Shown here in pieces: positions 1 to 61,363 of a stretch of 61,363 nt of DNA (position 1 is its first letter; each line of letters starts with the position of its first letter). The stretch is from assembly GCA_014802045.1 (NCBI GenBank), contig JAAVDA010000002.1:1-61363 (forward strand), in the 5' to 3' direction. Under the pieces are notes generated by a model. It worked only from the letters and a program-made list of their open reading frames with translations, searched no databases and was not told the origin of the DNA. Origin of the DNA: Bacteroides sp. (GTDB lineage: Bacteria > Bacteroidota > Bacteroidia > Bacteroidales > Muribaculaceae). The position numbers and the translations under genes were made by a program.

Positions 1-247
1 AAGCATTCCGAAACGACATTATATTTTCCATGACCGTAGGTCGGGATGCAACGTTGTTGGCTCGCAGATAGGTGATGGTCAGATGAATGGATTTATTCTT
101 TTGATGAACGATGATTATATACTCGCGAAAATGAGTTGGGAGGACTTACCGCTCTATGAGCAGTTTCTTCCGGAGGGTATGACCCTTGCCGATATCAATC
201 CCGACGACGATAATCCTCTCTTGGTGAAATATTACTTCAAACAATGA
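1..247 (+). CDS. C-terminal part of a probable 6-bladed beta-propeller protein (partial)
   Basis: The frame is open from base 2 to the TGA at 245-247 (81 residues); the start lies upstream of the window. The tail is Asp-rich and ends NPLLVKYYFKQ, which resembles the last strand of TolB-like/BF3164-type 6-bladed propeller lipoproteins that are abundant in Bacteroidales. That assignment rests on remembered tail patterns only. The stop overlaps the ATG of the next small ORF (ATGA), so the two would be translationally coupled. Being an ORF is well supported; the family is tentative. Confidence 0.5.
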   Translation, partial: SIPKRHYIFHDRRSGCNVVGSQIGDGQMNGFILLMNDDYILAKMSWEDLPLYEQFLPEGMTLADINPDDDNPLLVKYYFKQ

Positions 248-426
248 GATTTTTAGACAGATGCATTTTGTGGTCTGCATGTGTGCTCCTGTTTACAGTA
301 TGCGCAAGGCAGACCGAAAATGAACAGGAAAGTAAGCTGCAACAGATTTTCTTTCCTACCGGCATTGAATATAGGGAAAACGGCACAGAGAGAGTGGCGG
401 CCGTGGAACATTTCGGGTCAATGTAA
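244..426 (+). CDS. small lipoprotein-like ORF, possibly a gene remnant
   Basis: Sixty codons starting at the ATGA overlap with the preceding stop. Residues 1-20 look like a signal peptide (basic start, hydrophobic LWSACVLLFTV) ending in a Cys, although Val just before that Cys is a poor lipobox residue. The remaining 40 residues are hydrophilic and I do not recognise them. The short length next to a propeller gene makes a truncated lipoprotein gene as likely as a genuine small protein. A hairpin that could terminate both genes follows at 473-491. Confidence 0.4.
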   Translation: MRFLDRCILWSACVLLFTVCARQTENEQESKLQQIFFPTGIEYRENGTERVAAVEHFGSM

Positions 427-472
427 AAAAGCGGTTGTTGAAAGGGATTGTTTAGCTCATGAAAGCTATGTG

Positions 473-491
473 TCAGGCCGGGATGGCCTGA
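473..491 (+). terminator. hairpin downstream of the first two ORFs
   Basis: TCAGGCC and GGCCTGA form a perfect 7-bp stem around a 5-nt loop, followed by a weakly T-rich TATCTTGTT. It is positioned to end plus-strand transcription from the left edge. Confidence 0.5.
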
Positions 492-497
492 TATCTT

Positions 498-611
498 GTT
501 AACCCCGCACATGTTGTGCGGGGTGGATAGTATCACATCTCTCTCACGACCTCGGAGAGGGTCGGACTATCTGGTGCTGGCGGTTCCTGGCACGCCACGT
601 GCCGGGTTAAC
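498..611. repeat. 114-bp palindromic repeat bounded by GTTAAC, related to the 50-51 kb array
   Basis: Both ends are GTTAAC read inwards (498-503 and 606-611). The left end carries a 9-bp stem CCCCGCACA/TGTGCGGGG with a 3-nt loop; the right end carries CCTGGCACG/CGTGCCGGG. Between them lies a core that on the minus strand reads AGGTCGTGAGAGAGATGTGA and then TACTATCC, nearly identical to the core repeated at 50.1-50.8 kb. The right GTTAAC contains the TAA stop codon of the DUF4924 gene. No ORF here looks real. Confidence 0.8.
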
Positions 612-1161
612 TTTTATTCTTAAACAGCTGGTCGGCTTCGTCGAGCTTGAAATTGTGGGCAAGCAGCGCTATGAAGCGTGAAATCTGCTTAATGGCATCA
701 GCCGTCTGCGGAGTAATCTCCTTACCTTGCAGACGGAGCATAAGCATGCCGTAGAGCGCATTGAAGCATGTCTCTATCTCTCCCGATTTGTTCTCACCGG
801 CTTTAGACCGGAGCTCAACAATGTAGGGGAGCGCACGGTAGAACTCGGCGGAATAATCCTGAAACTGAGGGTCTTTAAGCAGAGCCTGATGTAGGTCTAC
901 GAGTTGGATTATCGTGTTTTTATTCAACTGTAGGTGGCCAGACTTCTCCACACCCTCACGACGCATCATGTCTATGAGACTCTCATACCATTCTGTCATT
1001 TCCCGTCGCTGCGAGTCGGAGAGATCGGGATATTTGTCGATGATATTATGCTTGATTTTATCTATATCAAGGCCGTTTGCACGGATTATATCTTCTATCT
1101 GCCACATGTAGAGCAGATATTCTGCTATATTTTCTTTTCTTTTTTGTGATGCGGTAATCAT
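607..1161 (-). CDS. DUF4924 family protein
   Basis: A 184-residue, mostly helical, charged cytoplasmic protein without signal peptide or membrane segment. It matches the DUF4924 family I know from Bacteroidales, including the MITASQKRKENIAEYLLYMWQ start and the length. The molecular function of the family is not established. The ATG at 1161 lies 28 nt downstream of the stop of the FAD oxidoreductase gene, so it is probably the last gene of an operon with that gene and mgsA. Its stop codon lies inside the GTTAAC end of the repeat at 498-611, so the repeat sits directly in its 3' end. Confidence 0.85.
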   Translation of the reverse strand: MITASQKRKENIAEYLLYMWQIEDIIRANGLDIDKIKHNIIDKYPDLSDSQRREMTEWYESLIDMMRREGVEKSGHLQLNKNTIIQLVDLHQALLKDPQFQDYSAEFYRALPYIVELRSKAGENKSGEIETCFNALYGMLMLRLQGKEITPQTADAIKQISRFIALLAHNFKLDEADQLFKNKS

Positions 1162-1189
1162 GACTGATGAAATTGTAAATGGACTGTAG

Positions 1190-2776
1190 TTACAATACTT
1201 TATCTTCTGTAATGGATTTGCCGAGAGCTGCTGCCACTGCCTCGGCGGCGCGCTCGCCGTCGACTGCCGCCGAAACTATGCCGCCGGCATATCCGGCACC
1301 CTCTCCGGTTGGGAAGAGTCCGGGAGTAGAGACTGATTGGAGAGTATCATTGTGGCGCACCACTCTCACCGGAGCCGAGGTGCGTGTCTCATCGCCAATC
1401 ACTATGGCCTCGCCGGTAAGGAATCCCCGGTTTTTGCGTCCGAATTCTTTGAATCCTTCCTGGAGTCTGCGTGAAATCCCGAGGGGGAGCAGCTTGTCTA
1501 CTCTTGCCGGATGCAGCCCGGGCGCATAAGAAGAGGGGGGTAGCGAGGCTGAATCGCGTCCGTTCACGAAATCGGTCATTCTCTGAGCCGGAGCGTTTTG
1601 CGTACCATCGCCGTCATTATAAAACCGTTGTTCTATTTCCTGCTGGTAGGCCATCATCTTAAGGGGGCCATAGGCTTCATAGCCATCCACATCTTCGGGC
1701 AACACTTCGACCACCATGCCTGAATTGGCCCATTTGGTTCCGCGGTTGGAGGGCGACATACCGTTGACCACCATCTGACCCTCTTCGCTCGCAGCAGGAA
1801 TTATGAACCCACCCGGACACATACAGAATGAATAGACGGCTCGTCCGTCCACCCTCGTGAGCATAGTATATTCGGCTGCCGGGAGATATTTTCCTCTTCC
1901 TGCGGGGGAGTGATACCTTATGCGGTCTATGAGCTGTTGAGGATGTTCGAGTCTGACTCCAACGGCTATCCCTTTGGGCTCAAGAGCTACGGATGAATTG
2001 AGAAGAGAGCTGTAGACATCACGTGCTGAATGGCCGGTGGCAAGAATAACGGGACCGTCGAACTTACCTGCGGTGGTGTTTACGCCGGTCACTTTGCCGT
2101 CGGTGATGGCAAGTGAGGTCATGCGGGTGGAGAAATACACCTTTCCGCCGCAACGTTCTATAGTCTGACGCATGGACTTGATAACGTCGGGCAATTTATC
2201 TGTGCCGATATGAGGATGGGCGTCGATAAGAATCTCTTCGCTTGCTCCATGCTGACAGAAGATGTTGAGAATGCGTTCTATAGAGCCGCGTTTCTTACTT
2301 CGGGTGTATAGTTTGCCGTCTGAGTAGGCTCCCGCTCCACCTTCGCCGAAACAATAGTTGGAATCGCTGTCCACTTTGCCGCTGCGTGAGATATTGGCCA
2401 GGTCTTTACGCCGGTCATCCACATTTTTGCCGCGCTCTATCACGATTGGCCGGATGCCCAACTGAATCAGGCGCAGGGCAGCGAAGAGTCCGGCCGGGCC
2501 GGCTCCGACCACAATACACCGTGGAGCCTCCTCTCCAAGCGGCCGATAGGTTTCGGGCACGCATAGCGAGGTGTTGTCTGGAGCCTCGTCCACGTAGACT
2601 CTCACGGCGAGGTTCACCATCACCTGCTTCTGGCGGGCATCAATGCTTCTGCGTGTGATTGTGATTGCCTTTATGCGGTTGGCATCAATCTGAAGCTGCG
2701 TGCTGATGAGTGCGGCAAGTTTCAACTCTGAGGATGCGGTGGCCGGATCGGTTCGGATTTGAAGTTCTTCTATCAT
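1190..2776 (-). CDS. FAD-dependent dehydrogenase, uncharacterised (COG2509-like)
   Basis: A 528-residue flavoprotein. An N-terminal region of about 85 residues precedes a Rossmann motif (IVVGAGPAGLFAALRL, about residue 88), followed by the ERG motif that contacts FAD ribose. A second glycine-rich ATGHSARD segment and a C-terminal FPTGEGAGYAGGIVSAA segment complete the binding site. This arrangement is that of the uncharacterised FAD-dependent dehydrogenases of COG2509; the substrate is unknown. The ATG overlaps the mgsA stop by 4 nt (2773-2776), so expression is probably coupled. No signal peptide, so cytoplasmic. Confidence 0.85.
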   Translation of the reverse strand: MIEELQIRTDPATASSELKLAALISTQLQIDANRIKAITITRRSIDARQKQVMVNLAVRVYVDEAPDNTSLCVPETYRPLGEEAPRCIVVGAGPAGLFAALRLIQLGIRPIVIERGKNVDDRRKDLANISRSGKVDSDSNYCFGEGGAGAYSDGKLYTRSKKRGSIERILNIFCQHGASEEILIDAHPHIGTDKLPDVIKSMRQTIERCGGKVYFSTRMTSLAITDGKVTGVNTTAGKFDGPVILATGHSARDVYSSLLNSSVALEPKGIAVGVRLEHPQQLIDRIRYHSPAGRGKYLPAAEYTMLTRVDGRAVYSFCMCPGGFIIPAASEEGQMVVNGMSPSNRGTKWANSGMVVEVLPEDVDGYEAYGPLKMMAYQQEIEQRFYNDGDGTQNAPAQRMTDFVNGRDSASLPPSSYAPGLHPARVDKLLPLGISRRLQEGFKEFGRKNRGFLTGEAIVIGDETRTSAPVRVVRHNDTLQSVSTPGLFPTGEGAGYAGGIVSAAVDGERAAEAVAAALGKSITEDKVL

Positions 2777-3219
2777 TTCCGGTCAAATTTTTTGTAGGTT
2801 TGCTTGGCGGGCACATAGCTGTCTTCATCCCACAGAGTGCTCGAAATCATCAAGTCGGCGCTTATACGGTTGCATGCAATAGGCACGTTGTGGATTCTGC
2901 ACTGCCGGAGCAGCATCTGTATGTCGGCCTCATGTGGCTGCGGATTGAGGTCGTCTATCAGAAACACTGCCAAATCAATTTCATGTCTCACAACCATTGC
3001 GGCTATTTCAGCATCTCCTCCCATCGGGCCGGAGTTCATGCAGGTTATGTCGGCTTTTATGCCAAGTTCGTCAAATGCTTTCTTTATGAGACTTCCGGTG
3101 GTGCCGGTACACACGAGATGATGGTGTGAAAGAAATTCGGCGTTATATTTCACCCAGTCGACCATATCGGCCTTGCGCTGGTCGTGTGCCACGAGGGCTA
3201 TTGTAAGAGTCTTGTTCAT
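2773..3219 (-). CDS. mgsA: methylglyoxal synthase
   Basis: Converts dihydroxyacetone phosphate to methylglyoxal and phosphate, a bypass that relieves sugar-phosphate stress. The 148 residues match the family length (E. coli 152). Visible family features are AHDQRK (Asp13), the phosphate-binding TGTTG loop (38-42), GPMGGD with the catalytic Asp69, IDD at 88-90, and His96/Asp99 in PQPHEAD. It appears to be first in the group mgsA-FAD oxidoreductase-DUF4924, with a 4-nt overlap to the next gene. A degenerate copy of a dispersed repeat lies between it and the upstream MATE gene. Confidence 0.95.
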   Translation of the reverse strand: MNKTLTIALVAHDQRKADMVDWVKYNAEFLSHHHLVCTGTTGSLIKKAFDELGIKADITCMNSGPMGGDAEIAAMVVRHEIDLAVFLIDDLNPQPHEADIQMLLRQCRIHNVPIACNRISADLMISSTLWDEDSYVPAKQTYKKFDRK

Positions 3220-3264
3220 AATCTTGATTTTTTATGTGAGTCTGGAGTAAGGCATGAGATTGAG

Positions 3265-3289
3265 CAGACTAATTTTCATGACCTACTTA
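3265..3289 (-). repeat. half copy of the TIR repeat between MATE and mgsA
   Basis: On the minus strand it reads TAAGTAGGTCATGAAAATTA and then GTCTG, matching the terminal repeat of the elements at 15141-15230 and 23841-23904. It begins with the MATE stop codon TAA. The other end is degenerate: only AGTCTG and CAGACT (about 3241-3246) can pair across the junction. Confidence 0.6.
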
Positions 3290-4678
3290 TTGGTTTGAGA
3301 GTTGTTTTTCCGAGGCCATCTTGCGGTTATGGCGCCGGAGTTGATAGATTAGGGTGAGGGTAGCCACAATGAAAGCTATAACATCGCTCGCTGCCATGCT
3401 TGCCCACACACCGTCTACACCGAAGAATCTCGGGATAATGATGAGAAACGGAATTAGAAATATGAGCTGACGCGTGAGCGAAAGGAATATAGACAGCTTT
3501 GGTTTGCCCACAGATTGAAAGAAATTCTGAATCACGATCTGACATCCCACCACCGGATAGCAGATGAAGTAGATGCGGAATCCCCGGCGTGCTATGTCGA
3601 TCAGTGTGGAGTCTGTGGTGAAGAGCGAACTCACCGTGTTGGGGAATAGTTCGGTCACGAGCCATCCTGCTGTGGTGATGCAGACACCGAGGCTGATACC
3701 GATTTTAAGCGTTTTTTTCACTCGGTCCCACTGTCCGGCGCCGTAGTTATATCCGAGAATCGGCTGCATACCTTGCGTTACACCAAACACAATCATTACG
3801 AAAAACATCGTCGTACGGTTCACTATTCCATAGGCTCCTATAGTAAGGTTGCCTGCATCGCCACCATAGTCGAGCAGAGCTTTATTTATGAAAATCACGA
3901 CTATGCAGGCACACACATTCATCAGAAACGGCGACAGACCGATTGCGTAGATTCGTTTGATTATGGAACCGGTGAGCCAACGGTTGTCGAGCTTGAAATG
4001 CACGTAGCTTGACTTTGACACAAAATGCCACAACACCCAGATGAAAGCCGAAAACTGTCCGCAGATTGTAGCTATAGCCGCACCCTTTATTCCCCAGCCG
4101 AGATGAAAAATAAAAATCGGGGCAAGAATCACGTTAACTCCCACCGACAGGAGTGCCGACACCATAGCTTTTTTCGGATATCCGGTGGCGCGCATGAGAT
4201 TGTTGAGTCCGATAAACACATAAGAAATCGGTGTGCCGTAGAGAATCACGGTCATAAATTCTCTCGCATATCCGATGGTTTCTTCAGTGGCGCCGAAAAA
4301 ATAAAGAATCGGGTCGAGGAAAATCAGAGTCAGGCCGCCGAATATCACTGAATGAATCAAGCAGAGTATCATCACATTATTAACCACATCGGTGGCTCTG
4401 TTCAGGTTTTTTTGCCCGAGAAATATCGACGAGATTGTGGCGCCGCCCACAGCAATCAGCGTACAGAAAGCCACCACAAGATTCATCAGCGGGAAGGTGA
4501 TTGCCAACCCTGCTATGGCCATCGGACCCACTCCGCGGCCTATGAATATGGAGTCTACAATATTATAGAGTGAGGTGACTACACTGGCAATGATTGCAGG
4601 CACCGAATACTGCACAAGCAGCTTACTTATAGAACTGGTGCCGAGAGTGGTGGGTGATGAAGCGGGTTGCGGAGCCAT
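3287..4678 (-). CDS. MATE family multidrug/Na+ efflux transporter
   Basis: A 463-residue polytopic inner-membrane protein with about 12 hydrophobic segments in two similar halves, as in MATE exporters, which expel cationic compounds using Na+ or H+ gradients. Family signs are LVQYSVPAIIASVVTSLYNIVDSIFIGRGVG near the start (described by its VDSIFIG core at about 42-48) and GVTQGMQPILGYNYGAG in the second half. It is the first of two MATE genes in the window; substrates cannot be predicted. The ATG at 4678 is 20 nt from a TAATTTTG box, and the promoter region is shared with the divergent HAD gene. Confidence 0.93.
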   Translation of the reverse strand: MAPQPASSPTTLGTSSISKLLVQYSVPAIIASVVTSLYNIVDSIFIGRGVGPMAIAGLAITFPLMNLVVAFCTLIAVGGATISSIFLGQKNLNRATDVVNNVMILCLIHSVIFGGLTLIFLDPILYFFGATEETIGYAREFMTVILYGTPISYVFIGLNNLMRATGYPKKAMVSALLSVGVNVILAPIFIFHLGWGIKGAAIATICGQFSAFIWVLWHFVSKSSYVHFKLDNRWLTGSIIKRIYAIGLSPFLMNVCACIVVIFINKALLDYGGDAGNLTIGAYGIVNRTTMFFVMIVFGVTQGMQPILGYNYGAGQWDRVKKTLKIGISLGVCITTAGWLVTELFPNTVSSLFTTDSTLIDIARRGFRIYFICYPVVGCQIVIQNFFQSVGKPKLSIFLSLTRQLIFLIPFLIIIPRFFGVDGVWASMAASDVIAFIVATLTLIYQLRRHNRKMASEKQLSNQ

Positions 4679-4697
4679 ATATTTTCTTATTGTTTTG

Positions 4698-4705
4698 CAA
4701 AATTA
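4698..4705 (-). promoter_or_regulatory. -7 box (TAATTTTG) for the MATE gene
   Basis: Matches the Bacteroidota -7 consensus TAnnTTTG 20 nt upstream of the MATE start. I see no clear -33 TTTG. Confidence 0.6.
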
Positions 4706-4740
4706 ACTGAAAATACGAGGAATAATAACTCTGCCGATAT

Positions 4741-4748
4741 TAATTTTG
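4741..4748 (+). promoter_or_regulatory. -7 box (TAATTTTG) for the HAD hydrolase
   Basis: TAnnTTTG match 25 nt upstream of the ATG at 4774, divergent from the MATE promoter. Confidence 0.6.
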
Positions 4749-4773
4749 CACAAAATAGTTTAACGTTTGACAT

Positions 4774-5418
4774 ATGAGAAATTGCGGAGCACTTTTTGAC
4801 CTCGACGGAGTGATAATCGACAGTGAGGGACGCTACACTGAGTTCTGGCAGGAGATTGATGAAATATATCCTACCGGCATACCCGACTACGCCGTGGCTA
4901 TAAAAGGAACTACGCTTCCTGTTATACTAAACAATTATAAGTCGCAAGAAGTTAGGGATGACATCACGAAACGTCTCATGAATTTTCAGGCTCAGATGAA
5001 ATTTGAGCCTTATCCGGGTGCTATTGAATTTCTTGAGCAGCTTCGTCGTCGCGATGTGCCTCTGGCGCTTGTCACAAGCAGTGATGACCGCAAGATGGAG
5101 CGGCTGTTTACGGTTATTCCGGAGCTGAAGGAGCTAATGTCGGTGGTGATAGACGGCTCTATGGTGAGCCGCTCAAAGCCCGATCCTGAAGGATATCTCC
5201 GTGCTGCGCGTGAGATAGGTCGGAAGCCTGAAGAGTGTTTCGTGTTTGAAGACTCCCTGCAGGGGCTTGCTGCCGCACGTGCTTCGGGTGCCGTGGTGGT
5301 GGGCATCGCCACCACCTATCCGTCGCACTATATAGAGCAGAGAGTCGACATTGTAGTGCCGGCTCTCGGTGATATTGATATAGATAAACTGCTTGCAGCT
5401 GATTTCAGCAGGCCTTGA
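4774..5418 (+). CDS. HAD-superfamily hydrolase, beta-phosphoglucomutase-like
   Basis: A 214-residue cytoplasmic phosphatase or phosphomutase of HAD subfamily I. Motif I is FDLDGVIID (nucleophile and acid/base Asp residues about 9 and 11), motif II is LVTSSD, and motifs III/IV are SKPDPEGY and VFEDSLQG. The helical cap between motifs I and II places it near beta-phosphoglucomutase/PgmB-type enzymes, but the substrate cannot be read from sequence. Its 3' end overlaps the convergent nadC 3' end by 14 nt. Confidence 0.9.
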   Translation: MRNCGALFDLDGVIIDSEGRYTEFWQEIDEIYPTGIPDYAVAIKGTTLPVILNNYKSQEVRDDITKRLMNFQAQMKFEPYPGAIEFLEQLRRRDVPLALVTSSDDRKMERLFTVIPELKELMSVVIDGSMVSRSKPDPEGYLRAAREIGRKPEECFVFEDSLQGLAAARASGAVVVGIATTYPSHYIEQRVDIVVPALGDIDIDKLLAADFSRP

Positions 5419-6250
5419 AGCTCATATCAAGTCCTTTCACGGAATGGGTGAGTGCGCCCACCGAAATATAGTCTACACCGCATTCGCCGTAGGCACGGAG
5501 TGTGTCGAGTGTGATTCCACCCGATGATTCAATCTCAGTGCGGCCTGCAATGCGGGCCACAGCTTCGCGTGTGCGTTCGGGCGTGAAATTGTCGAGCATT
5601 ATGCGGTCCACTCCGGCGGCCAGAGCCTCATCGATTTCCTGAGTGTTGCGCACCTCTACTTCGATTTTGAGGTTGCGTCCTGTGGATTGGCAATATTCTT
5701 TTGCGCTTGTCACAGCCTGAGTGATTCCTCCTGCAAAATCCACATGATTATCCTTTATTAGAATCATATCGAAGAGCCCTATGCGATGGTTGGCACCACC
5801 TCCAATCTTCACAGCCTCTTTTTCGAGCAGACGCATGCCTGGAGTTGTCTTACGGGTGTCGAGCACCTTGGTCTTGAGTCCGGCAAGACGGTCTTGATAG
5901 CGGGCGGTCATAGTGGCGATACCGCTCATGCGCTGCATGATATTGAGCATCGTGCGCTCTGTCTGGAGGAGTGAGCGCACGCTCCCTTCCACCTCAAAGG
6001 CAATATCGCCGGGTTTCACTCTCGCGCCGTCTTCTATATATACGGTCATTTTCAGCTCGGGATCAAATTTCTCGAACACCTTGCGGGCTATATCCACTCC
6101 GGCAAGCACTCCCTCTTCTTTTACGATGAGACGCTGTTTGCCGCGCGCGTCAGCGGGAATTGTCGACAGGGTAGTGTGATCACCATCCCCCACATCCTCG
6201 GCAAAAGCCAAATCAAGAAGGTCGTCTATGAGCTCCTCTTTATTTTTCAT
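5405..6250 (-). CDS. nadC: nicotinate-nucleotide diphosphorylase (carboxylating), quinolinate phosphoribosyltransferase
   Basis: Converts quinolinate and PRPP to nicotinate mononucleotide in de novo NAD synthesis. Length 281 is typical. The N-terminal EDVGDGDHTT, the central DTRKTTPGMR, the RIGLFDMILIKDNH motif and the C-terminal ESSGGI...VDYISVGALTHS segment are the family landmarks. nadA and nadB are not in the window. It is transcribed divergently from rlmH through interleaved -7 boxes (6275-6292). Its 3' end overlaps the HAD gene. Confidence 0.97.
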   Translation of the reverse strand: MKNKEELIDDLLDLAFAEDVGDGDHTTLSTIPADARGKQRLIVKEEGVLAGVDIARKVFEKFDPELKMTVYIEDGARVKPGDIAFEVEGSVRSLLQTERTMLNIMQRMSGIATMTARYQDRLAGLKTKVLDTRKTTPGMRLLEKEAVKIGGGANHRIGLFDMILIKDNHVDFAGGITQAVTSAKEYCQSTGRNLKIEVEVRNTQEIDEALAAGVDRIMLDNFTPERTREAVARIAGRTEIESSGGITLDTLRAYGECGVDYISVGALTHSVKGLDMSFKAC

Positions 6251-6274
6251 GTCTGATATAATTTTTATTTTCGC

Positions 6275-6282
6275 TACTTTTG
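6275..6282 (+). promoter_or_regulatory. -7 box (TACTTTTG) for rlmH
   Basis: TAnnTTTG match 33 nt upstream of the chosen rlmH start. The nadC box on the other strand begins only 3 nt further on. Confidence 0.65.
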
Positions 6283-6284
6283 CA

Positions 6285-6292
6285 CAAAATTA
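6285..6292 (-). promoter_or_regulatory. -7 box (TAATTTTG) for nadC
   Basis: TAnnTTTG match 34 nt upstream of the nadC ATG, adjacent to the opposing rlmH box. Confidence 0.65.
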
Positions 6293-6315
6293 CAACATCT
6301 CCTCCATATTTTGAA

Positions 6316-6789
6316 ATGAAAATAATAATTATGGCCGTAGGCCGCACCGCGACCGACTATCTCCGCACCGCAACCGACGACTATGTGAGGCGTGCCTCAC
6401 GCTATATGCCGGTGGAATTCGTGATTATTCCGGATATAAAGACTTCACGCACTCTCGACGAGGGTGTGCAGAAGGAGCGTGAGGGAGCTAAAATAATTGA
6501 GGGATTGCAGCCGGGAGACCGAGTGGTGCTTCTCGATGAGCATGGCCGCCAGATGACATCGCGTGAATTTGCCGGCTTTATAGAGAAAGGTGCGGTAGCC
6601 GGTCTGAAGAGAATTGTGTTTGTGATTGGTGGCCCTTATGGTTTCAGTGATGAGGTACATCGCCGGGCTGATTCCGAATTGTCGCTGAGCCGGATGACAT
6701 TTTCCCACGAGATGGTAAGGCTTTTTTTCGCAGAGCAGGTCTATAGAGCCATGACAATACTGCGCGGAGAGCCTTATCATCACGACTGA
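6316..6789 (+). CDS. rlmH: 23S rRNA (pseudouridine(1915)-N(3))-methyltransferase
   Basis: SPOUT-class enzyme that methylates Psi1915 of helix 69 in assembled 70S ribosomes using SAM. From the ATG at 6316 it is 157 residues (E. coli 155). An in-frame ATG at 6280 would add 12 unrelated residues and would lie on the -7 box, so 6316 is preferred. The knot region shows FVIGGPYGFSDEVHRRAD, and the C terminus LSLSRMTFSHEMVRL followed by EQVYRA and the terminal YHHD is characteristic. It ends 1 nt before the convergent hemW stop. Confidence 0.96.
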   Translation: MKIIIMAVGRTATDYLRTATDDYVRRASRYMPVEFVIIPDIKTSRTLDEGVQKEREGAKIIEGLQPGDRVVLLDEHGRQMTSREFAGFIEKGAVAGLKRIVFVIGGPYGFSDEVHRRADSELSLSRMTFSHEMVRLFFAEQVYRAMTILRGEPYHHD

Positions 6790-6790
6790 A

Positions 6791-7897
6791 TCACACTTCT
6801 ATGAGTTCCAGAATCACCGAATCGGCGGTGAGCCAATCCGTTTCAGGAATTCTGAACCGGTCTGTCCCCTTATATTCCAGCCGCTTTTCTTCAACCAGTC
6901 TGCACGCTGTGGCGAGGGCATTGTCGGCAACCGCCGCTCCGAAACGCCGGCGCAGTTCATTCATGTCAAGCCCGTCGGAAGTGCGCAGTCTCACCATAAT
7001 AAAGTCGTTGGCCTGCTCTCTCGGAGTTTCATCCTCCACTTCAAAGAAATCTTTACCTTTCTGAGAGATATAGCCGGCGATATCCGGAGGGTTTACGCGC
7101 CGGAGCCGTCCGTCAAAACTGTGTGCCCCGGTGCCGAGACCGAGGTAGGGGGTGAAAGCCCAATATGAGGAGTTATGACGTGAGCGATAGCCCTTGAGGG
7201 CAAAATTGGCTATCTCGTAATGTTCATATCCATATGCCGCCGTCTGCTGGCAGAGAGCGGCATACATTTCACATAGTTCAGCCTCGCCACACTCTTTCAC
7301 TTTCCCGGCCCGAAGGCGTGATGTGAGAGCGGTGCCGGGTTCATACGACAACACATAGCATGATATATGTTGCGGACGAAACTCCAGGAGTTCGCTCAAC
7401 GATTTCTCCCAGGATTCTACAGTCTGCAATGGCAGGCCGTAGATAAGGTCTGCACTGACATTCATCCCTGTGGCCATGAGATCATCGAGAGCCTCTCGGG
7501 CCCGGGCAGAGGTGTGCCGCCTCCCGACGGCTTTGAGTTCGGAGTCGGTGAATGACTGAACTCCCATACTCACCCTCGAAAGCGGACTATCCCTGAGCCA
7601 ATGCAGGAATTCATGTGTCACATCTTCCGGATTGACCTCAATTGTAAATTCTTTTGCTGATTCCGACGGGAGCGATTTGACCAGCCGTTCAAGAGTCGGG
7701 ATCGGTAGCGACGACGGCGTGCCGCCACCAATGTAGATGGTGGTGAAGGGAGTATCCACCTCATCTTTTCTTGCCTTGAGTTCGCCGATTAGCGCGCTCA
7801 CATAAGCGTCGGTATCATAGCCGCGCGGAGTGGAAAAGAAGTCGCAGTAGGCACACTTTGAGTGGCAGAATGGAATATGGATATAGAGTCCGCTCAT
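6791..7897 (-). CDS. hemW: radical SAM heme chaperone HemW (formerly HemN-like)
   Basis: A 368-residue radical SAM protein. The cluster motif is CHSKCAYC (Cys11, Cys15, Cys18) followed by DFF, and IGGGTPS is the SAM-binding segment. It lacks the extra N-terminal region of true coproporphyrinogen dehydrogenase HemN, so the heme-binding, heme-delivery role of HemW is the better call. A C-terminal HemN_C winged-helix region follows. The start overlaps the stop of the upstream nuclease gene by 4 nt, making it the last gene of metF-holB-nuclease-hemW. Confidence 0.94.
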   Translation of the reverse strand: MSGLYIHIPFCHSKCAYCDFFSTPRGYDTDAYVSALIGELKARKDEVDTPFTTIYIGGGTPSSLPIPTLERLVKSLPSESAKEFTIEVNPEDVTHEFLHWLRDSPLSRVSMGVQSFTDSELKAVGRRHTSARAREALDDLMATGMNVSADLIYGLPLQTVESWEKSLSELLEFRPQHISCYVLSYEPGTALTSRLRAGKVKECGEAELCEMYAALCQQTAAYGYEHYEIANFALKGYRSRHNSSYWAFTPYLGLGTGAHSFDGRLRRVNPPDIAGYISQKGKDFFEVEDETPREQANDFIMVRLRTSDGLDMNELRRRFGAAVADNALATACRLVEEKRLEYKGTDRFRIPETDWLTADSVILELIEV

Positions 7898-10818
7898 CCT
7901 CGTCCGCAGATGCGCCAGAAGTTGCAGTATTTACAAGCCGATTCATCCTCTGCCTGCACAAACGGGATGTCGGGGTTGAATATCTCCTCGATTTTCTCTT
8001 TGAGCAGTTGCTCAAACTCCGGTGCATACGGCCGGTAATCTTCCAGAGGCACCTTATCGATTTTCAGGGGCACGATACCTTCTTTTGCAATATTTCTGAA
8101 GCTATAAATGATTGGTTGTATGGGTCCGTCGTAATGGTGTGCTATGCTATAGACCACGCAGTAGAGCATCAGCTGGAGAAATGCCTTTACATTCTTATCA
8201 GAGTGGCCGAAGAGTTGCTCCACTGATTTTGCCTCTAAATTATCACTTCCTGTCTTATAGTCAATCAGCCTGATGGTATCGCCCCGTTGATCCACGCGGT
8301 CTATGAACTGACGGATATTCACCGCAAGTCTATCGTTCACCTTATAGCTTATCACTATTTCCTCCTCAGCCTCCATAAACACGAATGGTGTGAGCTCGCT
8401 CTCTTTTTCCAGCAGCCTCACAACCGACTCTCTTATTACGCGTCCGAGTATAAGGGCTTCACCCACCAGCGGGCGCATATCGCCTGCCGGACGATGATTA
8501 TAGTGTTCGTTGATAGCGGAGGTCACAATCGGGTCTATGAGTATTTCAGCCGATTTGATATAGCGCTCAAGCATTTCCTTGGTCACAGTCACTTGCGCCG
8601 CCTGGCCGCGCAGAGTCACAAAGATGGTTTCCATCACGGCATGGACAATTGTGCCGTAGGTGCTGGAGTCCATGTAGTCATTCACCTCATTGTCCGGATC
8701 ATAGCGCTCAACAAAACGCAGATAGAAGTTGAGCGGACATTTTATATAGGTGTTGATGGCTGTGGCAGACAGATTACGGCTACCTTTCCCTCCGGTTGTG
8801 AATCTGCTCATCTTTTCCATCACTTCCGGAGTCTTGTCTACTTTCACCTCTATCCGGTCTTCGGCATGGATATCAAACTTCATGATCCGGTGTGAGATCT
8901 TGCCCTTTCCGAAAAGATAGAGCAGCTGGGCAATATAGCGCGACATTTCTCCGGTAGAAGTGCCTATTGTGCGTGCGTCGTAGATAAGGCTCACGTGGCG
9001 TGCTCTTGATATAAGGCGGTAGAAATAATAAGCGAAAATGCTTTCCTGAAAGTCGGTCGTAGCCATCCCGTAGCCTCTGCGCAGGGTGTCGGGTATAAAA
9101 GACCCTGAATAGTGCCTGCGCGGAAAGATTCGTTCGTTCATGGAGAGCATTATCACATTGTCGAAATCAAGAGATCGGGTTTCAAGCACACCCATAATCT
9201 GAAGGCCTTTGAGGGGTTCGCCGGCAAAATGAAATTTGTCGGCGGCTACAGCTCTTTCTATCATTCTGAAGAGAGTCTTGCCTCTCATTTCTATGCCGTG
9301 GCGCATACAGGCCTCCTCGATAAGGTCGAGTTTCTGGCGGTAGGCTTCCACGAAGTGCTGTTCCATGCCGTCTATCCTCTCCTCAGGGCGGCTGATTCGG
9401 TCCATCACCTCTTTGAGGTAATTGAATATTCCCCCGAGGTGCTCTTCATCAGCCGGAACTGAGAAGATAAACGTCAGTGTAGGGCAGATGGCGGCTGTTT
9501 CAGACACTGGCACACGATAGAGCCTGCGTTTCAAAATCGCTTCGGCCAGAGCCGCACACTCTTCAGGAGCGATAGCCTTTATCAGAGGTGAGGAGATTAT
9601 GGCGGTCACATGCTCATGGAAAAATGTGATTTCGCCATGCGATCGCGTTGTTCCACACTGCATGGAAATGATAGAGTGCATCAGAGCGGCCAGAGGATTA
9701 TGGCGCATCGGCAATCCCATGGTCACATTCACTGAGTCAATATCTTCGGGTATGGAGTGGAGAAGAGGCACGAAGAGACCTTCGTCGGGAAGCACAACCG
9801 CCGTGTCTATAGCATTCTCAGGATTAGAGATTACTTTTTTTCCAACCCACGATGCAAGGATATTGCCCGCATATTTGGTCTGAGCCGTATTGCCCGGCAC
9901 TCCCACAATCTCAATCTCCGGCAGAGTGGTTATGGCTTCCTCTTCAAGCTCATGGAGCGATGGAAATTCGGCAGCGTTGCGTTCAATAAATCTGCTGGCG
10001 CGGTTAAATCCGTTGGCAAAAGCGGGAGAATTGAAATCCCAGTAGAAATCGGCAGCTCCGAGAGTTTTCAGCACCTCGAAGATTTTCATTTCTGCAGTGG
10101 TGAGCACATTGAATCCGATGAACACATATCGCGAATAGCGCAACGGCCGCTCTCTGTTGATATTGCGGAGCACTTCGGCTGCATTGCGGTAAAGCGCTCC
10201 CGATGTGGTCAGTCCTTGCCGGGCGAGACTCTTCTTGAATGCATGATAGAGCGGTCCGAGAGTCTCCCAGAGTTTCAGAAATTTTTCCTTTGTGTCTTTA
10301 CGGCGGTCTGCATGCACATGCTTCCAGAAATCATCTACATTGCCCGAGGTGGGTTCCTCACCCCAATAGCGTCTTATGGCCTCTTTCTGGTCGTCGGTGA
10401 GATAATTGGATGAAATCTCCTTGAAACGGCTGATATTGACAAAAAGTCTGTCGGGGTCTACGAGATAGCGGTCCACATCGTTGAAATCGGCGATAAGCAT
10501 TTCTCCCCAAAACACGAAACTGTCAAAATCGAGCGAATCATTACCGAGAATTTTTCTATACTCATTGAAGAGCGTGAAAATCTGGTCGTAGCGTGAAGCC
10601 TCCTTGAGCGGCGAGAATTCAGCCACAAAAGAGCTTATGGTCTCAGTGGTGAAGTGTATGTTGCGCCCCTTCAGCGCCTCGCCGAGAAAACGACGGAAAA
10701 ATGTGGCCGAACGCTTGTTTGGGAATATGAAGCAACTGTCGGCTATAAGTCTCGATGACTCTGCCGCATATATCTCTGCCACCTGCTGCAGAAAAGGTTT
10801 GCGGTGTGGATGATTCAT
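7894..10818 (-). CDS. PD-(D/E)XK nuclease family protein, AddB-like
   Basis: A 974-residue protein with an inactivated helicase-like N-terminal part and a C-terminal RecB-type nuclease. The nuclease shows TAINTYIKCPLNFYLR, then ID...RLIDYKTG (catalytic Asp and Lys), and a final CX2CX5C (Cys962, 965, 971). With the Cys of IKCP these would bind an AddB-type 4Fe-4S cluster. I see no clear Walker A near the N terminus, where SCFIFPNKRSATFF replaces the helicase motif. No addA helicase-nuclease gene lies beside it, so the partner must be elsewhere if it works in double-strand break repair. Overlaps holB and hemW by 4 nt each. Confidence 0.85.
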   Translation of the reverse strand: MNHPHRKPFLQQVAEIYAAESSRLIADSCFIFPNKRSATFFRRFLGEALKGRNIHFTTETISSFVAEFSPLKEASRYDQIFTLFNEYRKILGNDSLDFDSFVFWGEMLIADFNDVDRYLVDPDRLFVNISRFKEISSNYLTDDQKEAIRRYWGEEPTSGNVDDFWKHVHADRRKDTKEKFLKLWETLGPLYHAFKKSLARQGLTTSGALYRNAAEVLRNINRERPLRYSRYVFIGFNVLTTAEMKIFEVLKTLGAADFYWDFNSPAFANGFNRASRFIERNAAEFPSLHELEEEAITTLPEIEIVGVPGNTAQTKYAGNILASWVGKKVISNPENAIDTAVVLPDEGLFVPLLHSIPEDIDSVNVTMGLPMRHNPLAALMHSIISMQCGTTRSHGEITFFHEHVTAIISSPLIKAIAPEECAALAEAILKRRLYRVPVSETAAICPTLTFIFSVPADEEHLGGIFNYLKEVMDRISRPEERIDGMEQHFVEAYRQKLDLIEEACMRHGIEMRGKTLFRMIERAVAADKFHFAGEPLKGLQIMGVLETRSLDFDNVIMLSMNERIFPRRHYSGSFIPDTLRRGYGMATTDFQESIFAYYFYRLISRARHVSLIYDARTIGTSTGEMSRYIAQLLYLFGKGKISHRIMKFDIHAEDRIEVKVDKTPEVMEKMSRFTTGGKGSRNLSATAINTYIKCPLNFYLRFVERYDPDNEVNDYMDSSTYGTIVHAVMETIFVTLRGQAAQVTVTKEMLERYIKSAEILIDPIVTSAINEHYNHRPAGDMRPLVGEALILGRVIRESVVRLLEKESELTPFVFMEAEEEIVISYKVNDRLAVNIRQFIDRVDQRGDTIRLIDYKTGSDNLEAKSVEQLFGHSDKNVKAFLQLMLYCVVYSIAHHYDGPIQPIIYSFRNIAKEGIVPLKIDKVPLEDYRPYAPEFEQLLKEKIEEIFNPDIPFVQAEDESACKYCNFWRICGRG

Positions 10819-11945
10819 TGTTTGAGAAGCAGAATTACTTTTATAGCCACATCAAGATTCACTATTTTCCCGTTGGCGTTGCCGGCTATATCTGTTCGTG
10901 CGTTGGTAAACACTTCCACGAGCTTTTCCACATTGGCTTCGGTGATAAACCGGGCAAAATTGCGGCTGAACTGAGATTCGGAGCTATTGAGGTAGCTGAT
11001 TTCCGGTATTCCGAAGTTATACACGAAGTTTTCGCGGATAAATCTCACGGCATAGTCATAGAATTTTATCTCTTTCTCTCGTCCGAGCGATGAGAGTGTG
11101 GCGCCCCATTCGCGAAGCTCGGCAATCTTTCGCTGATAAGCAAGACGCATCAGTCTGGTGAAAAGATCGAAGCGGGCCGCATCGTCGCCGGCTGTTTCGA
11201 GAGAGTGTAGCGCAGCGGTCATGCTTCCTTCGGCAAGATGAGCTATAGCCGTGGCATCTGTTTGATCCATCCCCATTGAGGTGAGCGTGCCTGCTACGAA
11301 AGCATCCGAAAGGCGACCTACTCTTATGCGCTGCAATCGTGAATAAATAGTGGGTAGGATAAGTTTAGGGTTGTCACTGGCCATCACGAACAAGGTGTCG
11401 CCATAAGGCTCCTCCACCATTTTCAGCAGCTTATTGGCTGCCTCAACATTCATTTTTTCAGGGAGCCATATAATCACAATCTTATAGTCTGATGCATGGG
11501 TGGAGAAGGAGAGTTTGCGAAGCAATTCATTGCTTTCGCTCACATAGATGCAAGGTTGGGCATTTTTCTTACGGAACACATCTGTCCAACGCTCATAATC
11601 CATATATGTGCGCCCGGTCAGATAATCTCTCCATTCCTGAAGGTAATCTGTCGACACCGGCTGGCTCACCGACGAGCTTTTTTCGGGTTTGCTGACCGGA
11701 AAGACGTAATGGGTGTCGATATGCGAAAATGCCTTGTGCTGAATACACGACGCACATTTCCCGCAGCTATCGCCATTCTGCCGGTCAGTGCAGTGCACAT
11801 ATTGTGCGAAAGCTCTCGCAAGAGCTAATTTTCCAGTGCCCGATGGTCCTTCCAGCAGCAGGGCATGGGGAATTTTCCCCGAATCAGCCATCGCGCGGAG
11901 TCGGTCCTTTATAGAATCATGTACAGGAATGTCGGCAAATCTCAT
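10815..11945 (-). CDS. holB: DNA polymerase III subunit delta'
   Basis: A clamp-loader ATPase-fold subunit of 376 residues. The P-loop GPSGTGKLALA is intact, followed by a zinc-binding cluster with SCGKCASC, as in bacterial delta'/gamma subunits. The sensor region includes MVEEPYGDTLFVMASDNP and IYSRLQRIRVGRL. The C-terminal collar domain is diverged, as is usual in Bacteroidota. Both ends overlap neighbours by 4 nt (metF upstream, nuclease downstream). Confidence 0.9.
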   Translation of the reverse strand: MRFADIPVHDSIKDRLRAMADSGKIPHALLLEGPSGTGKLALARAFAQYVHCTDRQNGDSCGKCASCIQHKAFSHIDTHYVFPVSKPEKSSSVSQPVSTDYLQEWRDYLTGRTYMDYERWTDVFRKKNAQPCIYVSESNELLRKLSFSTHASDYKIVIIWLPEKMNVEAANKLLKMVEEPYGDTLFVMASDNPKLILPTIYSRLQRIRVGRLSDAFVAGTLTSMGMDQTDATAIAHLAEGSMTAALHSLETAGDDAARFDLFTRLMRLAYQRKIAELREWGATLSSLGREKEIKFYDYAVRFIRENFVYNFGIPEISYLNSSESQFSRNFARFITEANVEKLVEVFTNARTDIAGNANGKIVNLDVAIKVILLLKQ

Positions 11946-12898
11946 AACACTCTTTGAAGAACTTTCTCCACACTGGCTGTGGCATTCAGAGAATAGATAT
12001 GCACGGATCGTACACCTCTCGAATAAAGATCATTCATTTGAGCCGTACACCATTCCACCCCGACAGCTTTGGCATCTTCGTCTGTGCGGCATGTCGCCAT
12101 GGCATTCACAAGCTCGGAAGGAATATCCACATGAAACACTTTTGGCAAAACTGTGAGCTGAGCACGGTTGACCATCGGCTTGATACCCGGAATGATAGGA
12201 ACATCTATTCCCGCCTGTCTGCAACGGTCTACGAAAGCAAAATAGCGCTCATTGTCAAAAAACATCTGCGTTACTATATATTCCGCTCCGGTGTCCACTT
12301 TGTGTTTCAACCACGCAAGATCTGTGTCCATATTGGGAGCTTCGTCATGCTTCTCCGGATAGCCGGCCACTCCATAGCTGAAAGGAGCTTCCGCCACCAC
12401 ATCCATAGATGTGCCGTCAAGAAACAGACCACGGTTGAAATCATTCACCTGCATCTGCAGTTCGCTCGCATGGCTGTGGCCGTTTTCATTGGGAGTGAAC
12501 CGGCTGTCATGCTTGGCTTTGTCTCCACGCAGCAACAACAGATTGGTGATTCCGAGGAAGCTGAGGTCTATGAGTGCATATTCGGTTTCGAGTTTGGAAT
12601 ATCCGCTGCATATTATGTGGGGTACGGCCGGGACAGCGTAGCGCTGCTGAATAGCTGCGGCCACAGCCACGGTGCCGGGTCGCGAACGCTCCGTAAGTCG
12701 CTGGTAGAGTCCGTCGGGAGTGCTTTTATACACCAGTTCGCTCCTGTGGGTGGTCACATTTATATATGAAGGATTAAAATCTCGCAGACGGTCTATGTTG
12801 CCAAACAGTTGCTTGATTCCCTTTCCTTTCAGCGGAGGAAGCACCTCGATTGAAAACCCTCTTCCGCTATTGTTTGCTATAATTTCAGGTATTGTCAT
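11942..12898 (-). CDS. metF: 5,10-methylenetetrahydrofolate reductase
   Basis: Reduces methylene-THF to methyl-THF for methionine synthesis with an FAD-containing TIM barrel. Length 318 is close to E. coli MetF (296). Family landmarks are FSIEVLPP near the start, INVTTH, LLLRGD, VAGYPEKHDEAP and the YIVTQMFFDNERYFAFVDRCR region (given as its core TQMFFDN). It is the first gene of a four-gene operon with holB, the AddB-like nuclease and hemW, a mixed-function grouping. A TAACTTTG box lies 8 nt before the ATG. Confidence 0.96.
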   Translation of the reverse strand: MTIPEIIANNSGRGFSIEVLPPLKGKGIKQLFGNIDRLRDFNPSYINVTTHRSELVYKSTPDGLYQRLTERSRPGTVAVAAAIQQRYAVPAVPHIICSGYSKLETEYALIDLSFLGITNLLLLRGDKAKHDSRFTPNENGHSHASELQMQVNDFNRGLFLDGTSMDVVAEAPFSYGVAGYPEKHDEAPNMDTDLAWLKHKVDTGAEYIVTQMFFDNERYFAFVDRCRQAGIDVPIIPGIKPMVNRAQLTVLPKVFHVDIPSELVNAMATCRTDEDAKAVGVEWCTAQMNDLYSRGVRSVHIYSLNATASVEKVLQRVL

Positions 12899-12905
12899 AA
12901 TAATG

Positions 12906-12913
12906 CAAAGTTA
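12906..12913 (-). promoter_or_regulatory. -7 box (TAACTTTG) for the metF operon
   Basis: TAnnTTTG match ending 7 nt upstream of the metF ATG, which implies a leader of only a few nucleotides. No TTTG lies at the expected -33 distance. Confidence 0.6.
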
Positions 12914-13070
12914 GCGAAATTTCATCCAATATCTTTCCTCTCAATCAAAAAATAAGGCTTTATTTTTTCATGGGTGGCGAGAGCACCAGTTGATTTCATA
13001 CCCATTGGAGCGCGACTATCGTCGTAATGGGCGCTCACAGCAGATTTTTCTGCAGTAGATGAGAATGTGA

Positions 13071-13112
13071 ATGAGGCATGCCTGAACTCTCTCTGGTTCG
13101 GACATGCCTCAT
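13071..13112 (-). terminator. long hairpin downstream of the rfb operon
   Basis: ATGAGGCATG and CATGCCTCAT pair perfectly, with a further CYGAAC/GTTCGG pairing inside, 22 nt past the rfbB stop. No U-run follows on either strand, so it could be an RNA 3'-end stabiliser rather than a classical terminator. The rest of 12914-13070 holds only short palindromes (CCCATT/AATGGG, GCAGA/TCTGC). Confidence 0.5.
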
Positions 13113-13134
13113 CTATAGTTGGAATAGGGCGGAA

Positions 13135-14271
13135 TCAGCGGTTGGCATACATTGATTCGTAGTAGCTCTCGTAGTCTCCCGATGTGATATAGTCCATCCA
13201 TTCCTGATTGTCAAGATACCATCTTACGGTTTTCTCTATGCCTTCCTCAAACTGGAGTGAGGGTTCCCATCCGAGTTCTTTCTGAAGTTTGCGTGAATCG
13301 ATGGCATAGCGCATATCGTGTCCGAGACGGTCAGTGACATATGTGATAAGATGGTCGCTGTGGCCTTCGGGGTTACCGAGCAGACGGTCGACTGTGCGAA
13401 TTATCACCTTTATGAGGTCTATATTTTTCCATTCGTTAAATCCGCCGATGTTATATGTATCGGCCACTTTACCTTCATGGAATATGAGGTCGATTGCACG
13501 GGCATGGTCTTCCACAAACAGCCAGTCGCGCACGTTTTCCCCCTTGCCATACACAGGAAGAGGCTTTCCCTGCCGGATATTGTTGATAAACAGGGGTATC
13601 AATTTTTCCGGGAACTGATACGGACCATAGTTGTTCGAACAGTTGGTCACGAGCGTAGGCATTCCGTATGTGTCATGATATGCGCGCACGAAATGGTCTG
13701 ATGAGGCCTTAGATGCACTGTAGGGGGAGTGTGGGTTATATTTGGTCGTTTCGAGGAAGAATTCTGTGCCATATGCATGGTGATGGGTGGCCGAAGAGGC
13801 TGTGGTGGTGAACGGCGACTCGATTCCCTCGGGATTGGTGAGCTCAAGAGCTCCGTAGACCTCGTCGGTCGAGATATGATAGAAAAGCTTACCCTCATAT
13901 TTTTCAGGAAGTGATTCCCAGTATTCCTTGGCTCCCTGAAGAAGGGCGAGAGTACCCATCACATTTGTGCGTGCGAATGTAAACGGGTCTTTTATAGAAC
14001 GGTCCACATGGCTTTCGGCCGCCAGATGTATTATTCCGTCTATCTGATTCTCGCTGATGATGCGGCGCATTTCGTCGAGATCTGCTATATCGGCTTTCAC
14101 AAAGCTATAGTTGGACTTGGTTTCTATATCTTTGAGATTGGCAAGATTGCCGGCATAGGTCAGCTTGTCGAGATTTACGATGTGGTAGTCGGGATATTTA
14201 TTGACAAACAGTCTCACCACATGACTGCCTATGAATCCGGCTCCGCCGGTAATGAGGATATTTCGTTTCAT
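13135..14271 (-). CDS. rfbB: dTDP-glucose 4,6-dehydratase
   Basis: Second step of dTDP-L-rhamnose synthesis: NAD-dependent oxidation and dehydration of dTDP-glucose to the 4-keto-6-deoxy sugar. Extended SDR fold with TGGAGFIGSH at the N terminus, STDEVYG, and the catalytic YSASK. From the ATG at 14271 it is 378 residues; this start makes a 4-nt overlap with rfbD, whereas the in-frame ATG at 14298 would lie inside rfbD. Last gene of rfbA-rfbC-rfbD-rfbB. Confidence 0.97.
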   Translation of the reverse strand: MKRNILITGGAGFIGSHVVRLFVNKYPDYHIVNLDKLTYAGNLANLKDIETKSNYSFVKADIADLDEMRRIISENQIDGIIHLAAESHVDRSIKDPFTFARTNVMGTLALLQGAKEYWESLPEKYEGKLFYHISTDEVYGALELTNPEGIESPFTTTASSATHHHAYGTEFFLETTKYNPHSPYSASKASSDHFVRAYHDTYGMPTLVTNCSNNYGPYQFPEKLIPLFINNIRQGKPLPVYGKGENVRDWLFVEDHARAIDLIFHEGKVADTYNIGGFNEWKNIDLIKVIIRTVDRLLGNPEGHSDHLITYVTDRLGHDMRYAIDSRKLQKELGWEPSLQFEEGIEKTVRWYLDNQEWMDYITSGDYESYYESMYANR

Positions 14272-15137
14272 GACTGAGTTTTTAGATTGTTGATACAAAT
14301 GGCCAGCGAATCGGTCCAGTAAGGAATTTCGATTCCGAAGGTCTCTTTCAGTTTTGTTTTGTCGAGCACAGAAAATGGCGGTCTCATAACCTTCGACGGA
14401 AATTCATCGGAATGGCACGGTAGAATCTTGCATTCTTTCTGTCCGCTGATGTCGGCTATGTGGCGGGTGAAATCATACCAGGAACATACACCCTCGTTGG
14501 AATAGTGATACACTCCCTCATTTCCGTCCAATTTTCGCTGCTCTATGATATGGAATATCGTGTCGGCGAGATCCTGCGCATAAGTAGGTGTGCCTATCTG
14601 GTCAAAAATCACATTTAGCTCGGGCTTACTGGCTGTGAGCGAAAGCATTGTTTTGACGAAGTTGCGTCCGTATTCCGAATAGAGCCACGCAGTGCGGATT
14701 ATAATAGCCTTGCATCCGGCCTCTTCCACAGCCTGCTCTCCGTGGAGCTTGGTAAGGCCATAGACCCCCGTCGGATTTACTGGTTCTGTCTCTCTGCGGG
14801 GAGTATTGCCGGCCGCTCCGCCAAACACGTAGTCTGTCGACACATGAATCAGTGTGGCGCCGGTCGATTTGGCCGCTTCAGCCAGATTTCTCACAGCTCC
14901 TGCATTGAGCAGTTCGGCAAATTCAGGCTCATCTTCAGCCTTGTCCACATTGGTATAGGCTGCGCAATTCACTATCACATCGATATTTTCATCTCTCACC
15001 TTGTGAGCCACTGCATCACGGTCGGTGATATCGAGTTCGGCCACATCGGTGAAGATGTAGTTGTCGGCAGATTTTGCGGCTGCATTGCGCAGACAATTGC
15101 CAAGCTGACCGTTAGCACCGGTCACGAGTATATTCAT
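14268..15137 (-). CDS. rfbD: dTDP-4-dehydrorhamnose reductase
   Basis: Final step of dTDP-L-rhamnose synthesis, NAD(P)H-dependent reduction of the 4-keto group. The 289-residue SDR protein opens with VTGANGQLGN, has STDYVFGG and the catalytic YGLTKLHGE. The ATG at 15137 lies 3 nt past the end of a TIR repeat element that fills the rfbC-rfbD junction; the 3' end overlaps rfbB by 4 nt. Confidence 0.96.
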   Translation of the reverse strand: MNILVTGANGQLGNCLRNAAAKSADNYIFTDVAELDITDRDAVAHKVRDENIDVIVNCAAYTNVDKAEDEPEFAELLNAGAVRNLAEAAKSTGATLIHVSTDYVFGGAAGNTPRRETEPVNPTGVYGLTKLHGEQAVEEAGCKAIIIRTAWLYSEYGRNFVKTMLSLTASKPELNVIFDQIGTPTYAQDLADTIFHIIEQRKLDGNEGVYHYSNEGVCSWYDFTRHIADISGQKECKILPCHSDEFPSKVMRPPFSVLDKTKLKETFGIEIPYWTDSLAICINNLKTQS

Positions 15138-15140
15138 CAG

Positions 15141-15230
15141 TAAGTAGTGAAGATTAGTTAATATTATGATACGATGATGTCATTTATAAGCGCGTAGGAC
15201 AGTATAAACTAATTTTCATGACCTACTTAA
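15141..15230 (-). repeat. MITE-like palindromic element in the rfbC-rfbD junction
   Basis: About 90 bp with terminal inverted repeats: TAAGTAGTGAAGATTAGTTA at the left and TTAAGTAGGTCATGAAAATT (minus strand) at the right. The centre ATGATACGATGATGTCATTT resembles the centre of the element at 23841-23904. The right terminus encodes the last residues of RfbC and its TGA. The left terminus ends 3 nt before the rfbD ATG. Confidence 0.7.
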
Positions 15231-15782
15231 TTCAAATGGAGTGTCGAAATCCTTGAGATAAGGATGCCGGAGGTCTTTCTCGCTCAATATGGCCTTAGCG
15301 GGGTCGATACGCCAATCTATGCCGAGAGAGCTATCGAGGATGGATATTCCACCATCGGCTTGTGGGGCATAGTAGTTGTCACACTTATACTGAAACACTG
15401 CCACATCCGACAGCACCGCAAATCCGTGGGCAAACCCGCGCGGCACAAAAAATTGAAAATGATTATCTGCCGTGAGTTCCACCGCCACATGACGACCATA
15501 TGTAGGCGAACCTTTGCGGAGGTCTACTGCCACATCAAGCACGGCACCCTCCACACATCTCACAAGTTTGGCCTGAGTGAACGGGGGAAGTTGAAAGTGA
15601 AGGCCTCTCATCACCCCTTTGGTAGAGCGGCTTTCGTTGTCTTGCACAAAGTCTACGGTTTGTCCTACGGCCTCTTCAAACTGTCGCTTTGAATAGCTTT
15701 CGAAAAAATAGCCACGGTCATCGGTAAACACTTTTGGCACGAGAATCACCGGCCCTTCTATCTCTGTCTTTATTATCTCCAT
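15216..15782 (-). CDS. rfbC: dTDP-4-dehydrorhamnose 3,5-epimerase
   Basis: Cupin-fold epimerase of the dTDP-rhamnose pathway, 188 residues from the ATG at 15782. The longer in-frame start at 15833 would run into rfbA. Landmarks are DDRGYFFESY, the DNESRSTKGVMRGLHFQ segment (catalytic His in GLHFQ), the VAVDLRKGSPTYG strand and the PRGFAHGF motif. The last codons (Ser-Arg-Ser-stop) come from the terminus of the TIR repeat. It follows rfbA by 7 nt. Confidence 0.96.
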   Translation of the reverse strand: MEIIKTEIEGPVILVPKVFTDDRGYFFESYSKRQFEEAVGQTVDFVQDNESRSTKGVMRGLHFQLPPFTQAKLVRCVEGAVLDVAVDLRKGSPTYGRHVAVELTADNHFQFFVPRGFAHGFAVLSDVAVFQYKCDNYYAPQADGGISILDSSLGIDWRIDPAKAILSEKDLRHPYLKDFDTPFELSRS

Positions 15783-15789
15783 GATTATA

Positions 15790-16695
15790 TCAGTCAAGAT
15801 TACGGAATCCTGTGCGGTCAATTTCATCCACAACTTTCATGAGATACTGACCATACTGGTTTTTTAGCATCGGTTTGGCAAGCTCGATCATTCGATCTTT
15901 GCTTATCCATCCCTGTCTGTAAGCGATTCCCTCAAGGCAGGCTATCTTGAGCCCCTGACGCTTTTCGAGCACCTCCACATAGATTGACGCTTCGGCAAGC
16001 GAATCATGTGTGCCGGTGTCGAGCCATGCGAAGCCGCGGGGCAGTGTACGCACCTTAAGGCTTCCATCCTTGAGAAATTCCTGATTTACGGTGGTGATTT
16101 CAAGTTCTCCTCGCGCCGAAGGTTTTATATTTGCGGCCACGTCTACAACCTTGTTGGGGTAGAAATACAAGCCCACCACGGCATAATTAGACTTTGGATG
16201 CTCGGGTTTCTCTTCGATAGAAAGGCAACGTCCGTCGGCATCAAACTCTGCCACACCATACCGCTCAGGGTCGTCCACCCAATATCCGAACACGGTGGCT
16301 TTGCTATTTTCTTCTGCGTCTTTCACTGCGTCTTTCAGCACTTCGGAAAAGCCGGGGCCATGAAAAATATTGTCGCCAAGCACCAGACAAGCCGAATCAT
16401 CGCCGATAAACTCACGTCCGATTATAAATGCCTGAGCCAGACCGTCGGGACTCGGTTGTTCGGCGTAGCTGAAATTCACCCCGTAGTCAGAACCGTCACC
16501 AAGCAGACCCCGGAATAGAGGAAGGTCGCGAGGTGTGGATATAATAAGTATATCCCTGATTCCTGCCTGCATAAGGGTAGAGATGGGATAATACACCATT
16601 GGCTTGTCAAAAATCGGAAGCATCTGCTTGCTAATCCCTTTGGTGATGGGATATAGGCGTGTCCCGCTTCCTCCGGCCAGCACAATACCTTTCAT
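15790..16695 (-). CDS. rfbA: glucose-1-phosphate thymidylyltransferase
   Basis: First step of dTDP-rhamnose synthesis (glucose-1-phosphate plus dTTP). 301 residues, with the nucleotide-binding [11 protein letters not shown] at residues 8-18, KPMVYYP, and the [11 protein letters not shown] and [14 protein letters not shown] segments typical of RmlA. First gene of the operon. A strong promoter candidate (TTTG, 20 nt, TAATTTTG) lies at 16771-16802, giving a leader of about 70 nt. Confidence 0.97.
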
Positions 16696-16770
16696 AGTGC
16701 TAAAGTTTAATTATGTTTTTCGTAGAGATATGAACTGTAGGGAGCCGGCATCGTTATTACCGCTCGTCCA

Positions 16771-16802
16771 CAAAATTAGGCACTTTCCGCCACATTACCA
16801 AA
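16771..16802 (-). promoter_or_regulatory. promoter of the rfbACDB operon
   Basis: On the minus strand TTTG (16802-16799), a 20-nt spacer and TAATTTTG (16778-16771): a full match to the Bacteroidota -33/-7 architecture, about 75 nt upstream of rfbA. Confidence 0.75.
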
Positions 16803-16819
16803 TGGAATGTTAAAAAAAA

Positions 16820-17302
16820 TTAGCGCGTGGCCTGGAAGGATATTTTCTTGAAAATGAAAATCGGGAGTGTAGCTCCTATTACCATCGCGGCAAGGATAAA
16901 CAGGCAAGTGAGGCCGTTGGAGGCGAAAAGATAGAAGTAGTGATCGAACTGCTCTTCGTTTTTGCCCAGAATGCACATGGCCAGTCCACCGAAAGAACGA
17001 TAGGCATACACTCCCGGAATCATTGGCAGCAGAGACGGATAGAGGCATGTTTCAGCCGGAGTGCGCGAAAGCGGTGAAAACAATACCGCCAGAGTGCCAA
17101 CCACAAATGATGCCAGCAGTGAGGCCGGAACTATGTGCATCGAGACAGGATTTCCACCCATCAGAACGAATCTTACCGAATGGCCAATGGCTGCAATCAG
17201 CGCACAGTAAAGATACACTCTTTTCGGTGGATGACTGATGGCCGCGAATCCCACTGAGGCTATCGCGGCGAAAAATGCGTCTTGAATTATCTCGGCAATC
17301 AT
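16820..17302 (-). CDS. threonine/serine exporter, C-terminal-type subunit (DUF3815/ThrE C)
   Basis: A 160-residue membrane protein with about four or five hydrophobic segments. Family signs are AAIASVGFAAISHPPKR near the start and PMIPGVYAYR in the centre, as in the C-terminal half of ThrE. The gene lies 19 nt after the larger DUF1212 subunit, so the two would form a split ThrE exporter in the inner membrane. The actual substrate is not proven by sequence. Confidence 0.88.
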   Translation of the reverse strand: MIAEIIQDAFFAAIASVGFAAISHPPKRVYLYCALIAAIGHSVRFVLMGGNPVSMHIVPASLLASFVVGTLAVLFSPLSRTPAETCLYPSLLPMIPGVYAYRSFGGLAMCILGKNEEQFDHYFYLFASNGLTCLFILAAMVIGATLPIFIFKKISFQATR

Positions 17303-17321
17303 AGGCTATGAGAGATTTTCT

Positions 17322-18122
17322 TTAGAACATTCCGGCATTCATCACTGCCATTCCACAGCAAAGTCCTATCGAAAGGCAGCCGGTGAGCACAACAGTGTCT
17401 ACGAAGCGGCTGTAGGCACAGATATAGTGCTTGTAGAGCACATCGCTGAATGAGTTGAGAAATGGAATACCGGGCACGAGATAGAGCACACTTGTGGCAA
17501 TTGCTATTGAGGGCGTTGTGCCGAGATGAAACAGCATATCGGTGGCTCCCAGGATAGTTGATACAAAAGCACATAGCGTCACCACCACTCTTAAATCTAT
17601 TTTTCTGGCAAGGAGTCGCTGCTTGAGAAAAAATCCTCCGAATGTGGCCATCCCCACTACGGCCATTGCCATGGCATCTCCGCCAAACAGACGGCAGAAG
17701 GAGGCATTGGCTATGGTCACAAGCAGGAGCACTATCCACGGGTTTGATTTTGGAGAGTGGATAATCTTCTCGAATTTATCTTGGGCATTTTCGAAAGATA
17801 TGCGCTTGTCCGCTATCTCCCAGCTGAGTTCGCTTAGGCGTGTGTTGATGCTGAAATCGATGCTACAATGCGACACGGCTGCAATATAAGTGTAGCGCTC
17901 GTCGGTGTTCGGGCGCCACACACTCATATGGATATGACGTGGCATGATGGTCGTCTCAACCTCCATACCGTAGGCTCCGGCAATACGCTTCATGTTCTTT
18001 TCCATGCGTATGCAGGTAGCCCCGCATCCTAGAAGCCATGAGCTGTAGTCGGCCAGAAACAGACAGACCTTGCAGACTGTCGGTTGAACCGGTTCAGATA
18101 TCGTCGTTAATGTCTGCCTCAT
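17322..18122 (-). CDS. threonine/serine exporter, N-terminal-type subunit (DUF1212/ThrE N)
   Basis: The product is 266 residues from the ATG at 18122. A soluble N-terminal part (LLGCGATCIRMEKNMKRIA) precedes five hydrophobic segments, the last around VPGIPFLNSFSDVL. This is the ThrE N-terminal (DUF1212) family. An upstream in-frame ATG at 18254 would add 44 residues without family similarity and run over the small upstream gene, so I prefer 18122. It overlaps the small upstream ORF by 29 nt. Confidence 0.88.
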   Translation of the reverse strand: MRQTLTTISEPVQPTVCKVCLFLADYSSWLLGCGATCIRMEKNMKRIAGAYGMEVETTIMPRHIHMSVWRPNTDERYTYIAAVSHCSIDFSINTRLSELSWEIADKRISFENAQDKFEKIIHSPKSNPWIVLLLVTIANASFCRLFGGDAMAMAVVGMATFGGFFLKQRLLARKIDLRVVVTLCAFVSTILGATDMLFHLGTTPSIAIATSVLYLVPGIPFLNSFSDVLYKHYICAYSRFVDTVVLTGCLSIGLCCGMAVMNAGMF

Positions 18123-18297
18123 TCCTCTCCTCTGGATCTCCGGGCACAAAGAATTCGTCTCTCTCGTTTCCGATTTCAATGAAATGGTGACGGTGACTGT
18201 GCACACTGTGGTGGCAGGTGGCCTTGATGATATGAGCCATAATGAGGAGTGCAATCGCTGCGGCTATGCACACCCACGCAATAAGTGGTGTATTCAT
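18094..18297 (-). CDS. small single-span membrane protein with a His-rich segment
   Basis: Sixty-seven residues: one hydrophobic helix (about residues 5-24, AWVCIAAAIALLIMAHII), then CHHSVHSHRHHF (five His and a Cys in 12 residues), then a very acidic tail ending DINDDI. I do not recognise it. It overlaps the 5' end of the ThrE N-type gene by 29 nt, which suggests co-translation. The membrane anchor, His cluster and acidic tail could suit metal binding, but that is a guess. It may also be a chance ORF. Confidence 0.5.
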   Translation of the reverse strand: MNTPLIAWVCIAAAIALLIMAHIIKATCHHSVHSHRHHFIEIGNERDEFFVPGDPEERNEADINDDI

Positions 18298-18365
18298 GAC
18301 GCTGTATGTTTTGTTGTTACTTTAATAACACACATGCAGCTTAATAGTTTGCCGTGGCAGGGGGC

Positions 18366-19505
18366 TTAGCGCCTGAGCAGTTTTGCCGCAAGCCATTCGC
18401 GCACCGGTTCGTCATAAAATTTCATCACGGCCCAAGCAACTCCGATAATGCTTACAAACAGACAGACCACCACCGGCCAGACCTGAGAGAAGGTGAGATT
18501 GTTATCCCATATCCAAGAGTAGAAATAATACATCACGGGGTAGTGGATAATATAGACCGGATAGGATATTCGGCCGAGAAAACTGCATATTTTGGTGGAA
18601 CGGGCATCGGTGGTCTTGCCGGAGGCGCCGAGCCATACTATGAGCGGAAACACAGCAAGTGTGCAGATAGCGTCAAAGATTCCGTTCCAAACCTGATGGT
18701 CAGGATATCCCAGATAGGGCACACAAACAATGGCTATGATGGCTGTGGAGCACCACCAGAAGGCTCCTTTTATAGCCTTGGGCCGGAATCCGCGGGCCAT
18801 CAGCATACCGATGCTGAATGAGAACCCAATACGCAGCAGGCCTCCGAAAAAGCCGTAGTCCATCAAAGTCCAGCCCACTCCGAGATGATAGTAACCGGAA
18901 AAGTTGCACACAGCCGCCAGACCGAGCAGCAACCCGAAGAATATTGTCACTCCACGCAGTGCGGGGCGCGACAGGCGGTGGAGAAAACAGCCGTAGGCAA
19001 TCGAAGCGATATATTCGAAAAACAGCGACCACGCGGGGCCGTTGAGCGGAAACATCTCTCCGTTGCCGCGCACCTCGGGGAGTGTTCCCGGCAGAGAGGG
19101 CAGCATGAAAAGACCGAGCAGAAGAGAGAGGCCCACAGCGGTTAGGCTCACATGCTCATGAGTCCATGTCTGACTGCCTTGAGCGAGAAAGGAAATGGCT
19201 CCGAGTATCACGGCAAACACCACCATGGGTTGGAGCCTTATCACGCGCCGGAGCAGGAAGCGTCCGGTGGTCAGTCCTTTTTTCCACCTGTCATCATAAG
19301 CGTAGGATATTACGAAACCCGACAGCACAAAGAAGAAATCTACAGATAGATAGCCATGATTGAATTTCTGGTCGACAGGAGACGTGGCGAATCCTTCGAA
19401 GAAATGATACCAGATGACCATGAGTGCGGCCACTCCGCGCAGGCCGTCGAGAAGTTCGTAATGTGGTTTGGATCCGGGCAGCGGATTATTGACAGTATTG
19501 CTCAT
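18366..19505 (-). CDS. acyltransferase 3 family protein (OafA/YrhL-like O-acyltransferase)
   Basis: The product is 379 residues from the ATG at 19505, with about ten membrane segments, as in acyltransferase-3 proteins that O-acetylate surface polysaccharides. The family N terminus LLDGLRGVAALMVIWYHFF contains the conserved His, and VDFFFVLSGFVISY the motif that follows it. The in-frame ATG at 19547 would overlap the promoter box, so the later start is favoured. It appears to be a single-gene unit reading away from the Crp/thi operon. Confidence 0.9.
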   Translation of the reverse strand: MSNTVNNPLPGSKPHYELLDGLRGVAALMVIWYHFFEGFATSPVDQKFNHGYLSVDFFFVLSGFVISYAYDDRWKKGLTTGRFLLRRVIRLQPMVVFAVILGAISFLAQGSQTWTHEHVSLTAVGLSLLLGLFMLPSLPGTLPEVRGNGEMFPLNGPAWSLFFEYIASIAYGCFLHRLSRPALRGVTIFFGLLLGLAAVCNFSGYYHLGVGWTLMDYGFFGGLLRIGFSFSIGMLMARGFRPKAIKGAFWWCSTAIIAIVCVPYLGYPDHQVWNGIFDAICTLAVFPLIVWLGASGKTTDARSTKICSFLGRISYPVYIIHYPVMYYFYSWIWDNNLTFSQVWPVVVCLFVSIIGVAWAVMKFYDEPVREWLAAKLLRR

Positions 19506-19535
19506 TCGTGATTTACTTTGATGGTTTATTGCCTG

Positions 19536-19543
19536 CAAAGTTA
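19536..19543 (-). promoter_or_regulatory. -7 box (TAACTTTG) for the acyltransferase gene
   Basis: TAnnTTTG match 30 nt upstream of the ATG at 19505. A TTTG lies 16 nt further upstream, shorter than the usual spacing. Confidence 0.55.
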
Positions 19544-19597
19544 ACACCTTTCAGATTCACAAATCTTTGATTTATGTCAAAAAAACGCAGCTTCCAA

Positions 19598-20161
19598 TCA
19601 GCGTATGCCTCTCAGGCGGCTCAAAGTTGAGAGCGTTATGCCGAGATATGATGCGATGTAGCCGAGGTTGGCTCTAAGGCACACCTCCGGAAACTGCTGC
19701 ATGAAGCATTCGTAGCGCTCTTTTGCCGGCAAGGTGAGACGTTCCTTATGGGAGCGGTGCAACCGTCGGTATTCATTCTGGTGGATGATTCTTCCCCAGT
19801 TGCATATCTCCAGATTCTCTTCAAAAAGTCGTCGGAGGGTATCTATAGATATGCTGAAACCCTCCACCGGTTCAATGGTTTCAACAAATTCTTCCGATGG
19901 GCGGTCGTAATACAGTTCATCCATGCTGAACACGATACCCCCCTCGTGAGAGAAAGATGTTGTGATTTCTTCTCCGTCTACAACCCAATATGAACGTGTG
20001 AGCCCCTGCTCTAAAAAGTAGGCATTCGGGCATCGTTTTCCGGCCTCTATAAGTCTGTGACGTTTGCCGAACGCACACGGTGTCATAGCGGCGCGCAGCA
20101 GGTCGAGCGACAGATCGCTCACCGGCCACGCGTCGCGGATTGTCCGTGTGATATTCGTCAT
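19598..20161 (-). CDS. Crp/Fnr-family transcriptional regulator
   Basis: From the ATG at 20161 it is 187 residues. An N-terminal cyclic-nucleotide-binding-type beta-roll (about 20-110: LIEAGKRCPNAYFLEQGLTR) is followed by a C-terminal winged helix with YIASYLGITLSTLSRLR as recognition region. No Cys cluster for an FNR iron-sulfur centre is visible, and the ligand is unknown. The start overlaps the thiH stop by 4 nt (ATGA), so it is probably made from the end of the thiamin operon transcript. Several in-frame upstream starts would lie inside thiH and are rejected. Confidence 0.9.
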   Translation of the reverse strand: MTNITRTIRDAWPVSDLSLDLLRAAMTPCAFGKRHRLIEAGKRCPNAYFLEQGLTRSYWVVDGEEITTSFSHEGGIVFSMDELYYDRPSEEFVETIEPVEGFSISIDTLRRLFEENLEICNWGRIIHQNEYRRLHRSHKERLTLPAKERYECFMQQFPEVCLRANLGYIASYLGITLSTLSRLRGIR

Positions 20162-21306
20162 TCGGTGGTGCATACCTCGTTTTTGCATCCGGCGTTGTCG
20201 TCGAAACTCTTGTCCCAGTCTTTCCAAACGGCTTCATATCCAAGCTGGCGGATTTCCGAGGCCACCTGAAGGGGAGTTCGTGAGTCGGACACCTCAAACT
20301 GTTCGAGTGCGTCTGGGGTAGACACATAGCCACCCGGTTCTGTCCGGCTTCCGGCGCTCATCGAAGTGACACCGAGTTTCATCATTCCGGCTCTGAATGC
20401 CGGAGTCTCACGGGTGGAGTAGGAAATGTCGATATCATGGTCAAAAAGACGGAAAGCAAAGGTGAGCTGTGCGAGTTCGCGGTCTGTCATCACAACCTTA
20501 GGAGTATATCCACCTTCGGCCGGACACATACGCGGAAAGTTTACACTATAGCGTGTGCGCCAGTAGTTCTTGCGCAGATATTGCAGATGGCGAGCCATCA
20601 TAGTCACATCCGTGCGCCAGTCTTCGAGCCCGATAAGCACTCCCATTCCAATCTTGTGTACTCCGGCTTTGCCCATACGGTCAAAGCCGTTCACACGCCA
20701 TTCGAAGATAGATTTCATCCCTTTTGGATGATATGTCTTGTAGGCCGCTTCATTATATGTCTCCTGAAAGCACACCACTCCGTTGAGACCGCTGTGGGTG
20801 AGCCTCTCGTAGTCGCGTTCTTTCATCGGCATAACCTCGATAGTGAGATTGTTGAAGTAGGGTCGGGCCGTGCGGAGCACCTTTTCGAGATAGTCCACTC
20901 CGTTGAGTGTGGGAAATTCACCCGACACAATCAGAAGGTTTTCGAATGGTCCGAGCTTGCGTATGGCCTCACACTCGGCGCGCACCTGGTCGAGAGTCAG
21001 AGTCACGCGTTCCAGAGGGTTGCTATGGTTGAAACCGCAGTACACGCAGTGGTTCGTACACGCATTTGACACATAGAGTGGGATATAAAGTGATATTGTC
21101 TTGCCGAAGCGTTCCTGAGTGATGCGCTGCGATTTCCTTGCCATTTCCTCAAGATAGGGTGCTCCGGCAGGAGAAATCAGCGCCATGAAGTCGTCTATGC
21201 TCAGATGCTCTTTAGCCAGAGCCGCCTCCACATGGGCCGCCGTTTTTGAGGCGACGGCCCGTGTGGTTTCGTCCCAGGAGTATTTCTTTAGTTCGTCGTA
21301 AAACAT
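20158..21306 (-). CDS. thiH: 2-iminoacetate synthase ThiH
   Basis: Radical SAM tyrosine lyase that gives dehydroglycine for thiazole formation. 382 residues, with the cluster motif CTNHCVYC (Cys83, 87, 90) followed by GF. PLYVSNAC before the cluster and the NFPRMCP segment after the barrel are ThiH-like. Known to work with ThiG and sulfurated ThiS. It is 33 nt after thiC and overlaps the Crp gene by 4 nt. Confidence 0.96.
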   Translation of the reverse strand: MFYDELKKYSWDETTRAVASKTAAHVEAALAKEHLSIDDFMALISPAGAPYLEEMARKSQRITQERFGKTISLYIPLYVSNACTNHCVYCGFNHSNPLERVTLTLDQVRAECEAIRKLGPFENLLIVSGEFPTLNGVDYLEKVLRTARPYFNNLTIEVMPMKERDYERLTHSGLNGVVCFQETYNEAAYKTYHPKGMKSIFEWRVNGFDRMGKAGVHKIGMGVLIGLEDWRTDVTMMARHLQYLRKNYWRTRYSVNFPRMCPAEGGYTPKVVMTDRELAQLTFAFRLFDHDIDISYSTRETPAFRAGMMKLGVTSMSAGSRTEPGGYVSTPDALEQFEVSDSRTPLQVASEIRQLGYEAVWKDWDKSFDDNAGCKNEVCTTE

Positions 21307-21339
21307 AATTTTTATTTTCTCGTCGGTTATCAGGCAATG

Positions 21340-23046
<1,707 letters not shown>

Positions 23047-23053
23047 CTAATGT

Positions 23054-23830
23054 TCAGAAATTAAGGAATGAGGTGAGAGGACTTGTGGCCACTGCATGCG
23101 ACGACACGGCTCCAAGCCCTGCCAGATAAGCCTTGCGGCCAGCCTCTACGGCAAGACGGAATGCTTCGGCCATCTCTACAGGATTGCCGGCCACGGCTAT
23201 GGCGGTGTTGACAAGCACTGCGTCGGCACCCATCTCCATAGCTTCCGAAGCGTGAGACGGTGCGCCGATACCTGCGTCTACAACCACCGGTACACGGCTC
23301 TCAGCTATGATTATCTCGATTAAATCGCGGGTACGAAGTCCTTTGTTGGTGCCTATCGGGGCGCCGAGAGGCATCACGGCTGCCGTGCCAACCTCTTCAA
23401 GCCTCTTGCAGAGCACAGGGTCGGCCTGAATATATGGCAACACCTTGAAACCCTCGGCTGCCAGGATTTCGGTGGCCTTGAGGGTCTCCACCGGATCGGG
23501 GAGCAGATATTTGGGGTCGGGATGTATTTCAAGCTTTATGAAGTCTGTGCCGAAGCAGTCGCGGGCCAGACGGGCTGCCATCACAGCCTCTTCGGCATTA
23601 CGCACTCCCGATGTGTTGGGCAGAAATTGCACTCTTTCGCGATTGATATGGCGGAGCATATCGTCTTCCTCCTCATGATCCATGTCGATTCTTTTCATCG
23701 CCACAGTTATCATCTCTGATTGTGAAGCGAGTATCGATTCAAGCATGAGTTTGTTGGACGGAAATTTTCCGGTGCCTACAAACAGGCGCGAGGTGAAATC
23801 CCGGCCACCTATAGTGAGAATATCTTTCAT
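23054..23830 (-). CDS. thiG: thiazole synthase ThiG
   Basis: TIM-barrel enzyme that joins DXP, ThiS thiocarboxylate and dehydroglycine into thiazole phosphate. 258 residues; [12 protein letters not shown] near the start, [12 protein letters not shown], the [17 protein letters not shown] segment with the Schiff-base Lys, and [24 protein letters not shown] (core [12 protein letters not shown]) are diagnostic. The ATG is 10 nt past the end of the TIR element that fills the thiE-thiG junction. Confidence 0.97.
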
Positions 23831-23840
23831 TGTTCTATAT

Positions 23841-23904
23841 TTAAGTAAGTCGTAAAATTAGTTTACATTAGGATACGATGGCGTCATTTTTTATGACTTA
23901 CTTG
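23841..23904 (-). repeat. MITE-like palindromic element in the thiE-thiG junction
   Basis: About 62 bp with terminal inverted repeats AAGTAAGTCGTAAAA and TTTTATGACTTACTT (plus strand). The interior ATTAGGATACGATGGCGTCA matches the interior of the rfb copy. On the minus strand the first terminus encodes the Ser-Lys-Ser-stop end of ThiE, and the other end forms the upstream region of thiG. The whole unit can fold into one hairpin. Confidence 0.75.
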
Positions 23905-24520
23905 TGTTGAGGAGTTTTTCCATTACTTCTGAAGTATAGGCCACCGGATCGGCCGAATTGATTATAGAGCCGCTCATCGCCACACCATTCACTCCGGAGG
24001 CCATCAGAGGCTCGATATCATCAATCGTAAGCCCCCCGATTGCTACGATAGGAAGTTCTACTCCGGCTTTGCGCACCTCTTCCACCACATGCCTCACACC
24101 ATCGACCCCCAGCTCAGGAGCAAGTTTCTTTTTGGTTGTGGTGAAATGCACGGGGCCCAGACCCACATAGTCCACATCCTTACCCTTATATTTAATGATG
24201 TCTTGAGCGGTATTGGCGGTGATGCCTATAATGGCGTGAGGTCCGAGAAGTTCGCGTGCTTCAAGCGGATCCATGTCCTCTTTCCCAAGATGCACGCCCG
24301 ACACTTTAAGCTCATTGACAAGCTCCACACGGTCGTCGATTATCAGAAAAGTGTCTGTCTCCTGACACATGGGTATGAGTTCAAGCGCCACCGCGCGCAC
24401 TTCTTCGTCTGAGGCGTCCTTCATGCGGAGTTGCACCCATCGGCAGCCCCCCTCGATTGCCATCTGCACCTCTTCGGCTATAGTGAAGCGGTCAGAGTGG
24501 TTTGTAATGAATTGTAGCAT
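23891..24520 (-). CDS. thiE: thiamine phosphate synthase
   Basis: Couples HMP-PP and thiazole phosphate to thiamin phosphate. From the ATG at 24520 it is 209 residues; the in-frame start at 24556 lies inside the upstream gene and is not needed. ThiE motifs are WVQLRMKD, IDDRVEL, GVHLGKEDM, YVGLGPVHFTTTKK and AIGGLTIDDIEPLMASGVNG (core AIGGLTIDDI). The final SKS-stop is encoded by the TIR repeat. Confidence 0.94.
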   Translation of the reverse strand: MLQFITNHSDRFTIAEEVQMAIEGGCRWVQLRMKDASDEEVRAVALELIPMCQETDTFLIIDDRVELVNELKVSGVHLGKEDMDPLEARELLGPHAIIGITANTAQDIIKYKGKDVDYVGLGPVHFTTTKKKLAPELGVDGVRHVVEEVRKAGVELPIVAIGGLTIDDIEPLMASGVNGVAMSGSIINSADPVAYTSEVMEKLLNTSKS

Positions 24521-24548
24521 ATCTTTAATTTTGTTTTTAATTTCTTGT

Positions 24549-25124
24549 TTAATCAAATTCTCCCAGTGCTTCTTTCAGTCGTCCTCTCGCGGCGGCATCA
24601 GCCAGATAACCGAGCACAGCATACCCACCGAATCCCGCTTCCGCTATTTTTGGTAGCCTTTGTGGGCTCACACCTCCGAGAGCCACCACTTTGATTACCG
24701 TCGAATTGGCCCGGGTGATCTCCGCATCAGTAAATGCGGCAGTGTAACCCTCTTTTGAGATACTGTCGAAAATCGGACTGAGGGTCACATAATCATATCT
24801 TGCTGTCTCAGAAGCGGCAATCACCTCGTCAACGCTATGGCATGTCAGGCTCAATCGCCCGGAATAATTGGCCGGAGGCATAGGGCATCTTGAATTGAGA
24901 TGCAGCCCACCGAGATTGAATTCATCGGTGAGGGTGAAATGACCATGCAGTCTCAACCTGGAGTGCAGTCGCTGAGGTATAGCCTCTATGAGCCGGCGCA
25001 TATCTGCAGTCGATGCGTTAGGATGGCGCAGATGCACCATATCCCAGCCATAGTCGAGTATCTCCGCAATTATCGCGGGTTCGTTTATGGAGATATCCGG
25101 GGGAGTGATGGCGATTCTCAGCAT
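24549..25124 (-). CDS. TenI/ThiE-like TIM-barrel protein, second thiamine phosphate synthase-like gene
   Basis: A 191-residue half-recognisable ThiE relative: GGLHLNSR, CHSVDEV, YVTLSPIFDSISKEGY and ALGGVSPQRLPKIAEAGF line up with the ThiE barrel strands. It lacks the VQLRxKD and HLGQxD pyrophosphate-site residues of the real thiE downstream. By analogy with TenI of Bacillus it may be a thiazole tautomerase; this is an inference from family and context. It lies 20 nt after thiS. Confidence 0.85.
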   Translation of the reverse strand: MLRIAITPPDISINEPAIIAEILDYGWDMVHLRHPNASTADMRRLIEAIPQRLHSRLRLHGHFTLTDEFNLGGLHLNSRCPMPPANYSGRLSLTCHSVDEVIAASETARYDYVTLSPIFDSISKEGYTAAFTDAEITRANSTVIKVVALGGVSPQRLPKIAEAGFGGYAVLGYLADAAARGRLKEALGEFD

Positions 25125-25144
25125 AAGGAAGCGGGAGGGACGGC

Positions 25145-25345
25145 TTAGCCGCCGTAGAAAGCAGTGATTATTACAACTGTGTCACCATCCGTCAGCACTT
25201 TTTTCGCTCGCATCTGAGATGGCACCACTACATTGTTGACAGCCGTGGCTATCCCTTTCGGTTTCACCTGTGCTTTTTCCATAGCCTCAAGCAGTGTAGT
25301 GCCTTCGGGCAATTCATATTCCCGGTCGTTGATTTTAATTGTCAT
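25145..25345 (-). CDS. thiS: sulfur carrier protein ThiS
   Basis: A 66-residue ubiquitin-like carrier ending in the required Gly-Gly (TAFYGG), with the beta-grasp pattern and the PEGTTLLEAM segment. The C-terminal glycine must be adenylated and thiocarboxylated, normally by ThiF, which is not encoded in this operon. The start overlaps the thiD 3' end by 11 nt. Confidence 0.95.
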   Translation of the reverse strand: MTIKINDREYELPEGTTLLEAMEKAQVKPKGIATAVNNVVVPSQMRAKKVLTDGDTVVIITAFYGG

Positions 25346-26168
25346 GTTCGGTAGTGTTGGGATTGAATGTTTTGAGTCGGCGTGGAGAGAAGAAATGGTT
25401 CACCGGGCCGTGACCCTTGCCACAGCTCACAAATGCCCCGGCCTGCAATGCGCGGGTCACGTAGAGTTTGCCCCTGGCCACAGCATCGTCAATTGAATGT
25501 CCGAGTGCGAGATATGATGCTATGGCCGACGAAAGCGTACACCCTGTGCCGTGCGAATTGCGTGTATCCACCGCATCGGCATGCAGAGGTGTCAGACCGG
25601 TTCCTACAATAGAGAGATAATCAATCTTCACATCAGTCCGGTCGGAGTCGCCACCTTTAAGCAACACATTTCTGCATCCCATGGCATGAAGTGCGTCGGC
25701 CTGACGCTCCGGATCTGTCTCGCCGGTAAGCCATATCGCTTCGTTGCGGTTGGGAGTTATTAGGGCGGCTATTGGGAAAAGTTGCGACTTTATGGCCTCG
25801 ATAGCTTCCGGTTCGATAAGGGGAGCACCCGAGGTCGATACCATAACCGGGTCTACCACAATATTTCCAGCCTTGTGGCGGGCGAGTGCTTTGGCCACAA
25901 CCTTCACACAGGATGCGTCATACAGCATTCCGGTTTTCACAGCCATAGGACGGATGTCGGCAAACACCGCCTCAATCTGAGATTCCACCATCTCGGGTGA
26001 GATTGGCTCTACACCGGCCACTCCGGTGGTATTCTGGGCTGTTATAGCGGTGATGGCAGTCATGGCATAACAGCCGAGAGCCGATATGGTCTTTATGTCT
26101 GCCTGAATGCCGGCCCCTCCCGAACAGTCAGAACCGGCTATGGATAATACGGTGTGGTAGTGTCTCAT
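25335..26168 (-). CDS. thiD: bifunctional hydroxymethylpyrimidine/phosphomethylpyrimidine kinase
   Basis: Phosphorylates HMP and HMP-P for thiamin synthesis (ribokinase fold). The product has 277 residues; SIAGSDCSGGAGIQADIKT at the start, VVDPVMVSTSGAPL, TPNRNEA and the anion-hole motif NSHGTGCTLSSAIA are all present. It is the first gene after the TPP riboswitch and overlaps thiS by 11 nt. Confidence 0.97.
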   Translation of the reverse strand: MRHYHTVLSIAGSDCSGGAGIQADIKTISALGCYAMTAITAITAQNTTGVAGVEPISPEMVESQIEAVFADIRPMAVKTGMLYDASCVKVVAKALARHKAGNIVVDPVMVSTSGAPLIEPEAIEAIKSQLFPIAALITPNRNEAIWLTGETDPERQADALHAMGCRNVLLKGGDSDRTDVKIDYLSIVGTGLTPLHADAVDTRNSHGTGCTLSSAIASYLALGHSIDDAVARGKLYVTRALQAGAFVSCGKGHGPVNHFFSPRRLKTFNPNTTEHDN

Positions 26169-26260
26169 CCTTTATTTCTGTGGTTTTGTCTTTTCGACTG
26201 CACAGTAGGGTGAGAGCTGCGGATGGCTGAGATAGAGAGAGCGGCATGATTCCGCCCACC

Positions 26261-26345
26261 CGACACAATCCCTTCGCCGGTGCTAACCGGATCAGGTTCG
26301 GAGGGTATTAATCTCAGCCGTCAGAGCGGCACCCCTTTGCTGTCG
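26261..26345 (-). promoter_or_regulatory. TPP riboswitch (THI element) of the thi operon
   Basis: On the minus strand the leader contains GGGGTGCC, CTGAGAT, TACCC, then GAACCTGATCCGGTTAGCAC and GCGAAGGGAT: the complete conserved core of the thiamin pyrophosphate aptamer. CGACA (26345-26341) and TGTCG (26265-26261) close the P1 stem. A GCGG/CCGC hairpin at about 26240-26254 follows and may be part of the expression platform. About 92 nt separate the aptamer from the thiD ATG. Confidence 0.97.
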
Positions 26346-26350
26346 TGGTG

Positions 26351-26382
26351 CAAAGATAGCCATTCTTATCATCACCCTCAAA
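26351..26382 (-). promoter_or_regulatory. promoter of the thi operon
   Basis: Minus-strand TTTG (26382-26379), 20-nt spacer, TATCTTTG (26358-26351), just before the riboswitch. Transcription would begin about at the first base of the aptamer. Confidence 0.8.
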
Positions 26383-26444
26383 TTTTTCACCAACTTTAAT
26401 CATCATTTTCCCGCCCATTTCCTCTCCGCTTCTTTCCCGCTTCC

Positions 26445-27035
26445 TTACGGTATCCAGTAGTAGGGCTGTTTCTGCCGATGGGCAGTTATCCAATCCTCCA
26501 GTAGAGGGAGTGTATTCACTCCGTCGGCAATCACCGCCTCGTAGTACTCAACTCCGTGGTAGTCTCTGCCATCAGGTGTCTCGAATTTCAGCCGCAGAAT
26601 TGTCTCACGCTGTTCTTCTGTCATAACCTCAACGATTCTGTCGGCCATCCGTTCGAAATAGCCGTCGAAGGTTGTTCCCTCCTCTATATGGATTATGTCC
26701 ACCTGCCATGTCTCATCCTCGTGACCATAGGATATATGCCAGGCCATGCAGTGTTCGTCTGTGGCCAGACCGTTAATGCAACGGAGTTCCTTCACTCCCG
26801 GAAGTCTCGCTATTCTGGCAGCTATGGCAAAACTGATTTCTTCTGTGATATCTTTTGAGTAGACGTGGAGGTCTATATCCCGATGTTTTGCCAGGAGATT
26901 CATCCGCAGTGAGCCCACGAGATTTACGCGGCATCCCGCCTCTTTCCAGATTTCGGCTATCCCTGATTCGGAAAGCACCCTCATGGCTTCTTCCTTGCTT
27001 CGGGATGCCATTTCGCAGATTTGTGTCTGATTCAT
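26445..27035 (-). CDS. nucleotidyltransferase-like protein of unknown function
   Basis: The product is a 196-residue soluble protein. Residues 38-58 (NLVGSLRMNLLAK then HRDIDLHVY) have the polymerase-beta-type nucleotidyltransferase pattern: Gly41-Ser42 followed by Asp53-x-Asp55. A further WQVDIIHIEEG could give the third acidic residue. I recall similar Bacteroidales proteins under the misleading name phosphoglycerate mutase family. Substrate unknown. A full TTTG-19 nt-TATCTTTG promoter precedes it, so it is its own transcription unit. Confidence 0.75.
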   Translation of the reverse strand: MNQTQICEMASRSKEEAMRVLSESGIAEIWKEAGCRVNLVGSLRMNLLAKHRDIDLHVYSKDITEEISFAIAARIARLPGVKELRCINGLATDEHCMAWHISYGHEDETWQVDIIHIEEGTTFDGYFERMADRIVEVMTEEQRETILRLKFETPDGRDYHGVEYYEAVIADGVNTLPLLEDWITAHRQKQPYYWIP

Positions 27036-27060
27036 CTTTGCTTGTGATTTGATAAATCTG

Positions 27061-27091
27061 CAAAGATACTGATTCCTCCTCTGCCTGCAAA
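27061..27091 (-). promoter_or_regulatory. promoter of the nucleotidyltransferase-like gene
   Basis: Minus-strand TTTG (27091-27088), 19-nt spacer, TATCTTTG (27068-27061), 25 nt upstream of the ATG. Confidence 0.75.
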
Positions 27092-27124
27092 ATCTAATTT
27101 TTGCAGCAATTTTATGTAACTTCC

Positions 27125-28279
27125 TCAGAGTATCACTCCCGAGGGAATATTCACAATCGTATCGGCGAGTTCAATAGTGTGGGTCAGGCTGTCGGTCCGG
27201 GCGTTTTTCCACATCGGGAGTCTGTTCATAAGCTCCCATATCGGGCGTGTCATCACCCCGTTGTCGTTGGTCTCTGTTAGAAAGCGGTCGCGGGCAGTAC
27301 GGTCCGGAAGTTTCACGGCACAAAGCCAATAGTTTGAGCGCGACTCGGCTGGTTCAGTCATAAATCTGATGCCCTCAGGCTCATTGGCGAAATATTCTTT
27401 ATAGACGGCCGCCGTAGCACGCTTGCTCTCGATAAACCGGTCTATGTTCTCAAGTTGCGCACATCCGAGCGCGGCATTGATATTCGGCATCCTGTAGTTA
27501 TATCCTACGGAATCATGTATGAACTCCCACCTGTGGGCCACTTTGGCCTGCGTGGTGAGATGCTTGGCGCGTTGTGCCGTTTCGGGGTCTCTGAAAAGTA
27601 GCATTCCCCCTCCTCCTGTAGTGATGGTCTTGTTGCCGTTGAAGCTCAGGGCTCCGATGTTGGCAAACGTGCCGGTGTGTTGTCCCTTGTAGAGTGAGCC
27701 GATGCTCTCTGCGGCATCCTCTATAAGCTCAATGCCCCAGTGGTCGCAGATTTCTTTCAGGCGGTCCACTCTTGCCGGATGGCCGAAAGTGTGCATCACG
27801 ACAGCCGCCTTTATCCTTTTACCCGACAATTTGTCGCGACACACATCGTCGCTTCCCTTTGATGCATTCTGCTCAAGCCATGATGAAAGTGCGTTGGCCG
27901 ACATCCCCATCGTTTCTGGGTCTACATCTATAAACACCGGTTCGGCTCCCGTATAGGCAATGGCATTGCAGGTGGCTATAAATGTGAGGGCCTGCGACAG
28001 CACTATATCTCCCGGCTCTACTCCTGAAAGAATCAGAGCCATATGCAGGGCAGAAGTGCCGTTGACAGTCACCACCGCGCCGGCGGCTCCGGTATAGTCG
28101 GCTATATCTTTTTCAAACCGATTCACAAACGGCCCCACGCTCGACACAAAAGTGGAGTCGATACACTCTTCAAGATATTTCTTTTCATTTCCGGCAAATG
28201 TAGGGGGATGGAGCGGGAGAGTCTCGCCGTCGGGGGTGTGGAATCTGTCCCGCACAAAGCGGATTATGTCTGCGTACAT
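27125..28279 (-). CDS. LegC family PLP-dependent sugar aminotransferase (DegT/DnrJ/EryC1/StrS)
   Basis: Makes amino sugars for surface glycans by transamination of nucleotide-linked 4-keto sugars. 384 residues, fold type I: VTVNGTSALHMAL binds PLP phosphate, IEDAAESIGS holds the Asp that contacts the pyridine nitrogen, and the PLP Lys is Lys217 in SFNGNKTITTGGGG. The N terminus LHPPTFAGNEKKYLEECIDS (core PPTFAGNEKKYL) is typical of LegC-type enzymes. No other legionaminic-acid gene is nearby. It begins 38 nt after the rpsO terminator hairpin and I see no promoter of its own. Confidence 0.9.
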   Translation of the reverse strand: MYADIIRFVRDRFHTPDGETLPLHPPTFAGNEKKYLEECIDSTFVSSVGPFVNRFEKDIADYTGAAGAVVTVNGTSALHMALILSGVEPGDIVLSQALTFIATCNAIAYTGAEPVFIDVDPETMGMSANALSSWLEQNASKGSDDVCRDKLSGKRIKAAVVMHTFGHPARVDRLKEICDHWGIELIEDAAESIGSLYKGQHTGTFANIGALSFNGNKTITTGGGGMLLFRDPETAQRAKHLTTQAKVAHRWEFIHDSVGYNYRMPNINAALGCAQLENIDRFIESKRATAAVYKEYFANEPEGIRFMTEPAESRSNYWLCAVKLPDRTARDRFLTETNDNGVMTRPIWELMNRLPMWKNARTDSLTHTIELADTIVNIPSGVIL

Positions 28280-28317
28280 TTTAGTAAGATGAGTGGGGAT
28301 GGTGTGTCTATAAACAA

Positions 28318-28350
28318 CCGGCGGAGGCCATCTTTGATGGACTCCGCCGG
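28318..28350 (-). terminator. rho-independent terminator after rpsO
   Basis: Perfect 9-bp stem CCGGCGGAG/CTCCGCCGG with an inner CCATC/GATGG stem, followed on the minus strand by TTGTTTAT. It sits between rpsO and the LegC-type gene. Confidence 0.8.
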
Positions 28351-28396
28351 AGTGTAGTCGTCGAGTAACGGAGCGGACAATCTGCCCGCAGCCTGC

Positions 28397-28672
28397 TTAC
28401 TTTCTGATACCGAGCTCCTTCTGGGCAATGATGGCGCGGTAGCGGTTGATGTCCTTCTTGATAAGGTAGTCAAGGAGGCGACGACGCTTACCTACCAGAG
28501 CCTTAAGGGCACGAGCAGTGGTATAATCTTTGTGATTTGACTTGAGGTGATCAGTCAAATGAGCTATACGGACCGAGAATAATGCTATCTGCGCTTCGGG
28601 TGAGCCAGTATCAGTCTTGCTCTTACCGTATTTCTCAAAGATTTGCTCTTTCTCTTCAGAATTCAAATGCAT
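28397..28672 (-). CDS. rpsO: 30S ribosomal protein S15
   Basis: A 91-residue primary 16S rRNA-binding protein of the 30S platform (family about 89). FEKYGKSKTDTGSPEAQIAL and LTDHLKSNHKDYTTARALK (cores TGSPEAQIAL and HLKSNHKDY) and the GKRRRLLDYL segment are the family signature. It is monocistronic, with a good promoter at 28733-28763 and a strong terminator at 28318-28350. Confidence 0.98.
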   Translation of the reverse strand: MHLNSEEKEQIFEKYGKSKTDTGSPEAQIALFSVRIAHLTDHLKSNHKDYTTARALKALVGKRRRLLDYLIKKDINRYRAIIAQKELGIRK

Positions 28673-28732
28673 TCTTTGGAAAATTTAGGGGTTAATAAAT
28701 GATATAGAGTGCTCAGTTTTTAATTGAGCGCA

Positions 28733-28763
28733 CAAAGGTAGTCATTAATTTTAACATATCAAA
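28733..28763 (-). promoter_or_regulatory. promoter of rpsO
   Basis: Minus-strand TTTG (28763-28760), 19-nt spacer, TACCTTTG (28740-28733), giving a leader of about 55 nt. S15 autoregulation through such a leader is known in other phyla; no specific structure is evident here. Confidence 0.75.
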
Positions 28764-28789
28764 GCGCGCTCTCAAAAAAATGAGTTTTT

Positions 28790-29125
28790 TTAGTCCATAT
28801 TGTTGGGTTTGTCGGCCGGATTGCGGAAGTGGATTTTATGTTCCACATATTCCTGGGTTGCAATCAGAGTGGGCTTAGGCAACTTCTCGTAGTAGCGTGA
28901 GATTTCAATCTGCTCGCGGTTTTCGGAAATCTCTTCGAGATTGTCGCTGAGAGTGGCAAACTCCTGAAGTTTCTTCTCAAGGTCGTGCTTCATCTCGCCG
29001 GCTATCTGATTGGCGCGTTTGGCTATGATACACACTGTCTCATACACGTTGCCAGTATCTTCCGAGAGCTCGATCATGTCGCGGGTCACGGTGTTGAGGG
29101 GAGCGTTGGTCTTCTTGTAATCCAT
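28790..29125 (-). CDS. rpoZ: DNA-directed RNA polymerase subunit omega (Bacteroidales type)
   Basis: The product is a 111-residue Rpb6/omega-family protein. The conserved omega helix is recognisable in TGNVYETVCIIAKRANQIAG, given here as its core YETVCIIAKRANQI. The rest is Bacteroidales-specific, ending in a charged tail. It lies 45 nt downstream of bamD without an obvious promoter, so it is probably cotranscribed with bamD. Confidence 0.88.
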   Translation of the reverse strand: MDYKKTNAPLNTVTRDMIELSEDTGNVYETVCIIAKRANQIAGEMKHDLEKKLQEFATLSDNLEEISENREQIEISRYYEKLPKPTLIATQEYVEHKIHFRNPADKPNNMD

Positions 29126-29170
29126 TATAATATATATAAAGGTGATGTTTAATCGGGTTATGGTTTCTTC

Positions 29171-29974
29171 TTACTGGTCGCCCACGTGGTTTTGAGCTAT
29201 TTTCAGGATGTTGTCGGCCTCGCGACGGTTGGGGCTGTCGGGGTAGTTGTTGACAAATGAGTAATACTCGTCAATCACCTCACGGAAGCGGTCGGCTTTC
29301 TTCTCTTCCACGCTCTGGCTCGCTTCCTGATAGCGAGCCTTGAGGATAAGCATCTCAAGGTCTTCCTTATAGCGGGAATATGGATAGTTTTTCACTGCGT
29401 TGCGAGCCACTATCACAGCTGCCTCATAGTTGTTGCCCATGTAGTTGCCGAGATTGTAATAGAGCTGTGCATTCTGGAGCTCTTTGAGGGTGAGCTTATC
29501 CTGAAGTTCGAATATGGCGTTTTGGGCTATGCTCACTTTGTCGCTTCGCGGGAAATAGTCAAGAAATCCCTGCAGCTCCTCGATGCCCTTCATCGTGTCG
29601 CTCTGGTCAAGCTGAGGTTCCGGCGAGTCGAGATAATAGCCGTAGCCGCAGTAGAATCGTGCCAGTTCAGTGTATTTGCCGCGGGGATAGCGGGTATAGT
29701 AGTTTTTGAAAAACACCCCCGACGATGCATAATCCTTGTTTTCGTAGTGGCTCAGTGCGAGAAGATAGAGGGCGTCTTCCGCTTTTTCCTGACCGCGGAA
29801 TGCGTCCACAATGTCATTGAGCACAGTGGAGGCCTGCACATATTTCTTCTGCTCGAACGCACGTTTTGCAAAATCGAGTTTCAAGTTGGGGTCGGTGCTC
29901 TTAAGCACCTTGTTATATTCGCCGCACGATGTCACGGCCAGAGCCGTAAGCAGCATCAAAAGGTATTTTCGCAT
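29171..29974 (-). CDS. bamD: outer membrane protein assembly factor BamD
   Basis: Outer-membrane lipoprotein of the BAM complex. The 267-residue product has a lipoprotein signal (LLMLLTALAVTSC, Cys17) and five TPR-like helical repeats, including YLLALSHYENKDYASSG and YPRGKYTELARFYCGYG. It is followed by rpoZ. A TAATTTTG box lies 44 nt upstream, and the divergent PASTA gene starts 260 nt away. Confidence 0.93.
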   Translation of the reverse strand: MRKYLLMLLTALAVTSCGEYNKVLKSTDPNLKLDFAKRAFEQKKYVQASTVLNDIVDAFRGQEKAEDALYLLALSHYENKDYASSGVFFKNYYTRYPRGKYTELARFYCGYGYYLDSPEPQLDQSDTMKGIEELQGFLDYFPRSDKVSIAQNAIFELQDKLTLKELQNAQLYYNLGNYMGNNYEAAVIVARNAVKNYPYSRYKEDLEMLILKARYQEASQSVEEKKADRFREVIDEYYSFVNNYPDSPNRREADNILKIAQNHVGDQ

Positions 29975-30018
29975 AAATTCAATGGCGAAGAGTGGGATGG
30001 GTCTTCGCTTTCAATCGG

Positions 30019-30026
30019 CAAAATTA
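30019..30026 (-). promoter_or_regulatory. -7 box (TAATTTTG) for bamD-rpoZ
   Basis: TAnnTTTG match 44 nt upstream of bamD. No TTTG at the expected upstream distance. Confidence 0.5.
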
Positions 30027-30172
30027 CAAAAAAAATCCGATTCGTGGCTTCTTCTGTAAAAATATATGTTAATATGCTGCATTTCGCAGTCATTTTCGTC
30101 GTGGCCGGCGCATCTTTCCTATGCTTTTTCGCGATGAATTGATAAAAAATCGGGGCAGTCAAAAAAAATGAT

Positions 30173-30180
30173 TACCTTTG
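30173..30180 (+). promoter_or_regulatory. -7 box (TACCTTTG) for the PASTA gene
   Basis: TAnnTTTG match 53 nt upstream of the ATG at 30234, divergent from bamD. Confidence 0.6.
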
Positions 30181-30233
30181 CAATTCCTTAGGCAATATTC
30201 CATGCTTAATTACTTTCAAGATTCAATAGACCA

Positions 30234-30854
30234 ATGACCGGATTCATAAAATGGCGTCCTGGCAATTTCGCCAAACATATCTTAATCAATTTAGGCCTCA
30301 TTGTTGTGGCCGGATGTGGAGTTATCTGGCTGCTGCTCACATGGCTTGATGTGTGGACCGATCATGGCCATTTCGAACTGGTTCCGGAGGTCAAAGGGCT
30401 CTCTTATGACGAAGCTTGCCGTCAGCTCCACGAGGCTGGGTTCTCCACTGAACTCACTGATTCTCTCTATGATAGCAAGACCCGGCCGGGCACCGTGCTT
30501 GAGCAGAATCCCAAAAGCGGCACTAAAGTGAAAGAAGGACGCATGGTCTATCTCACAATCACAGCCTTCTCTCCCAAAACGATCACTCTCCCCACGCTTA
30601 CGGATGTGTCGGTGCGTCAGGCGCGTTCTGTGCTTGAAGGGCTCGGTATTAATAAGATTAATATTGTTGAGGTCGCTTCGGAGTTTCGTGGACTGGTCAT
30701 TGCTGTGAAGCGCGATGGTCAGCCGCTTGCCGCTGGTGCCAGGATTCCGGTCACCGCCTCTGTGACTCTCGAAGTCGGAGCCGGACACGACGAGAATGCC
30801 GGCATCGATTCGTCTGAAGAAAACTCTGAAACCTCTGATTCCTTTTTTGACTGA
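30234..30854 (+). CDS. PASTA-domain membrane protein
   Basis: The 206-residue product has one transmembrane segment (about residues 16-39, LINLGLIVVAGCGVIWLLLTW) and then two PASTA domains. The first is at about 45-110 (VPEVKGLSYDEACRQL to VYLTITAF) and the second at about 112-180 (ITLPTLTDVSVRQAR). A short acidic tail follows. PASTA domains bind muropeptides or beta-lactams in kinases and PBPs; here no kinase is attached. The rluA-type gene starts 8 nt downstream, a conserved Bacteroidales pairing to my knowledge. Confidence 0.92.
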   Translation: MTGFIKWRPGNFAKHILINLGLIVVAGCGVIWLLLTWLDVWTDHGHFELVPEVKGLSYDEACRQLHEAGFSTELTDSLYDSKTRPGTVLEQNPKSGTKVKEGRMVYLTITAFSPKTITLPTLTDVSVRQARSVLEGLGINKINIVEVASEFRGLVIAVKRDGQPLAAGARIPVTASVTLEVGAGHDENAGIDSSEENSETSDSFFD

Positions 30855-30862
30855 TTTGTCCG

Positions 30863-31921
30863 ATGGCTTCCGGTGAAGAAGATATATTATTAGAGGAGAG
30901 CGCCGACTCCGACGATGGTCGTGAGCTCTACGAGCATTTCCGTTTCGTTGCCGATAAAGGGCAGCAGCTTCTGCGTGTCGACAAGTTTCTTGTGGCCCGT
31001 TTGGAAAAATCGTCGCGCAACCGTGTGCAGCAGGCGGCAGAAGCCGGATGCATATTGGTCAATGGCAAGCCGGTGAAGAGTAATTATCGAGTCAAGCCTC
31101 TCGATGTGGTGAGTGTGGTCATGGATCGTCCGCGCTACGAGTTCGAGATTATTGCCGAAGATATCCCTCTCGATATAGTCTATGAAGATGATACGGTGCT
31201 GGTGGTCAATAAACCTGCCGGCCTGGTTGTGCATCCGGGGCACGGAAATTATAGCGGCACTCTTGTCAATGCGCTCGCATGGCACTTTCGCAATACTCCC
31301 GACTATGATGTGAATGATCCTCGTCTGGGGCTGGTGCATCGCATAGATAAAGACACTTCCGGCCTTCTGGTCATAGCAAAGACCCCCGACGCCAAGACGG
31401 CTCTTGGCCGGCAGTTTTTCGAAAAGACCACTAAGCGTGAATATGTTGCGGTGGTTTGGGGAGTTCCTGAGCCTGAAAAAGGTCGCATCGAGGGCAATAT
31501 CGGGCGCTCTCTCCGCGACCGTTTGCAGATGGATGTCTTTCCGCCTGGTGGTGACTACGGAAAGCCTGCGGTAACCCACTATGAAGTCACCGAGAAACTG
31601 GGTCATGTGGCGGTGGTGAAATGTGTGCTCGAAACCGGACGCACTCATCAGATACGTGCCCATATGAGACACATCGGCCATCCGTTGTTTAACGATGCCC
31701 GCTATGGCGGCGACGAAATACTCCGTGGCAACCGCACATCATCCTATCGCCGGTTTGTCGAAAATAGTTTTGCCGTCTGTCCGCGGCAGGCTCTCCATGC
31801 CCGCACGCTCGGATTTGTTCATCCGTCCACCGGCGAAGAGATGTTTTTTTCCGCACCGGTGCCCCCCGACATGACAGCCATGATTGACCGGTGGCGTAAC
31901 TATTGCGGAGAATCGATGTGA
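30863..31921 (+). CDS. RluA family pseudouridine synthase
   Basis: The product is 352 residues. An S4 RNA-binding domain (about 38-85: LRVDKFLVARLEKSSRNRVQQA, core VDKFLVARL) precedes a catalytic domain with HRIDKDTSGLLVIAKT, in which the Asp after HRI is the nucleophile. The layout is that of RluD/RluC-type enzymes that modify 23S rRNA; which uridine is targeted cannot be decided. Follows the PASTA gene by 8 nt. Confidence 0.93.
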   Translation: MASGEEDILLEESADSDDGRELYEHFRFVADKGQQLLRVDKFLVARLEKSSRNRVQQAAEAGCILVNGKPVKSNYRVKPLDVVSVVMDRPRYEFEIIAEDIPLDIVYEDDTVLVVNKPAGLVVHPGHGNYSGTLVNALAWHFRNTPDYDVNDPRLGLVHRIDKDTSGLLVIAKTPDAKTALGRQFFEKTTKREYVAVVWGVPEPEKGRIEGNIGRSLRDRLQMDVFPPGGDYGKPAVTHYEVTEKLGHVAVVKCVLETGRTHQIRAHMRHIGHPLFNDARYGGDEILRGNRTSSYRRFVENSFAVCPRQALHARTLGFVHPSTGEEMFFSAPVPPDMTAMIDRWRNYCGESM

Positions 31922-31950
31922 AAAAAACTTGATTAATGCCTTGGATTATG

Positions 31951-32097
31951 TGTCGGTTTTACGATGAGATATATTCGGAAGCATATTTTAATAAGTGGTT
32001 ATGCTACGGTTCAAACCGCTATGAAATATCTTTCAGCTGAGTCCGGGATGAGAAACCTCTTCCGGCGCCAAAAGATTTCGATTTGTTAAAACCGACA
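31951..32097. repeat. distant inverted repeat TGTCGGTTTT / AAAACCGACA
   Basis: A perfect 10-bp inverted repeat (31951-31960 and 32088-32097) encloses 127 nt that contain no ORF but several internal palindromes. It lies between the rluA-type gene and the acyltransferase promoter. It could be a small element or a structured RNA; nothing identifies it. Confidence 0.45.
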
Positions 32098-32126
32098 TAG
32101 CCCTATGCTAATTCCATAAAAATAAC

Positions 32127-32134
32127 TAACTTTG
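32127..32134 (+). promoter_or_regulatory. -7 box (TAACTTTG) for the acyltransferase gene
   Basis: TAnnTTTG match 41 nt upstream of the ATG at 32176. The 5' UTR contains a small AAGGC/GCCTT hairpin. Confidence 0.65.
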
Positions 32135-32175
32135 AAACCGAGATTAAGGCTTGTATGCCTTGAAATGGAATAAAT

Positions 32176-33375
32176 ATGAGCAATCAACATGATTTTAGCG
32201 AGATAGCTCCATTTGATGACTCGCAGTTTGCTGAAAAAATGGCTCTTTTGGTTCAAGAGCCGGGATTCGAACATGCCGTTAAGAGTGTGATGCCCGATGT
32301 GGATTATGCCCAGTTTGTTGAAAAACTGCGCTCTATTTCCGATAAGCAGACTTTCCAGACCAGCATCATGTGGCCGTTTCTTGAGATGCTTGCCAAACGC
32401 ACTACAGCCGGTATTACGGTCGGAGGTATGGAGAATATTTCCGATGATATGGCCTACACATATATCACAAACCACCGCGATATCGTGCTCGATGCTTCTT
32501 TTCTCAATCTCTGTTTCCTCAGAGTAGGCCGTCGCACATCGGAGGTGGCCATTGGCGACAATCTCCTCATATATGAATGGATCACCGACCTTGTTAAGCT
32601 CAATAAGAGCTTCGTGGTGAAGCGCAACCTTCGTCTCACCAAGGCGCTTGAAGCAGCCCGACAGCTCTCGGCCTATATCCATTATGCAATAGCCGAAAAG
32701 AAAGAGAGCGTCTGGATAGCCCAGCGCGAGGGACGCGCCAAAGACTCCAACGATGTGACTCAGGAGAGCCTCGTTAAGATGATGGCGCTCGACGGCGACG
32801 GAACCGTGGCACGCAATATCTCTGCAATCAATCTCATGCCGGTGTCCATATCTTATGAATATGACCCCAACGATTATCTGAAAGCTCGTGAATTTCTGCT
32901 TCGAAAGCTTGACCCATCGTTTAAGAAATCTCCTCACGACGACCTTCTGAGCATGGAGACCGGAATGCTCCGCTTCAAAGGGCAGGTGCATTTCCAGATA
33001 GGGGAGTGCATCAATCCTATGCTGGAGCCTCTGCTTGACGACACTGACCGCGTGGAGGTGGTCAAGCGCATTTGCTCCATTATCGACTGCTCGATTCATT
33101 CAGGATATAAGATTTATCCGATCAACTATGTGGCTCACGATATGCTCCATCAAGAGACTAAGTATGCCGATTGCTACACCACCGCGCAAGCCGAGGAATT
33201 TGAGCACTACATCGAGTCGCAGCTTGACAAGGTGGATATCCCCGACCTTTCCGCTCTCGACCGCGGATATATGCGTGAAATGATGTTGGTCATGTATTCA
33301 AACCCGCTCCGCAATAAAGTCAGTTCCACCTCTCTCACCTGTCTGAAGGCCACCGGCCATTTACCGGTAAGATAA
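32176..33375 (+). CDS. PlsC-like 1-acyl-sn-glycerol-3-phosphate acyltransferase
   Basis: A 399-residue membrane-associated acyltransferase. ITNHRDIVLD at about 98-106 resembles the NHxxxxD active site but has one extra residue between His100 and Asp106. IAQREGRAKDS resembles the EG-containing second motif, and NLMPVSISYEYDP a later substrate strand. I recall similar Bacteroidales proteins annotated as acyltransferases. The lipid substrate is not established. It starts its own promoter unit, with the metallophosphoesterase 39 nt downstream. Confidence 0.82.
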   Translation: MSNQHDFSEIAPFDDSQFAEKMALLVQEPGFEHAVKSVMPDVDYAQFVEKLRSISDKQTFQTSIMWPFLEMLAKRTTAGITVGGMENISDDMAYTYITNHRDIVLDASFLNLCFLRVGRRTSEVAIGDNLLIYEWITDLVKLNKSFVVKRNLRLTKALEAARQLSAYIHYAIAEKKESVWIAQREGRAKDSNDVTQESLVKMMALDGDGTVARNISAINLMPVSISYEYDPNDYLKAREFLLRKLDPSFKKSPHDDLLSMETGMLRFKGQVHFQIGECINPMLEPLLDDTDRVEVVKRICSIIDCSIHSGYKIYPINYVAHDMLHQETKYADCYTTAQAEEFEHYIESQLDKVDIPDLSALDRGYMREMMLVMYSNPLRNKVSSTSLTCLKATGHLPVR

Positions 33376-33414
33376 TTCCACGATTTTCACGCTTCAGTTG
33401 TTCATTTACGCTAT

Positions 33415-34611
33415 ATGAGACTCCCGCTTGTTCCGATGATGATAGTTCTGCTTGTCAATGTGGTGATTGACTACTACATCTGGCGCGTGGCTCGTGGAAG
33501 ATGTCGGTCAAAGGTCCCCTCGCGTATTCAGCTTATATCAGCTTCCCTTATTTATCTGGGGCTGTTTGTCACCATCTGCCTTCCGCGCCGTTCCGGTTCC
33601 GATGACACCCTTGCCATTGTCATGTGGCTCTTGTTTGGCTACTTCTCGGTGCTTGTTTCTAAGGCGTTGTTTGTGATTTTCGATTTGCTGGCTTCTCTGC
33701 CGCGCATTTTCGGCCGCAGGCGTGTCCGTTGGATTTCTCTGGCGGGTGGTGTCTTGGCGGTTGTGGCTTTTCTTGCCATGTGGTGGGGAGCGCTTGTCAA
33801 CCGCTTCCGCATAGATGTAAAGGAAGTCACTGTTGAGATTGCCGGACTTCCGCAGGAATTTGACGGTTTCACAATAGCTCAGTTCTCAGATTTCCATGTC
33901 GGCACCTATGGGGGCGACACCACTTATGTCAGCCATGTCGTAGACCGTATAAACTCCCTTGATACCGACTTGATAGTCTTCACGGGCGATATAGTCAACC
34001 GTCGCACCGAAGAGCTTCTTCCGTTTGTCGGGCCGCTTTCGCGTCTTGATGCTCCTTATGGCGTATATTCCATATTGGGCAATCATGACTATGGCGATTA
34101 TAGCGAATGGGAATCTCCAACCGCAAAACAAGCCAATATGGACGAAATGTACCGTCTTCAGAAAAATATGCATTGGACTCTTTTGCTCAATGAACATGAG
34201 TGGCTGCGCCGTGGCAACGATTCCATAGCCCTCGTCGGAGTGGAGAATGTCGGCGACCCGCCATTTAAGATTTATGGTTCGCTTCCGCAGGCATATCCCA
34301 CTCTCTCAGATGATGTGACGAAAATACTCCTTTCGCACAATCCCGCCCACTGGACCGACGACATAGCCGACAACGACTCCATAAATGTGGCTCTTACACT
34401 CAGCGGCCACACTCATGCGATGCAGATTGAAGTGCTCGGATGGTCGCCGGCTGTGTTCCGCTATCCCACTTGGGGCGGTCTCTACAGCGACAGCTCTCAC
34501 AAAAGCCAGCTTTATGTGAATATCGGCTTGGGTGCGGTTGGAATCCCGATGCGTCTCGGAGCCACTCCTGAGATTACGGTTCTCACTCTCCGAAGAGCCC
34601 GCACAGAATGA
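33415..34611 (+). CDS. membrane-anchored metallophosphoesterase
   Basis: The product is 398 residues: about four N-terminal membrane segments (residues 5-140) followed by a calcineurin-like domain. All metal ligands are visible: QFSDFHVG, FTGDIVN, LGNHDYGD, LLSHNPAH and LSGHTHAMQ. It belongs with the YkuE/YaeI group that cleaves phosphodiesters such as UDP-diacylglucosamine or cyclic nucleotides; the substrate is open. It follows the acyltransferase by 39 nt, which could hint at lipid metabolism. Confidence 0.92.
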   Translation: MRLPLVPMMIVLLVNVVIDYYIWRVARGRCRSKVPSRIQLISASLIYLGLFVTICLPRRSGSDDTLAIVMWLLFGYFSVLVSKALFVIFDLLASLPRIFGRRRVRWISLAGGVLAVVAFLAMWWGALVNRFRIDVKEVTVEIAGLPQEFDGFTIAQFSDFHVGTYGGDTTYVSHVVDRINSLDTDLIVFTGDIVNRRTEELLPFVGPLSRLDAPYGVYSILGNHDYGDYSEWESPTAKQANMDEMYRLQKNMHWTLLLNEHEWLRRGNDSIALVGVENVGDPPFKIYGSLPQAYPTLSDDVTKILLSHNPAHWTDDIADNDSINVALTLSGHTHAMQIEVLGWSPAVFRYPTWGGLYSDSSHKSQLYVNIGLGAVGIPMRLGATPEITVLTLRRARTE

Positions 34612-34654
34612 AATCTAACGTTCGACTATTATAATTTTTACACAACAGACACAG

Positions 34655-36799
34655 ATGCCTCTTGACACTTCCGACATTATTGCCAACCGGCTAAACCTTT
34701 CAAGAAAACAAGTTTCTGCAGTGCTTCGTCTTCTCTCCGACGGTGCGACCATCCCCTTTATAGCCCGATACCGTAAGGAGGCTACAGGGTCACTCGATGA
34801 AGTGGCGGTTCATACTATAAAAACTCATGCCGATTCGCTTGAAGCTCTTGAGAAACGCAAGGAATTTATAGCCGCTGCAATTGATGCTCAGGGTGCTCTG
34901 ACCGACGAACTCGCTCTGCGACTTGCCGCCTCGCTTGACCCTGCCGAGATTGAGGATATCTATCTTCCGTATAAACCTAAGCGCCGCACCCGTGCCGGAG
35001 CGGCACGCGAGGCTGGTCTCGAACCGCTTGCCAAAATGGTTATGGCTCAGAACATACGCGATATAGATAAAAAGGCCGCGAAGTTTGTGAAAGACGGTAT
35101 TGCAGACACAGAGACCGCTCTTGCAGGCGCAGCCGATATAATAGCGGAGTGGGTGAGCGAAAGTGAGAAAGCCCGCACCCTCGTGCGCCAGCGGTTTGCC
35201 CGCAATGCTCAGCTCAATGCCAAGGTGGTGAAAGGAAAGGAGGAAGAAGGCGCTAACTACCAGAACTATTTCAACTATTCACGTCCTTTGCGCCTTGTCA
35301 ATTCTCATCATTATCTTGCCATGCGCAGAGCTGAAGATGAAGGCATCCTCCGTGTGTCTGTCACCATTGACGACGACGAGATTTCCGACCGTCTCTGCCG
35401 CATGTTTGTGCGTCCGGGAGCTGATGCCCGCAGCGCCGAGATTGTCCGTCTCGGAGTGAAGGAGGGATATCGCCGTCTGTTGCGTCCTGCTATTGAGACA
35501 GAAGCTTCTGCCGCGGCCAAAGAGAAAGCCGACGGAGCTGCTATATCTATTTTTGCCGACAATGTGCGTCAGTTGCTGATGGAGCCGCCACTCGGAAGAA
35601 AGAGAGTGCTAGGCATAGACCCCGGATTCAAATCCGGTTGTAAGGTAGCCTGCATCGACGAGCAGGGAGCGCTCATGGCCACAGCGGTCGTATATCCCTG
35701 TGCGCCTGTCGGCGACCTTTACGGAGCAGCCGATGTGCTATGCAATCTTGTGGGCCGTCTTGGCATTGATGTGATAGCCGTGGGCGATGGCACAGCCTCG
35801 CGCGAAACCATGAATTTTCTCCGCGATGTCACCTTCCCCCGCCATGTTGAGCTTTGTCTTGTGAGCGAACGTGGCGCGAGTGTCTACTCTGCCTCGGAGT
35901 GTGCGCGACGTGAGTTCCCCGACCTCGATATCACTCTGCGCGGAGCCGTATCTATAGCCCGCAGATTGCTTGACCCGCTTGCCGAATTGGTGAAGATAGA
36001 CCCCAAATCAATTGGGGTGGGGCAGTATCAGCATGATGTCAGTCAGTCTGGCCTGCGTGAAGCTCTTGATTTCACTGTAGAGAGTTGTGTCAACAGTGTT
36101 GGCGTTGATGTCAATACGGCATCTCCCGAACTCCTTGCAAGAGTGTCAGGTATTGGTCCGGCTCTCGCATCAAATATTGTGGACTATCGTAATGTCAACG
36201 GACGTTTCCGCAACCGCAATGCCCTCTTCGACGTGCCCCGAATGGGTAAGAAGGCTTTCGAACAGTGTGCCGCTTTCCTCCGTATCACCGGAGGAGACAA
36301 TCCTCTCGATGCCACTTCCGTTCATCCGGAGCGCTATCAGCTGGTAGAGCGCATGGCCGCAGATGCCGGTCTGGAGGTTTCGGAGCTTATTCGGTCAAAG
36401 GTTAATCTTGAGGCGATTGAGCTTGACCGCTACACAGACAAAACCACCGGCATGCCCACTCTCACCGATATCATCTCTTCGCTTGAGAAGCCCGGCCGCG
36501 ACCCGCGCATCAAAGAAGAGGAGCCGGTTATGTTTGCTCCTGACGTAGCTGCCATTGCCGACCTTTATATAGGTCTGGAGCTCGTAGGCCGTGTCACAAA
36601 TCTTACTGCTTTCGGTGCATTTGTAGATATAGGCCTCAAAGTCAACGGGCTGCTTCATATCTCTCAATTGTCAGATCAATTTGTAAGCAATCCGGGTGAT
36701 ATAGTCTCTGTGGGTCAGCAGATTAGGGTGAGAGTGATTGATGTTGACGCTCCCCGCGGACGTGTAGCTCTTACTCTTAAAGGTGTGTCGCAGCGATGA
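34655..36799 (+). CDS. tex: Tex family RNA-binding transcription accessory protein
   Basis: The 714-residue product has the Tex layout. There is a helical N terminus (FIARYRKEATGSLDE), a YqgF/RuvC-like domain beginning at RVLGIDPGFKSGCKVA, helix-hairpin-helix motifs (NTASPELLARVSGIGPALA, core RVSGIGPALA) and a C-terminal S1 domain (VTNLTAFGAFVDIGLKVNGL, core FGAFVDIGL). Tex proteins bind RNA and stalled transcription or translation complexes. The stop overlaps the folK ATG by 4 nt. Confidence 0.96.
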   Translation: MPLDTSDIIANRLNLSRKQVSAVLRLLSDGATIPFIARYRKEATGSLDEVAVHTIKTHADSLEALEKRKEFIAAAIDAQGALTDELALRLAASLDPAEIEDIYLPYKPKRRTRAGAAREAGLEPLAKMVMAQNIRDIDKKAAKFVKDGIADTETALAGAADIIAEWVSESEKARTLVRQRFARNAQLNAKVVKGKEEEGANYQNYFNYSRPLRLVNSHHYLAMRRAEDEGILRVSVTIDDDEISDRLCRMFVRPGADARSAEIVRLGVKEGYRRLLRPAIETEASAAAKEKADGAAISIFADNVRQLLMEPPLGRKRVLGIDPGFKSGCKVACIDEQGALMATAVVYPCAPVGDLYGAADVLCNLVGRLGIDVIAVGDGTASRETMNFLRDVTFPRHVELCLVSERGASVYSASECARREFPDLDITLRGAVSIARRLLDPLAELVKIDPKSIGVGQYQHDVSQSGLREALDFTVESCVNSVGVDVNTASPELLARVSGIGPALASNIVDYRNVNGRFRNRNALFDVPRMGKKAFEQCAAFLRITGGDNPLDATSVHPERYQLVERMAADAGLEVSELIRSKVNLEAIELDRYTDKTTGMPTLTDIISSLEKPGRDPRIKEEEPVMFAPDVAAIADLYIGLELVGRVTNLTAFGAFVDIGLKVNGLLHISQLSDQFVSNPGDIVSVGQQIRVRVIDVDAPRGRVALTLKGVSQR

Positions 36800-37179
36800 C
36801 TCCCGGACTGAGGGTGTGGGTGTCGCTCGGCAGCAATGTTGCCGAGCGGCAGCTTAAGATAGCCGAGGCTCTGCAGTGTCTGAAAGCTCTGATGAGCGAT
36901 ATGCTCGTCAGCGATTCATATGTCACTCCCGCTCTCAACGGCATTGATTCAGACTATATGAATGCTGTGGCCACCGGAGTCATATCTATTGGTGTGGATG
37001 AGTTCTCAGCTCTCTGTAAGGATATAGAGCGCAATCTTGGCCGTTCTCCCGCAAGCAAGCAGAGGGGTGAGGTGGAGATAGATCTGGATTTGGTGGTCTG
37101 CGATGGAAAGATTATCCGTCCGTCTGACTTCTCCCGCGAGTATTTTCAGCGTGGCTATAGGCAACTTTCGGGGCTGTAA
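36796..37179 (+). CDS. folK: 2-amino-4-hydroxy-6-hydroxymethyldihydropteridine diphosphokinase (short form)
   Basis: HPPK transfers pyrophosphate from ATP to the pterin in folate synthesis. SLGSNVAERQLKIAEAL is the N-terminal signature, YMNAVATG the pterin pocket strand, and GEVEIDLDLVV the metal-binding DxD strand. At 127 residues it is shorter than E. coli FolK (159): the segment before the DxD strand and the C-terminal end are trimmed. It overlaps tex by 4 nt, and its 3' end overlaps comEC (opposite strand) by 25 nt. Confidence 0.85.
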   Translation: MTPGLRVWVSLGSNVAERQLKIAEALQCLKALMSDMLVSDSYVTPALNGIDSDYMNAVATGVISIGVDEFSALCKDIERNLGRSPASKQRGEVEIDLDLVVCDGKIIRPSDFSREYFQRGYRQLSGL

Positions 37180-39197
37180 GGCTTCTCTGCAAGGTTTCTC
37201 ACTGCAAGCCCCGCAGACACACACTCGGCTTCGTAGCGGTTACGGCGCCGTGGGTTGATGTCGCTGCTCAGCAATATCGTGTCGGCTTCAATCATTGATG
37301 CAAGCTCCACTATATCTCCTTTGAAGCCCCTGCACACCAGCAGAATATCTATTTTCCCGGGCTGGCGCGCGATTGAATCGCGGTCGGCTATTACTATTCT
37401 GTGCGTGGCTGTTTCAAGTAGCGGATATTTGAACCTGCACACCGAATTGCTCGTCTCAAGTGATGTGATTCTTGCTTCACTGATGCCTCTCCGCCCCATA
37501 TGATGCCTGTATTTCAGTCGTGCGTCTTCGACTATGCTCTCATGTTCGCGCTTGTCGGCAGTGGTTATAATATCAAAAGCCTCGGGAGAGCTTGCCACAA
37601 TATCGGTTCTGAAAGCGCTCGGCACGATTCTTACACCGAAACCTGTTTTCTTGACCGGTAGCATTATCAGCATGATAGTGCATATGGTGAGAGTTGCGGA
37701 GGCTGCTATCCATGCTTTCTTCCGTTGTCGATGTAGTGCTATCGCAAGTGTAGTGATGGAGGCTACCCCGAAAATCAGTTCGGGAATCCGAAGATATATA
37801 TTGTCTATAGTCGCTCCGGGCAGCTGTGCTATTCCATCGGTCATCTTTATCAGGATATTACACAGTGTGTCTGTAATCCGGCATAATGTGCCGGGATACC
37901 ATCCCATGGCTCCGCAGGCTGTTATTATTACTCCTCCCCCCACAATCAGTGGCAGCAGAGGCGCTACTGCCACATTAGCCATGAGAAAGTAGACTGGAAA
38001 GGTGTGAAACAGATAAGCCGAAACAATTCCTGTGGCAAGCATCGCCGCTACAGTGACAGCAATCATGGAGCTGAGAGGATATATGAACCGATGGCGGCGC
38101 GACACCGGATTTATCTTTTCAGAAAACACCAGTATGCCTGTCACGGCTAAAAATGAAAGTATGAAGCCTGTGCTTCTCAGAGCAAGAGGGTCAAACACAA
38201 GAATGATGATAGCAGCAAGCGAGAGAGCATTGAAAGGGGAGTGGCGCCTTTGGAGCATCAAGGCTCCGAGCATCACTGTGGCCATTATTGCTGCGCGTGT
38301 CACGGAGGGCGACATGCCGGTCACGATAGCGAAGCCCCATAGCGCAGCTATCACAATAAGTGGGATAAATCTTCTGAGACTTGTGAATTTCAGCGGCCAC
38401 AAAGCCAGCATTACAAGCCCGGCAATTATACCTGCATGCAGCCCGCTGAGAGCAAGCACATGTGCGAGACCGGACCGGCTGAAACTTTCCCGCATCTCTT
38501 CTGTGAGAATGTCGTTTTGCCCCGCCACAGCTGTTGCCAGAAACTCTTTGGTTTCTTTTGACAGCGGACTCCGGAGTATTATATCCCTGATATTTCTCTC
38601 GCTGCGGGCTATCATGGCCCTTATTGAAGAGGGGGAGGACATATGTCTGAGTGAATCTGGTGTCACCAGTGCTTGAACCAGTATTCCTTTTCTCCTCATT
38701 ATTTCTCCCACATCAGTCTCGTCAGGGAGCTTGATATCGGATACTATGGGAGAAAAGGTGGCGGTTAATTCCACCTCATCTCCTTTAGCAATTTCCGGAG
38801 AGAAAGAGGGGAGTGCCACTGAGGCGAAAAGATGTCCCGGATAAGTTCTCCTCCCATCATCCATCAGGCATTCATCTATTTTCACGGTGAGCAGTTGGGC
38901 TGAATTGCTGAGACGGGTCGCCGTCACCGCTCCGTGAGCTCTCACCCTTCTGCCCGCAATATCTTCGGCCTCCGGTCTTCCGTCGGTGATTGCCACTGCG
39001 GCCATTCCCAGCGCGAAAGCTCCCGCCACTATCGCAGAAACTCTATGGTTGATTAAAGCAAGCACTATGACGCCTCCTACTGCGGCGAGAGCAGCCGTCA
39101 TCTCCCACTGATATGGAATGAACCCGGATATAAATATGCCTGCCGCCAAAGCGATGGCGACAGGCATAAGAGGGATGAGAGAGAATGGAGGCCGCAT
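37155..39197 (-). CDS. comEC: ComEC/Rec2-family DNA-uptake channel protein
   Basis: The 680-residue polytopic inner-membrane protein begins with an N-terminal DUF4131-type region. A competence domain follows, containing HVLALSGLHAGIIAGL (the ALSGLH motif), then about ten membrane helices in all. The C-terminal part after about residue 510 is soluble but lacks the HxHxDH metallo-beta-lactamase motif of full ComEC. The ATG at 39197 lies just after the yeiH stop. DNA uptake is the known role in competent bacteria; competence here is not shown. Confidence 0.9.
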   Translation of the reverse strand: MRPPFSLIPLMPVAIALAAGIFISGFIPYQWEMTAALAAVGGVIVLALINHRVSAIVAGAFALGMAAVAITDGRPEAEDIAGRRVRAHGAVTATRLSNSAQLLTVKIDECLMDDGRRTYPGHLFASVALPSFSPEIAKGDEVELTATFSPIVSDIKLPDETDVGEIMRRKGILVQALVTPDSLRHMSSPSSIRAMIARSERNIRDIILRSPLSKETKEFLATAVAGQNDILTEEMRESFSRSGLAHVLALSGLHAGIIAGLVMLALWPLKFTSLRRFIPLIVIAALWGFAIVTGMSPSVTRAAIMATVMLGALMLQRRHSPFNALSLAAIIILVFDPLALRSTGFILSFLAVTGILVFSEKINPVSRRHRFIYPLSSMIAVTVAAMLATGIVSAYLFHTFPVYFLMANVAVAPLLPLIVGGGVIITACGAMGWYPGTLCRITDTLCNILIKMTDGIAQLPGATIDNIYLRIPELIFGVASITTLAIALHRQRKKAWIAASATLTICTIMLIMLPVKKTGFGVRIVPSAFRTDIVASSPEAFDIITTADKREHESIVEDARLKYRHHMGRRGISEARITSLETSNSVCRFKYPLLETATHRIVIADRDSIARQPGKIDILLVCRGFKGDIVELASMIEADTILLSSDINPRRRNRYEAECVSAGLAVRNLAEKPYSPESCL

Positions 39198-39201
39198 CCA
39201 A

Positions 39202-40152
39202 TCACACGATTGTGGCGCGCACCACAAGGAAGCTGCTCACACCGATTACGATCCACAGGGCTATGGCGAGCAGCAGAGGCTTGGCTCCGACAGCCTTGAT
39301 GGTCTTGAGCGAAAGAGATGCACCGATAAGGAAGAGAGTGAGCACCAGACCTTTCTTTGCCAGCCATTCCAGCCACTGGCTCACGGCCACAGGTATGCCG
39401 CAATAGGTGTTTGCTATCATAGCGAGGATAAAGAGGAATATAAACCAAGGTATCGACACTTTAGCCGTCTTGTCGCGGAAAATTGCCATTGTCACCAGTG
39501 CGAGAGGAATTATCCATAGCGCACGGGTCAGTTTGATGAGCGTAGCGAGACGCAAAGCCTCCGGGCCATACGCTTCTCCGGCTCCCACCACCGACGATGT
39601 GTCGTGGATTGCAATGGCAGCCCAGGTGCCGAATTGCGCCTGCGACATATCGAAGAAATGACCGATCGGAGGGAAAATAAACAGCGCGATAGCGTTGAGA
39701 ATGAAGATAACTCCGAGCGACACCGCCATCTCATGTTCAGAAGCGCGTAGCACAGGTCCTACAGCAGCTATCGCACTACCCCCGCATATGGCTGTGCCGG
39801 ATGAAATCAGATAGGTGGTCTTCCGGTTTATATGCATCCACCATCCAATCAGCACACCGATTATCATCACTCCGATCACACTGGCCACTGTAAAAGCCAT
39901 TCCTTCGCTACCTGATTTGAGCGATTCGGTTACATTCATGCCGAAACCCAGACCAACAACCGAAGCCTGAAGCAGGTATTTGGAGGTCTTTTTATTAAAC
40001 TTAGGATAAGGGCACTCAAACACGAATGCAAACATCAGCCCTAAGAACAACGCCACTGCCGGCGTCACATAGGTCTTCATCCCCAGTTTGTCAAAAGGGA
40101 AGATACACAGCAACATCAATATGATGTAGATTGCTTTTGCTGTCTTTTTCAT
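39202..40152 (-). CDS. YeiH-family putative sulfate exporter (UPF0324)
   Basis: From the ATG at 40152 the product is 316 residues with nine or ten membrane segments. STAICGGSAIAAVGPVL and IHDTSSVVGAGEAYG are the family signatures. The family includes proposed sulfate or taurine-derived sulfite exporters, but transport is rarely demonstrated. The earlier in-frame start (40191) adds 13 residues of ordinary leader and is not favoured. It lies 50 nt after aroE and 4 nt before comEC, so the three genes probably share a transcript. Confidence 0.88.
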   Translation of the reverse strand: MKKTAKAIYIILMLLCIFPFDKLGMKTYVTPAVALFLGLMFAFVFECPYPKFNKKTSKYLLQASVVGLGFGMNVTESLKSGSEGMAFTVASVIGVMIIGVLIGWWMHINRKTTYLISSGTAICGGSAIAAVGPVLRASEHEMAVSLGVIFILNAIALFIFPPIGHFFDMSQAQFGTWAAIAIHDTSSVVGAGEAYGPEALRLATLIKLTRALWIIPLALVTMAIFRDKTAKVSIPWFIFLFILAMIANTYCGIPVAVSQWLEWLAKKGLVLTLFLIGASLSLKTIKAVGAKPLLLAIALWIVIGVSSFLVVRATIV

Positions 40153-40202
40153 TCGAATGATATTAAATAAGTTGTGTAAATTAGCCTGCAATCATCTGCT
40201 TC

Positions 40203-40958
40203 TCACTGATTCCAGATCTGCCATGAGGCAAAAGCCTGCAGCAGCAGCATTTCAAGTCCGTTTTTGGTTTCAGCTCCCATATCTGCGCTCTTTTTCATGA
40301 AGAGTGTTATGTCCGGATTATAAATCAGATCATAGCAGAGATGATCGGGTGTGAGCAGATGATATGGTATATCGGGCGCTTCGTCGGTGTGAGGATACAT
40401 GCCCAGGGGAGTGGTATTGACAATCACCTTATGCGCGGCCATCACCTCAGGGGTGAGCTCCTCATAGGTTATTACCCCCTCTTTGGGGGTGCGCGACACC
40501 GGTTGAGGCTCCACCCCCAGATTTTCCAGCCCGCACATTATTGCCTTCGCGGCGCCCCCCGTACCGAGCACGAGAGCCTTCTTGCGGTCCTCATTGAGCA
40601 GCGGAGCAATAGAGTCGCTGAAACCTATCACATCTGAGTTATATCCCTTCAGTTTCAGATTCGCACCCTTGCCTATAAAACGAATCACATTGACTGCTCC
40701 TATTTTGGCAGCGTCCTCATCCATCTCGTCCATATATTGGATCACTGCTTCCTTATAAGGAATGGTCACATTCAGTCCGCGGAGAGCCGGATATTGTGCG
40801 AGCACCTCCATAAACTGCCCTATATCTTCTATCTCGAAGTTTATATAACGGGCGTTGATACCTTCCGATTCGAATTTCTTGTTAAAGAAATCTTTCGAGA
40901 AAGAGTGGCGCAGTGTCCGGCCTATAAGGCCATAGAGCTTTTGAGATGCATCTGCCAT
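40203..40958 (-). CDS. aroE: shikimate dehydrogenase
   Basis: NADP-dependent reduction of 3-dehydroshikimate in the chorismate pathway. The product has 251 residues; LIGRTLRHSFSKDFFN binds shikimate, NVTIPYKEAV holds the catalytic Lys, and VLGTGGAAKAIM is the glycine-rich NADP loop. NTTPLGMYP and NGLEMLLLQAF close the family pattern. First gene of aroE-yeiH-comEC, with a complete promoter at 40987-41017. Confidence 0.96.
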   Translation of the reverse strand: MADASQKLYGLIGRTLRHSFSKDFFNKKFESEGINARYINFEIEDIGQFMEVLAQYPALRGLNVTIPYKEAVIQYMDEMDEDAAKIGAVNVIRFIGKGANLKLKGYNSDVIGFSDSIAPLLNEDRKKALVLGTGGAAKAIMCGLENLGVEPQPVSRTPKEGVITYEELTPEVMAAHKVIVNTTPLGMYPHTDEAPDIPYHLLTPDHLCYDLIYNPDITLFMKKSADMGAETKNGLEMLLLQAFASWQIWNQ

Positions 40959-40986
40959 ATGATTGTATTTCTGAATTATTTCTTTG

Positions 40987-41017
40987 CAAAATTAACTAAA
41001 TCCATTGAAATTGCAAA
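40987..41017 (-). promoter_or_regulatory. promoter of aroE
   Basis: Minus-strand TTTG (41017-41014), 19-nt spacer, TAATTTTG (40994-40987), 28 nt upstream of the ATG. Confidence 0.75.
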
Positions 41018-41098
41018 TAAATAATAACGAAGCTGCAAGGACAGTGCCCGATTTTAGCCCCGTCGATTTTATCATTATGATTTGCAGCGTGGTTTATC

Positions 41099-41128
41099 AC
41101 ATAAAAAAGTCCGGCCGAAGCCGGACTT
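41099..41128 (-). terminator. rho-independent terminator of grpE-dnaJ
   Basis: Minus strand: AAGTCCGGC, TTCG tetraloop, GCCGGACTT, then TTTTAT. A near-ideal intrinsic terminator 31 nt past the dnaJ stop. Confidence 0.92.
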
Positions 41129-41158
41129 CCATATGTAATATCGACTATCAGAGTATTA

Positions 41159-42340
41159 TCAGTCGAAAATATGACGGAGTTTGCTGAATATACGGTTTTT
41201 CACCGATTCAGAAGCCTTCATGTTGGGCTTATCCACAAGCGACTCGAAAATCTTCTTCTCCTCCTCGTTGATGGTTTCAGGCACATAGACCATCACATTC
41301 ACCAGTTCATCACCGGTTTCATGCGAATCAGGCGAGGGGAGTCCCTTGCCGCGCAGGCGCAATATCTTGCCCGGCTGTGTGCCCGGAGCAATCTTCAGCC
41401 TTGCGCGTCCGCCAATGGTCGGCACCTCGGCAGTTCCGCCCAGCACCGCAGTCGGGATGTCAAGCATAAGATTGTAAATCACATCGTTGCCGTCGCGTAT
41501 CAGCTCCGGATGCTTGATTTCTTCAATCACCACCAGCAAGTCACCGTTCACTCCGCCATGCATAGGCGCGTTGCCCTTCCCTTTCACGGTGAGAACCATG
41601 CCGTCAGACACTCCGGCAGGAATGTTGAACGACACTACCTGCTCCTTGTGTTCCACACCCGTGCCGTTGCAATAGTGACACTTCTCCGAGATAATCTTTC
41701 CGTCGCCGTTACATTCCGGACACACGGCTGCGCTCTGGGTCATGCCGAAAATTGTCTGCTGAGTGCGGTGCACGGTTCCTGTGCCATGACAGGTGGGACA
41801 GGTTGTGAACGCTGTACCGTCTTTGGCTCCGGTTCCATGACAATGCTCGTCTTGCACGAACGATTTCAGCTTGAGAGTCTTCGACACTCCCTTGGCTATA
41901 TCCTCAAGCGATAGTTTCAGGGTGATGCGCAGGTCATCGCCACGACGCTGGCGCTTGCGTGCGCGTCCTCCGGCTGCACTTCCGAATCCTCCCATATCGC
42001 CATATGAGCCATGGCCGCCGAATATATCGCCGAACATCGAGAATATATCGTCCATCGACATTCCGCCCGACGAATAGAAGCCTCCGCCTCCGGCACCTCC
42101 GCCCGGGAATCCCTGAGGACCCATATTGTGGCCGAACTGGTCATACTTCTGACGCTTTTCCGGATCCGAAAGCACATCATATGCTTCGGCTGCCTCCTTG
42201 AATTTCTCTTCCGCCTCCTTGTCGCCCGGATTCTTGTCGGGGTGATATTTGATGGCAAGGGTGCGGTATGCCTTCTTCAGTTCCTCGGGTGTGGCGGTCT
42301 TCGACACTCCGAGCACTTCATAATAGTCTCTCTTTTCCAT
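41159..42340 (-). CDS. dnaJ: chaperone DnaJ (Hsp40)
   Basis: A 393-residue type I J-protein: J domain 1-70 with the HPD triad (33-35), a Gly/Phe-rich linker 73-125, a cysteine-rich region 160-235, and the C-terminal client-binding domains. Zinc motifs 2-4 are normal (Cys181/184, 207/210, 221/224). In motif 1 the first cysteine is Asp164 (DEHCHGTG), leaving only Cys167. This could weaken zinc centre I or use a different ligand. It is 29 nt downstream of grpE, with a strong terminator after it. Confidence 0.97.
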
Positions 42341-42369
42341 ATCTTATCAGTATGGGGAATTAATGGTAA

Positions 42370-42993
42370 TCACTGACCCACGGCAACCTTTGCGTGGCGA
42401 AGCACCTTATCGTTGATCATATAGCCTTTAGACGGGGTGTCTATAACCTTGCCTTTCTGTTCCTCGTCAGTCACAGGCACCATAGCTATCGCCTCATGGA
42501 TGTCTGGATTAAATTCTGTGCCGGTGCTCTCGATGGCTTTCACACCGTTCTGTTCGAGATACTTCACGAATTTCTGATAGATAAGCACCATTCCCTGACG
42601 GATTGCTTCGGGGTCATCCGTAGAAGCCGAGGCCTGAATACCGCGCTCGAAATCGTCGATTATAGGCAGAAGCCCCTTCATAGCGCTTTCGGCACCGTTG
42701 CGTATAATCTCGCTCTTCTCTTTGAGCGTACGCTTGCGGAAGTTATCGAAGTCTGCCATGAGAAACATATACTCCTTCTTCTCCTTTTCGAGTTTGAGTT
42801 TCTCCTCGGCGAGCTGCTTCGTTAGGGCCTCTATCTCGCTCATTTCGGCATTTTCGATATCTTCTGCAGTCTCATCCTCCTCTGCGGCTTCTGCCACATT
42901 GTCCATGATTTCCATTCCGTCTGCTTCCGGATTCATATTGTCCTGACGCTTCTGTTCCTGATCGTGTCCGGGATTGTTATCTTTGTTGCTCAT
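42370..42993 (-). CDS. grpE: nucleotide exchange factor GrpE
   Basis: Releases ADP from DnaK. The 207-residue product has an acidic N terminus, a long coiled coil (about 50-110, KQLAEEKLKLEKEKKEYMFL, core EEKLKLEKEKKEY), FDNFRKR at its end, and the beta-domain with FNPDIHEAI and GYMINDKVLRHAKVAVG. Forms an operon with dnaJ; dnaK is not in the window. No clear promoter box is visible, only a CATTTTTG partial match at 43045-43052. I see no CIRCE operator. Confidence 0.96.
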   Translation of the reverse strand: MSNKDNNPGHDQEQKRQDNMNPEADGMEIMDNVAEAAEEDETAEDIENAEMSEIEALTKQLAEEKLKLEKEKKEYMFLMADFDNFRKRTLKEKSEIIRNGAESAMKGLLPIIDDFERGIQASASTDDPEAIRQGMVLIYQKFVKYLEQNGVKAIESTGTEFNPDIHEAIAMVPVTDEEQKGKVIDTPSKGYMINDKVLRHAKVAVGQ

Positions 42994-43114
42994 GACTGAT
43001 TATATGTTTTTTTAATTTTTTCTTGGTTGTTGTGAATGATCCATGCAAAAATGTTGCCAAAACCTCATTTTTGCCACACTCTTTATCTTCATAACAACAG
43101 AGCGCTGATAACGT

Positions 43115-43963
43115 TCAGTTAAGCCTCCCCACAAACACGTCACAGTCACCGAACTCTTCCTCCAGGCTCTCTGCCAATTTGTCACCTTTCGTTAATATAT
43201 AGGTGTCGTCAAACAGAGCATAGACCGCAGACCCCGAGCCCGACATGGATGTATATATCGCCCCTCTTCTTCTCAGGGCATCCTTTATCTCGCCGACCAC
43301 CGGATATGAAGCAAACACCGACGCTTCGAAATCATTCACTATTCTCCCCTCCCACTCTGTCGGCTGAAATGACTCAAGCAATTCCTCCAGCGGGGGAGTG
43401 CTCTCTTTCGGAGTCACCCCGGCATAGGCTGCCGCCGTGGGCACACTCACTGCCGGCTTCACCACCGCCACCGTCATCCCTGCGAGCGAGAGCGGGCACC
43501 CCGACATCGTTGTGCCGGTTTCGGTGCAGAGTCTCGGCGTGTTGCTGATGAAAAACGGGCAGTCGGCCCCGATTGTCGCCGCGATTTCCTCAAGTTTGGC
43601 TTCTGAGAGCCCGAGCGCAAACATCGAGTTGAGTCCCGAAAGGGTAAAAGCTGCATCGGCCGACCCTCCTCCCAACCCGGCGCCATCCGGTATGATTTTG
43701 TGAAGATATATATCCACCGGAGGCAGGGGAGTGAAGTCATCCAATGCCCTGTAAGCTTTCATCACCAGATTCTTATCAGGGCTGCAGGCCACACCGCGCC
43801 CTGTCACGGTCAGAGTAGTATCAGGGCCTTTGGCCGGAACTATTTCAAGAATATCAGTCCAGGGTATCGGATACATCACCGTCGCTATGTCGTGATATCC
43901 GTCTGCGCGCCGGCGCAGTATATTTAAGCCAATGTTGATTTTTGCGTTCGGAAAAAGTATCAT
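43115..43963 (-). CDS. ispE: 4-(cytidine 5'-diphospho)-2-C-methyl-D-erythritol kinase
   Basis: GHMP kinase of the MEP isoprenoid pathway. The ATG at 43963 gives 282 residues beginning MILFPNAKINIGLNI, the family start; the longer in-frame ORF (to 44089) adds residues unlike the family. GAGLGGGSADAAFTL is the phosphate loop, and GADCPFFI the substrate segment. Transcribed divergently from dnaB. Confidence 0.95.
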   Translation of the reverse strand: MILFPNAKINIGLNILRRRADGYHDIATVMYPIPWTDILEIVPAKGPDTTLTVTGRGVACSPDKNLVMKAYRALDDFTPLPPVDIYLHKIIPDGAGLGGGSADAAFTLSGLNSMFALGLSEAKLEEIAATIGADCPFFISNTPRLCTETGTTMSGCPLSLAGMTVAVVKPAVSVPTAAAYAGVTPKESTPPLEELLESFQPTEWEGRIVNDFEASVFASYPVVGEIKDALRRRGAIYTSMSGSGSAVYALFDDTYILTKGDKLAESLEEEFGDCDVFVGRLN

Positions 43964-44076
43964 TCTCGTAAATTTGTTGATGATATGCTGGTTAGACCCT
44001 CCACGATTAGGATTCTTGCCGGAGTTGTAATCTTCGGTATCGCCATTCTCAACATGAAGAGTTGAAAAGATGATTG

Positions 44077-44084
44077 CGAAGTTA
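44077..44084 (-). promoter_or_regulatory. possible -7 box (TAACTTCG) for ispE
   Basis: One mismatch to TAnnTTTG, 114 nt upstream of ispE and directly beside the dnaB box. Weak. Confidence 0.35.
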
Positions 44085-44090
44085 CGCATT

Positions 44091-44106
44091 TAATTTTGTA
44101 AATTTG
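44091..44106 (+). promoter_or_regulatory. tandem -7 boxes (TAATTTTG and TAAATTTG) for dnaB
   Basis: Two abutting TAnnTTTG matches (44091-44098 and 44099-44106) 60 nt upstream of dnaB. Confidence 0.65.
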
Positions 44107-44165
44107 CATCACAAGCGGCTTCAAACTCAACTGCCGCCTCTCTTATCAATCTATTTTTTCAGTCA

Positions 44166-45719
44166 ATGGAACATAATCAACCGAAATACACCGCTCGTCA
44201 GCAGCGACCCTCAGTCCCCGACTTCGGCGGCCGCATTCCTCCGCGCGACAAAGAGCTTGAAGAAGCCGTCTTGGGCGCCCTTATGCTTGAAAAAGATGCC
44301 TATACTGCCGTTTGCGACATCCTCAAGCCCGAATGTTTCTACGAACCCTCCAATCGGATGGTCTATGAGGCGGTGCAGCATCTTGGCGCGGCTCAGAAAC
44401 CCATCGATATGCTCACCGTCACCGAACAGCTCCGTCTTGACGGCAATCTTGAGGCTGTCGGTGGCCCCGTATTCGTGTCTGAGCTCACATCGAGAGTGCT
44501 CTCCGGAGCTAATGTGGAGTTTCATGCCCGCATCGTGGCTCAGAAATATCTTGCCCGCGAGCTCATCTCGTTTGCCACCGAAATAGAGAAAAAAGCATTC
44601 GACGAGAGCAACGATGTCGACGATCTTCTCCAGGAAGCCGAAGGGCGTCTCTTCGAAATCACCCAGCGCAATGTAAAGAAAGATGTCACCCAGATAGACC
44701 CCGTCATAGGCCAGGCAATAACCCAGATTCAAGCCTCGGCCAACCGCACCTCTGGCCTCAGCGGACTCGAAAGCGGATTCCATGAGCTCGACAAACTCAC
44801 CTCCGGATGGCAGAATTCAGACCTTATTATTATAGCTGCCCGTCCGGCCATGGGCAAAACGGCGTTTGTGCTCTCCATGGCCAAGAATATGGCCGTCAAC
44901 TATGGCACACCGGTGGCGATCTTCTCCCTTGAGATGTCCAACCTTCAGCTCGTGAACCGTCTTATTAGTAATGTGTGTGAGCTCGGAGGCGAAAAAATCA
45001 AGAGCGGCCAGCTAAGTTCAATGGAATGGGATCAGCTCATGGCACGTGTCAAGAATCTTTATGGAGCGAGTCTGTTTATCGACGACACCCCTTCGCTCTC
45101 CATCTTCGAGCTCCGCACCAAAGCTCGCCGTCTTGTCAGAGAGCATCAGGTGCGCTTCATTATCATAGACTATCTTCAGCTCATGAACGCTTCCGGCATG
45201 CGCTTCGGCAGCCGAGAGCAGGAGGTCAGCATGATATCCCGCTCGCTCAAGCAGCTTGCCAAGGAGCTCGAAATTCCTATTGTGGCTCTCTCGCAGCTCA
45301 ACCGTAGCGTGGAGAGCCGTGGCGACTCAAAAGACGGCAAGCGTCCGCAGCTCTCCGACCTCCGTGAGAGTGGAGCCATAGAGCAGGATGCCGATATCGT
45401 CTGTTTCATCCATCGTCCCGAATACTATCTGCGCAGCGACCATGATGCCGAGGGCAACGACATCAGAGGCCTCGCGGAGTTTATCGTGGCCAAGCACCGT
45501 AGCGGTCGTGTAGACGACGTGAAGATGCGCTTCCGCAAGGAATTTGCCCGCTTTGAAAACTGGGAGGAGACTCCCGGCCTCACAGTCACCTCTGTAGGCT
45601 CCGTGCTCAATGGTGGCGGCTCCGGCTCCGGTTTCGGCGCGGCCTCATCCACTCCCTTTAGCGGTGGTTCTGTCACGATTCTGCCCGAATCTCCGGCCGA
45701 CGAGCCTGTGCCGTTCTGA
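44166..45719 (+). CDS. dnaB: replicative DNA helicase DnaB
   Basis: A 517-residue hexameric helicase: N-terminal domain about 20-130 (LEEAVLGALMLEKDAY), linker, then a RecA-type ATPase with IIAARPAMGKTAFVLSMA (Walker A) and IIIDYLQLM (Walker B), and SQLNRSVESR (arginine region). The C-terminal tail is Gly/Ser-rich. No intein is present. Fully typical. Confidence 0.98.
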   Translation: MEHNQPKYTARQQRPSVPDFGGRIPPRDKELEEAVLGALMLEKDAYTAVCDILKPECFYEPSNRMVYEAVQHLGAAQKPIDMLTVTEQLRLDGNLEAVGGPVFVSELTSRVLSGANVEFHARIVAQKYLARELISFATEIEKKAFDESNDVDDLLQEAEGRLFEITQRNVKKDVTQIDPVIGQAITQIQASANRTSGLSGLESGFHELDKLTSGWQNSDLIIIAARPAMGKTAFVLSMAKNMAVNYGTPVAIFSLEMSNLQLVNRLISNVCELGGEKIKSGQLSSMEWDQLMARVKNLYGASLFIDDTPSLSIFELRTKARRLVREHQVRFIIIDYLQLMNASGMRFGSREQEVSMISRSLKQLAKELEIPIVALSQLNRSVESRGDSKDGKRPQLSDLRESGAIEQDADIVCFIHRPEYYLRSDHDAEGNDIRGLAEFIVAKHRSGRVDDVKMRFRKEFARFENWEETPGLTVTSVGSVLNGGGSGSGFGAASSTPFSGGSVTILPESPADEPVPF

Positions 45720-45871
45720 TATTTAGAACCGCTACAGTCGAATCGGCATTATGTAGGGTGTGATTTTTTTGAAAAAAAAAGCTCCACACGCAAAACCATT
45801 TTTGAAGGGATGTTGTTAGATGAGTAAAAGCAAACAAAACCCAACAATACAACCCAACAAAAAACCAACTT

Positions 45872-46930
45872 ATGAAAAAAGTACTACTTATGATCGCTAT
45901 CGCGCTCGGATGCACGACAGCTTTCGCCCAGAACGTTGACAAGAACGAAGCCAAGCAGCTCAAGGCTTTCCTTTCTCAGACTGCTGAAAACGGAATCACC
46001 AATGCTCAGGCTCTCAAAGTAACAAATCTTAATGCCCTCACCGGCATCGAAGGTGTCACAGTAGCCGGCGGTCATGTCACAGCCATCGAATGGAAAGATA
46101 AGCACCTCGCAGGGGCTCTTGACCTCTCAGGCTTCACCGCCCTCACCAAGGTCGACGTTTCACGCAACAAAATCACCTCTCTCACCGTTGCCAACGACCC
46201 CGTGCTTGCCGAAGTCAATGCATCGCGCAATCTCCTCACAAGCGTAGACTTCACCGGTTGTCCTGCTCTCACAAAGGTCACCATCTACAAGAACCGTCTT
46301 TCTGAAATCAACCTCGAAAACGTTCCTGCTCTTAAGAACCTCAACGTCAGCAACAACCACTTCGCCGAGCTCAATGTGCAGGGAACCACTTCGCTCGAAA
46401 CCCTCAACTGTCAGGGCAACCTTCTCGAAGCTCTCAACGTGAGCGGTTGCACCAACCTCAAAAACCTCTACTGCGGTTACAACAAGCTCACCTCTCTCAA
46501 CCTCTCCGGAGTTGAAAACCTCACCAACCTCAATGTCGACGACAATGAGATTTCCACAATGATTGTTTCAGGTCTCCCCTCGATCAGCACTCTCATCTGC
46601 TCAGACAACAACATGGTTACACTCGGCGTCCGCGACTGTAAGAACCTTCTCGACCTCGTTTGCTCTTACAACGACCTCACCACTCTCGATGTAAGCAACT
46701 GCCCCAACCTCCTCTTCGTTGACTGCTCTTACAACGACCTCACTTCACTCGACCTCTCCAACCAGACTTTCCTCCAGCGTCTGCTCTGCAACAACAACCA
46801 GCTCAACACTCTGGATGTATCGTTTGACCAGGCTCTTGTCTACATCAACTGCCGCTTCAACCAGATCACTGACTTCCGCACAGTATCTACCCCCAACCTT
46901 CGCATGGTTGCTTGCCAGTGGAACTACTAA
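45872..46930 (+). CDS. secreted leucine-rich-repeat protein with a cysteine ladder (internalin-J-like)
   Basis: A 352-residue protein with a Sec signal peptide (KKVLLMIAIALGCTTAFA, cleavage about residue 19-20). The rest is almost entirely 21-23-residue leucine-rich repeats from about residue 60 to the end. The last eight repeats carry Cys at the same position (LETLNCQGN, LKNLYCGYN, ISTLICSDN, LLDLVCSYN and so on), as in the cysteine ladder of Listeria InlJ. There is no C-terminal anchor or type IX sorting domain. It probably acts outside the inner membrane; binding partner unknown. Codons are strikingly uniform (ctc, aac), which may mean high expression. Confidence 0.9.
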   Translation: MKKVLLMIAIALGCTTAFAQNVDKNEAKQLKAFLSQTAENGITNAQALKVTNLNALTGIEGVTVAGGHVTAIEWKDKHLAGALDLSGFTALTKVDVSRNKITSLTVANDPVLAEVNASRNLLTSVDFTGCPALTKVTIYKNRLSEINLENVPALKNLNVSNNHFAELNVQGTTSLETLNCQGNLLEALNVSGCTNLKNLYCGYNKLTSLNLSGVENLTNLNVDDNEISTMIVSGLPSISTLICSDNNMVTLGVRDCKNLLDLVCSYNDLTTLDVSNCPNLLFVDCSYNDLTSLDLSNQTFLQRLLCNNNQLNTLDVSFDQALVYINCRFNQITDFRTVSTPNLRMVACQWNY

Positions 46931-46960
46931 TCCCAAGGCTTACACATAACGACACATAAG

Positions 46961-46998
46961 GCGGGGCGCCACGGTCTGAAATGACCACGGCGCCCCGT
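46961..46998 (+). terminator. hairpin after the leucine-rich-repeat gene
   Basis: CGGGGCGCC and GGCGCCCCG, extended by GGTC/GACC across a 2-nt internal loop, form a very GC-rich stem 30 nt past the stop. No U-run follows. Confidence 0.65.
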
Positions 46999-47074
46999 CT
47001 GCTGTTAGACACCCCTCTCTCCTCTCTCTTCAGATAGTTGCGCGGAAATAGTGTGCTGATTCAAATTTGTTTCG

Positions 47075-47082
47075 TATCTTTG
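47075..47082 (+). promoter_or_regulatory. -7 box (TATCTTTG) directly before the porin start
   Basis: TAnnTTTG match ending 5 nt before the ATG at 47088, so transcription would start near or at the start codon. Confidence 0.6.
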
Positions 47083-47087
47083 CGCCT

Positions 47088-49067
47088 ATGTTTAAGCGCA
47101 TCATATATCTGGCAGCCCTTTTATTGGCTTTTGGAGGCGTGGCAAGCTCGGCTAAAGACCCCGTCATAGCACCCTCGCGTGCATGGACTATGCTTCCGCC
47201 TCTCGGACTCCATCAACAGTCCACTATAGACACCGCCTTAATCAATCTCTCTCAGCGTGCTGTCCCCTCAGAAGTGAGCATGGCTTATGCCACCACCGGC
47301 AATCTCGGAGCCGAGGGACTCAATATGATTCTCTTTGACCGTAAGCCCGCAGGGGCATTTTTCTTCCGTGATGCTGTGAGCCACTGGCTGCCGGTTCAGG
47401 GAAACCACACCTTCTACAACACCCGTATACCGATGACTCTCGTCAACTACGGAGCAGGTGGTGGCCGCGACAACGGTCAAGACCGTATCACAGTCGACTT
47501 CTCAGGCAATGCTTCCCCAATACTTCAGATCGGTGCCAACCTCGACTATCTCTACTCCAAGGGCAGCTATGCCAATCAGGCCGCTAAAGACCTCGCATGG
47601 GGCCTCTCATCCTCTTATATGGGCGACCGCTACGAAATGCAGACCTTCTACAACCACTACAATATTGTGGTGAAAGAAAACGGAGGTATCACCGACGATA
47701 TGTATATCACCGACCCTGAGGTGCTTCAGGGTGGTTCGGCCTCAATCAATCCAAAGTCCATACCCACACGTCTCACCGGTGCCCATTCACGCATCCGTGG
47801 CGAGGAATTTTTTGTAAATTCCCGCTACAAGGTCGGCTATTGGCATGAGACCCCTCCCGACCCTGAGGTGCCAGACGACACTGTGCCACATCGCACCTAT
47901 ATCCCTGTGTCGAGTTTCATCTGGACCCTCGACTTCAACCGTGCCCGCCACGTGTTCGACAACCGGACCCCTGTCAACGATTTCTGGGAAAACACATATT
48001 TCACCGACAATGGCACTCACGACGCCACATCCTACTGGTCGCTGAGCAACACTTTCGGTATCTCACTTCTCGAAGGTTTCCATAAATATGCCAAAGCCGG
48101 ACTCGCAGCATATATCACCCACGAACTCCGTCGCTTTGACCAGACTCCGGACACCCTCGACTTTTCCGGAGGATTGCCCGAAAATCTTACCCCCTACCCC
48201 TACGACACCCGTTTAGCATCGCGCGCCACCGAAAATCATCTCTTTGTCGGCGGCCAGCTCACCAAGCAGCAGGGACGTCTGTTGCGCTATGATGTCACAG
48301 GACGTTTCGGACTCATCGGTCCCTCAGCGGCCGATTTCCGCATCGATGGCAATATCTCCACTCTATTCCGCCTTTTGTCAGACACTGTGCGTGTCACAGC
48401 CTACGGCCACATCTCTAATGAAGCTGCACCCTATCTCCTTAACCACTATGTGTCAAACCATTTTATCTGGGACAACGATTTTGGCAAGACCCGCCGCGTG
48501 AAGTTCGGAGGCCATGTCACTCTTCCATTCTCGGGCACATATATCAATGTTGGTGTTGAGAATATCCAGAATCTCATCTACTTCAATTCTCGTGCTCTCC
48601 CTCAGCAGCACGACGGGAATATTCAGGTGTTCAGCGCCTCCCTTCATCAGAATTTCAGAGTGGGCATCCTCAACTGGCAAAACCGTGTCACCTATCAGAC
48701 CACTACTGCTTCGGCCGCAGTGCTTCCTGCTCCGAAGCTCGCCGTATATTCCAATCTCTTCTTGCTGTTCAAGGTAGCCAAGGTGCTCGATGTGCAGTTT
48801 GGTGTAGACTGCGATTACTACACTCGCTATAAAGCTCCATCGTTCCAGCCCGCCACCATGTCATTCTATAATGCCGAAGAAGCCGAGATAGGCAACTATC
48901 CCTTTATGAATGTCTATGTCAATATGAAGCTACAGAAAGCTCGCTTCTATGTGCTGTTTTCCCATGTCAATCAGGGTCTCACCGGCCACAACTATTTCGC
49001 CCTTCCTCACTACCCCCTCAATCCCCGTCGCTTCCAGATTGGAGTGTCGGTTGACTTTGCCAACTGA
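47088..49067 (+). CDS. putative outer-membrane porin (Bacteroidales putative porin family)
   Basis: From the ATG at 47088 it is 659 residues. A signal peptide (FKRIIYLAALLLAFGGVASS) is followed by many alternating amphipathic strands with aromatic girdle residues, and a C-terminal RFQIGVSVDFAN strand, the pattern of an outer-membrane beta-barrel. I recognise it as the Bacteroidales putative-porin family; pore function is assumed. The in-frame ATG at 47067 lies upstream of the -7 box and is rejected. The stop overlaps the next ATG by one base. Confidence 0.85.
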   Translation: MFKRIIYLAALLLAFGGVASSAKDPVIAPSRAWTMLPPLGLHQQSTIDTALINLSQRAVPSEVSMAYATTGNLGAEGLNMILFDRKPAGAFFFRDAVSHWLPVQGNHTFYNTRIPMTLVNYGAGGGRDNGQDRITVDFSGNASPILQIGANLDYLYSKGSYANQAAKDLAWGLSSSYMGDRYEMQTFYNHYNIVVKENGGITDDMYITDPEVLQGGSASINPKSIPTRLTGAHSRIRGEEFFVNSRYKVGYWHETPPDPEVPDDTVPHRTYIPVSSFIWTLDFNRARHVFDNRTPVNDFWENTYFTDNGTHDATSYWSLSNTFGISLLEGFHKYAKAGLAAYITHELRRFDQTPDTLDFSGGLPENLTPYPYDTRLASRATENHLFVGGQLTKQQGRLLRYDVTGRFGLIGPSAADFRIDGNISTLFRLLSDTVRVTAYGHISNEAAPYLLNHYVSNHFIWDNDFGKTRRVKFGGHVTLPFSGTYINVGVENIQNLIYFNSRALPQQHDGNIQVFSASLHQNFRVGILNWQNRVTYQTTTASAAVLPAPKLAVYSNLFLLFKVAKVLDVQFGVDCDYYTRYKAPSFQPATMSFYNAEEAEIGNYPFMNVYVNMKLQKARFYVLFSHVNQGLTGHNYFALPHYPLNPRRFQIGVSVDFAN

Positions 49068-49903
49068 TGAAACCCCTTGCCCCTCGTCCTCGCTCCCGGT
49101 TTGCGGTGCTCACCCTTGCCCTGATTTCCTCCATAGCCCTCATGGCGGCTATGCGCACATGCAGCGCCCGTCGTGAAGGTCCTCCGGGACCGCGCCCGTC
49201 AGGAGGCGACACTGTCGATGTGGCTATTGAATATGGCCCTATGTCGCTCTATCGTTACTCAGACACTCTCGGCGGATTCTCTTACGATTTTCTCCGCATG
49301 GTGGCCCGGAGTGCCGGAATCCCGCTCAAATTCCATCCCGTCACCGTGGCAGGGCAGGGAGAAGAAGGGCTTGCCTCCGGAATCTATGATCTTGTGGTGG
49401 CCGCCCTTCCGGCCACATCTTCGGCCGATTCAGCCACCGCGGCCTTCACCGCTCCTGTCTATCTTGACCGGCAGGTGCTCGTGCAGCGCCGCGATTCCGC
49501 CGGTAATGTCGATATCACATCGCAGCTTCAGCTCGCCGGTCGCGAGGTATGGGTCATGGCCGGAACCGCTATTGCCGACCGCCTCCGCAACCTCTCCTCA
49601 GAGATTGGCGACACTATCTATATCGTCGAAGATCCCTCCTACGGCTCCGAGCAGCTTATCATCATGACCGCTACCGGCGACATTCCATGCGCGGTTGTCA
49701 CCGAGGCTACCGCCCGGGCTCTTCTTGCCGATTATCCTCAGCTTGATATCTCAACGGCCGTATCATTCAATCAGTTTCAGGCATGGAAACTCCGCCGCGA
49801 TGATGCGCAACTCCGCGCAAAGCTCGACACCGCTATAATTCGTCTGCGCTCCACCCCTGCCTATACAGATCTCCGCAACCGCTACGCCCCCGCCCATCAT
49901 TGA
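49067..49903 (+). CDS. transporter substrate-binding domain protein (SBP type 3-like, MltF-N-like)
   Basis: The product is 278 residues. One N-terminal hydrophobic segment (about 10-25, AVLTLALISSIALMAAM) exports or anchors the protein. A bilobed solute-binding domain follows (VDVAIEYGPMSLYRY, GGFSYDFLRMVARSAG, EVWVMAGTAIADRL, YGSEQLIIMTATGD). No ABC permease or ATPase gene is adjacent. Such solitary domains resemble the N-terminal half of MltF, but no lytic transglycosylase domain is attached. It is coupled to the porin gene by TGATG. Confidence 0.82.
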   Translation: MKPLAPRPRSRFAVLTLALISSIALMAAMRTCSARREGPPGPRPSGGDTVDVAIEYGPMSLYRYSDTLGGFSYDFLRMVARSAGIPLKFHPVTVAGQGEEGLASGIYDLVVAALPATSSADSATAAFTAPVYLDRQVLVQRRDSAGNVDITSQLQLAGREVWVMAGTAIADRLRNLSSEIGDTIYIVEDPSYGSEQLIIMTATGDIPCAVVTEATARALLADYPQLDISTAVSFNQFQAWKLRRDDAQLRAKLDTAIIRLRSTPAYTDLRNRYAPAHH

Positions 49904-49971
49904 GTCTCCCCGGGCCCATCGGTTGTAGATACGCTTCAAAGCAGCCTCCTCCTCATGATCGTTTTCCGGAC

Positions 49972-51030
49972 GTCAGCAAGCGTCCCCATAAAGCCATCGG
50001 CCGGAGGCCGACCAGCTCGTTAACCCCCGACATTTTGTCGGGGGACGGCAAGAGCGAGCCTCTAATAATCAACCCCGGAGGAGTTGAACAACATGTCGTG
50101 CCGGTAGCCGCTACCACCATATACTCCGACTCACTCCGGAGGTCGTGGGAGAGATGTTATACTATCCCCCACACCACATATGCTGACAAGATTCATCCCA
50201 TCAAGACCATCTGGCGCGGACTCCGGCAATCGTCCCCCATCATGTAAATCGGCCGGAGGCCGGCAAGTGTCCCCCATCATGCCTATCTATCGGAGGCCGG
50301 CAAGCGTCTCACATCAAGCCATCGGCCGGAGGCCGAACAGCTCGTTAACCCCCGACATTTTGTCGGGGGACGGCAAGAGAAGCCTCTAATAATCAACCCC
50401 AGAGGGGTTGAATAGCCATATACTTCGACTCACTCTGGGGGAAGAGATGTGATACTATCCCCCCACACCACATATGCTGACAAGATTCATCCCATCATGC
50501 CAATCGGCCGTAGGCCGGCAAGCGTCTCCCATCATGCCAATCGACCGGATGCCGGCAAGCGTCCCCATCATGTAAATCGGCCGGAGGCCGGCAAACGTCT
50601 CACATAAAGCCATCGGCCGGAGGCCGAACAGCTCGTTAACCCCCGACATTTTGTCGGGGGCAAGAGCAAGCCTCTAATAATCAACCCCGGAGGGGTTGAA
50701 CAACATGTCGTGCCGGTAGCCGCTACCACCATATACTCCGTCCCCCTCCGGGGCTCGTGGGAGAGATGTGATACTATCCCCCACACCCCATGTGCTGACA
50801 AGATTCATCCCATCAAGACCATCTGGCGCGGACGTCCGCAAGCGTCCCCCCTCATGCCTATCGGCCGGACGCCCGCAATCGTCCCCATCATGCCTATCTA
50901 TCGGCGGCCGGCAAGCGTCCCCCATCAAGCCATCGGCCGGAGGCCGAACATCTCGTTAACCCCCGACATTTTGTCGGGGGACAGCAAGAGCAATCCTCTA
51001 ATAATCAACCCCGGAGGGGTTGAACAAAAC
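49972..51030. repeat. tandem array of composite palindromic repeats (about 290-325 bp period)
   Basis: The gene-free stretch 49904-51218 is filled by four copies of a compound unit. Module A is GTTAA plus the hairpin CCCCCGACA-TTT-TGTCGGGGG, at 50020, 50344, 50634 and 50955. Module B is CTCTAATAATCAACCCCGGA followed by GGGGTTGAA. Module C is GGTCGTGGGAGAGATGTGAT and ACTATCC. Module D is two to four copies of a roughly 37-bp unit with the hairpin CGGCCGGAGGCCG and CAAGCGTCCCCCATCATG. Short ORFs across it are by-products of the repeats. Module C also occurs at 498-611. Confidence 0.9.
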
Positions 51031-51141
51031 AGAAAACCACCAGTAAAACAACATATCCGCCCTCCCATAAGCCTTTCCATATAGCAGTTCATATTCCCCG
51101 ATATTTTCCATCGCAAAAATGTGAAATTTCTCCTTGAAATA

Positions 51142-51173
51142 ATTGCATTCCAGCAAAAAAATCTCTACCTTTG
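51142..51173 (+). promoter_or_regulatory. promoter of rpsP
   Basis: ATTG (51142-51145), 20-nt spacer, TACCTTTG (51166-51173), 45 nt upstream of the rpsP start and just past the repeat array. Confidence 0.7.
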
Positions 51174-51218
51174 CACCCGCAAAGCAATACAAACCCAAAT
51201 TTTAACCGACATTTTCTA

Positions 51219-51779
51219 ATGGCAACCAAAATCAGACTGCAACGTCATGGTCGCAAGAACTATGCGTTCTATCCTATCGTTATCGCCGATAGCAGGGCAC
51301 CTCGCGATGGTAAGTTTATCGAGCGGATTGGCTCTTACAACCCCAACACCAATCCCGCAACCATAACTCTCAATTTCGAGCGGGCTTTGTATTGGGTTAA
51401 CGTCGGTGCACAGCCCACCGACACCGTGCGCAACATCCTCTCCCAGGAAGGTGTGCTCCTGATGAAGCACCTTCAGGGCGGTGTGAAGAAAGGCGCTTTC
51501 GACGAAGCCGAGGCTCAGCGTCGTTTCGATGCATGGAAGGCCAAAAAGCAGGCCGAAGTCGACGCACAGCGCACTTCTATGGCCGACAAGCGCGAGCTCG
51601 CTGCCAAGGAGCGTCTCGCCGAAGAGCAGGCCAAAAACAAAGCTAAGGCTGAAATCGTAGCAAAGAAGAAGGCCGAAATCGCCGCAGCTAAGGCTGAGGC
51701 TGAAGCTGCCGCCGCTGCTGCTGCAGCTCCCGCCGAAGAAACCGAGGCTCCCGCTGCTGAAGAGGCTGCCGCAGAGTAA
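51219..51779 (+). CDS. rpsP: 30S ribosomal protein S16 with Ala/Lys/Glu-rich C-terminal extension
   Basis: From the ATG at 51219 it is 186 residues. The S16 core is at 1-80 ([19 protein letters not shown], core [33 protein letters not shown]). Residues about 95-186 form a low-complexity helix rich in Ala, Lys and Glu, ending in an acidic Ala/Glu tail. S16 is about 80 residues in most bacteria; long Ala-rich tails are known in Bacteroidota. An in-frame start at 51171 would lie within the -7 box and is rejected. Only the repeat array lies upstream. Confidence 0.96.
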
Positions 51780-51925
51780 ATCTGCCGCCGTTCAAAGGCC
51801 ACGACAAAACTACACTGATAGAAGCGACAGTCCTTATAGGGCTTGTCGCTTCTATCTTCTTAAGCCTCTCACTCGCATCTGCCAAACGCCTTCATCTTGT
51901 TCAGTTCTATCAGTATGTATTGATT

Positions 51926-53272
51926 ATGGAAACTTCATCACCTTCTGCCGGACTTGACTACGCCGAGGGAAAAATCGGTCGACTGTTTCAAAAAATGTTT
52001 TTTCCCACCCTTCTCGGACTGATATTCAATGCGCTCATCACCATTGTCGACGGTATCTTCGTGGGGCAGGGTGTTGGTCCCGAAGGAATTGCAGCGGTCA
52101 ATATCATAGCTCCGCTCTATATGGTTGTGACAGGCACGGGTCTGATGCTCGGTATCGGTTCGTCAGTTATTGCCGGCATAGCTTTGGCACAGGGTGAATC
52201 ACGGCGGGCGAGTGTCAACATGACCCAGGCCTCACTCCTGGCAGTGGCCCTTATATTTCTCCTTGTGTTGATCTTGCTTTTTTTCAGAGAGACCACTGCA
52301 CGTCTTCTCGGCAGTTCCGATGAGCTCCTTCCCGGAGCCCTCGACTATCTCACATGGTTGCTTCCGGGGCTCTTTTTCCTTGTGGTGGAGTGTATAGGCA
52401 TGATGGTTATCCGTCTTGACGGCTCACCGAAATACGCCATGTACTGTAATATCATCCCTGCGGTGATTAATATCATTCTCGACTATTACCTCGTGTTTCC
52501 CTGCGGCTTGGGGGTGAAAGGAGCTGCTATCGCCACCTCTATCAGCACAGTTATTGGAGGTCTGATGGTGATTGTCTATTTCTTTAGGTTCTCCTATGTG
52601 ATTCGCTATCTCTGGTGTCTGCGCTCTTTCTGGCGCAATATCTGGCATCAGGTGCAGATTGGATCCTCAGCATTTATCACAGAGATAGCCATGTCGGTGA
52701 TGATGCTCACAGGCAACTATATGTTCATGAAATATTATGGCGATTCGGGAGTGGCGGCTTTCAGCATAGCCTGCTATCTCTTCCCGCTCATGTTTATGAT
52801 GAGCAATGCAGTGGCTCAGTCTGCCCAGCCGATCATCAGCTACAATTATGGCGCCTCTCTCGCCCCACGTGTCAGAGCGGCTTTCCGGCTCAGTCTGAAG
52901 GTGGCGGCCTTATGTGGGCTGATAGCGTTTCTCGCCATTGCTCTCGGAGCAAAGTGGATTGTGGCGCTGTTCATATCTCCCGATTGCGAGGCAGGTAGGC
53001 TTGCTATCTATGGACTGCCCGTCTATTCGCTCTGTGCACTGTTTTTTGCGGTCAATATCTCTTTCATAGGTTTCTATCAGAGCATCGAAAAAGCTCTCCG
53101 CGCCATGATTTTCACTCTCATGCGTGGCGTTATTGTGCTTGTGCCGATGTTCTGTATTCTCCCGTCGTTATTCCCGGGTTGGGGTATCTGGGCCGCTATT
53201 CCTGTATCTGAGGCGATAACTCTTATTGTGATATGCCTCACGGCTAAACACTCCGGTTCACAAATGTTGTAG
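51926..53272 (+). CDS. MATE family efflux transporter (second copy)
   Basis: From the ATG at 51926 the product is 448 residues, with about 12 membrane segments in two halves. FFPTLLGLIFNALITIVDGIFVGQGVGPEG (core NALITIVDGIFVGQ) and SAQPIISYNYGA are the MATE landmarks. It differs clearly from the copy at 3287-4678, so it is not a recent duplicate. Substrate unknown. No promoter box is obvious in the 146 nt after rpsP. The 3' end faces YqgE with a 19-nt gap. Confidence 0.92.
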   Translation: METSSPSAGLDYAEGKIGRLFQKMFFPTLLGLIFNALITIVDGIFVGQGVGPEGIAAVNIIAPLYMVVTGTGLMLGIGSSVIAGIALAQGESRRASVNMTQASLLAVALIFLLVLILLFFRETTARLLGSSDELLPGALDYLTWLLPGLFFLVVECIGMMVIRLDGSPKYAMYCNIIPAVINIILDYYLVFPCGLGVKGAAIATSISTVIGGLMVIVYFFRFSYVIRYLWCLRSFWRNIWHQVQIGSSAFITEIAMSVMMLTGNYMFMKYYGDSGVAAFSIACYLFPLMFMMSNAVAQSAQPIISYNYGASLAPRVRAAFRLSLKVAALCGLIAFLAIALGAKWIVALFISPDCEAGRLAIYGLPVYSLCALFFAVNISFIGFYQSIEKALRAMIFTLMRGVIVLVPMFCILPSLFPGWGIWAAIPVSEAITLIVICLTAKHSGSQML

Positions 53273-53291
53273 CGCTACTCCTGCCTCCAGA

Positions 53292-53894
53292 TTAGTTGGA
53301 ATGAATGTTTTGCGGATGAAACAGCCATCCGCGGTAGGCTTCCCCCATACCCTTCACTGTCCGGTGCCAGTATGAATCATCCTCTCTGGTGAGCATCTCC
53401 TCGGCGTCCGAAAGTAGAGCCACGCCCCACACATTCGCCTCCAGCTCATCATCGAGTTGGTGGTCGCTCCATCCGCTGTAGCCCACGAAAAACCTTATCT
53501 TTCCCTCAAGCGGATAGCCGGAATTCACATAATCGGTCATCGCCTCGAAATCACCTCCGATATATAGATTCTCACCGATTTGTCTGGCGCCGGGTATGAT
53601 ATCGCCGAGTGTATGGATAAAAAACAACCGGTCCATCGACATCGGCCCACCGCAATACACCTCGATATCCTCTCTCTCCACATCTTCCATTAGCTGGTCG
53701 AGAGTGTAGTTCATCCGATGGTTGAGCACCACCCCCATGGCCTTGCCACTCTCTTCATAATCCACCAGGCATATCACCGAATGGCGGAAATTCTCATCGT
53801 GCATGAAAGGTTCGGCCACAAGCAGGCGTCCAATAGCAGGCTTGGGATGAGGAATGCTGATATTAAACAGAAGTTTGCTGAAATTCGGATTCAT
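53292..53894 (-). CDS. YqgE/AlgH family protein
   Basis: A 200-residue cytoplasmic protein of the UPF0301 family. Landmarks are GRLLVAEPFMHDENFRHSVICL (core DENFRHSVI), GVVLNHRM, VYCGGPM and FVGYSGWSDHQLDDEL (core GYSGWSDHQL). The biochemical function of the family is not known. Divergent from the iron-sulfur operon. Confidence 0.95.
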   Translation of the reverse strand: MNPNFSKLLFNISIPHPKPAIGRLLVAEPFMHDENFRHSVICLVDYEESGKAMGVVLNHRMNYTLDQLMEDVEREDIEVYCGGPMSMDRLFFIHTLGDIIPGARQIGENLYIGGDFEAMTDYVNSGYPLEGKIRFFVGYSGWSDHQLDDELEANVWGVALLSDAEEMLTREDDSYWHRTVKGMGEAYRGWLFHPQNIHSN

Positions 53895-54032
53895 AACCTA
53901 AAGTTACACATTTTTTCTCACACCGCCAAAATCCACCTTGAATATCTACCGATTTCATTTTTTCGGCTTACCATTTTTTCGTTTTTTTCATACAATTATC
54001 TCTCACGGCTTCTGACTCTTGATTTATTTGCC

Positions 54033-54040
54033 TATCTTTG
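54033..54040 (+). promoter_or_regulatory. -7 box (TATCTTTG) of the polyferredoxin-AKR-DUF1893 operon
   Basis: TAnnTTTG match 39 nt upstream of the polyferredoxin start. The implied start of transcription is close to the ATG of the leader ORF at 54048. Confidence 0.65.
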
Positions 54041-54047
54041 CAATGTA

Positions 54048-54086
54048 ATGGAAAAAACGACTATTGATATCGTAGTAATATGTTGA
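54048..54086 (+). CDS. possible 12-codon leader peptide overlapping the polyferredoxin start
   Basis: ATG at 54048 opens MEKTTIDIVVIC and stops at TGA 54084-54086, overlapping the polyferredoxin ATG (54080) by 7 nt. It begins right after the -7 box, so it would be nearly leaderless. It may couple translation of the downstream gene, or be chance; length gives no statistical support. Confidence 0.35.
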   Translation: MEKTTIDIVVIC

Positions 54087-55570
54087 AAAAAATTCGTGTG
54101 GTGCTCGCCATTATAAGTCTTGTGGCGCTCACACTCCTGTTTCTGGATTTCACAGGCACTGCTTCCGCACTTTGGGGATGGCTCGCCAAACTCCAGTTTA
54201 TGCCGGCCGTTCTTGCCTGCAATTTCGTGGCACTGATTATTCTGCTTGTGCTCACTCTCGTTTTTGGCCGTATATATTGTTCGGTGATTTGTCCACTCGG
54301 CATCATGCAAGATGTGGTCAACTTTATCCGAGGTCATGTGGGCAAGAAATCCAAGCGCAAAAACCGCTTCGCTTTCAAGCCCGAGCTCACCATCGTCAGA
54401 GCCCTCGTGCTCACCCTCTTCTGCATCTGTGTGATTTGCGGTTTCCTCACCATAGCTGCCCTCATTGAGCCCTACAGCGAGTATGGCCGCATAGTCTCTG
54501 CATTTCTCGCGCCGGTCTACGACTCTGCCAACAATCTTCTTGCCGATATGGCTGCCTCGCGCGATAGCTACACCTTCTATCATGTCGACCTGCCGGCAGT
54601 CTTCATCCCGGCTTTGATTCTCTCCGGTGTCACTCTGGTTGTAGTGGCTCTTTTCGCATGGTTCACTGGTCGCGGATATTGCAACACCATCTGCCCGGTG
54701 GGCACAATTCTCGGCTATCTCTCCAAATTCTCCCTGCTCAAGCCGGTCATCGACACCAACCTCTGCAACGGATGCCGCAAATGCGAGCGCAACTGCAAGG
54801 CTTCATGCATCAACGCCAAGACCCACTCCATTGACTATTCACGGTGTGTTGACTGCATGGACTGCGTGGAAAATTGCAGCACCGGAGCCATACGCTACAC
54901 CTGGCACCGCACATTCGCACCCCTCGCACCCTCTGCCACAGACAAATCGCGCCGCAAGTTCATGGCCTCCGGAGCCGTGATTGTCGGAGCGCTTGCAGCC
55001 AAGGCCGAAGACAAGCTCACCGATGGTGGATTTGCCGAAATCACCCCCAAGACAAAACCCTCCCGATCAGGCCGCATTGTTCCGCCCGGAGCTGTGAGTC
55101 TCGACAACCTCACATCCCGCTGCACCATGTGTCAGCTCTGCATCAGCGAGTGTCCCAACGGAGTGCTCCGTCCCTCCATGGATGCAGCCACATTCATGCA
55201 GCCCGAAGTGTCTTATGAGAACGGCTACTGCCGTCCGGAGTGCACCCGCTGCTCTTCCGTCTGCCCCGCCGGAGCCATACACCCCATTGACCGTGCCGAA
55301 AAATCGGCCATCCACATCGGCGCTGCTGCCGTCAACCTTGATCTCTGCCTCTCTGCCACCGCTCAGGCCAGCTGCGGCAAATGCTCCCGCAAATGTCCTG
55401 CCGGAGCCATCGAGATGGTGGCCATGGAGCCCGCCATTGAAGGCTCGCCACTGATGCCGGTGGTCAATGACGCTGCTTGCATAGGCTGTGGCGCATGCGA
55501 GAATCTCTGCCCCGTAAGCCCCGTGAGTGCAATAGTAGTTAACGGTTATGAAGTACACAGACATGGATAA
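54080..55570 (+). CDS. NapH-like membrane polyferredoxin with internal twin-arginine motif
   Basis: The product is 496 residues. Four N-terminal hydrophobic segments (about 6-24, 44-62, 105-128, 174-196) carry two CxxxCP motifs (Cys67/71 and Cys201/205), as in NapH/NosR-type quinol oxidases. Two 4Fe-4S motifs follow (CNGCRKCERNC 229-239, CVDCMDCVENC 256-266). Next come SRRKFM (290-295) and a fifth hydrophobic stretch. A C-terminal polyferredoxin domain (348-478: CTMCQLCISEC, CTRCSSVC, CGKCSRKC, CIGCGACENLC) completes it. The twin-arginine placement suggests Tat export of the last domain (inference). It overlaps the reductase gene by 23 nt. Confidence 0.88.
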   Translation: MLKKIRVVLAIISLVALTLLFLDFTGTASALWGWLAKLQFMPAVLACNFVALIILLVLTLVFGRIYCSVICPLGIMQDVVNFIRGHVGKKSKRKNRFAFKPELTIVRALVLTLFCICVICGFLTIAALIEPYSEYGRIVSAFLAPVYDSANNLLADMAASRDSYTFYHVDLPAVFIPALILSGVTLVVVALFAWFTGRGYCNTICPVGTILGYLSKFSLLKPVIDTNLCNGCRKCERNCKASCINAKTHSIDYSRCVDCMDCVENCSTGAIRYTWHRTFAPLAPSATDKSRRKFMASGAVIVGALAAKAEDKLTDGGFAEITPKTKPSRSGRIVPPGAVSLDNLTSRCTMCQLCISECPNGVLRPSMDAATFMQPEVSYENGYCRPECTRCSSVCPAGAIHPIDRAEKSAIHIGAAAVNLDLCLSATAQASCGKCSRKCPAGAIEMVAMEPAIEGSPLMPVVNDAACIGCGACENLCPVSPVSAIVVNGYEVHRHG

Positions 55571-56972
55571 AAACAGCCCGAAGCGCCTCGGCAGGCGCAG
55601 CTTCCTTAAATATATAGGTGCCGGAGCGGCTCTGGCTGCTGCCGGATGCTCATCGCGCCCCTCCTCATCTTCCGCCCAGTCATCCGGCTCCTCCATTGCA
55701 GGCACCGGAGAGATGACCTATCGCATCAACCCCACCACCGGCGACACTGTCTCCATCCTCGGCTACGGTTGCATGCGCCTCCCGACCAAGACCGTCGGCT
55801 CCGGATCAGACTCCGTGACAGAAATCGATCAGGAGGCTGTAAACCGTTCCGTAGACCACGCTCTTGAGCATGGTGTGAACTACTTCGACACATCTCCCGC
55901 CTATTGTCAGGGCCGAAGCGAGGGAGCTATGGGCCGGGCGCTCAGCCGCCACCCGCGCCACAGCTATTTCATAGCCACCAAGCTCTCCAACTTCGCCGAA
56001 AGCACATGGTCCCGCGAAAAATCCATAGCCATGTATCGCAACTCCTTCAAGGAGCTGCAGACAGACTATCTCGACTATATGCTCCTTCACGGTATTGGTA
56101 TGGGAGGCATGGATTCTTTCAACGGCCGATATGTCGACAATGGTATTCTCGACTTCCTCGTTGCCGAACGTGAGGCCGGGCGCATCCGCAACCTCGGCTT
56201 CTCATATCATGGCGACATCGCTGTGTTCGACCACCTCCTCAAGCTCCACGACGAAGGCAAATATAAATGGGACTTCGTGCAGATACAGCTCAACTACGTA
56301 GACTGGCACCATGCCAAGGAGGTGAATCCGCGCAACACCGACGCCGAATATCTTTACGGCGAACTCAGCAAGCGCAGCATCCCGGCCGTCATCATGGAGC
56401 CGCTGCTGGGTGGCAGGCTCGCCTCGGTAAACAATCATATCGCCGGATCCATGAAGCAGCGTCGCCCCGACGACAGCATCGCCTCATGGGCGTTCCGCTT
56501 CGCCGGATCGCCTGAAGGTGTGCTCACAGTGCTCAGCGGCATGACCTATATGGAGCACCTCAAAGACAATCTCCGCACATTCTCCCCCCTGGAGCCTCTC
56601 GACGATTCGGAGCTTGCCTTCCTTGAGCAGACCGCACAGGAAATCCTCTCATATCCCACCGTAGCCTGCAACGACTGCAAATACTGTATGCCATGCCCCT
56701 ATGGCATCGACATCCCCGGAGTGCTTCTTCACTATAATAAATGTGTAAACGAAGGCAACGTCCCCGCCGGCAATCAGGATCCCCGCTACGCCGAAGCCCG
56801 CAAGGCTTTCCTTGTTGGCTATGACCGCTCCGTGCCCCGTCTGCGTCAGGCTGCCCGCTGCATAGCCTGCGGCGAGTGCAAGCCTCACTGCCCGCAGGGC
56901 ATTGATATCCCCGCTCAGTTGGCCCGGATAGACGCCTTTGTCGAACAGCTCAAGCAGAACTCCGACGCATGA
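55548..56972 (+). CDS. exported aldo/keto reductase with Tat lipoprotein signal and C-terminal iron-sulfur motifs
   Basis: The product is 474 residues. GRRSFL (15-20), a hydrophobic stretch and AAGC (31-34) form a Tat signal with lipobox, followed by a Ser-rich linker. The AKR barrel spans about 55-350, with the tetrad Asp114, Tyr119, Lys145 and His181. The C-terminal extension has CNDCKYCMPCPYGIDIP (374-390) and CIACGECKPHCPQGIDIP (438-455), which are 4Fe-4S-type motifs. AKRs normally use cytosolic NADPH; a periplasmic lipoprotein form would need another electron source, plausibly the upstream polyferredoxin. Substrate unknown. It overlaps both neighbours. Confidence 0.88.
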   Translation: MKYTDMDKNSPKRLGRRSFLKYIGAGAALAAAGCSSRPSSSSAQSSGSSIAGTGEMTYRINPTTGDTVSILGYGCMRLPTKTVGSGSDSVTEIDQEAVNRSVDHALEHGVNYFDTSPAYCQGRSEGAMGRALSRHPRHSYFIATKLSNFAESTWSREKSIAMYRNSFKELQTDYLDYMLLHGIGMGGMDSFNGRYVDNGILDFLVAEREAGRIRNLGFSYHGDIAVFDHLLKLHDEGKYKWDFVQIQLNYVDWHHAKEVNPRNTDAEYLYGELSKRSIPAVIMEPLLGGRLASVNNHIAGSMKQRRPDDSIASWAFRFAGSPEGVLTVLSGMTYMEHLKDNLRTFSPLEPLDDSELAFLEQTAQEILSYPTVACNDCKYCMPCPYGIDIPGVLLHYNKCVNEGNVPAGNQDPRYAEARKAFLVGYDRSVPRLRQAARCIACGECKPHCPQGIDIPAQLARIDAFVEQLKQNSDA

Positions 56973-57394
56973 CCATCGCGCAGCTACGTGATTCTGCAGC
57001 CTACTCTCTTGTGGTGGCCACAGCCTCCGGACAGATTCTCACCTTCAAGGGGAGGGGAGTGTCAGACCTCTACGACCTCTACACCACCCGACCCTCCGTT
57101 CTTGCCCAAGCCGATGTGGCCGACAAAGTGGTCGGTGCCGGAGCCGCAGTCCTTCTGGCTCTCGGCAGGGTAAGGAGCGTAGACGCCCCGGTGATAAGCT
57201 CCGATGCCCTTGCCATACTCCGCCGCGAAGCCATCCGGGTGACAGGATTTGAGGAGGTACCCGCCATCATCAACCGCACCGCCACCGGCCGCTGCCCGCT
57301 CGAAACCCTCATTGCCTCGACCGGAATAAACTCCGACCTTCCACATCTCCTCCCCGTCATCACAAGATTTGTGGAGTCCATGCGCCGGAAGTAG
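56969..57394 (+). CDS. DUF1893 domain protein
   Basis: A 141-residue protein that I recognise as DUF1893, whose known structure (Thermotoga TM1506) has a deaminase-like fold. GAGAAVLLALGRVRSVDAPVIS and RCPLETLIA are visible, but no complete HAE/PCxxC zinc site is, so catalytic activity is uncertain. No signal peptide, hence cytoplasmic. It overlaps the reductase stop by 4 nt (ATGA), which ties it to the iron-sulfur operon. Confidence 0.85.
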   Translation: MTIAQLRDSAAYSLVVATASGQILTFKGRGVSDLYDLYTTRPSVLAQADVADKVVGAGAAVLLALGRVRSVDAPVISSDALAILRREAIRVTGFEEVPAIINRTATGRCPLETLIASTGINSDLPHLLPVITRFVESMRRK

Positions 57395-57456
57395 GCCCCC
57401 TCATTCCTCCCCGACTCCACTCTCACAGCTTTACAGGTGTATCAGTATCAGCCCCT

Positions 57457-57504
57457 GGCCGGGTGTTCCGAACGCAACTTCGGGCCCCGGCCTCTCTATT
57501 TTTT
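57457..57504 (+). terminator. terminator after the iron-sulfur operon
   Basis: GGCCGGG and CCCGGCC form the base of a long stem with inner TTCCGAA/TTCGGG pairing, followed by TCTCTATTTTTT, 62 nt past the DUF1893 stop. Confidence 0.75.
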
Positions 57505-57537
57505 GCCCCGCATCCCCTCACAGCCGAAAAAAATGAG

Positions 57538-57545
57538 TAACTTTG
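57538..57545 (+). promoter_or_regulatory. -7 box (TAACTTTG) for lepA
   Basis: TAnnTTTG match 34 nt upstream of the lepA ATG and 33 nt after the preceding T-run. Confidence 0.65.
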
Positions 57546-57579
57546 CAACTGAATAATCTCAAAGAAGCCGTTCGAATTA

Positions 57580-59367
57580 ATGAAGAATATCCGCAATTTC
57601 TGCATAATCGCGCATATTGACCATGGCAAGAGCACACTTGCCGACCGTCTGCTTGAATACACTGACACCGTGGCCGGAAAAGACCTCCAGGCTCAGGTGC
57701 TCGACGATATGGACTTAGAACGTGAGCGCGGAATCACCATCAAGAGCCACGCTATCCAGATGGACTACACTCTCGACGGAGAGCGCTATGCCCTCAACCT
57801 CATTGACACTCCGGGACATGTGGATTTCTCTTACGAAGTTTCACGCTCCATAGCCGCCTGCGAAGGCGCCCTCCTTATTGTCGACGCTTCTCAAGGCATC
57901 CAGGCACAGACCATTTCCAACCTTTATATGGCCATCGACAATAACCTCGAAATCATCCCCGTGGTCAATAAAGTGGATCTCGATAGCGCCAACCCCGAAG
58001 AGGTCGAAGACCAGATTGTAGATCTTCTCGGCTGCGACCATTCCGACATTATCCGTGCGAGCGGCAAGACCGGCATCGGAGTGCCCGAGATTCTCCGGGC
58101 CATCATCGAGCGCATTCCCGCTCCGGTAGGCAATCCTGAAGCCCCGCTTCAGGCTCTGATTTTCGATTCGGTGTTCAATCCCTTCCGCGGTATCATTGCA
58201 TATTTCAAGATAGTCAACGGCACTATCCGCAAGGGCGACTTTGTTAAATTCGTCTCAACCGGCAAGGAATATCATGCCGACGAAATCGGAGTGCTCAAGC
58301 TCGATATGGCCCCCCGCGAGGAGCTTTCTGCAGGCAATGTTGGCTATATCATCTCCGGCATCAAAACCTCTAAGGAGGTGAAGGTGGGCGATACCATCAC
58401 CCATGTTGACCGCCCCTGCGACAAAGCTATCGATGGCTTCGAAGAAGTCAAGCCAATGGTGTTTGCCGGTGTCTATCCCATCGAGACCGAAGACTTCGAA
58501 AATCTTCGCGCCTCTCTCGAAAAACTCCAGCTCAACGATGCATCCCTCACATTTCAGCCCGAATCGTCGGCCGCACTCGGCTTCGGTTTCCGTTGCGGAT
58601 TTCTCGGGCTGCTTCACATGGAGATTATCCAGGAAAGACTCGGCCGTGAGTTTGATATGGATGTGATAACCACCGTGCCCAACGTATCCTATCGCGTCTA
58701 CGACAAACATGGCCGTATGACCGAGGTCCACAACCCCTCCGGACTCCCCGACGCCACCCTGATCGATCATATCGAAGAGCCCTACATCCGGGCATCCATC
58801 ATCACCCAGGCCGACTTCATTGGCCCCATCATGACCCTCTGCCTCGGCAAGCGCGGCATTCTCGTGAAGCAGGAATACATCTCGGGCAATCGCATGGAGA
58901 TGATTTTCGACATGCCTCTCGGAGAAATCGTGATAGACTTCTACGACAAGCTCAAGAGCATATCCAAAGGCTACGCATCGTTTGACTATCACCTCCATGA
59001 CTTCCGCGAGTCTAAACTCGTAAAGCTCGACATCCTGCTCAATGGCGAGAGCGTAGACGCACTCTCTACCCTCACCCATGTCGACAACTCCGTCTCATTC
59101 GGCCGTCGCATGTGCGAGAAACTCAAGGAGCTCATCCCCCGCCAGCAGTTCGACATCGCTATTCAGGCAGCCATCGGAGCCAAGATTATTGCCCGAGAGA
59201 CCATCAAGGCAGTCCGTAAAGACGTCACCGCCAAATGCTACGGCGGCGACATCTCGCGTAAGCGAAAACTCCTTGAGAAGCAGAAAAAAGGCAAAAAACG
59301 CATGAAGCAGATCGGTTCTGTAGAGGTGCCTCAGAAAGCATTCCTCGCCGTGCTCAAGCTCGACTGA
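57580..59367 (+). CDS. lepA: elongation factor 4
   Basis: A 595-residue translational GTPase acting on ribosomes, proposed in back-translocation and in 30S biogenesis. G1 is [10 protein letters not shown]2 the RGITI segment, G3 DTPGHVDF, G4 NKVDLDSA. The EF-G-like domains and the LepA-specific C-terminal domain ([19 protein letters not shown], core [13 protein letters not shown]) follow. Typical in every respect. Confidence 0.98.
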
Positions 59368-59399
59368 TTTTCTCCCTTCCGTCCGCAACCAAAACCGCC

Positions 59400-59422
59400 G
59401 CGCATTTGTTTTTCAAATGTGC
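59400..59422 (+). terminator. hairpin after lepA
   Basis: GCGCATTTG and CAAATGTGC pair (9 bp with one G-T pair) around a TTTTT loop, 32 nt past lepA. No U-run follows, so termination is uncertain. Confidence 0.4.
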
Positions 59423-59529
59423 ATCGCCTCATTGTGTTATAAGCATGTCATGAAATCAGCTGATTTGCTCTACACACTTATCCGCACGCCCACTCCCACC
59501 ATAACCAAATTCATCCAACATCCCAAGTT

Positions 59530-60936
59530 ATGACAGACATTGCTACTCCCGAACATCACTCTCCCTTCTATGCCGCCCGACAGGCCATACGCCGTCATGC
59601 CACCGGTGGCAATGTGCTTATTCTGGCCACCGTCCTTGCTCTTGTTATAGCCAATATTCCGGCCATCAACTCCTATTATTTCAACTTCTGGAATCAGGAA
59701 GTCAGGCTCCAGATAGGCGGGTTCAACCTCTTCAGCCATGCCGGCCACCCGATGAGTGTCCTTGAGTTTATCAACGACGCCCTCATGGCCATCTTCTTCT
59801 TTTCCATAGGTCTTGAAATCAAGCGCGAGATTCTTGTGGGCGAACTCTCATCGTTCAAGCAGGCGCTTCTTCCCATCATGGGAGCCATCGGCGGCATGAT
59901 TGTGCCGGTAGTAGTTTATTTCTCCCTCAGTAAAGGCACACCCTATTCAGGCGGAGCCGCCATACCCATGGCCACAGACATAGCCTTCTCTCTCGGAGTG
60001 CTTGCCATGCTTGGTTCCAGAGTGCCACTCTCGCTCAAAGTGTTTCTCACCACCCTCGCCGTGGTCGACGATATCGGAGGCATCATCGTCATTGCCGCCT
60101 TCTATTCCACTCATATCGAGGTTGTCTATCTCCTCTATGCCGCAGCCCTTCTCGGCATTCTCCTTCTCGGCAGCGCGATGCACATAAAAAGCCAGATATT
60201 CTATCTCGTCATAGGTGGTGGAGTCTGGTTCCTGTTCCTCAATTCCGGAGTCCACCCCACCATAGCCGGAGTTCTCGTAGCCTTCTGCGTCCCCGCGAGC
60301 CCCGTTTTCGCCCCCAAACGCTACATCAAGATAATCCGCCGCTCCATAGCCTACTTCAATCAAGACGACGACGAACACCTCAACGCCCGCACCATTCTCA
60401 GCAAAGACCAGATGAACTGGCTCAAAGAGATAGAGAGTGCATCAGACAAGGTTATCTCACCGCTTCAGGAGCTTGAAGACTCCCTCCATCCGATTGTCAA
60501 CAACTTCATTGTGCCGCTCTTCGCCTTTGCCAACGCCGGTATTCTCCTGCTCGGCCTTGACCCCCTCTCTGTGGTAGAGGGCATAAGCCTCGCCATTATC
60601 TGCGGACTTGTCATCGGTAAATTTGTCGGCATTCTGCTCTTCTCATGGCTCACCGTCAAGTTCCATCTCGCCCCGATGCCCCATCGTGCCAACTGGAAGA
60701 TGATGGCAGCCGTAGCGATGCTCGGAGGCATAGGTTTCACAGTCTCGCTCTTCATAGCCAACCTCTCATTCTCAGGCATGGGAGAAGTCGGAACAGACCT
60801 TCTCAACCACGCCAAACTCGGCATCGTAGTCGGATCGCTCGCTTCAGGTATACTCGGATTCATCCTCCTCCACCGCTTCCTTCCCACCGAAAGCGAACCC
60901 GACCCGGACCGCATCGAAGACCATCCCGCTCACTGA
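59530..60936 (+). CDS. nhaA: Na+/H+ antiporter NhaA
   Basis: A 468-residue inner-membrane antiporter that expels Na+ or Li+ in exchange for protons. Landmarks are NDALMAIFFFSIGLEIKRE (core FFSIGLEIKRE), ATDIAFSLGVL, LAVVDDIGGI with the Asp-Asp ion site, and GGIGFTVSLFIANLSF (core GFTVSLFIA). About 12 membrane segments, with an inserted hydrophilic loop near residues 265-320. The 162-nt upstream region shows no convincing -7 box. Confidence 0.96.
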   Translation: MTDIATPEHHSPFYAARQAIRRHATGGNVLILATVLALVIANIPAINSYYFNFWNQEVRLQIGGFNLFSHAGHPMSVLEFINDALMAIFFFSIGLEIKREILVGELSSFKQALLPIMGAIGGMIVPVVVYFSLSKGTPYSGGAAIPMATDIAFSLGVLAMLGSRVPLSLKVFLTTLAVVDDIGGIIVIAAFYSTHIEVVYLLYAAALLGILLLGSAMHIKSQIFYLVIGGGVWFLFLNSGVHPTIAGVLVAFCVPASPVFAPKRYIKIIRRSIAYFNQDDDEHLNARTILSKDQMNWLKEIESASDKVISPLQELEDSLHPIVNNFIVPLFAFANAGILLLGLDPLSVVEGISLAIICGLVIGKFVGILLFSWLTVKFHLAPMPHRANWKMMAAVAMLGGIGFTVSLFIANLSFSGMGEVGTDLLNHAKLGIVVGSLASGILGFILLHRFLPTESEPDPDRIEDHPAH

Positions 60937-61002
60937 TGCACGCAAGGAGAAGTCTATACTATAGACGCCCCTAAGCGGTCAGATATACCAGCAACCTCAT
61001 CC

Positions 61003-61029
61003 GAGCGACCCGCGTTGAGCGGGTCGCTC
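61003..61029 (+). terminator. perfect hairpin downstream of nhaA
   Basis: GAGCGACCCGC and GCGGGTCGCTC pair perfectly (11 bp, 5-nt loop), 66 nt past nhaA, followed by AATTTGT. A terminator is plausible, but it may belong to the palindromic repeat cluster that follows. Confidence 0.5.
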
Positions 61030-61097
61030 AATTTGTGCGCCTCCCCCCCAAACCCGCGATATGCGGATACGCTTCGAAGAAGCGTAAATTGTTGAAA

Positions 61098-61136
61098 ACC
61101 CCACATGCAGCGAAGCGAAATGTGGGATATAATCCG
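61098..61136. repeat. 39-bp direct repeat, copy 1
   Basis: Begins ACCCCACATGCAGCGAAGCG and ends ATAATCCG; differs from copy 2 (61325-61363) at two positions. CCCACAT and ATGTGGG pair as a hairpin. Confidence 0.85.
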
Positions 61137-61170
61137 ACAATACAAACGGAGCGTCGGAGATGCGACCGTC

Positions 61171-61292
61171 ATCTCTCATCTCCCATCTTTCATTCCCTAT
61201 TTTTCATTCCCCCTTCCCCCTTCCCCCTTTTTCATTTCCCATTTCTCATTTTTCATTTCTCATTCCTCATTTCCCACTCCCCATTGTCCCCC
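61171..61292. repeat. pyrimidine-rich low-complexity tract
   Basis: About 120 bp of C and T interrupted almost only by single A in CAT: repeated TTTCTCATT, TTTCCCATT and CCCCCTT words. Lies between the two 39-bp repeats. No gene is seen in 60937-61363. Confidence 0.8.
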
Positions 61293-61324
61293 TACAGAGC
61301 TCCGCAGGAGCGATTTAGCGAGTA

Positions 61325-61363
61325 ACCCCACATGCAGCGAAGCGGAATGTGGGGTATAATCCG
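61325..61363. repeat. 39-bp direct repeat, copy 2 (runs to the window edge)
   Basis: Matches 61098-61136 at 37 of 39 positions by eye, including the CCCCACAT/ATGTGGGG hairpin arms. It may continue beyond the window. Confidence 0.85.

Follow-up and report, generated by a model that had tools for sequence, protein, structure and literature searches.

Aldo-keto reductases (AKRs) as a rule work in the cytoplasm and use NAD(P)H. The locus described here raises the question of whether an AKR could work outside the cytoplasm, wired through a membrane-bound polyferredoxin. It lies in a 61,363-nucleotide stretch of DNA from a bacterium of the order Bacteroidales (the window, to which all positions refer; all features are on the forward strand) and consists of three genes, encoding a 496-aa fusion polyferredoxin with NapH and NapG profile stretches (PFD; 54080..55570), a 474-aa AKR with a Tat signal, a lipobox and a ferredoxin-like tail (55548..56972), and a 141-aa DUF1893 protein (PF08973, TM1506-like; 56969..57394). 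The AKR gene overlaps the PFD gene by 23 nt and the DUF1893 gene by 4 nt; on recheck, the coordinates and the 23-nt overlap given in an initial annotation of this DNA were correct. At the sequence level, the set is confirmed as a NapH-NapG fusion with an internal twin arginine, an exported-type iron-sulfur AKR, and DUF1893. Comparison of sequences and of genomes, as detailed below, shows the architecture of these proteins, their predicted signals, the fidelity of the two partners and the linkage to Tat genes.

A polyferredoxin with an internal twin-arginine motif

The best-matching stretch for the NapH profile covers PFD residues 185-275, and that for the NapG profile residues 286-487. In the NapH-like half, four hydrophobic segments (54098..54667) peak at residues 7-25, 44-62, 111-129 and 174-192, with 9 and 15 lysines plus arginines in the presumed inside loops versus 1 and 2 outside. 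The same half carries two CxxxCP loops (C67, C71 and P72, 54278..54295, matching PF12801; C201, C205 and P206, 54680..54697) and two 4Fe-4S motifs (C229-C239 and C256-C266, 54764..54877), the latter expected on the cytoplasmic side. PFD agrees with the positive-inside rule, the four NapH-type helices and the cytoplasmic Fe-S motifs that are features of dual Sec/Tat polyferredoxins, and its residues and NapH profile likeness bear out the initial description of a NapH-like four-helix protein with CxxxCP loops and two 4Fe-4S motifs.

The internal twin-arginine motif reported at residues 290-295 (SRRKFM, 54947..54964) is present, and 66 of the 69 AKR-paired PFDs have a strict RR at this junction, the exceptions carrying KR (one) or RK (two); given this conservation, we rejected chance as an explanation for the internal RR. 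The fifth hydrophobic stretch that had been proposed behind it also exists (54959..55006, up to A309, a possible signal-peptidase site), but not as an ordinary helix: it has about 14 uncharged residues and a Kyte-Doolittle peak of 0.88, versus 2.52-2.95 for helices 1-4, and because it is short and weakly hydrophobic we read it as resembling a Tat signal. Behind it, K308 and K312 occur in 42/69 and 54/69 AKR-paired PFDs, respectively. The lengths of the hydrophobic runs behind RR are blurred across the rows, as the motif search at times took an earlier RK or KR. The NapG-like domain that follows (55121..55510) contains the four further cysteine clusters reported past the fifth segment (C348-C358, C384-C395, C423-C439 and C467-C477), whose 16 cysteines are kept in 96/96 PFD rows (reduced from 98 by dropping ORFs shorter than 460 aa or containing X). 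All 28 tabulated cysteines of loops and clusters are identical in these 96 rows, and a 29th, C243, is kept in 89. Structure prediction gave a poor model of PFD (mean pLDDT 50).

An iron-sulfur AKR with a predicted export signal

The AKR begins with a twin-arginine motif (GRRSFL, residues 15-20, 55590..55607) and a lipobox-like site (AAAGC, ending on C34, 55635..55649). These are followed by the AKR barrel (55716..56645, by PF00248 and fold match) with the tetrad D114, Y119, K145 and H181, and by two 4Fe-4S motifs (C374-C383 and C438-C448, 56667..56891). The protein matches PF00248 at 115.9 bits (cut-off 24) and the Tat-signal profile TIGR01409 at 18.7 bits (cut-off 16.7), and its predicted fold reaches Z scores of up to 24.8 against solved AKRs, with a weak Fe-S part (blocks of pLDDT 36-61). 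Among 75 exported-type rows, which include the window protein twice and hence hold 74 different sequences, R16 and the tetrad are invariant, R17 is kept in 73 (K in the other two) and C34 in 71; dropping ORFs shorter than 380 aa or containing X had reduced the AKR rows from 76 to 74. The GRRSFL signal, the lipobox, the clusters and the tetrad of the initial annotation were thus all found. By its twin-arginine signal and lipobox, the AKR has the features of a Tat-exported lipoprotein and would be cleaved and lipidated. Fe-S AKRs without such a signal also exist (8/9 distant rows).

Of the usual nucleotide-site residues, S219, Q247 and N341 are kept in 75/75, 71/75 and 75/75 rows. Position 337, however, is His in all 75 exported rows versus Gln in 8/9 distant rows, and position 287 is Leu in 71/75 versus Arg or Lys in 8/9, from which we conclude that the nucleotide side of the enzyme has changed. 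The stretch GM-x4-H-x3-N corresponds, in an alignment with two plant L-galactose dehydrogenases, to their GM-x4-Q-x3-N. We dropped the idea that a missing 'SN' motif signifies lost NAD(P)H binding, as the plant L-galactose dehydrogenases also lack SN in the alignment. The proposal of an exported, NADPH-free AKR therefore stands for the exported Fe-S type, whereas freedom from NADPH is not established, since S219, Q247 and N341 are mostly kept.

AKR, PFD and Tat genes across the Bacteroidales

A phylum-wide draw found the AKR in 1/247 genomes, namely its own, and for this reason we sampled 247 genomes of the order Bacteroidales instead. Judging by their titles, several of the Bacteroidales records used stem from animal guts. 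Two alignments, A1 and A2, comprised 13 AKRs and 14 PFDs from related loci plus the window proteins; one PFD interrupted by a stop (L014) was left out of A2. Of the 247 order genomes, 41 had a strong AKR (at least 500 bits); 40 of these also reached the 470-bit threshold for a strong PFD, and in the remaining one (G037) the PFD is split across two contig ends. No genome among the 247 had a strong PFD without the AKR. The co-occurrence proposed as a check in the initial annotation is thus borne out for the AKR and its PFD subtype, found in the same 41 genomes, although these are raw counts with shared descent left in. In 61 relatives the AKR and PFD sets likewise agreed by eye (27 and 27, counting the split PFD of G037 and an AKR in two pieces in G012). 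In 41 of the 44 AKR-PFD pairs, the two genes are no more than 150 nt apart; the other three pairs are separated by 1.0-2.7 kb. Three further AKR copies have no adjoining PFD (G054:C1, G450:C16 and G358:C46), and G054 keeps both genes on separate contigs. A functional pairing of PFD and AKR is supported by these data.

The window's own genome, in which a search for tatA and tatC had been suggested, contains TatC directly preceded by a TatA-like ORF (recognized by eye). TatC was present in 41/41 AKR genomes (by eye) versus 209/247 overall (p ~5e-4, relatedness ignored). As counted by BLAST on the fetched loci, which were short for some genomes, 10/41 genomes have both TatC and TatA close to the AKR gene, or 11/41 when counting G422, where both are on a contig (L089) that starts within the AKR and holds its last part. 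TatA alone is near the AKR in four more genomes, one of which has it on the opposite strand. In G018 (L032), a single strand carries PFD, AKR, DUF1893, an ECF-S-like gene, TatA and TatC in this order. Two genera contain a genome in which TatC, PFD and AKR were not found at the thresholds used, next to congeners with all three (G410 versus G057; G416 versus G310 and G500). Across several genera, a genome retains TatC without the AKR (G341 versus G436 and G515; G316 versus G422; G418 versus G312; G039 versus G399), so that the Tat system is independent of the AKR.

Lower-scoring PFD matches were fetched in part, giving 22 that adjoin DUF362 in place of the AKR and two that are AKR-paired (L087 and L088). 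In the PFD tree, the AKR-paired and DUF362-paired sets separate at one branch (SH-aLRT 99; one change). Two genomes with a lower-scoring PFD (G334 and G375) had no TatC that we could find.

DUF1893 is linked to the AKR but not a fixed partner

The third gene product matches PF08973 at 111.2 bits (cut-off 27) and structure 1vk9 with an E value of 6.7e-5, and inspection by eye revealed no export signal on it. DUF1893 was found in 27 of the 247 order genomes, 24 of which are among the 41 AKR genomes; it was not found in the other 17 AKR genomes. The coupling to the operon proposed earlier therefore holds as a link, whereas an essential role is not established, and we rejected DUF1893 as a fixed operon partner. 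Some relatives' operons, though not the window, also contain a gene for an ECF-S-like membrane protein; it was not found in the window's own genome (75.7% complete) at the threshold used. Against PF12822 (cut-off 30.7), three of four such Bacteroidales proteins gave 15.3, 23.2 and 17.7 bits and the fourth had no match; that of the sampled locus L143 gave 50.0 bits. A review (PMC8946771) terms the superfamily of DUF1893 ADP-ribosylating, i.e. NAD-handling, an activity reported for TM1506.

A proposed periplasmic redox complex and its alternatives

We propose, with a probability of about 0.7, that PFD and AKR belong to a single redox complex in the inner membrane, each as one of its two subunits, with a wire of clusters for the electrons. 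From the evidence above, we infer location, complex formation and electron path as follows. The NapH-like half of PFD would enter the inner membrane by Sec, and the internal Tat signal would take the NapG-like half into the periplasm, already folded and with its clusters in place. The AKR would receive its clusters in the cytoplasm, be exported folded by Tat and become anchored as a lipoprotein beside PFD. The electron path would link the menaquinone pool, the most likely end point by analogy with NapGH, or else the clusters on the cytoplasmic side, via the periplasmic clusters with the AKR's own two. Outside the cytoplasm, the AKR would convert carbonyl and hydroxyl groups into each other. 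DUF1893 would remain cytoplasmic, probably serving the Fe-S AKR ahead of export. The periplasmic location is very likely because of the co-occurrence and adjacency of AKR and PFD, the proximity of Tat genes and the split between the DUF362 and AKR branches. That the two genes share merely an operon, the AKR being a cytoplasmic NAD(P)H enzyme with an incidental RR at its start, is highly improbable: the signal-less Fe-S AKRs of the distant rows would fit such an enzyme, but the conservation of R17 and of the lipobox Cys, the occurrence in the same genomes as PFD and the nearby TatC all argue against it.

Within a periplasmic complex, outward electron flow (a reductase) is only slightly more likely than inward flow. 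Menaquinol (~ -74 mV) donates electrons poorly to simple carbonyls (ordinary carbonyls ~ -190 mV), which makes the same complex run inward a serious rival, in which the exported AKR would be an alcohol, polyol or aldose dehydrogenase feeding menaquinone via its clusters and PFD; we consider this quite conceivable, somewhat short of an even chance. Slightly less probable is a cut of the internal Tat signal after A309, releasing a free periplasmic polyferredoxin and turning the pair into NapH, NapG and AKR. Behind the short hydrophobic run, the conserved A309 (A in 62/69 AKR-paired PFDs), Q or E at position 310 (50/69) and K312 would suit such cleavage, but a looser A-x-A pattern behind RR matches 91/96 PFD rows and is non-discriminating, and Rieske-type Tat anchors remain uncut according to PMC5449189. 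It is also rather unlikely that the AKR is exported with tightly bound NAD(P), in the manner of glucose-fructose oxidoreductase (GFOR), with the clusters or a second substrate recycling the nucleotide. The retained S219, Q247 and N341, the alignment with the L-galactose dehydrogenases and the NAD-handling assignment of the DUF1893 superfamily speak for this, whereas the changes at positions 287 and 337 speak against it, as does the fact that direct one-electron traffic from 4Fe-4S clusters to nicotinamide is, to our knowledge, not usual. Equally doubtful is an AKR free of nicotinamide nucleotide, whose own 4Fe-4S pair, wired via PFD to the respiratory chain, would take the place of NAD(P)H as source or sink of hydride equivalents, perhaps by way of a special small cofactor that DUF1893 and, in operons that have it, the ECF-S-like protein would handle and that would be inserted ahead of Tat export.

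If the proposed complex of PFD and AKR is correct, an exported AKR on a membrane polyferredoxin would let Bacteroidales couple quinones to the redox chemistry of carbonyls or sugars beyond the cytoplasm, give the Tat system an additional client, encoded next to Tat genes in some genomes, and place DUF1893 in a biochemical setting. Since a sister branch adjoins DUF362 genes, PFD could be a general module, one type of wire serving several periplasmic enzymes. The gene pair suggests a respiratory enzyme of a kind so far undescribed; should the AKR work without nucleotide, respiratory aldo-keto reductases would form a new class of terminal oxidoreductase that has neither Mo nor heme nor flavin.

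Comparison with known systems

Both PFD halves match profiles of NapGH from periplasmic nitrate reduction, below the curated cut-offs for NapH (65 versus 213.05 and 64 versus 234 bits) and NapG (61 versus 269 bits); unlike NapGH, PFD is fused and its neighbor is an AKR. The window AKR shares barrel, tetrad and two 4Fe-4S motifs with Fe-S AKRs, which we take to be of the COG1453 type, and differs from them in its Tat signal, lipobox and changed positions 287 and 337. Its nearest solved AKRs, by profile and fold, are L-galactose dehydrogenases (8usu, 7smi and 9w6y), which are NAD(P) complexes by their titles and, with chains of 307-327 residues, too short for an Fe-S tail. Zymomonas GFOR is Tat-exported with tightly bound NADP, a functional analogy for which we claim no sequence relation. 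The same holds for MsrPQ, which, as described in PMC5449189, combines a membrane subunit of the respiratory chain with a Tat-exported periplasmic enzyme.

The closest analogue appears to be the dual Sec/Tat polyferredoxin family, described in 2017 as a fusion of NapH and NapG (Tooke et al., PMC5449189), for whose MLMS-1 member (Q1NSB0) that paper shows Tat-dependent reporter export. As described there, the MLMS-1 protein shares with PFD the NapH-type membrane part, the cytoplasmic and four outer 4Fe-4S motifs, the twin arginine, the weakly hydrophobic fifth segment and the positive charges behind it. It is closer than the actinobacterial Rieske proteins invoked by the initial annotation. The partner sets PFD apart: here it is an exported AKR, whereas the sister branch has DUF362; a partner enzyme is not discussed in the available description of the MLMS-1 protein. 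We found no description of a polyferredoxin paired with an exported AKR in the open-licence literature, in which the spelling 'aldo/keto' was partly covered. The earlier view that no pathway of this form had been described therefore needs dividing: the NapH-NapG fusion with a Tat-dependent fifth segment is already known (PMC5449189), and the apparently new element is its pairing with an exported AKR.

Architecture of the operon and of the polyferredoxin

The three genes, which on re-reading of the sequence lie where the initial annotation had placed them, are consecutive on the + strand and overlap by 23 nt and 4 nt. They encode a polyferredoxin (PFD; P0001, 54080-55570), an Fe-S aldo-keto reductase (AKR; P0002, 55548-56972) and P0003 (56969-57394), which the Pfam profile identified as DUF1893 and in which no export signal was seen by eye. 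Judging by translation, the operon is flanked by what we take to be a UPF0301/YqgE-like gene on the opposite strand on one side and lepA on the other. P0001 is a fusion of NapH-like and NapG-like parts: the NapH profile fits best at residues 185-275, while the NapG profile matches residues 286-487 starting at profile position 6, so that this match begins near the site of NapG's own Tat signal. In the profile search, P0001 stayed below the curated cut-offs of NapH and NapG proper. An N-in topology is predicted from four hydrophobic peaks (residues 7-25, 44-62, 111-129, 174-192) and from loop K+R totals of 3, 9 and 15 on the inside and 1 and 2 on the outside; it would place the two CxxxCP loops in the cytoplasm, along with two 4Fe-4S motifs. 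There follow the twin arginine SRRKFM (residues 290-295), a hydrophobic stretch that is short and weak (peak 0.88), and four further 4Fe-4S motifs. The predicted structure was of poor quality, too low for wire geometry.

Ala309, a conserved residue that follows the internal Tat segment (54959-55006), resembles a signal-peptidase site within a membrane protein. The same genome carries a second NapH-like stretch (G000:C21:60992-61726; 39% identity over residues 27-279) with no NapG match, and similar short matches are present in many congeners. In locus L014 (4965-6488), an in-frame stop near residue 239 splits the PFD into two ORFs beside an intact AKR, reflecting either a pseudogene or an assembly error.

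Signals and nucleotide site of the aldo-keto reductase

As initially claimed, the AKR carries a Tat signal, scoring above the curated cut-off (18.7 vs 16.7 bits), together with a lipobox-like site, an AKR domain and two 4Fe-4S motifs. Its structure model (mean pLDDT 65.5) is reliable for a large part of residues 56-250 and poor in the Fe-S tail; the nearest solved relatives are L-galactose dehydrogenases, with many other AKRs within 1-2 Z. All 75 exported-type rows retain the tetrad (D114, Y119, K145, H181); the eight main Fe-S cysteines of the tail are each present in 74 or 75 of them. The exported AKRs have His at 337 and Leu at 287, where nine distant Fe-S AKRs (eight signal-less) have Gln and Arg/Lys, but S219, Q247 and N341 are retained in comparison with the same nine. 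The nucleotide site thus appears altered, not erased, which leaves the proposed 'NADPH-free' AKR as a possible reading only. One distant Fe-S AKR (L109, G039:C20; about 34% identity) likewise starts with an RR motif; export may therefore have evolved repeatedly among the AKRs of this branch.

Pairing across the Bacteroidales

The genome sets with a strong AKR and a strong PFD were identical, both among 61 relatives (27 and 27, by eye, including G037 with its PFD and G012 with its AKR in two pieces) and among 247 genomes of the order (41 and 41, G037 counted in; at least 500 bits for the AKR and 470 bits for the PFD). Of 44 pairs, 39 have the PFD then the AKR within 150 nt, two are adjacent but reversed and three are separated by 1.0-2.7 kb. 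Three AKR copies have no adjoining PFD (L081, L082 and L085); for L082 (G054) it lies on a different contig. In the divergent pairs G450:C48 and G312:C26, PFD and AKR each show 38-42% identity. A phylum-wide draw yielded the AKR in 1 of 247 genomes, our own, so within this sampling the pairing centres on the Bacteroidales.

Among the lower-scoring PFDs, which were fetched in part, 22 with 34-42% identity (L044-L047, L090-L107) adjoin a DUF362 gene (by BLAST; two confirmed by Pfam). The four DUF362 starts read (L044-L047) carry twin arginines, and PFD-DUF362 is apparently a separate exported redox pair. In a tree of 96 PFDs, AKR-paired (69) and DUF362-paired (22) rows separate at one branch (SH-aLRT 99), with one change of partner label vs shuffled means of 23.7 and 19.9 (two labels). 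For the remaining five rows, which have no partner inside 1.5 kb, the nearest tree neighbours are AKR-paired rows or others of the five. L076 and L083 have an AKR 1.6 and 2.7 kb off, L038 belongs to G054, in L008 the AKR starts at the contig end, and L016 has no AKR within 11 kb.

Linkage to the Tat system

The genome encodes TatC, preceded by a TatA-like ORF, as export by this route would call for. TatC was found in 209 of the 247 order genomes, a set that by visual inspection includes every one of the 41 AKR genomes (p about 5e-4, kinship ignored). In each of genera g25 and g155, one species without a found TatC was also without PFD and AKR, and one or two congeners have all three (G410 vs G057; G416 vs G310 and G500). 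Four genomes (G341, G316, G418 and G039) lack the AKR of their congeners and keep TatC, which counts against a strict tie. Ten of the 41 genomes have both TatC and TatA close to the AKR gene, and in G422 the two share a contig whose start is the C-terminal part of the AKR. TatA without TatC is near the AKR in four more (on the opposite strand in L059). In G475, TatC is about 6 kb from the AKR and may be an ordinary copy. Outside the 41, locus L032 (G018) reads PFD-AKR-DUF1893-ECF-S-like-TatA-TatC on one strand, and L090 reads DUF362-PFD-TatA-TatC. Of the genomic evidence, this linkage points most strongly to the PFD-AKR pair being a Tat client. Sequence and genome comparison thus uphold the observation in the initial annotation, and a periplasmic location of the AKR and of the C-terminal PFD domain is very likely.

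DUF1893 and an ECF-S-like neighbour

The coupling of DUF1893 to the operon held up: of the 27 order genomes with DUF1893, 24 also belong to the AKR set of 41 (Fisher 2.6e-19, kinship ignored), by eye on an AKR's contig in 18 and only on another contig in six. Locus L017 comes from an Acetobacterium genome; in a sample of 299 genomes of that phylum, DUF1893 matched in 52 (51 above cut-off), and 3 of the 30 loci listed (L131, L132 and L135; flanks up to about 1.5 kb) place it beside a signal-less-type Fe-S AKR. G477 encodes DUF1893 on the same strand as a distant Fe-S AKR and an ECF-S-like gene, and no PFD passed the threshold in that genome. DUF1893 is therefore tied to the Fe-S AKR rather than the PFD. 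A review describes the TM1506 superfamily, that of DUF1893, as ADP-ribosylating (PMC8946771), no more than a hint that DUF1893 may handle nucleotides.

A membrane protein of about 172 aa resembling ECF transporter S components is encoded near DUF1893 (L032:1100-7306, also L028, L029, L031, L042, L050, L055, L067 and L069), in some loci between it and TatA-TatC. It occurs in 27 of the 247 order genomes, 19 of them AKR-bearing, and was not found in the window's genome.

Proposed electron path and relation to known polyferredoxins

By analogy with NapGH, the wire would run from menaquinol outward. Menaquinol is, by potentials, too weak a donor for simple carbonyls; hence either the AKR substrate would be a stronger acceptor, or electrons would come from a cytoplasmic low-potential donor via the inner clusters, or flow would be inward, from an alcohol or sugar. 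On balance, outward flow has only a slight edge over inward flow.

In the open-licence literature searched, we found no description of the PFD-AKR pair. Tooke et al. (PMC5449189) describe five-segment polyferredoxins with a twin arginine ahead of segment five, among them that of MLMS-1, termed a fusion of NapH and NapG, for which reporter export was shown to be Tat-dependent. P0001 shows these sequence features of the dual Sec/Tat family, so the PFD half of our finding would be a new member of a described family and no new kind of protein.
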